Below are positions 1 through 23,867 of a stretch of 23,867 nucleotides of DNA, in pieces. The notes below the pieces were generated by a model that was not told the origin of the DNA, made no database searches, and saw only the letters and a program-made list of their open reading frames with translations. Source of the stretch: a virus; IMG/VR virus record IMGVR_UViG_3300015360_000201, positions 1 through 23,867 of that record; one strand, 5' to 3'. The position numbers and the translations under genes are program-made. The first letter of the stretch is position 1; every line of letters begins with the position of its first letter.

Positions 1-996
1 AAGTCTGCACAATCAACTCGAAAAGCACAATCAACTCGAAAAGCACAGGTAGCAAATATCGCTAACGTGACGCCGCAACAGGCGGCACAAGCTCTGATCG
101 AAGAGCGGAATACTTCTGTGATTGAGCAGGTGCTAAAAATGTATACCAGCTCAGGCGGGTACAAAGCCTTGGCCAAGATGGAAGGTGCCATCTCGAGAGA
201 GACGTTGCTTGCGGCCGCAATGCCGGTTGTCAAACGTATGAATCCAGGTCTGTGGAAACAGATCGCAAATGCGACGGTCGAAAGCTCGGCAACTCGAGAC
301 CTCTCGAAAGTTCCGACGAACGGCAAATCAACCCCGAGTGATAAGACCAAAGTTACAGCTCCGAATACAACTCCAGGAGAGTCAGCTCCGAGCACGGCGC
401 CGAACACAGCTCCAGGCGAAGCAGCTCCAGAGCACGGTCCTGCACGATCGGACAACACGCAAATGTTGCCGCAAGTGCAAGCTCCGTTTGCTCCGGCCAA
501 TACGGGAGACGCAGCGAGATCCATCATCAATGATCCCCAAAACAAACCGACGTTGCAGACTAACGTTCAGGACGAGGAAGAATACTTGAGCCAGCAACAG
601 AAGAACATGAGACCGATGCAGGGCGCCAAGTTGGCGAAACGCGCTTCGATTTTCGACTCCCCTAAAGCCGATAACGAGACTATTCTAACCTCGGCGGCAA
701 AAGAAATCACGGACGCTATGTCGATCGGCAAGTTTGCCAAACGTGGCGATTACATCGTGGCGAAGGTCGATTTTGACCCCAAGCATTTCTCGAAGTTGTC
801 GGACCCTGAAGGTAACGCGCAGATGCAGGTTGTAGCTTTCGTGAAGGCAACCTGTGGGCGCAAGAAGCAAGGCCGGGATTTTGGCATGATCGGCAAGGTT
901 TACATCACCGATCTCGACATGCGCAAAGGTACCGCCGCGGTACAATTCGTGTCGCAAGAGCAAGGCCCCGCGGTTACTGTCGTACAGACCGAATAA
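1..996 (+). CDS. Hypothetical protein, 5' end outside window
   Basis: I do not recognise this protein. The frame is open to the left edge, so the gene is truncated there; the GTG at 67 is only an internal candidate start with no convincing ribosome binding site. The visible part begins with a short tandem AQSTRK repeat, then a helical region (about residues 23-95), a Pro/Ala/Thr-rich linker with two imperfect copies of an APNTxPGExAP unit (nt 358-429), a Gln-rich segment and a C-terminal globular domain of about 90 residues rich in beta-type alternation. The linker suggests two folded parts joined flexibly. It is followed 59 bases later by another unknown gene on the same strand. Its place in a late-gene region suggests a virion or assembly role, but that is only inference. 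Confidence 0.75.
   Translation, partial: KSAQSTRKAQSTRKAQVANIANVTPQQAAQALIEERNTSVIEQVLKMYTSSGGYKALAKMEGAISRETLLAAAMPVVKRMNPGLWKQIANATVESSATRDLSKVPTNGKSTPSDKTKVTAPNTTPGESAPSTAPNTAPGEAAPEHGPARSDNTQMLPQVQAPFAPANTGDAARSIINDPQNKPTLQTNVQDEEEYLSQQQKNMRPMQGAKLAKRASIFDSPKADNETILTSAAKEITDAMSIGKFAKRGDYIVAKVDFDPKHFSKLSDPEGNAQMQVVAFVKATCGRKKQGRDFGMIGKVYITDLDMRKGTAAVQFVSQEQGPAVTVVQTE
7..47 (+). repeat. 18-bp tandem repeat (2.3 copies)
   Basis: Two exact copies of an 18-base unit (7-24 and 25-42) are followed by the first five bases of a third. The unit is a multiple of three and encodes AQSTRK twice, so it preserves the reading frame of the edge-truncated gene. More copies may lie to the left of the window. 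Confidence 0.85.
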
Positions 997-1055
997 TTTT
1001 TTCACACGGGACAGGTCTCGAACCGCCGAGGCCGATTATCCCAAGAAAGTTTCTA

Positions 1056-1715
1056 ATGCGAGATAAGAATTCAAAACGTCTGCTCTTAGCGAGCAATCAT
1101 CGACAGCCGATGATCATCAACATCGCCAAGTATCGCTCTGCGTATCAGTCCTCAATGCGTCGAGACGCGGTAATGCCTCTTTCCTTAGTTCTACAACCTA
1201 ACGCCACGCAAGACATGACGGAATGGCTTGACATGTCTTTTGACGAAGCAAAGGATACGTTGCTCAAGTCCTACGACGTACAACGCCTCAAGCAAGTCGG
1301 TTATTTGGCGGAACTTGAGTTGCCGCCGAAGGAGGAGGCTCGTGCCAAATTTCGTGCGCGACAAGCCGCAGATCGCGTTAAACGCGAAGACGCGCAAGCC
1401 ATTTTGGACGCGCAGCAATATACCATCGTCGAAACTCCAGTCAAAAACAGTAAAATGATCCTGACCGAAGACCTCGATCTGTCGACCTCGCCCTCGCCCG
1501 CGACTTCGCCCACGACCTCGCAGCTACCCGTCACGGACGGCTCCCAGGTGGTAGATGAGGTGGAACCTTCCATGCAACAACTGGTTGAGGAGGCGCTGCC
1601 GAGCACGAGATGGTCGCGAGAGAAACTTTTGGCCTACGCGCTCGACCGCAAATTGGACGTGAATGAGTCGACCTCCAAGAACAACATTCTCCGCAAAATT
1701 CGCAGCTTAGGGTAG
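1056..1715 (+). CDS. Hypothetical protein with C-terminal SAP/HeH-like helical motif
   Basis: A 219-residue protein that I do not recognise as a whole. The N-terminal half is basic then helical. The middle (about residues 95-115) is a charged helix, followed by a Ser/Thr/Pro linker around residues 143-165. The last 35 residues (W-S-R-E-K-L-L-A-Y-A, then L-D-V-N, then K-N-N-I-L-R-K-I) have the spacing of HeH/SAP/Rho-N-type two-helix motifs, which in other proteins often bind nucleic acid; this is a weak pattern match. The ATG at 1056 follows a purine-rich AAGAAAG. Its stop is 9 bases before the next gene, so the two are probably co-transcribed. Confidence 0.7.
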   Translation: MRDKNSKRLLLASNHRQPMIINIAKYRSAYQSSMRRDAVMPLSLVLQPNATQDMTEWLDMSFDEAKDTLLKSYDVQRLKQVGYLAELELPPKEEARAKFRARQAADRVKREDAQAILDAQQYTIVETPVKNSKMILTEDLDLSTSPSPATSPTTSQLPVTDGSQVVDEVEPSMQQLVEEALPSTRWSREKLLAYALDRKLDVNESTSKNNILRKIRSLG

Positions 1716-1724
1716 GTTAAAGTT

Positions 1725-2249
1725 ATGACGTTTGTCTCAACGACACTGCCCATCTCCCTCACCTTGGACTCAGAAGAGGAGGAGCTGCGAAAGATCGCCC
1801 CTTCTCGCGGCGCATTCGGGGAGAATGCCTCGGACTACCTGAACATGTACGACATGTTTATGTCCGTTATTCAGCACGCTAAGGCGCTTTCCAGCGATCC
1901 GAACGCGTTCTTGACTCCACAAGGCACGTACAACGACAAGATTATCAATGCCTACAAGGGTCTGATGGGCACCGCCATCAAGGCCATGACTGAACTAAAT
2001 AAGATGAGAAATGCCGATAAAATGACGGCTTTTATCTTGGACTCGAACACGCGCGATCTTGTGGGCGCGGCTAGCGTAGAGATTGGTATGGAAATCAAGA
2101 AGATTATCGACGGCGTCGACTCCGGTAACTCTTCGGACGAAGTCGTGCTAGGTCTAAAACGCCTAATGTACCAGAAATTGCCTAAGATCTTCACGGAAGC
2201 GGCTCAAGAGAGTCTGGAAATTACCAAAGAGACTTACGGCCTACACTAG
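1725..2249 (+). CDS. Hypothetical helical protein
   Basis: A 174-residue protein predicted from composition to be almost entirely alpha-helical after the first 20 residues, with many Met, Lys, Glu and Leu and no transmembrane segment, signal peptide or Cys pair. It starts 9 bases after the preceding stop and probably belongs to the same transcript. An all-helical protein of this size in a phage late region could be a small terminase subunit or an assembly chaperone, but I see no helix-turn-helix or family signature. The large terminase is 6 kb away, which does not help that guess. Function is left open. Confidence 0.75.
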   Translation: MTFVSTTLPISLTLDSEEEELRKIAPSRGAFGENASDYLNMYDMFMSVIQHAKALSSDPNAFLTPQGTYNDKIINAYKGLMGTAIKAMTELNKMRNADKMTAFILDSNTRDLVGAASVEIGMEIKKIIDGVDSGNSSDEVVLGLKRLMYQKLPKIFTEAAQESLEITKETYGLH

Positions 2250-2370
2250 GTCATTATTTCGAGAGCATGTCACTCTCTATCCTCACCCTGCATGCAAGTC
2301 ACGATTCAGTGTGAATTGGCGACAGCTCCAACCTCATAATTCAATTCTTTAAGGACATTATTTAAGCACC
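2250..2370 (+). other. 121-bp intergenic spacer
   Basis: No ORF of note. It contains only small dyads, for example GAGAG/CTCTC around 2260-2276 and ATTCA-GTG-TGAAT around 2305. An AT-rich stretch lies just upstream of the gene starting at 2371. A promoter is plausible here because neighbouring genes are much closer together, but I cannot point to a convincing -35/-10 pair. Confidence 0.35.
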
Positions 2371-2988
2371 ATGGCACGTTCAACACTCTCAATTCGTTAT
2401 CTCGGCACCGCGGATCAAATGCCCTTGGACCTGTTTTTCAGTCCTAGGCGCTTTGTTCGGCACACTTTCACGCCTGGCTCAAGCCACGACGTGACCAGCA
2501 TCTGCACCGCGGATGAACTCAATAGCAGCGCACAGTTTGTAGCGCTCGTTGACGCAGGTCTTTTTTCGGTTACTACGGTTGCCGGAAACGATGTTGCACC
2601 TCTTGTTGCAGGCGCGGCGGCTCCGTCCCTCGCAGGCGTAGCTGTGCCGCAAGTTCTCCGTTTCGTACTCGCTACAGGTGGATCGGCCGGAACCGCGGAT
2701 GACGTGACACTGTACACCGCAGCGGCACCTTTCGCCATGCGCATCGTTGATGCTTGGATGCTTGTCGTGCAGGACGGCAGTGGCGACACTGTTCAAATTC
2801 GCACGGAGGCTGCCGACGCTGGAACTGCATTGACCGCGGTCATTACTTGCACCGTTGCGGGCCTCAACCGTATGGCAGGCGCGACACCGACCGTAACCAC
2901 TACGATCGCAAAAAACGCGTCTTTGTTCGCGCGTCGAGCAGACCGTTCGGTTACCGGTGAGCTTTTCTTGCTCGTCCTTCCCGTCTAA
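2371..2988 (+). CDS. Putative virion structural protein
   Basis: A 205-residue Ala/Thr/Val-rich protein with low charge and beta-type alternation, typical of phage surface or appendage proteins. The N-terminal 45 residues are more basic. A central Ala/Gly/Val segment (about 78-115) looks like a linker, and the C-terminal 90 residues look like a beta-sandwich ending in LFLLVLPV. No specific family is recognised. The ATG at 2371 follows an AAGGA at a long distance (about 16 bases). It is separated from the preceding gene by 121 bases and from the next by a strong palindrome, so it may be a transcription unit of its own. The structural role is inferred from composition and location. Confidence 0.65.
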   Translation: MARSTLSIRYLGTADQMPLDLFFSPRRFVRHTFTPGSSHDVTSICTADELNSSAQFVALVDAGLFSVTTVAGNDVAPLVAGAAAPSLAGVAVPQVLRFVLATGGSAGTADDVTLYTAAAPFAMRIVDAWMLVVQDGSGDTVQIRTEAADAGTALTAVITCTVAGLNRMAGATPTVTTTIAKNASLFARRADRSVTGELFLLVLPV

Positions 2989-3035
2989 TTTCGCGAGTCT
3001 CAAATTTAAGTAGGTCGGCAGGGTCTCAGCGGCCC

Positions 3036-3071
3036 ATTCCGGCAACGATTCCGGCAACTGTTGCCGGAATC
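3036..3071. terminator. Palindrome plus direct repeat (terminator or operator)
   Basis: Twelve-base arms GATTCCGGCAAC (3047-3058) and GTTGCCGGAATC (3060-3071) form a perfect inverted repeat around a single T. An extra direct copy of ATTCCGGCAAC lies at 3036-3046, so the left arm can pair from either copy. The GC-rich stem sits 58 bases after the stop at 2988 and 31 bases before the ATG at 3103. No T-tract follows, so a classical intrinsic terminator is not supported. An operator, a translation-blocking hairpin or an RNA-stabilising stem are equally possible. Confidence 0.6.
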
Positions 3072-3102
3072 CGACGTCACGGGTTTAGGTCACTATTCAA
3101 GT

Positions 3103-4758
3103 ATGCGTTTTCTCGTTGCGATTAAGCAAGACTCGGTCGACGATCGTGACCTTGAGCGTTGGTTTGCCGGCGACGTCACGGTGACCTTAATTTCGGCGCG
3201 TAATGACGGAAATTCTCTGACGCAGGCGCGAGGAGGAAATTCAAACTTGATGCAAGACCTGGCCGACCTTGGCATAGAGGAGGGTCAGATTCATCGTACC
3301 CGAGGGAAATGGCAACACGAGGATGGTAAGATGCATCCGGAGCCGTCTCTTGCTGTTGAAGGTCTCCCTTTTGACGCCGCACTCGCGCTCTCTAAGAAAT
3401 ATAAGCAAGAAGCATTTATTTTCAAGGGTGCCGACGGCGTCGTCGCCATGTATCAAGGCTACCTCAAGCCGGGCGCCAAGACAGAAGCCCGAATTCCAAC
3501 GAAAGACGGACAACCGCTCAGCGGAATGTCGGCTATACGCTCCGCTCCACGTCTACCCAAAGAGAAGCGTAGAGGGCCACCGAATCCGAACGATTTGTGG
3601 GTAGGCACACGCTCCAAGTCTTTTGAGATCCCATTTGACTTCGCTGACGACTCCAGTGTAAAGTCTTGGGACGGTGAGTCGCCTCTGACACAGGCTCACT
3701 TAGACGATCACGGTAAGGCTACAGGACAGCATGGACGAGAAATCGATGACGGCGGATTACGCACGGCGCAAAAAGGTCGTGGAAGAGCTGGACGCACAGA
3801 CGCGTCTAAGGCAGGCCGAAAGGCTGGCGCAGGCCGATTACAAGTTGCGGAAGCAACTGAGGTGGAAACGTCTCGAGCGGATACGCAAGTCCGGATTAAG
3901 CTTGGTCGACGATCCTTTTCGTGTCGAGTAGCGTCCACGCACGCCGATCAAGTCATCGGCCTATCCAGGACGGCATCTTTGAGCGACACGGAAGGACTCC
4001 TTTTCTTCTTTGCCGAGCCTCAAGATGTTACGATGCACCAAGGTGGAGTGGCTTACCCGCTTGACATGATTGGAATCGACGTGAATCACGTCGTGACTAA
4101 AATTGTAGCCGGCACCGTGCCCAAATCAACTAAAAAGTTTAATTTTTCTCGCGTCGCATATCTGCTCGAAGTAGTTGCCGGTTCCGGCGTTAAGGTTGGC
4201 GATAAACTGACAGGCGACGAGCGTTTCGACCGAGGTCTTCACGACCGCGAAGACGAAGATGGCGACGATAAAACGATCACTCGACGTACACCGGACGTCG
4301 TCGAACAAGAGTCGACGCACATGTATGACGAGCCCATGGCCGAATACTACCATCAACTTTATCCTGACGCATTAGCGGACCAGCTTCTTGAGCCTGACAT
4401 AGCGGATCCGGTCTTCAAGCGCGGACAGCGCGGCAAATGCGCACAAATTGTGGACGAGGCGAAGTTCGTCGAGAAGGTTGCCGATATCCTTTTTGCACAC
4501 GTGGATCAGATTAAGTGGGGGCCCGATCATCTGAATGGCGGCGTCACGGAGCGTGCAGTAGTGACCCGTGAGCTACTCGCGCAATGGTTAGGCCGGGCGA
4601 CCACGGAGGCGTCCAGATACGTTCTCGAGGCAGCGGCCGACGCGCGAGGACTCAACCTGATCGGGGACGCATTCCTACTGAGCGGCATGGCGGAAACCGT
4701 ACAAGTTGGCGGGAACGGCCCTGCCCCTATTCTCGTTTTGCGGCGTCGGTCACTCTAA
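3103..4758 (+). CDS. DUF3293-like / DUF192 multidomain protein (possible gene fusion)
   Basis: With the ATG at 3103 this is 551 residues; an upstream TTG at 3061 lies inside a palindrome and is rejected. Residues about 25-118 resemble DUF3293: ARND near the start, a conserved Asn plus a leucine-rich helix, EPSLAVEGL, then ALALSKKYKQEA. Residues about 263-370 are a clear DUF192 domain: QVIGLSRTASL, GLLFFF, a PLDMIGID core and LLEVVAGSGVKVGDKL. An acidic stretch (HDREDEDGDD) and an unrecognised 180-residue C-terminus follow. Between the two domains, about residues 205-262 are Arg/Gly/Ala/Lys-rich and look unlike folded protein, exactly where another frame holds a sensible 66-residue ORF. DUF192 may therefore be translated separately from a GTG at 3862. 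Neither family has a firmly established function. The gene ends convergently with a minus-strand gene. Confidence 0.6.
   Translation: MRFLVAIKQDSVDDRDLERWFAGDVTVTLISARNDGNSLTQARGGNSNLMQDLADLGIEEGQIHRTRGKWQHEDGKMHPEPSLAVEGLPFDAALALSKKYKQEAFIFKGADGVVAMYQGYLKPGAKTEARIPTKDGQPLSGMSAIRSAPRLPKEKRRGPPNPNDLWVGTRSKSFEIPFDFADDSSVKSWDGESPLTQAHLDDHGKATGQHGREIDDGGLRTAQKGRGRAGRTDASKAGRKAGAGRLQVAEATEVETSRADTQVRIKLGRRSFSCRVASTHADQVIGLSRTASLSDTEGLLFFFAEPQDVTMHQGGVAYPLDMIGIDVNHVVTKIVAGTVPKSTKKFNFSRVAYLLEVVAGSGVKVGDKLTGDERFDRGLHDREDEDGDDKTITRRTPDVVEQESTHMYDEPMAEYYHQLYPDALADQLLEPDIADPVFKRGQRGKCAQIVDEAKFVEKVADILFAHVDQIKWGPDHLNGGVTERAVVTRELLAQWLGRATTEASRYVLEAAADARGLNLIGDAFLLSGMAETVQVGGNGPAPILVLRRRSL
3731..3931 (+). 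CDS. Nested out-of-frame small coiled-coil protein
   Basis: A 66-residue ORF in the +2 frame relative to the long ORF that encloses it. It starts with ATG preceded by AGGA four bases upstream and ends at TAG 3929-3931. The product is strongly helical and amphipathic, with many Arg, Lys, Glu, Leu and Gln in heptad-like order (for example KVVEELDAQTRLRQAERL), and ends LSLVDDPFRVE. The reading in the enclosing frame over the same bases is low-complexity Arg/Gly/Ala. That contrast suggests this frame is the one under protein selection here. The natural reading is DUF3293 gene, small helical gene, then DUF192 gene, with the first lacking its own stop. Function unknown. Confidence 0.5.
   Translation: MDEKSMTADYARRKKVVEELDAQTRLRQAERLAQADYKLRKQLRWKRLERIRKSGLSLVDDPFRVE
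3848..3864 (+). promoter_or_regulatory. Candidate internal ribosome binding site and GTG start for the DUF192 part
   Basis: CGGAAG (3848-3853) lies 8 bases before GTG 3862-3864, in the frame of the DUF192 domain. Translation from here would give a 298-residue protein whose DUF192 domain begins about 10 residues in, the usual position for a stand-alone member. It overlaps the last 70 bases of the nested helical ORF, consistent with the tightly overlapping gene style seen elsewhere in the window. Confidence 0.4.
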
Positions 4759-4803
4759 TAAATCCTGGTATTGCGGCGTCGGTCACTCCAATAAATCCTG
4801 GTA
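4738..4803. repeat. 33-bp tandem duplication at a convergent gene junction
   Basis: Two adjacent 33-base units (4738-4770 and 4771-4803) differ at a single base (CTCTAAT versus CTCCAAT). The first carries the TAA that ends the plus-strand gene; the second carries the TGA that ends the minus-strand gene. Upstream of copy 1, ATTCTCGTTTTG and ATCCTGGTATTG of copy 2 both read I-L-V-L, differing only at third positions. This suggests the duplication once extended further as coding sequence. Confidence 0.85.
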
Positions 4804-5106
4804 AAGCTGGGCTATACGCAAGTTAAATGCGGCCCGATCGTCCTGTTCAATGCGACGCCGGCAGGCATCATGCAACTCTTTTTTTAGATTGCGCAGGTTT
4901 ACGACCATGCTCAGGGCGAGGTCGAAATCGCAATCTTGCCCGTCACGCAGGCTCGACTCCGTCTCGAAGTTCAAAATCGTCGATTTACCGGGCACGATGA
5001 GCAGTGTGTCGCGTATCTCGAAGCATCTTGACTCTTTTCGCACGATTCCAAAGGTTTTTAGTGCGTACAGCGCCGCGATAAATTTCTCGGCCTCATCTTT
5101 GTCCAT
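4783..5106 (-). CDS. Hypothetical protein, last gene of antisense island 1
   Basis: A 107-residue protein starting MDKDEAEKFIAALYAL. It is soluble and mixed alpha/beta: an N-terminal helix, a basic beta region around residues 18-48, then a long helical C-terminus. No family is recognised. The ATG follows GGAAGG at about 9 bases, inside the 3' end of the upstream zinc-ribbon gene; the spacing between the two genes is only 4 bases, so they are almost certainly translated from one message. The stop codon lies in the second copy of a 33-base duplication. Confidence 0.7.
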   Translation of the reverse strand: MDKDEAEKFIAALYALKTFGIVRKESRCFEIRDTLLIVPGKSTILNFETESSLRDGQDCDFDLALSMVVNLRNLKKELHDACRRRIEQDDRAAFNLRIAQLYQDLLE

Positions 5107-5110
5107 GCGA

Positions 5111-5329
5111 TCACACCTTCCAAGCCTCTGACATGCGAGCCGTCAGAGTAATTTCTTCACGTTTGAGGTTCGAGCCGCACAGGCAATGATCTTCGCACGG
5201 TGCGCCACAGCGTTCTCGCGTGCATGGGTCGACCAGTTGGGCACAGCTTTGTTCGTCGCGTTCGGCAATGGTCGACATAAGGTCGCCGGACCAACGGCAG
5301 GCCGGACAGGCGTAAGAGTATTTAGGCAT
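5111..5329 (-). CDS. Small zinc-ribbon protein (FmdB-like N-terminus)
   Basis: A 72-residue Cys-rich protein. The start MPKYSYACPAC followed by a Ser/Asp-rich turn and IAERDEQSC resembles the FmdB family of small zinc ribbons, in which a first CxxC knuckle is followed by a short beta segment and a second Cys pair. Cys are at 8, 11, 29, 36, 41, 45, 49 and 51, enough for two zinc sites; the Cys-rich insertion at 29-51 is longer than in ordinary FmdB proteins. It probably binds zinc and may regulate or bridge another protein or nucleic acid; no catalytic site is visible. It is the middle gene of a minus-strand trio, with a purine-rich run upstream of its ATG. Confidence 0.7.
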   Translation of the reverse strand: MPKYSYACPACRWSGDLMSTIAERDEQSCAQLVDPCTRERCGAPCEDHCLCGSNLKREEITLTARMSEAWKV

Positions 5330-5358
5330 TTGTTACTTTCTTTCTTTCGTGATTTCGA

Positions 5359-5589
5359 CTACGCCTTGACGAAACGGGGCAGTGTCACCTCGGCTAGGAA
5401 TTCAGCCGCAGGTCGAGTCCAAACTTCAGTTTCACCGTTTACTACATATTTACTGTAAGATACCAGCGTTATCGCGGGATCGGACTCGAGATTGGATAGG
5501 AGCAAGATTGTGTACTTATTTCCCGTCTTGGAGTGGCGCCAGGTTTCGCCAACCTTGGGGAGCGGCATCGAAGGGTCAAGAGCGGACAC
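5359..5589 (-). CDS. DUF1653 family protein
   Basis: A 76-residue protein from a GTG at 5589, or 69 residues from an in-frame ATG at 5568 (MPLPKVGETWRH); neither has a strong ribosome binding site. The order G-E-T-W-R-H, a short turn and K-Y-T-I-L, then VSYSKYVVNGETEVWTRP and a final AEFLAEV...RF matches DUF1653, a small beta-rich domain of unknown function common in bacteria and phages. The conserved R-H, the aromatic/Val strand, the W-x-R-P turn and the closing R-F are all present, so the protein looks intact. It is the first gene of the minus-strand island, with a 29-base gap to the zinc-ribbon gene. Confidence 0.75.
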   Translation of the reverse strand: MSALDPSMPLPKVGETWRHSKTGNKYTILLLSNLESDPAITLVSYSKYVVNGETEVWTRPAAEFLAEVTLPRFVKA

Positions 5590-5708
5590 TGTCTAAGCTG
5601 TTAGCAATAGATAGGCCAATCTTTCGCTCTGGATTTGGAAAAATGAGAGTCTTGAGCGCGCTTTTCATGTGCCCCTAAGACGCCTCAAAACGGCACATTA
5701 TCTTGTGT
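5590..5708. promoter_or_regulatory. Divergent intergenic region
   Basis: About 119 bases separate a minus-strand gene start (5589) from a plus-strand gene start (ATG 5709), so promoters for both directions should lie here or overlap it. On the plus strand TTGAGC (about 5653) and TAAGAC (about 5677), 18 bases apart, are a weak sigma70-like pair. The minus strand has no convincing pair. There is no strong hairpin or ORF. Confidence 0.3.
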
Positions 5709-7259
5709 ATGGCCAATAAATTCGACGAGGCACGAGCCCGACGTCGCGCACACCGTCAAGAACGCATCTATTCACAACTACGTGATGTGATGGAAGAAAC
5801 GTTTGACAAAGCGGCGTGGAACATGAACAGGAATCCAGAAGACGGGTCCACGCGGCGCATCCAAGGCCACCCCGGCGTCGCCGGTTCGGCATTCGTGACC
5901 GAAGTTTTGTCCGATTTCGACCTCGGTGGGCACTTGCGCTGCCGATATCTCGGCCTTACCCGAGAGGCGGGCATGGGCGGGCATGGGATCATTGACGGCG
6001 TACTAAAGATCGAGGCCACCATCACGCCTCCTCGTGGCGCACCTCAACGATTTGAGGTTCCTGTGCAAGTTCGGGCAGGCAAGATGCTGCGTCCAGCCCT
6101 CCTGAAATACCAGGGACACCCGGTCGTGATCTCGCAGAGCGGTATTGACGATATCGTACAACCTACGACGTTTGATGATCCTCCCGAACTCGATCGTGAG
6201 CACATGTTTGCTCCGAAACGGAAGCGTGCTAAGTTCGACCCGGCGTCATTCATGACCCGAGAAGAACAAGAAAAACTCAAGCAACAACGCGAAGACGAGA
6301 AGGCGACTGAAAAGTCGGAGGCGGACAAGGCCAAGGCTCGGCGAAAACAGAATCAGGGTGTGCCGCAAGATTTCGATCTTGATCGTGTCGCCGACGGCAG
6401 CACCAAGGTAGCGCGACTCAACACTGAGCTGCAAGTCGGCGCTGATGTTATCTGTCAGGGCGCCTACGTTCAAATTATCGCCTCGTATGACGATGGTATT
6501 CACGTCGTCGATTCTAACGGCGTCGAAGCCTTGGTGGACTCCAGTTTCCTAGTGCGCGCCCCGGTAACTCGGGCGATTACGGCAAAAGACAGTGACCCCA
6601 TTTGGGTAAAGCTGACAGCTCCGTCCGCCCCATCCCCGTCCAGCCTTGAGCAGCCCGACGATGAAGAGGCTGAAGAGAACTGGGATGATTACGATTTCAA
6701 CGCTGAACCGCTCGGCGGTACAGGTGTGACCCTCGGGGAGTTGGAGAAGATCGTCACGCAAAATACGACCAATCTTCGCAGCATTTATGAATTGGAGTAC
6801 AAGGTTTCCATGCTCTCTCGAGAGCGTAAGAAGGGTCCTCTTGCTGATCGCGCCGAGATGAATCTCATGCAGTGGCGTACGTCTTTGGAGGCGGCCGTCA
6901 ATTCGGAAATCTCTCTGTTGCATGACGCGTTTATCGATTGGATGGACGAATCGAACGAGAAGTATGGCGGCATGGGAGACACGCGTATTATTCAGTCCAT
7001 CCAAGGCATGACCGATCGTCTCGCCTCGCCTCCAGCCGAAATCGGGCCTCGAATCGCGTTGCTCCACGAGGCGTTAACGACCGCGCATCACAACGCTAGC
7101 ATGGGCACTTTTGCGTACGGTAAGGGGCGCGACAACGACTCAGCAATGGAAGGCGAAATTCAGAATCAGCTCGACGATTTGTCGAATACCGACGTAAGTC
7201 CTTGGGACGCGGAGCTGGAAAAGCTCAAGAGCATGCCTCGCGGCGGCGCTAAGCGTTAG
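5709..7259 (+). CDS. Large hypothetical protein, probable virion or assembly protein
   Basis: A 516-residue protein that I do not recognise. I prefer ATG 5709 (MANKFDEARARRR) over the TTG two codons earlier. In order: a basic helical N-terminus (1-50); a globular alpha/beta domain (about 50-170) with a Gly-rich turn GMGGHGIIDG and LRPALLKYQGHPVVISQSGIDDIV; a long charged helix rich in Lys, Glu and Gln (about 185-220); a small beta domain (about 230-290); an acidic Pro/Asp/Glu linker (about 300-335); and a helical C-terminal region to the end. The multi-domain build and its place between structural genes suggest a virion or assembly role. It ends 3 bases from a convergent minus-strand gene. 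Confidence 0.7.
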   Translation: MANKFDEARARRRAHRQERIYSQLRDVMEETFDKAAWNMNRNPEDGSTRRIQGHPGVAGSAFVTEVLSDFDLGGHLRCRYLGLTREAGMGGHGIIDGVLKIEATITPPRGAPQRFEVPVQVRAGKMLRPALLKYQGHPVVISQSGIDDIVQPTTFDDPPELDREHMFAPKRKRAKFDPASFMTREEQEKLKQQREDEKATEKSEADKAKARRKQNQGVPQDFDLDRVADGSTKVARLNTELQVGADVICQGAYVQIIASYDDGIHVVDSNGVEALVDSSFLVRAPVTRAITAKDSDPIWVKLTAPSAPSPSSLEQPDDEEAEENWDDYDFNAEPLGGTGVTLGELEKIVTQNTTNLRSIYELEYKVSMLSRERKKGPLADRAEMNLMQWRTSLEAAVNSEISLLHDAFIDWMDESNEKYGGMGDTRIIQSIQGMTDRLASPPAEIGPRIALLHEALTTAHHNASMGTFAYGKGRDNDSAMEGEIQNQLDDLSNTDVSPWDAELEKLKSMPRGGAKR

Positions 7260-7262
7260 TCG

Positions 7263-7763
7263 CTACTTTAGCGTCAGTTTGAAGGCCGTCTCAAATTCCA
7301 CGACAAAGTCTTTTTGTGCCTGAGTTTCAGGCACATCACGTTTCCGCGCCTTCGAGACAATCTCTATCGCACGCGCGGCGGCGTAGCCTTCGGTCACAAG
7401 GGCGCACGCGAGGACTGTCCCAGTCCGTCCTCGACCTGCTAGGCAGTGGATGTATACGCAGGTGCCGTTCGCCGTTGCCGATGCTTGCAACGTGTGCAAG
7501 TTGCCCAGAATCTCGGTCATGTATAAAAGCGAGGGCACGGTCATGTCTGGGATCGGACAGTGGAGAACGACTCCTCCGCGGGCACTAAATTCTGTCTTCT
7601 CCTCGAGGTTGTACTCGTGCGGTTCCTGTAAACACAGGACCGACCTCACGTCTCTGTCCCAGAGAGTTGAATAGTCGCGCGCCGACAGAGGCATCGGTCC
7701 CATACACAGAGTTTCGTCAAGAGTGTAAATCCAACTCTTATTGTTGCCCTCAGAATTATCCAT
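7263..7763 (-). CDS. Dual-specificity / tyrosine protein phosphatase
   Basis: A 166-residue protein with the Cys-based phosphatase signature: VYIHCLAGRGRTG, giving the nucleophile Cys107 and phosphate-binding Arg113 in the C-x5-R P-loop, followed by Thr114. About 34 residues before it, CPIPDMTVPS supplies the WPD-loop-type general acid Asp73. The N-terminus (LCMGPMPLSARDYSTLWDRDVRSVLCL) matches the start of atypical dual-specificity phosphatases, and total length fits a minimal single-domain enzyme. It should remove phosphate from Tyr or Ser/Thr residues, or from another phosphorylated substrate, in the cytoplasm. All key residues are present. ATG 7763 is preferred over GTG 7772 because GTGGA sits about 5 bases upstream. 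It follows an HNH gene on the same strand with a gap of about 33 bases. Confidence 0.88.
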   Translation of the reverse strand: MDNSEGNNKSWIYTLDETLCMGPMPLSARDYSTLWDRDVRSVLCLQEPHEYNLEEKTEFSARGGVVLHCPIPDMTVPSLLYMTEILGNLHTLQASATANGTCVYIHCLAGRGRTGTVLACALVTEGYAAARAIEIVSKARKRDVPETQAQKDFVVEFETAFKLTLK

Positions 7764-7796
7764 CAAGTCCACTTTAGCACGTAGCGTGCCAAGAGG

Positions 7797-8144
7797 TCAA
7801 GAGGTCTCGAGTCGCGCGAGAATTTCAGGTTGGTGCACAACTAAAAACTGCCGTAGTCTCAGCGAGACTCTGCCTCGTACAAATTCGGCTAATGGTTGGA
7901 CACCTCGAGCCTGATTACACGCGCGGCAGGCCATGACCACGTTGGATGGGCCAGAATTTTTACCTCCTGCGGACATCGGTATTACGTGCTCTCGCGTGCG
8001 AGCCAAAAGAGGCGTGTCTAGTCCGCAATACAGACACTCCGTTTCAGCCTGGATGCGCTGTAAATCGGCCTTACGTCGGTGTTGAGACGGTTTTGAACTT
8101 CGGGCCATCGCTTCGAGGGCAGTTAGCACGATGCATGCCGGCAC
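7797..8144 (-). CDS. HNH endonuclease
   Basis: Up to 115 residues from GTG 8144, or 103 from ATG 8108 (MARSSKPSQHRRK); the choice of start is unsure. The HNH core is complete: CLYCG (Cys37, Cys40), REHVIP with His53, Asn68 in SNVVMACRACN, and a second zinc pair Cys73/Cys76 followed by NQARG. This is the zinc-supported beta-beta-alpha-metal fold that cuts DNA. Numbering is from the GTG. It lies back to back with the large terminase gene. HNH proteins beside terminases are known in other phages to take part in packaging-site cleavage, but those are usually on the same strand. A homing or defence-type nuclease is the alternative. Confidence 0.88.
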   Translation of the reverse strand: MPACIVLTALEAMARSSKPSQHRRKADLQRIQAETECLYCGLDTPLLARTREHVIPMSAGGKNSGPSNVVMACRACNQARGVQPLAEFVRGRVSLRLRQFLVVHQPEILARLETS

Positions 8145-8212
8145 TTTTCAGCGTGTTACCACGTAACATATCAAAATCAGCCGTAGTATCGAAGTGAATC
8201 ACTATTCTCTTA
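8145..8212. promoter_or_regulatory. Divergent region with two dyads
   Basis: The spacer between the HNH gene and the terminase gene contains TGTTAC-CAC-GTAACA (8154-8168) and AGTGA-A-TCACT (8193-8203). Both are perfect short palindromes of operator type. If the HNH start is ATG 8108 the spacer is 104 bases. The dyads could bind a regulator controlling both directions; no clear promoter hexamers were identified. Confidence 0.4.
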
Positions 8213-10273
8213 GTGGGATTCTCCACAAAAAGAGCAAAGCCGGTCTCGTTATGGGGCTCGCAAAAAGACTTAGCCTCCGACCTCGGAGACCTCGTCTCGC
8301 AGTCGGTCACGCTGGCGGCGAACCTCGACGTCGAGCGCGAATATTTAAAACGTCGCGCGCCCAATGCTATCGAATGGATCGTCGATCGACGGTTCTGCAA
8401 TCAGCCGCAGTCCTACAAATTCTGGGGTTCGTATCGTCTCGTCAAAGAATTTTTTGAGTTGCGCTGTCCTGACTGTAACACGCCCGAAGTCGCCGGAGAG
8501 AGTTTCGTGCCCTCGGACCCTTGGGGACTCTCGCGCACGCAGCTCGAGTCAGAAGTGCTGCTCGTTTGGTCGGAAGACCAACAGGATGACGTCTGTCCAA
8601 AATGTCGTACGCCTCGCGCACAATTTATTGAGGACGAAGAGTTTAACGGTTACCGCAACTTACTAGGACTAATCGGTCAGCGAAGTGGAAAGAGCACGAC
8701 TCTGGGTATGATCGGCACCTATATCGAACATGTACTCTCCACGATCGGTCTTACGCACGCAGACGGTCTTTACGGCTACCTGAATCATCCTCGCGGCGAC
8801 CCGTTGCACATGACATTCATTGCCTCGACGGCAACGCAGGCCAAAGAGACCATTTGGGCAAAGTACAAAGGCTATCGTGCAAATGCGCCGTGGTTTCGAC
8901 GTTATGTGCCTTGGGTGAAGGCGCAAGAATCCATCCAAGTTATCACTCCTGGCATGGAGCCATGGAGCTACACGGAAAATTCGACGCATATTCATAACGG
9001 GCTGCTTGGCCTGTCCGTCGACTCCCTGAACAGTAACTCTAACGGCATCGCAGGGCGTACTCGAGTAGCTTCGCTCATCGATGAAATTTGTCGCATGGAG
9101 CAGACGGAATCGTCACGTTCGGCGCAAGAAGTGTATCGTTCCATGGACGCCTCCGTGCAAACAGTGCAGGGCACGGCGGAACAATTCGGTCTTCCCACAT
9201 GGCTCGGACTTACGGCGGCCATCTCCTCGGTCATGTCCGTAAACGATTATGGCATGCAGTTGCTAGAGTCCTCCAAAACTGACTCGCGTGTTTATGCTCG
9301 CAAAATGGCGACATGGGATTTTAATCCGTACCTGCCTAGATCTCGTTTCGCTGACATGCTGAAGAAAGACTTTGTCGGTACGATGCGCAATTTTGGCTCC
9401 GTCCCACCCGCAGCGGCCACGCCACTAATCGATCGTCCCGACGATTTCATTCGTACTGCGGTAGACAAGACGCTAACGCCTACGGCAACGTTTACTTACT
9501 ACGATATCCCAGGCACGCACGGAAATCCGGACATGCTCGGCGTCAAAGTCGATGACATGCGCCCGTTGTTCGGAGCGACCCCTCGAGTTATCGCGGTAGA
9601 CGCGGGTAAAAACTTCGACGCCTTTTCCGTCGCTTGTGCGCACGGGGACACCGATGCGGACGGCAATGTTATCACTGTTTTTGACTGGGTCATTCGACTG
9701 CTTACGCGAAACAAATCTCAAGAAGTTTATTTTGAGTCCGTGTACCAGCTATTAAAGTCTCTCGTGCCTCTGATGCCGATCTCTAAGGTGATGTTCGACC
9801 ATTGGCAATCTACGACCATCATTCAACGCCTGCGAAACGAGTTCGGCATCTGGTCGGAAGAGGAGGTCACCACGAATGAACACTTTATTCGCTTCATGCG
9901 CGACTGTTATTCCGGGTACGTCAAGCTTCTGCCGGAACTGGACGAGGATCCAAGTTTTGACCCTCCCTACAAAAGTGCTCAGGGCGCCGCCTTGTATGAA
10001 CTTTTGCATCTCGAGCGCGATCCTAAAAATGACAACGTTTTTAACCCTGCCAAGGGGAAGCGGCGCGGGTATGATTCAGACGATACGGCACGCGTAATTG
10101 TGCACGCACATCGTCTCGTTCAAGACTCGGGCTTTACCGAGAGGCAAGACGATACCTCGCGACGCGCGCGTCGAATTCGTGCCGAGGCTTCAACGGCAGA
10201 CTGGAATTCAAGCGTTCGAGGCGGCGTCTTTAACTTCTCCAAATTTACTAAGGGCGGGGGACGCGGCTGGTAG
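8213..10273 (+). CDS. terL: Terminase large subunit (packaging ATPase/nuclease)
   Basis: A 686-residue motor protein that pumps DNA through the portal and cuts the concatemer. Walker A is GQRSGKST (155-162). Walker B is RVASLIDEI with Asp290 and catalytic Glu291. A coupling-type segment LTAAISSV lies near 333-340. The RNase H-like nuclease shows VIAVDAGKNFDA (Asp463), VMFDHW (Asp529) and DSDDTARVIVHA (Asp623/624), the expected three acidic positions. The N-terminus carries an unusual zinc-ribbon-like pair, CPDC (85-88) and CPKC (128-131), before the ATPase. The start is GTG 8213, the first credible codon after an in-frame TGA; its ribosome binding site is weak. It heads the head-gene module. 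Confidence 0.95.
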   Translation: MGFSTKRAKPVSLWGSQKDLASDLGDLVSQSVTLAANLDVEREYLKRRAPNAIEWIVDRRFCNQPQSYKFWGSYRLVKEFFELRCPDCNTPEVAGESFVPSDPWGLSRTQLESEVLLVWSEDQQDDVCPKCRTPRAQFIEDEEFNGYRNLLGLIGQRSGKSTTLGMIGTYIEHVLSTIGLTHADGLYGYLNHPRGDPLHMTFIASTATQAKETIWAKYKGYRANAPWFRRYVPWVKAQESIQVITPGMEPWSYTENSTHIHNGLLGLSVDSLNSNSNGIAGRTRVASLIDEICRMEQTESSRSAQEVYRSMDASVQTVQGTAEQFGLPTWLGLTAAISSVMSVNDYGMQLLESSKTDSRVYARKMATWDFNPYLPRSRFADMLKKDFVGTMRNFGSVPPAAATPLIDRPDDFIRTAVDKTLTPTATFTYYDIPGTHGNPDMLGVKVDDMRPLFGATPRVIAVDAGKNFDAFSVACAHGDTDADGNVITVFDWVIRLLTRNKSQEVYFESVYQLLKSLVPLMPISKVMFDHWQSTTIIQRLRNEFGIWSEEEVTTNEHFIRFMRDCYSGYVKLLPELDEDPSFDPPYKSAQGAALYELLHLERDPKNDNVFNPAKGKRRGYDSDDTARVIVHAHRLVQDSGFTERQDDTSRRARRIRAEASTADWNSSVRGGVFNFSKFTKGGGRGW

Positions 10274-10299
10274 CCGGCAGTGCATAAGAGCGCAAAAGC

Positions 10300-10827
10300 A
10301 TGAAAATTTATTTCAAACGACTCTCTAAGTTCTACGCCAATGACGCACTCGGGCGGCGTAGTGTCGAAGTACCGCTGAACGTGAACGAGATCGACTCAGA
10401 GCCAAATCATTCGCACGGACTGCTCCACGAGGTCAGAACGGACTTTGAGCACGAGGCCAATCAAGAGATCACGCGACAGGAAGACTACGATGGGCAAGAT
10501 TGGTCTTGGCCTGCGTATTCAAACTTTTTCCCAGTCGACACGCAGGAAAGTCCGCTCGCGATCGGCGACCAAATTGCTGATACCTGGAATCAAGGCGCCA
10601 AGGTCCGTGCACCTCTCGACGATCACGCCGAGGATGCCAATCAAATCCACAAGACGGAAGAATTCGGTCAAACTTTACCTTCTCTTGCGCAGGGTGAAAT
10701 TACCGAAACGTCTATGACGGCGCTACCTCGAGACGAAAACGATCTGTTATCCCGACCTCGTACCCAGGACGGCCCTCTTTACCGCAAGACCCGCACAGGG
10801 TCGATAATTCTCTCCTTCAAGACGTGA
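10300..10827 (+). CDS. Hypothetical acidic protein between terminase and portal
   Basis: A 175-residue protein that I do not recognise. Only the first 25 residues are basic; the rest is hydrophilic, rich in Asp, Glu, Gln, Asn and Thr, with few hydrophobic clusters except DWSWPAYSNFFPVD (about 67-80). This suggests a largely extended or disordered protein. The ATG at 10300 lies 27 bases after the terminase stop, with the purine-rich GAGCGCAAAAGC upstream. Its position between terminase and portal is often occupied by small virion or assembly proteins, but nothing in the sequence says which. Confidence 0.65.
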   Translation: MKIYFKRLSKFYANDALGRRSVEVPLNVNEIDSEPNHSHGLLHEVRTDFEHEANQEITRQEDYDGQDWSWPAYSNFFPVDTQESPLAIGDQIADTWNQGAKVRAPLDDHAEDANQIHKTEEFGQTLPSLAQGEITETSMTALPRDENDLLSRPRTQDGPLYRKTRTGSIILSFKT

Positions 10828-10878
10828 AATGGTTAGACCGCCATGTCAAGAAGCCACTAGAAGAAACTGAATACAAAA

Positions 10879-13191
10879 ATGAGTGACAAGAAGATCAAGA
10901 TTTATTCGCGTTGGGGCAATCCAAAACTCCAAGCGGACTTAGACGCGAAACGAGAGATTGCGAAACGCGCAAATCCTGACGTTGATGACGCGCCTCACGG
11001 TTTCACGCCCGCTCAGATCGAGAAGATGGACGAAAAACTTCGTCCCGCGTTTGAAGCCAAGGTCGCCGGCGGGAAAACTGATCGTCGGTCACTCATGCAG
11101 TCACTTTTGCCCGAGGGTCGTGAAGTTCCATTGCGTCGGCGTGCTTACGGCGGCACGTTCAGCGGTGCCGGTGATGCTGGCGGATCTGTATATCAGTCTC
11201 AGCAGCCGTACCTCCCAGAATTTGCGAGCCGTGACCGTCAGTCCTATCCAATGCACCGTAGGCTCGCGAATACTTATTGGCGCCTATTCTACAAGATGGA
11301 TCCAACAATTGGCTCTGTCATTCGCATGAAGGCGAAACTCCCTTGGTCAGACGTACAATTCACCGGCGAAGGCGTCGACGGGTCCATCAAAGAGGCGATG
11401 GAATACGCCTGGCGCGAGTGTGAGATTCTCGCAAATCTGGTCTATTTCTGTTCGGAGGAGGATGTTGTCGGAGAGGTAGTCCCGCACTTGATGTGGGATG
11501 ACGCTAAGGGGCTTTGGACACATCTGGCCTGTCATAATCCAGACCAAATCAACGTTATCCATTCCCCGTTCGTGAAAATGGACCCGATTATCGAGTTTGT
11601 TCCGGATGAGAAACTAAAAGAGATCGCGACGTCTACGCATCCTATGCTCGCTAGAGTTCGGGACTCGATGCCTGACGAGCTGCTGAACGCGTTGCGTGCC
11701 GGCGACAACATTCCATTGGCCTCGACCAATGCCTCTTTCATCGCAAACAAGTTGCACCCGTATGACTTGCGCGGCACCAGCTCCGTATCTAATCTGTGGC
11801 GCTGTCTAATGGGCGAAGATTACCTTTGGGACGCATTCCTTTCCACGGCGAAACGAGCCGCGGCTCCGCTGAAGGTCATCAAACTCGGGTCGGACACGCA
11901 CGGTCATATTCCAGGCCCTGCCGAAGAGCAGCGCTTGCTTCAAAAGTTGGCGGAAGCGGAGAGTGACGTACAGGCATGGCTCGTATATAACAATATGATC
12001 TCCTTTGAAATGGTCGGTAACAGTGACCGTTTGTTGTCGATCAATACGCACTACGATTTGTTCGAGCGTATCAAGTTGGCGTCTCTTGGCGTGTCGAAGG
12101 CATTTCTGAGCGGGGACTCGACGTATACCGCCTCCGCCGCCGGGCTTACGATCTTCTTGCAAAATATGAAGGCTCGGCGTGACTTTTACGTTCACAAGTG
12201 GCTCATCCCTAAATTCTTCATGCCGATGGCTATCGCAAACGAGTGGATTAAACCGAGTAAAAGTAGGGCGAGCGGTGGACACGTTCGAGTCAAGCGCTCC
12301 AGCAAAGAATTACTCGATGACAATCATTACGTGATGCCAACGCTGGAGTGGAGCAAGTCTCTCGACTCTCAGATTGACCGAGACCGCATCGATGCCATGC
12401 AGACACTTGAGCAGAGTCTCGGCATTAAGCTCTCCGATCAAAAGAAGTTTGCTTGCCTCGGCCTCGACAGTGAAGAGGAGCAGAAGCAGATTATTGAAGA
12501 GATTAAATTCAAACGTCAACTCGCAGGACAAGACCCGCAATTGGCGGCGGCTATCGGTCTTGCAGCGCCGGAAGCTCCAGCAGACGGTATGGGAGGCGGC
12601 GGGGGCCCTGGCATGATCAGCCCTGGAATTCCTCCGGCGGCGTTCGGCGTGGACGATGCCGCGTCGGACGGCGGCCTTCCGATGGATGATGCGCCAATGG
12701 GCGACGATTCCGGTTCTATTCCCTCCGAAGTGCCCCTGGATCAGCCTTTGGGCGCCGAACTACAGGCAGGTGACGGCGGGACGCCCACCTCTCCGCGACC
12801 GTCTGCAAAATCTGCCCCGAAAAGCCCGAAAAGTTCTCCGAACAAACACTGGGATCCAAAGACGATCCACAATGTCCAGGATTTCATGGAGAGACTCGAG
12901 CCTAAAGATTTGGACGAGCCTTGGATTTATGCGGTCAAAGATCGTGACGTACAAAAGGCGATTGCTACGGGCGACCCGCTACGGATGAAAGAGGCGTTCG
13001 AGCAATGGTTGGTCGATGAAAATTATCCGCAGGACCACATCGTTGAGTTTGTACGTTCGGTGAAGGCAGACTCGAACGATGCCGTGGAACACGACGTCGA
13101 CTTAGAGAGTCTTTCCCGTATCGAGGCCCAAATACTTGGAAAATCTGAGTATTCAGACCTAATCAAAGGCAAGAATAAATCCGTCAAGTAA
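10879..13191 (+). CDS. Portal protein
   Basis: A 770-residue portal, the dodecameric ring at the capsid vertex that docks the terminase and the tail. The core (about 105-540) has typical features: MHRRLANTYWRLFYKMDPTIG near 125, KLHPYDLRGTSSVSNLW with a following long helix (about 292-320), and LGVSKAFLSGDSTYTASAAGL leading into NMKARRDFYVHKWLIPKFF (about 402-447). A Gly/Pro/Ala/Asp-rich linker (about 560-655) separates the core from an extra helical C-terminal domain of about 115 residues (KHWDPKTIHNVQDF to the end) that ordinary portals lack. It is flanked by terminase upstream and protease/scaffold downstream, as expected. Confidence 0.9.
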   Translation: MSDKKIKIYSRWGNPKLQADLDAKREIAKRANPDVDDAPHGFTPAQIEKMDEKLRPAFEAKVAGGKTDRRSLMQSLLPEGREVPLRRRAYGGTFSGAGDAGGSVYQSQQPYLPEFASRDRQSYPMHRRLANTYWRLFYKMDPTIGSVIRMKAKLPWSDVQFTGEGVDGSIKEAMEYAWRECEILANLVYFCSEEDVVGEVVPHLMWDDAKGLWTHLACHNPDQINVIHSPFVKMDPIIEFVPDEKLKEIATSTHPMLARVRDSMPDELLNALRAGDNIPLASTNASFIANKLHPYDLRGTSSVSNLWRCLMGEDYLWDAFLSTAKRAAAPLKVIKLGSDTHGHIPGPAEEQRLLQKLAEAESDVQAWLVYNNMISFEMVGNSDRLLSINTHYDLFERIKLASLGVSKAFLSGDSTYTASAAGLTIFLQNMKARRDFYVHKWLIPKFFMPMAIANEWIKPSKSRASGGHVRVKRSSKELLDDNHYVMPTLEWSKSLDSQIDRDRIDAMQTLEQSLGIKLSDQKKFACLGLDSEEEQKQIIEEIKFKRQLAGQDPQLAAAIGLAAPEAPADGMGGGGGPGMISPGIPPAAFGVDDAASDGGLPMDDAPMGDDSGSIPSEVPLDQPLGAELQAGDGGTPTSPRPSAKSAPKSPKSSPNKHWDPKTIHNVQDFMERLEPKDLDEPWIYAVKDRDVQKAIATGDPLRMKEAFEQWLVDENYPQDHIVEFVRSVKADSNDAVEHDVDLESLSRIEAQILGKSEYSDLIKGKNKSVK

Positions 13192-13275
13192 TTGCCTCCA
13201 GGCTGTGCGGAGTGCCGAGTCGTCTTACCTCTCCGGCACCGATCCATAGGCCAACATCCTGACATTCTTATTGTC

Positions 13276-13449
13276 ATGGCTTTTCACAAGACTGGTGTCG
13301 TGACTCCCATTGGCGAGGTCGTTGTTCTTCCTGACGCGTCAACGCCCCTTCTGAAATCACCTCCGACGGACCTAGATACGATTCGGCGCCGACTCGCTGA
13401 GATCGAGGCCGAAGTAGCGACTTTTCTTGAGTCCTCGACGCACAAGTAA
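13276..13449 (+). CDS. Small protein coupled to the protease/scaffold gene
   Basis: A 57-residue protein from ATG 13276. The frame is open back to a TTG immediately after the portal stop, which would give 85 residues, but that extension looks less protein-like. Neither start has a clear ribosome binding site. The N-terminal half is a beta-rich, hydrophobic segment (GVVTPIGEVVVLPD); the C-terminal half is an amphipathic helix (DTIRRRLAEIEAEVATFLE). Its TAA overlaps the next ATG by one base (TAATG), so the two are translationally coupled. Small genes in this position can encode capsid assembly helpers; function unknown. Confidence 0.55.
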   Translation: MAFHKTGVVTPIGEVVVLPDASTPLLKSPPTDLDTIRRRLAEIEAEVATFLESSTHK

Positions 13450-16184
13450 TGACTTTCCAAAAGTTTGCAAGCGTTGCGTCGATTGCTTCGGCGACACTCA
13501 CTGAGTCCGGTTCGCTCTCTAAACGGGCGGATAACGCGGCAGAGCGCGGCCATTCCGATCAAAAATCCTACTTCATGGACGGGGCCAGTAAGCTCGATGT
13601 TCGGGCAATCTTGGCCGAAGTTTCCGACAAGTACGCCATTTCCAAAGACCCCTCAGACTACATTTTCGAGGCGATTCGCGCAAATAGCGTCAACGTGCCC
13701 AACGAGAATCATGACGCATTTCATAAAAATGAACTCTTGCGTTTCGACCCTAAGAAAAAGGTAGCCGTCTATCTAACTTACCGAAACAAGGGACACTTTA
13801 TGAACCATGCCGCAAGCGACCCGCTCCGGGCACGTGGCGTCATTTTGGATTCACATTACAATGACGATGCGGCGGCGCTGGAAAACTGCCCTACGTGCAG
13901 TCATCGAACGGCGGAAATCGAACAGCGGGACGCGTCCGGTATTCACTGCGTTGCTTGCGGCACCGTCGTTAAAGACGAATTTGTCGAGATTCTCGTTGCC
14001 GTCGACACTAAAAAAGACCCTGATTTAGCGCGTGGAATTCGTGCCGGCATCCTTAATGCCGGATCGATGGGTTGCAGTTGCTCATCTACGATTTGTAACG
14101 TGTGTGACCATACCGCGCGCACCGTGCACGACTTCTGCGATCATATCAAGTCTGGCGCAAAGGGTTCTTTGTGGCTCGCCGATCGTGACGACGAAGGTCA
14201 TCCAGGCAAGTTCAAACGCGTCAACGCTGACCAAGTTAAGCAGCTCATCAAGGCAGCTAAATTCAGCCCGAAACTAGAGGGACAGCTCATCGACGTTTCT
14301 ATGGTGCTTCCTGGCCATATCGTCCGACGCGCTTTCGAGAACTGTAACGGAGTTGAATTCGACGAGTTTTCTCGAGTCCATCGTCCAGCCGACCCTACCG
14401 CACTTTCGATTGAGATCCTCAAGGCGGCCTCCAGGGCCGACCGCGAACTATCTCTAAAGGAAGAAACTGAACAGCTCATTATTCAAGCAACAATGAAGCG
14501 TTCTGCGTCAAATAAAAATCAGGACTTCTACGCCGTTCGCGTAAATGGAAACGACGAAGATATCCATGTCGCAGCGTCATTGCCCGAGGCAATTGCGGAA
14601 GCCGGTCTCGGTGAACGCGATCGCGGTGAGTATTTCAAGTTCGCTGCGGCGAATAAAATCCGTGCGCTGGCTAAGGCAGTTTCTACGTCAGTCTTAAAGT
14701 CTGCGCAGTATTTGCCTCTTAACGCGGACGTGCAACTTATGATCCCGGACGGGATGCAAGTGCACATGGACCCGCTCAATGCGCAGCCGGGACAGCCGGG
14801 ACAGCCGGGACAGCCGGGACAAGACCCGAACATGATGCCAGGCGAGCAAGAAGTCACGCCTCAAGACCCGACGTTGCAGGACGTCAATAAACAGGAAATG
14901 CAGCAGATGGACACGGAACAGTCTCCGGAAGAGTTCGGCATGCTGCCCCCAGGAGCGAGTCTCGACGAAATTAACGCCGAAGACGAAGGAGAAGAAATGG
15001 AAGAGAAATTTGCCTCAGTTTATGGCGATTTCCAGGTCGAAGTCTCCCCGGATAGTGCGGTTGTGCAGGCTCCGGGCGGTGACATTCTTACTGTGAAGTC
15101 AGCTAGACCACTTAACACGGACGAAGCCAAGATGGCTTTCGGACAAAAAATTATCGCGTCGGTTACGACTGACGGACTCGTGCGCACCGCACTCAAGTTC
15201 AACGGAGACTTTTCGTCTCGTGTTGCGCAGATGTTCGTGGACCTCGCCGAGGACCGACCCTCAATGGGCAATGGCGGAACGCTTGACGGCGATCCTAATC
15301 CCGACATGGTCGAAGGTCGCAAAGAAATGAAATCAGTCGGTCTCGGTGAAGGTATCAATACCTTGGAATCGGATCTCGCTGAAGACCGTAACGGTTTCGA
15401 GAATACGACTCTCTCCTCGCGTGAGACTGATCTCGCGGATGAAGTTGAAGAGATGTCAGCTCAAGACAGCGGCACGGAAGAAAATGACCTCACGGAAAAG
15501 CACGATCCGCTTGCCAAGAGTTCGATCGACAATCCGAAACGTGACTTTGCAGCGAAGGCCGCGGCCAAGGTTGCCGAGGAGCGCGTTCGCAAATTGTATG
15601 CTTCACGGCTCGAGAAGCAGGCGGCGGAGTTCGCTCTTGAGCGTGTAGCCCTCGAGAAGACTCTTGTCGACCGTTTTGCTCGCGCCCTCAAGGTTGCTGC
15701 TAAACGTCGCGCTCGCAATGTCGAAGAGTCGCCCCTCAAGGCGTCCGTTCTCGACTCCCTTACTGTTACGCGTCCGATTGGAGTCGTGGCAGGTACAGGC
15801 GAGGAACTCGAATGGCGGGCATTGGACGACGGCCTCGCGCTCCATTTAATTGAAGCTGCCTGGGCACAAAGTGCGGACGAAGAGATCGACTCTCTTATCA
15901 CTCGTGCGGCCGAACTGCTGAATTACGACGATAAATATCTCGTTAGTGCAGAGGCCGATTTGAAAAAACATGCGGCTTATATCCCTGAAGTTACTTCGGT
16001 AGCTCAGTTGGAACCAGTAGATGAATTCTCGACGCGTAGCGCGTCAATGCGACAAGATTTGTCGCGTGGAAACTTAGACCTTGCATCCTCGCCGATTGAC
16101 GTTGATGCAAGACAGTCCTTCAGGTCTCAAATTCGTGATGCCTTAGGTCAGAACTCAGTCAATCAGCTAATTTCGGCCGAATAA
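13449..16184 (+). CDS. Putative prohead protease fused to scaffold/structural region
   Basis: A 911-residue protein. Residues about 75-330 match the head-maturation protease-like proteins of large phages: VNVPNENHDAFHKNEL, a histidine in GHFMNH (His120), DPLRARGVILDSHYND, EILVAVDTKKDPDLARGI, and GSMGCSCSSTICNVCDHTA followed by DFCDHI, closing with RPADPTAL. His120 and Ser206 are the likely catalytic pair by analogy with HK97-type prohead proteases; this is inference. A CPTC...CVAC zinc-ribbon-like insert (147-170) and a second Cys cluster (209-230) are present. The rest is acidic and helical with a QPG repeat, as expected for a scaffolding part removed during maturation. It sits directly before the decoration and major capsid genes. 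Confidence 0.7.
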   Translation: MTFQKFASVASIASATLTESGSLSKRADNAAERGHSDQKSYFMDGASKLDVRAILAEVSDKYAISKDPSDYIFEAIRANSVNVPNENHDAFHKNELLRFDPKKKVAVYLTYRNKGHFMNHAASDPLRARGVILDSHYNDDAAALENCPTCSHRTAEIEQRDASGIHCVACGTVVKDEFVEILVAVDTKKDPDLARGIRAGILNAGSMGCSCSSTICNVCDHTARTVHDFCDHIKSGAKGSLWLADRDDEGHPGKFKRVNADQVKQLIKAAKFSPKLEGQLIDVSMVLPGHIVRRAFENCNGVEFDEFSRVHRPADPTALSIEILKAASRADRELSLKEETEQLIIQATMKRSASNKNQDFYAVRVNGNDEDIHVAASLPEAIAEAGLGERDRGEYFKFAAANKIRALAKAVSTSVLKSAQYLPLNADVQLMIPDGMQVHMDPLNAQPGQPGQPGQPGQDPNMMPGEQEVTPQDPTLQDVNKQEMQQMDTEQSPEEFGMLPPGASLDEINAEDEGEEMEEKFASVYGDFQVEVSPDSAVVQAPGGDILTVKSARPLNTDEAKMAFGQKIIASVTTDGLVRTALKFNGDFSSRVAQMFVDLAEDRPSMGNGGTLDGDPNPDMVEGRKEMKSVGLGEGINTLESDLAEDRNGFENTTLSSRETDLADEVEEMSAQDSGTEENDLTEKHDPLAKSSIDNPKRDFAAKAAAKVAEERVRKLYASRLEKQAAEFALERVALEKTLVDRFARALKVAAKRRARNVEESPLKASVLDSLTVTRPIGVVAGTGEELEWRALDDGLALHLIEAAWAQSADEEIDSLITRAAELLNYDDKYLVSAEADLKKHAAYIPEVTSVAQLEPVDEFSTRSASMRQDLSRGNLDLASSPIDVDARQSFRSQIRDALGQNSVNQLISAE
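14784..14819 (+). repeat. Four tandem 9-bp CAGCCGGGA units
   Basis: Four identical in-frame copies encode Q-P-G four times (residues 446-457 of the protease/scaffold protein). They form a flexible linker between the protease half and the acidic helical half. Perfect identity at the DNA level suggests recent expansion by slippage. Confidence 0.95.
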
Positions 16185-16213
16185 GCCGGAACATAAGGAA
16201 GGAATAATTACAA

Positions 16214-17002
16214 ATGGGTCACACCAATAGCGGTACTCGACTGTCTGCATTCCAGACTCAGGCTTATCCGACTGGTCTGGATCGTCATCGCTGCAAGCTT
16301 GGCGTTCAACTTGGAACTTGGAAGGCGGGCAATTCTGCCACTTTCCGTGAAGGCGCTCCCGTCATGCTTAACAGCGCTGGCGAGGTCGTTCTTTTTGACG
16401 CGGCGAACGGTTCAACACTCTTGGGTGTTGCGCTTGCCGGCAAAGATTCAACTCAATACTCGATCGTTATCGACGAGGCCGTTACTTTCGGCACTTCGAC
16501 GGCGCTCAAGACTCTCGATCATCCGAACATCTCGGCATCTTCACTCGTTGTTCGCAGCGCAGTGGAAGGTGGCGGAACTGTTTATACGATCACGACTGAC
16601 TACACTGTCAACTTGACGAACGGCACTATCACTCACGTGGAAGCCGGCATCGACGAGGAAGCACCTGTCTATGTCAGTTACAAATGGCAACTCCTCGAGT
16701 CGGCTTACGCCAGCTCAATGGGACGGCCGTTTCACTTGTCGAATGACGCTGTAACTTATGCCGGTGGCGCTCTCGCCGTCGCGCAGGGTGCAGGCGGCGT
16801 GAAGATTTTCACGATGGAATACGACGCGGATCAAATCTACTCGCTTACTGGCGCGACCTCAAACGTCTACGCCAATACAGGAGGTCTCTTCACGAGCGCG
16901 GCGTCCAGTGCGAAGCTTTGCGGTAAGGTGACCAAAGTTCCCTCGAACTCTGACCCTTTCCTCGGAATTGACTTTATCGGTCAAGTGGCTGCCAACAGCT
17001 AA
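16214..17002 (+). CDS. Putative capsid decoration / head fibre protein
   Basis: A 262-residue beta-rich protein with few charged clusters. The N-terminal part contains EGAPVMLNSAGEVVLFDAANGSTLLGVALAG, the alternating pattern seen in capsid decoration proteins. A middle domain with TVYTITTDYTVNLTNGTITHVEAG and APVYVSYKWQ resembles a beta-sandwich found repeatedly in phage head proteins. It starts at ATG 16214, 10 bases after a strong AAGGAAGGA, and sits just upstream of the major capsid gene, the usual place for decoration proteins. Both neighbouring ribosome binding sites are strong, fitting an abundant virion protein. The exact family is not assigned. Confidence 0.7.
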   Translation: MGHTNSGTRLSAFQTQAYPTGLDRHRCKLGVQLGTWKAGNSATFREGAPVMLNSAGEVVLFDAANGSTLLGVALAGKDSTQYSIVIDEAVTFGTSTALKTLDHPNISASSLVVRSAVEGGGTVYTITTDYTVNLTNGTITHVEAGIDEEAPVYVSYKWQLLESAYASSMGRPFHLSNDAVTYAGGALAVAQGAGGVKIFTMEYDADQIYSLTGATSNVYANTGGLFTSAASSAKLCGKVTKVPSNSDPFLGIDFIGQVAANS

Positions 17003-17028
17003 TTAACAGAAGGAGAATAATAGATATT

Positions 17029-18192
17029 ATGAAATTCGTAAATCCAAAAAATCCCCTTCGTAAGCCTGCTGTCGGCGTTCCGACACAGATATCGAAGGTT
17101 GCGTCTCGACGGGACGAAGTCAATTTCGACGAGACCGGCACCCTCAACCCTAAGAAGGTTGTCGGCAAGACCGCTCACGGCGAATTGCTACGTTCCAATG
17201 AGCGTATGTATGACAAGAACGGCGAATCGAATACGTCAAACAACAAGGAAGCTTTCGCGCAAGCGGCGCACCTGTTGTCCAGCGTCTCTCGTGATGCGTT
17301 CTCACGCACTGCGACTAAGCAGGAAGTAGACAAGAAGCGTCAAGTTCTCGCGGCGGCTATGAGCGATCGTAGCGGCGAAGGCTTCGCGATGGTTGCGGAA
17401 GAGATGGCCGGCACGATTAAATCTCGTATCGACTATCAGGGTTGGATTCGTCAACTCTTCAAGAACCGCACCCTTGGTCAGAATGAACTCTGGCGTGTCC
17501 AGAAGGACGTTCGTTCGGCCGCTTTCGTTACTGCCCCCGGTGGTCAGGGCGTCGAGTCGGTTCTTCGTGGCGAGTGGATTCTCCCTCCGGAGAGCATGAT
17601 TACTGCGTTCGTCGAAGTCGACATGAACGAAATCTATCAGAGCAATTTTGACTTGCTCGAACGTGGTGCGGATACGGCGCGTCAGTCGATCTCTCTTGAG
17701 GAAGACAAGCGCGGTCTCGCGGTTATTGATGCAGTTTCGTTGGCGGGGGATAACGCGGTTTCCACGTTCTCCAGCGTCTCGATTTCTGTCCTCGAGAACT
17801 TGCGTTATCAGGTCGAACAGCACTCATTGATCGTAGACAAGTTCTTGATCAATCGTTCGGAACTTTCGGACATGCTCATCAACATGAGCGGTTCGGTTGA
17901 TCCTGTCACTCAGCGCGAGTGGACACTTGCCGGTTACGCCGCGACATATTTGGGAACAGATATTCTCGTGACGAGCGGCATGTATAACGAAGTGACGGTT
18001 CCTGCCGGCACGATTTACGCTGTTACCGCTCCCGATTATCTCGGCGAGATGGGTATCCGTATCGAGCTTTTCAGCGAACCGTACAACATGCTTCCGAACA
18101 AGATGTTCCACAAGGGCATCGGCTTCGCGGAGAAGGTTGGCTTCGTGTGCCCGAACGGCGGCAAGCCCGTCGCTAAGGCCGTGAAGATTTAA
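17029..18192 (+). CDS. Major capsid protein (HK97-fold type)
   Basis: A 387-residue protein with the layout of an HK97-fold capsid subunit. A charged N-arm/delta-like region of about 110 residues is followed by a helical region and an E-loop-like stretch (IRQLFKNRTLGQNELWRVQKDV, about 140-160). The core helices and P-domain follow, ending in the beta strands GIRIELFSEPYNMLPNKMFHKGIGFAEKVGFVCPNGGK. DKFLINRSELSDML and GYAATYLGTDILVTSGMYNE are typical of this group. AAGGAG lies 13 bases before the ATG. It follows the protease/scaffold and decoration genes and is followed by a strongly structured spacer. Confidence 0.88.
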   Translation: MKFVNPKNPLRKPAVGVPTQISKVASRRDEVNFDETGTLNPKKVVGKTAHGELLRSNERMYDKNGESNTSNNKEAFAQAAHLLSSVSRDAFSRTATKQEVDKKRQVLAAAMSDRSGEGFAMVAEEMAGTIKSRIDYQGWIRQLFKNRTLGQNELWRVQKDVRSAAFVTAPGGQGVESVLRGEWILPPESMITAFVEVDMNEIYQSNFDLLERGADTARQSISLEEDKRGLAVIDAVSLAGDNAVSTFSSVSISVLENLRYQVEQHSLIVDKFLINRSELSDMLINMSGSVDPVTQREWTLAGYAATYLGTDILVTSGMYNEVTVPAGTIYAVTAPDYLGEMGIRIELFSEPYNMLPNKMFHKGIGFAEKVGFVCPNGGKPVAKAVKI

Positions 18193-18194
18193 GT

Positions 18195-18287
18195 AGTCTC
18201 GGTTACTTAGACTGAAGTAGAGTTAGCGTTGACGAAATCTCGAAAGAGACGCAATCAACGCTAACTCGATCGTCTGTCTAAGACAGA
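18195..18287 (+). terminator. Triple-hairpin structured region after the capsid gene
   Basis: Three inverted repeats follow the capsid stop. AGTCT/AGACT is at 18195-18199/18209-18213. A perfect 13-base stem GAGTTAGCGTTGA/TCAACGCTAACTC is at 18220-18232/18255-18267, with an inner TCTC-GAAA-GAGA hairpin in its loop. TCTGTC-TAA-GACAGA is at 18273-18287. Only short AT-rich bases follow, with no T-run, so this may be a factor-dependent or bidirectional terminator, or a 3' stabilising structure for the abundant capsid message. Confidence 0.7.
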
Positions 18288-18372
18288 TAAATTGAGGTCG
18301 GGGTTCGTATTCCTCGCGCCTGAACAAGAAATGAATACGAGCGCAACCGGGTCCGCTAACCCGAGGCATAGA

Positions 18373-19284
18373 ATGAATTCCATTGTCGTCCTTGACGCCC
18401 GCTCAAAATTTATCGAGAACGTGGCTCCGGCAGTCGCGAGATTTGCACTCAAGCAAGGTTTCGCAACAATACACACGCAAGACCCGTTTACTATTCAACT
18501 TGTTGAAGGCGTCGAAAAATGCCCTAAACCTGTTGACTCTCGCGTCAAGGCGCCTATAGAAATCATTCGCATACAGGGAAATATGAACAACAACCAAGTC
18601 ACGAATTCTATCAGCTTCGAGGATTTTTTTGAACGTGTTGACCGTGCGAACGGCGGCGACGGTCTCGTCTACGCGCGCTCCACGCATCCGCAAGGCTATG
18701 ACGTTATTCTCGGCGAACTTTACGACGCGTCAGGCAAGCATGCGCGAAAGTTTCCTCCGATTAAACGCGATCCAGTGCTTCTCACGAAGACGGCACGGCT
18801 TGCTGTTTTGCGCGACCACGGCGACTTGATGGAAATGGTGCAAAAGGGCGCTATCCAACTTATGTCGTCCTCGGAAGCACTTGCATTTTTCGGCCGTAAG
18901 TCTGAAATCACGGGCGTGCCTATCGAAGAATTGATTCGAGATGCCGAACAGGCGTCACAGAAGGCGGCTTCACACTCTCCGGGAAGCGTCACAGTCGACG
19001 AAAAACTCAAGGTCGGTGCCGGCAGTGCGCCAGCCGTCTCGATTGAGGCGGTCATTTCTCCGCGGGTTATGAACTTTGTGGCCGGCCTTAGCGCGGAACT
19101 AGACGACAACCTGCGTACGCCTGAGAAGGCGGCGGCGGTGAAGTTTGCTGACATGATCGACAACCTTTCGAGCGACGAACTCTCGTATATTCAGGCCCAC
19201 GGCTACTACCCCTCGATCCGCAAGAAGGCATCGGCACGGTTTGACGAAATGCAAATCGCCAAGTCGCCGAAAATGGATGAATAA
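18373..19284 (+). CDS. Hypothetical protein downstream of the capsid gene
   Basis: A 303-residue protein from ATG 18373, chosen because GAGG lies 6 bases upstream. In-frame upstream candidates (TTG 18292, ATG 18331) have no ribosome binding site and would start close to a hairpin. The N-terminal 70 residues are alpha/beta (MNSIVVLDARSKFIENVAP...), a Ser/Gly/Val linker lies near residues 200-225, and the C-terminal 80 residues are helical (DDNLRTPEKAAAVKFADMI...). No transmembrane segment or family signature is seen. A head-completion or connector role would fit its place after the capsid gene, but this is only positional inference. Its stop overlaps the next small ORF (TAATG). Confidence 0.7.
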   Translation: MNSIVVLDARSKFIENVAPAVARFALKQGFATIHTQDPFTIQLVEGVEKCPKPVDSRVKAPIEIIRIQGNMNNNQVTNSISFEDFFERVDRANGGDGLVYARSTHPQGYDVILGELYDASGKHARKFPPIKRDPVLLTKTARLAVLRDHGDLMEMVQKGAIQLMSSSEALAFFGRKSEITGVPIEELIRDAEQASQKAASHSPGSVTVDEKLKVGAGSAPAVSIEAVISPRVMNFVAGLSAELDDNLRTPEKAAAVKFADMIDNLSSDELSYIQAHGYYPSIRKKASARFDEMQIAKSPKMDE

Positions 19285-19376
19285 TGCTCACATTTGCCCG
19301 AGAATTTGACCTGTTTCTGGCCACTCATGGGGAGCTTCTGACGGTCGTCCTCCTCAATCTGGCATCGGCCCTGTAG
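19284..19376 (+). CDS. Possible 30-residue hydrophobic peptide
   Basis: A short ORF whose ATG shares one base with the preceding TAA (TAATG), the same coupling arrangement used at 13449. The product (MLTFAREFDLFL...) has a Leu/Val/Ala-rich second half, ELLTVVLLNLASAL, that could be a short membrane or amphipathic helix. It directly precedes the holin-like gene. It may be a real lysis-related micropeptide or a by-product of translational coupling. Confidence 0.35.
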   Translation: MLTFAREFDLFLATHGELLTVVLLNLASAL

Positions 19377-19415
19377 CATCTAGCCAACTAGAGCGACTCG
19401 TTCACTATTTTGGCT

Positions 19416-19778
19416 ATGAAGAGCACTAAAAAGCTTAAATTTTGGCGGGGCGCCGCAACCACGGTGGCTCTAGGTCTTGCGCCTTGGGCAGTATTTGCCG
19501 CGGGCGGAGCGACATTGTTGGCTACGATTGTCCTGAGTGTCATCGCACTTGCGGGCGCCATCGGAAACTGGGCGGACTCAGAGCTGTCCGAAGCCATGAC
19601 GGCACGGTCGGAAAAGTCACAGCTTAGGGAGGCCATTGCAAGTGATTGCGAGGCCGGTAAATCGAAGCAGCGCGCGGCGTCAGACGTCAAGCCTAATAAA
19701 AGTGACATCAGTGACTCCGAAACGCCGAGAAGACGCCCGGTGCCCCGCACGAAATCTAACAAGGGCAAGAAGGAATGA
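19416..19778 (+). CDS. Putative holin (two transmembrane segments)
   Basis: A 120-residue membrane protein from ATG 19416 (a TTG two codons upstream is less likely). A basic N-terminus (MKSTKKLKFWRG) is followed by two adjacent hydrophobic segments (about 13-30 and 32-50) split by a Gly-Gly turn. A long, highly charged, basic C-terminal tail ends in many Lys and Arg. This is the layout of class II holins, which open the inner membrane to time lysis. Position supports it: it heads a group of membrane proteins around a lysozyme gene. Its stop overlaps the next ATG by four bases (ATGA). Holins are not conserved in sequence, so the call rests on topology and context. Confidence 0.55.
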   Translation: MKSTKKLKFWRGAATTVALGLAPWAVFAAGGATLLATIVLSVIALAGAIGNWADSELSEAMTARSEKSQLREAIASDCEAGKSKQRAASDVKPNKSDISDSETPRRRPVPRTKSNKGKKE

Positions 19779-20089
19779 TGAAGTGGCTATGGCCTACCCT
19801 CGTAGTATCAGGTGTAGTTTGCCTGGTGGTGCTCTATTGGGCGACACGTAATAAAAAACTTGCGGCGATTGCGGTAGACGTTATTGAGAACCTGCACGCG
19901 CCACATATCCGTCATTTGCAGTCGAAGAGTGACGAGCTGACAGTGGACTTGAAATCGAATGCGGCGGAGGTGCGTAAGCTCAACGCTGAGGTCGCAAATA
20001 GGAAAGCCGAAATTGCCGCGGTGTATTCGATGACCGATTTATCCGCGGCCGATGTCAAGAAACGCATTGACAAGCTGCGGCTCAAGTAG
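19775..20089 (+). CDS. Membrane-anchored coiled-coil protein (i-spanin-like)
   Basis: A 104-residue protein (103 if the second ATG at 19778 is used). One N-terminal transmembrane segment (about residues 5-23, WLWPTLVVSGVVCLVVLYW) is followed by a basic stop-transfer TRNKK. A coiled-coil region (LQSKSDELTVDLKSNAAEVRKLNAEVANRKAEI, about 48-80 as heptads) and a charged C-terminus complete it. This matches inner-membrane spanin subunits (Rz-like) but also antiholin-type proteins. It overlaps the holin-like gene by four bases. No lipoprotein partner (Rz1-type) is nested inside it. Confidence in a lysis role is moderate, in spanin identity lower. Confidence 0.5.
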   Translation: MMKWLWPTLVVSGVVCLVVLYWATRNKKLAAIAVDVIENLHAPHIRHLQSKSDELTVDLKSNAAEVRKLNAEVANRKAEIAAVYSMTDLSAADVKKRIDKLRLK

Positions 20090-20119
20090 AGAGCGCGGAG
20101 CAGTGACGCCGAGTGAACT

Positions 20120-20536
20120 ATGCCCGCACCTAAATTACTCAGTTGTTTGCTTATTTCGATACTATTGCACGTACCAAGTCGTGCGTACGCAGATAACTCT
20201 ATCGTACTCGAACATGAGGGTAAGGAGTGGAACTGTCTTGAGCCGAAAGACGCGCTCTCTTTAACCTTGCAGGCCGAGTTGTCGGGCTCGCAGCACGCGT
20301 TGATCGAGGCGCTCAAATTGACTGTGCACACTTCTACGCGTGCGCTTGCGGTGGAGCGCGAACTGGTCTTAGCGGAACGCGCCCGCGGTGACGACTTTAA
20401 GTCACGTCTCGCGGAGGTCGCCGAAGAAAGTATTATGGGCGAGCCGGAATTTTGGGCGGCGGTGGGCGGGGTTCTCGTGACGGGTGTAGTTCTCGGCTTC
20501 GCTCTTGGAAATGGTAACGTAACGGTGGTAAAATAA
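20120..20536 (+). CDS. Exported protein with C-terminal membrane anchor (u-spanin-like layout)
   Basis: A 138-residue protein with a signal peptide (about 1-24, cleavage expected after AYA) and a periplasmic helical/coiled-coil region (about 42-105). A C-terminal transmembrane segment (about 112-130, AAVGGVLVTGVVLGFALG) leaves a short tail. This end-to-end layout recalls single-chain u-spanins that bridge outer and inner membranes. However, the only early Cys (LLSC, Cys9) is too close to the N-terminus to be a normal lipobox, so outer-membrane lipid anchoring is doubtful. It lies between the coiled-coil membrane protein and the lysozyme, one base before the latter's ATG. Confidence 0.5.
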   Translation: MPAPKLLSCLLISILLHVPSRAYADNSIVLEHEGKEWNCLEPKDALSLTLQAELSGSQHALIEALKLTVHTSTRALAVERELVLAERARGDDFKSRLAEVAEESIMGEPEFWAAVGGVLVTGVVLGFALGNGNVTVVK

Positions 20537-20537
20537 A

Positions 20538-21047
20538 ATGTCTGTCGCTAACGCTAGACTAGCGCTCAAACGCGTACTTAAAATGAAACCGCACGTCGTT
20601 AAATACGCGGCACAATACGGCTTTCGACCTTCTTTGATCGCGGCTATCATTTGTCGCGAGACCGCCGCACTCGACATGTACTGTTTTCCGCCCCCGAAAG
20701 GTAAATTGGGCGACGGCGGGCATGGAGCAGGTCCAATGCAGATCGATGATCGCTCCTTCCCGGCGTGGCACAAAGACTGGTCTGCGGGTAAATTGTCTCT
20801 CGAGAGCGGAATAGAGAAGGGATGCGAAGTTCTCTCTTTGAAGTTGAAAGAGGTCACGAAAGCTTTTCCTAACGCTCCACACGTCGATTTACTCCGTTAT
20901 GCCGTAGCTGCGTACAACTCGGGCCTAGGCGGGGTCAGAAAGTCACTGTCGCAAGGTACGGACCCTGACGCGCGTACGACGAGCAAAAACTATTCGGCGG
21001 ACGTATTAGAGATGGCTACATTTCTAAGTGGCCATTTCGACTCGTAA
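20538..21047 (+). CDS. Goose-type lysozyme / lytic transglycosylase-like endolysin
   Basis: A 169-residue muralytic enzyme of the lysozyme superfamily. PSLIAAIICRETAALD places the catalytic Glu at residue 41. A Gly-rich loop GDGGHGAGPMQIDDRSFPAW (59-78) contains the GPMQI substrate-cleft motif, and RYAVAAYNSGLGGV (120-133) is the characteristic AYNSG segment. A late YSAD helix ends the fold. These match goose-type (GH23) lysozymes and SLT-type transglycosylases that cut between MurNAc and GlcNAc in peptidoglycan. There is no signal peptide or membrane anchor, so it should depend on the holin for access to the wall. ATG 20538 follows the preceding stop by one base. Confidence 0.88.
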   Translation: MSVANARLALKRVLKMKPHVVKYAAQYGFRPSLIAAIICRETAALDMYCFPPPKGKLGDGGHGAGPMQIDDRSFPAWHKDWSAGKLSLESGIEKGCEVLSLKLKEVTKAFPNAPHVDLLRYAVAAYNSGLGGVRKSLSQGTDPDARTTSKNYSADVLEMATFLSGHFDS

Positions 21048-21070
21048 TCTGTCGCATTATTTTTTATACC

Positions 21071-21367
21071 ATGATTGCATCGTTCAAACGTTTCGGGACT
21101 TGGTTAAATTCAGGACCTATCGCCCCTTGGGCAATTGCCGTTCTGACAGCGGTGTACTTCTATGCGCGAGCCGAAGTTACTGTCTCGGCCCAAGGAGATG
21201 CGTTGCGGCAACTGCAAACTCAACACTCCGTCGACAATGTTGTCATTAAAGCCTATCACGACAGAGACATGGATATCCTTCGCGCGGAAGTTCTTCGGCG
21301 TCTCGATTCCATTGAACGTAAACTAGACTCGGTCGATCAGTGGTCTAACCCGCGCAGGCATAAATAA
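21071..21367 (+). CDS. Small anchored coiled-coil protein, end of lysis cassette
   Basis: A 98-residue protein with one transmembrane segment (about 17-33, IAPWAIAVLTAVYFYA) and a heptad-bearing C-terminal region (DMDILRAEVLRRLDSIERKLDSVDQW, about 67-92). The layout is similar to the anchored coiled-coil protein at 19775-20089. Such proteins occur near phage lysis genes as spanin-like or holin-accessory factors, but there is no diagnostic motif. A T-rich stretch lies upstream of the ATG and no clear ribosome binding site is seen. Confidence 0.5.
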   Translation: MIASFKRFGTWLNSGPIAPWAIAVLTAVYFYARAEVTVSAQGDALRQLQTQHSVDNVVIKAYHDRDMDILRAEVLRRLDSIERKLDSVDQWSNPRRHK

Positions 21368-21418
21368 ATCGCGGTTCGGCAGCCCTCTTCAGGTCGGCAA
21401 GGAAAAAATTAAAACTCT

Positions 21419-21766
21419 ATGGCAAAAACACCTCTCACCGCAGACAACGTCATGATGGACGGCGGAATTCTTTATTTCAATGAGGCGGTAACCACGGATG
21501 CCGTCATTCAGTCCAAGGTCGCACTCAATAAGCAGCACAGGAATAAGGTTACACTTACTTGCGATTCGTCAGTCTCGGGCGCCTGGAGTATTTTAGACGT
21601 GGACACCAACGGTCGTTATTTCGAGTTGATTGAACTCGCCGTGATCGGAGGAACCCCCTCGGTGTACTCCCACAATCACACCGTGAGTGGCATCTTTTGT
21701 CGATTTACTCCGAGCAGTGCGGTTAGCGAAACCGTGTATCTTCGCGCGCTTTTCGGTACGAGTTAA
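21419..21766 (+). CDS. Putative small virion protein
   Basis: A 115-residue beta-rich protein with Thr, Val and Ser dominance (VTLTCDSSVSGAWSILDVDT, GIFCRFTPSSAVSETVYLRALFG). It looks like a single beta-sandwich domain of the sort found in phage appendage or adaptor proteins. No family is recognised. It is separated from the lysis cassette by 51 bases containing AAGGAAAAA and is 2 bases from the next gene, so it probably forms a transcript with the appendage genes to its right. Confidence 0.6.
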   Translation: MAKTPLTADNVMMDGGILYFNEAVTTDAVIQSKVALNKQHRNKVTLTCDSSVSGAWSILDVDTNGRYFELIELAVIGGTPSVYSHNHTVSGIFCRFTPSSAVSETVYLRALFGTS

Positions 21767-21768
21767 TT

Positions 21769-22335
21769 ATGGCCGACATCAAACAACTAGGAAACGGTAA
21801 CGAAACTGGCACGTCGGTAGGGACTGCCGGAACTTTAATATCTACCGGCTCCAAACTTGCCAGTGGGCGAGGCTCATTTTCTTGCGGTTCCTCTTCCATT
21901 GCAGGCACAACGGAAGCATTGAATATCGTATCTATCGAGAATGCCGCAGGCGCAAACAGCGTCACACTGGTAACTCGAGTTCAACTCAGTATTCTCGCAG
22001 GGTCGGCCGCTTTGACGGGACCAGTTTTTTTAGGCCGAACCAGCGCTACGCCTTCCGGTGGAACTGCGCAGACAGCGCAAAAACTGTCCAGTGCGTCCGA
22101 CTTGCCTCAATCTGTCGTGCGCGTCGTTCCTACCGCGACAGCCGCCAGTGGACGGCTGTCGTCGCATAGTTGTCCAGGCATCGAAAACGTTCTTGAGGTC
22201 ATTGAATTGTTGCAGTCTGGCCCATATTTTACTCCGATCAGTTTGGGGTCGGGGGAAGGGTTGATCTTGTTCGCCAGCTCCAGCACTCTAGGCCAACGTT
22301 TCTGTGTTAATTTGGAGTGGATAGAGGCGGGGTAA
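21769..22335 (+). CDS. Putative virion appendage protein
   Basis: A 188-residue protein with a Gly/Ser/Thr/Ala-rich N-terminal half and a C-terminal beta-rich domain ending in FTPISLGSGEGLILFASSST and FCVNLEWIEAG. That ending is the familiar shape of phage surface proteins, in which a Gly-rich turn precedes strands closing with W-x-E. Its ATG is 2 bases after the preceding stop (TAATTATG). Specific identity is unknown; a head-fibre, tail-spike base or decoration role would all fit. Confidence 0.6.
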   Translation: MADIKQLGNGNETGTSVGTAGTLISTGSKLASGRGSFSCGSSSIAGTTEALNIVSIENAAGANSVTLVTRVQLSILAGSAALTGPVFLGRTSATPSGGTAQTAQKLSSASDLPQSVVRVVPTATAASGRLSSHSCPGIENVLEVIELLQSGPYFTPISLGSGEGLILFASSSTLGQRFCVNLEWIEAG

Positions 22336-22385
22336 AATGCCGGCCCTGAGTTCTAGGGTGCGCAATCAGTGAGGAAAACGGAATT

Positions 22386-22952
22386 ATGATTACAGTTAAA
22401 GACTCATTGGGAAGAGAAATTTTTATTGCGCGCGGACATGCCGGGACGCTCACGGTCCAAGTTGTATGTCCTGATGGGGTAGAGGAACCCAGTGTTGAGT
22501 TAGGCGAGAGCGCAGAGGGTGTGACACTCAGGCTGAATGGGGAAATGGTTCTGTCTAATTTCCCTCTGACAGAATTTTCAGCTCCCACGTGCGACGCAGA
22601 AAATTGCTCTAATCCCATCAAGCATACGTCCCAGGCCGCCTCGTCCTTTAATGTCACGTCACGGCGACTCAACAGATACGTGTGCTATGCTTTTTGTAGT
22701 GCTGAGTGTCAAGCGAGCTGGTACGAAGAGGCGGGCGGTACTGTACTTGACGAGGCCAGTATTTCGGCCACCGATACGGATATCCGCTTCACGCACTCGG
22801 ACAAATCAGGAGTTGAGCCGTACGCAGTCAAGACCGTCCACGATTTCAGCGACGCCGCGACCCTGAACGAATGGTGGGCGACACCTACTGATCAAGAGGC
22901 CGACTTAGAGTCGCTACCTGATTTGGTGTTTTCACGTTCTCAAAAGGAATGA
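22386..22952 (+). CDS. Small protein with FCS/MYM-type zinc finger
   Basis: A 188-residue protein. The first 65 residues form a beta-rich domain (MITVKDSLGREIFIARGHAGTLTVQ). A Cys cluster follows: CDAENC (69-74), then YVCYAFCSAECQASWYEE with Cys at about 100, 104 and 108, closely matching the xFCSxxCxxxWY pattern of TRASH/MYM/FCS zinc fingers. The C-terminal third is acidic and contains DFSDAATLNEWWATP. It probably binds one zinc for structure or protein contact. GAGGAAA 8 bases before the ATG is a strong ribosome binding site. It is flanked by appendage genes and could be a chaperone or virion component; function unknown. Confidence 0.65.
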   Translation: MITVKDSLGREIFIARGHAGTLTVQVVCPDGVEEPSVELGESAEGVTLRLNGEMVLSNFPLTEFSAPTCDAENCSNPIKHTSQAASSFNVTSRRLNRYVCYAFCSAECQASWYEEAGGTVLDEASISATDTDIRFTHSDKSGVEPYAVKTVHDFSDAATLNEWWATPTDQEADLESLPDLVFSRSQKE

Positions 22953-22953
22953 T

Positions 22954-23867
22954 ATGACCGCTGATATTCGACAGACCGGGACGGGTCTCCTCATCCGTGA
23001 GGACGATGTCTTGCTGCCAGCCGGTGTAGGCACCTTGAATTTTGGTGCAGGCATAACGGCTGTAGTTGATCCTACAGATCCTACGCAAATCAACATTACC
23101 GCGGTCGGCGGCGGAGGTGGTAGCGGTGACGTTGCAGGTCCCGCGTCTGCGACAGACGATAATATCGTCACTTTCGACGGCGTGACCGGTGAATTGATCC
23201 AGGATAGCGGAATCGCTATCGCAAATATCGCGCTTCAAAGTGATATTTCTAGTCTTGACACACGTCTCGATACGGCAGAGAGCGCGCTGGCGACCGCCGT
23301 CATCGATATTTCTAGTTTAGAGGCTGATGTCGTCACTCTGGACAATAATATCGCAGCGGTAGACGGAGATTTAGACACCCACGTCGCCGCAACGAATCCG
23401 CACTCCGGGCATGCCATCGGCGCAGGAAGCGCTGTTTCAGGTAGAATTGTTTCCTTCTCGGGTACAGGCGGAAAACAACTCGCAGATTCCGGCGTCGCCG
23501 TAACCGCAATTGCAGCCGCTCAATCTTCAGCCGATGCACACTCCGCTAGACATGTCACAGGCGGCGGTGACGTGATTGCCGACGCAGTCGCGTCAGGCAA
23601 CTCAGGTTTAATGAGCGGAGCCGACAAAACGAAGCTCGACAGTGTGGAGTCGGGTGCGATCAACGCACTAGGAGGATCGGGTCTTACGAAGACCGGCTCG
23701 ACGCTAGACATCGTCGCTAATGCTGACGCTTCGATCGTCGTCAACGCGGATGACATTCAAGTCGCGCCGTGGTTACAGGTAGCTGCTAAGAGTTTTCTTT
23801 TCGGCCACGGCTACGATGGCGCTACAGTTCTCGCTGGAGGAACGACAAGACACGTCCAAGCAACTTC
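22954..23867 (+). CDS. Tail-fibre-like appendage protein, 3' end outside window
   Basis: The frame is open from ATG 22954 (AAGGA 5 bases upstream, one base after the preceding TGA) to the right edge, at least 304 residues. The N-terminus has a beta pattern (GTGLLIREDDVLLPAGVGTLNFGAGITAVVD) leading into a Gly-rich GGGGGSGD linker. A coiled-coil region follows (DISSLDTRLDTAESALATAV, then a second SSLEADVVTLDNN). The segment HVTGGGDVIADAV...SGLMSGADKTKLDSVESG matches the common tail-fibre motif around LMSxADKTKLD. Together these indicate a trimeric host-contact fibre or its shaft. The distal, receptor-binding part would lie beyond the window. Confidence 0.8.
   Translation, partial: MTADIRQTGTGLLIREDDVLLPAGVGTLNFGAGITAVVDPTDPTQINITAVGGGGGSGDVAGPASATDDNIVTFDGVTGELIQDSGIAIANIALQSDISSLDTRLDTAESALATAVIDISSLEADVVTLDNNIAAVDGDLDTHVAATNPHSGHAIGAGSAVSGRIVSFSGTGGKQLADSGVAVTAIAAAQSSADAHSARHVTGGGDVIADAVASGNSGLMSGADKTKLDSVESGAINALGGSGLTKTGSTLDIVANADASIVVNADDIQVAPWLQVAAKSFLFGHGYDGATVLAGGTTRHVQAT

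Follow-up and report, generated by a model that had tools for sequence, protein, structure and literature searches.

What a phosphatase gene is doing on the minus strand amid the packaging genes of a large uncultivated phage, and what the phage might gain from it, is the question raised by this locus in a 23,867-base virus fragment from IMG/VR (the window, meaning the whole stretch analysed). The first-pass annotation had placed a dual-specificity/tyrosine phosphatase at 7263-7763; we found that the open reading frame and strand were right, that this span starts from an internal ATG, and that the intact frame reaches a GTG at 7772 (Table 1). Either the GTG or the ATG at 7763, the latter giving 166 residues, is a possible start. 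We numbered residues from the GTG, and Cys107 of the earlier annotation is accordingly Cys110 here. The protein scored 61.6 bits against Pfam PF22785 (Tc-R-P; cut-off 27, E 1.2e-16) and 51.5 bits against PF22784 (E 1.5e-13), with the PTP/DSP models weaker, and a PDB sequence search returned TkPTP with an E-value of 8.9e-14; with these E-values the match is far beyond chance. The nearest solved relatives by sequence were TkPTP, ShufPTP and PTPMT1, and a search with NCBIfam profiles gave a single match, far under its cut-off. The "polymorphic toxin" in the name of PF22785 does not show a toxin context for the window gene.

Table 1. Positions of the phosphatase gene, its catalytic motifs and the surrounding features in the window.
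Feature	Position	Strand	Evidence
Phosphatase gene, 169 aa from GTG	7263..7772	-	Pfam PF22785/PF22784, PDB sequence matches, AlphaFold model and fold matches
P-loop H109-C110-LAGRG-R116-T117 (HCLAGRGRT, residues 109-117)	7422..7448	-	Translation
IPD acid loop I74-P75-D76, general acid D76	7545..7553	-	Translation; D76 invariant in alignments A2 and A3
Q-loop ETQAQ, E149 and Q153	7314..7328	-	Q153 conserved throughout alignments of 7 and of 15 sequences
Promoter-like site TTGACC-N18-TAAAGT, TG before second hexamer	7771..7800	-	Consensus scan; lead only
HNH endonuclease, 115 aa	7797..8144	-	Pfam HNH_5 43 bits, HNH 34.4 bits, both above cut-off
Apparent 953-base insertion (phosphatase and HNH)	7260..8212		Synteny with Rctr197k and L097; PF22785 search of 17 related records
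Late gene (upstream flank), 518 aa, no assigned function	5703..7259	+	Homologue precedes TerL in Rctr197k; tblastn 28.8% over 160 aa, E 5e-19
Terminase large subunit, TerL (downstream flank)	8213..10273	+	phrog_17415, E 1.3e-44

The catalytic elements that had been called intact, an HC-x5-RT P-loop and an IPD acid loop, were both present in the translation, and the protein carries the sequence marks of a compact dual-specificity PTP: a P-loop of the form (H/V)CX5R(S/T), the IPD acid Asp and the Q-loop Gln/Glu. Residues H109, C110, G113, R116 and G118 were invariant in alignments of 7 and of 15 sequences, and D76, C110, R116 and Q153 were all invariant across the 15; D76 varied in the 7-sequence alignment because that set held an arsenic-operon protein (L010) without the Asp. 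All four PTP loop motifs described for TkPTP and ShufPTP were found in the window protein. Vanadate bound to ShufPTP is contacted by E132 and Q136 of the Q-loop (PMC12848742); the window pair E149/Q153 corresponds to these two and has the same four-residue spacing. By the standard two-step mechanism C110 would attack a phosphate held by R116, D76 would protonate the leaving group, and a water positioned by Q153 would free the phosphate from the phospho-cysteine.

An AlphaFold model built from alignment A3 (pLDDT 84.6, pTM 0.83; residues 1-13 below 50) was predicted to be a PTP fold without additional domains. Searches with Foldseek and VIA-align placed TkPTP first (Z 21.8, rmsd 1.9, 149 aligned residues, 32% identity), with ShufPTP, SsoPTP, VHZ/DUSP23 and KAP at most 1.2 Z behind it (Z 20.6 each for VHZ/DUSP23 and KAP) and Ci-VSP, PTPMT1 and PTEN next (Z 19.5-20.1). 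The named top matches in a viral structure library were phosphatases of eukaryotic giant viruses. Structure prediction with a search against the DUSP23, KAP and PTP families had been proposed as a check; run here, it returned a PTP-type fold and no rhodanese-like non-phosphatase match. Sequence, confident model and structure searches thus agree on the class originally proposed, and they support a predicted Cys-based PTP superfamily protein of the compact dual-specificity type (TkPTP/VHZ-like).

The substrate is a separate matter. Because scores were similar across TkPTP-type enzymes, lipid phosphatases (PTPMT1, PTEN-like) and RNA 5'-phosphatases, the fold gives the superfamily and the compact type but not the substrate, and so does not establish that the substrate is a protein. 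We regard a phosphorylated small molecule as the main alternative to host phosphoproteins. Action on a lipid, inositol or RNA 5'-phosphate, as by PTPMT1, PTEN-like enzymes and viral RNA 5'-phosphatases, is in our estimation unlikely though credible: a baculovirus RNA 5'-phosphatase structure scored close behind along with Ci-VSP, PTPMT1 and PTEN, and an Arg at P-loop position C+4, uncommon in our sample (6 of 81), is common to the window protein and PTPMT1, but TkPTP-type proteins came first by both sequence and structure, PTPMT1 grouped in the tree with another bacterial protein (99/97) and apart from the window protein, and position C+1 is Leu in the window protein as against Lys in PTPMT1.

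Searches of plasmids and genomes gave relatives at roughly 25-39% identity, many of them fused to or beside an ADP-ribosylglycohydrolase (ARG), an association that has been presented as one element of a predicted host response to viral ADP-ribosylation (PMC9503650). An attractive reading was that the window enzyme, like the ARG-coupled R-P phosphatases, acts on phosphorylated ADP-ribose derivatives and serves an NAD+/ADP-ribose arms race. Since the genome scan had been partly seeded with an ARG fusion, we searched again, now with only the window protein as query, in 398 genomes of one phylum (that of G003) and 199 of another (that of G006), taking flanks of ~1.5 kb; ARG coupling was then found in a minority, and there were also stand-alone proteins, ABC ATPase fusions and TCAD9/APH-like fusions. 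A tree of 82 sequences separated the window protein from the ARG-rich clade (95/96), the shortest paths from it leading to ShufPTP and TkPTP, and a reduced tree gave the same separation (96/89). An AU test with the window protein forced into that clade did not reject the grouping (p 0.365), and its exact position in these sequence trees is unsure because its branch is long. The window P-loop, HCLAGRGRTG, departs from the HC[RK]GGLGR usual in ARG-coupled members, and there was no ARG partner among the window genes scanned. With the scan partly ARG-seeded and the trees not supporting close kinship, we dropped the ADP-ribose link, which we hold to be very unlikely.

Among the bacterial relatives, five genomes (L047, L050, L051, L057 and L071) encode an ABC-transporter-type ATPase with a PF22785 phosphatase joined to its C-terminus. 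Large proteins at L066:1483-3387 and L067:1-1896 have a TCAD9 region, a weak APH-kinase-like match and a C-terminal PTP, and by these domain matches would possibly hold kinase and phosphatase in one chain.

How the gene came to lie where it does was addressed by comparison with related viruses. The window TerL is 43% identical to that of Rctr197k (197 kb, from the enrichment culture DAMO/AAA) and ~24% identical to those of phages such as NCTB and PaBG; we found no near-identical DNA in known phages, and no tRNA or Rfam matches in the window. The antisense placement among packaging genes noted earlier was borne out, as the phosphatase sits between the plus-strand 5703-7259 gene and TerL, with portal, head-maturation protease and major head protein recognisable downstream of TerL; the HNH gene shares the orientation of the phosphatase and lies upstream of it at a distance of 24 bp. 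Rctr197k (L002) has counterparts of TerL and of the window genes starting at 67, 1056, 1725, 2371, 3061 and 5703 in unchanged order, the 5703 homologue ending at 12001 and TerL starting at 11998, so that the two overlap; in a further related virus, L097, the frame with the 5703 homologue abuts the TerL frame. Because the genes that overlap or abut in these two are parted by 953 bases in the window, we read that segment as an insertion. A PF22785 search, which found the window's own gene and matches in 8 of 14 control genomes, detected the phosphatase in none of 17 related records (Rctr197k and 16 from IMG/VR), most of which are fragments, so the result shows rarity and not absence. The best reading of this gene order is that HNH and phosphatase form a putative accessory cassette specific to this lineage.

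Such a cassette raises the possibility that the phosphatase is a passenger of a selfish HNH endonuclease and of no benefit to the phage. The closeness and shared orientation of the HNH gene, the lack of a counterpart in the 17 related records and a codon usage less like that of the core genes (so in four of the five antisense genes) are what would be expected of one. On the other hand, the catalytic residues and frame are intact and the G+C content is not different from that of the phage (54.3% vs 53.3%), which argues against a decaying passenger, and we consider this explanation distinctly unlikely. We also considered flanking repeats as scars of insertion and rejected them: no direct repeats flanking the cassette were found, and a 17-nt inverted pair was equalled in 23 of 100 shuffles.

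A second antisense group in the window (4783-5589, minus strand) comprises three small ORFs of 107, 72 and 76 aa, the 72-aa ORF with a weak zinc-ribbon match and the 76-aa ORF a DUF1653 protein. The plus-strand 3061 and 5703 genes that flank this group adjoin in Rctr197k, making it another apparent insertion, and two tandem 33-nt copies, 88% alike (4729-4794), lie where the 3061-4758 gene meets the antisense gene 4783-5106. The 565-aa product of 3061-4758 (plus strand) matched DUF192 (52.4 bits) and, under the cut-off, DUF3293; many related viruses also have the DUF192 part close to TerL. Right after the major head protein, a 330-aa ORF (18292-19284, plus strand) weakly matched the RRXRR domain familiar from IscB proteins (22.1 bits, cut-off 25), and no endonuclease domain was found in this ORF. 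Two related viruses have TerL frames of 1090 and 1556 aa (L090:6351-9623 and L093:1740-6410) with intein-splicing and LAGLIDADG matches; both frames align with the window TerL as two segments, resuming at its residue 153, near the Walker A-like stretch of that protein.

A consensus scan found a promoter-like site that ends 7 nt before the ATG at 7763, one of two such sites observed in the region against 0.6 expected. Its spacer holds a perfect 5+3+5 palindrome, GCACG-CTA-CGTGC; palindromes of this type, with one mismatch allowed, number four in the window against 1.4 expected. Site and palindrome are leads only, and they would let the phosphatase be transcribed apart from the plus-strand late genes.

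On balance, and with confidence a little better than even, we favour a TkPTP/VHZ (DUSP23)-type phosphatase carried in a lineage-specific antisense HNH cassette and dephosphorylating host phosphoproteins for the benefit of the phage. Transcribed probably from its own minus-strand promoter, the enzyme would during infection remove regulatory phosphates from Tyr, and possibly Ser/Thr, of host phosphoproteins to the phage's advantage. The parts of this proposal with direct support are the enzyme class, the intact motifs, the predicted fold and the insertion relative to related phages; we infer phosphatase activity, use of the promoter, a role of the HNH enzyme in mobility, the substrate and the benefit. 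The roles suggested earlier, resetting host protein phosphorylation and countering kinase-based defences, gained no direct support: the window genes covered by our scans included no kinase or defence partner, and in PADLOC the phosphatase had no match and the HNH gene weak ones only. None of these results singles out a particular target or a counter-defence function. A bolder proposal, that an HNH-mobilised compact phosphatase disarms phosphorylation-dependent or ADP-ribose-based host defence as one of a class of counter-defence cargo, strikes us as quite improbable; if true, captured compact phosphatases would be an unrecognised class of such cargo in phages.

The enzyme had also been described as uncommon phage cargo, and our searches agree. 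Beyond its rarity in related viruses, only 7 of 50,697 phage records matched it at E 0.01 or better, all of them Vibrio phages and at no more than 34.7% identity. Searching viral contigs with the phosphatase protein alone gave no match; alignment A1 was too diverse for this search, and alignment A2 gave one locus, from a Vibrio-type phage. The pattern HCxAGxGRTGT was found in a single viral contig, that of a large IMG/VR virus of 140.5 kb (L103:1825-2358, minus strand), whose PTP (HCEAGRGRTGT) adjoins a 537-aa ORF and had no match among phage records. We know of no phage compact PTP with an established substrate. A literature search for a tested phage-encoded compact PTP found no paper, and phage phosphatases appear in two genome papers among the genes presumed to be auxiliary (PMC12038007, PMC12915355). 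As a clean single-gene case, in which the active site is intact, the protein has no partner domains and an apparent insertion interrupts an otherwise conserved gene order, the window phosphatase lends itself to direct tests of how such an enzyme serves a phage.

Among named systems, the Vibrio phage PTPs (phrog_17568; SIO-2, PG28 and IMG/VR locus L043) are likewise phage-encoded and match by profile (E 5e-14), but they form their own clade (99/89; the phage rows have long branches) and have a GCxGGxGRTG P-loop; the window protein, with HCLAGRGRTG, falls outside this group by both P-loop and clade. Their genes (L011:2235-6915 and L012:2352-5348 in Vibrio phages, L043:2463-7476 in the IMG/VR contig) adjoin a pyruvate phosphate dikinase or kinase gene, with two PTPs each in L011 and L043. 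Thymidylate synthase is the name given to the SIO-2 protein VPEG_00063 (L012:4872-5348) and to PHROG 17568, likely a misannotation judging from the PTP-like Pfam match (PF22785, 33.6 bits). The ARG-coupled R-P phosphatases of bacteria (PMC9503650) belong to the same Pfam families, PF22785/PF22784, as the window protein, and differ from it in their ARG partner, P-loop signature and tree position. VHZ/DUSP23 and KAP have the same compact dual-specificity fold but are eukaryotic, with 29% and 22% identity to the window protein in structural alignment. The best match by sequence and structure is to TkPTP of Thermococcus kodakarensis (PDB 5z59, 5z5a and 5z5b) and ShufPTP (9e9l), which have in common with it the IPD acid loop, the CX5R P-loop and the Q-loop Glu/Gln four residues apart. 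TkPTP is the most similar row in the tree (39% identity over 123 tree columns), with HCMAGLGRS in place of HCLAGRGRT; unlike TkPTP, the window protein is encoded by a phage and stands on a long separate branch, an otherwise ordinary enzyme of a previously known kind that is rare in phages.
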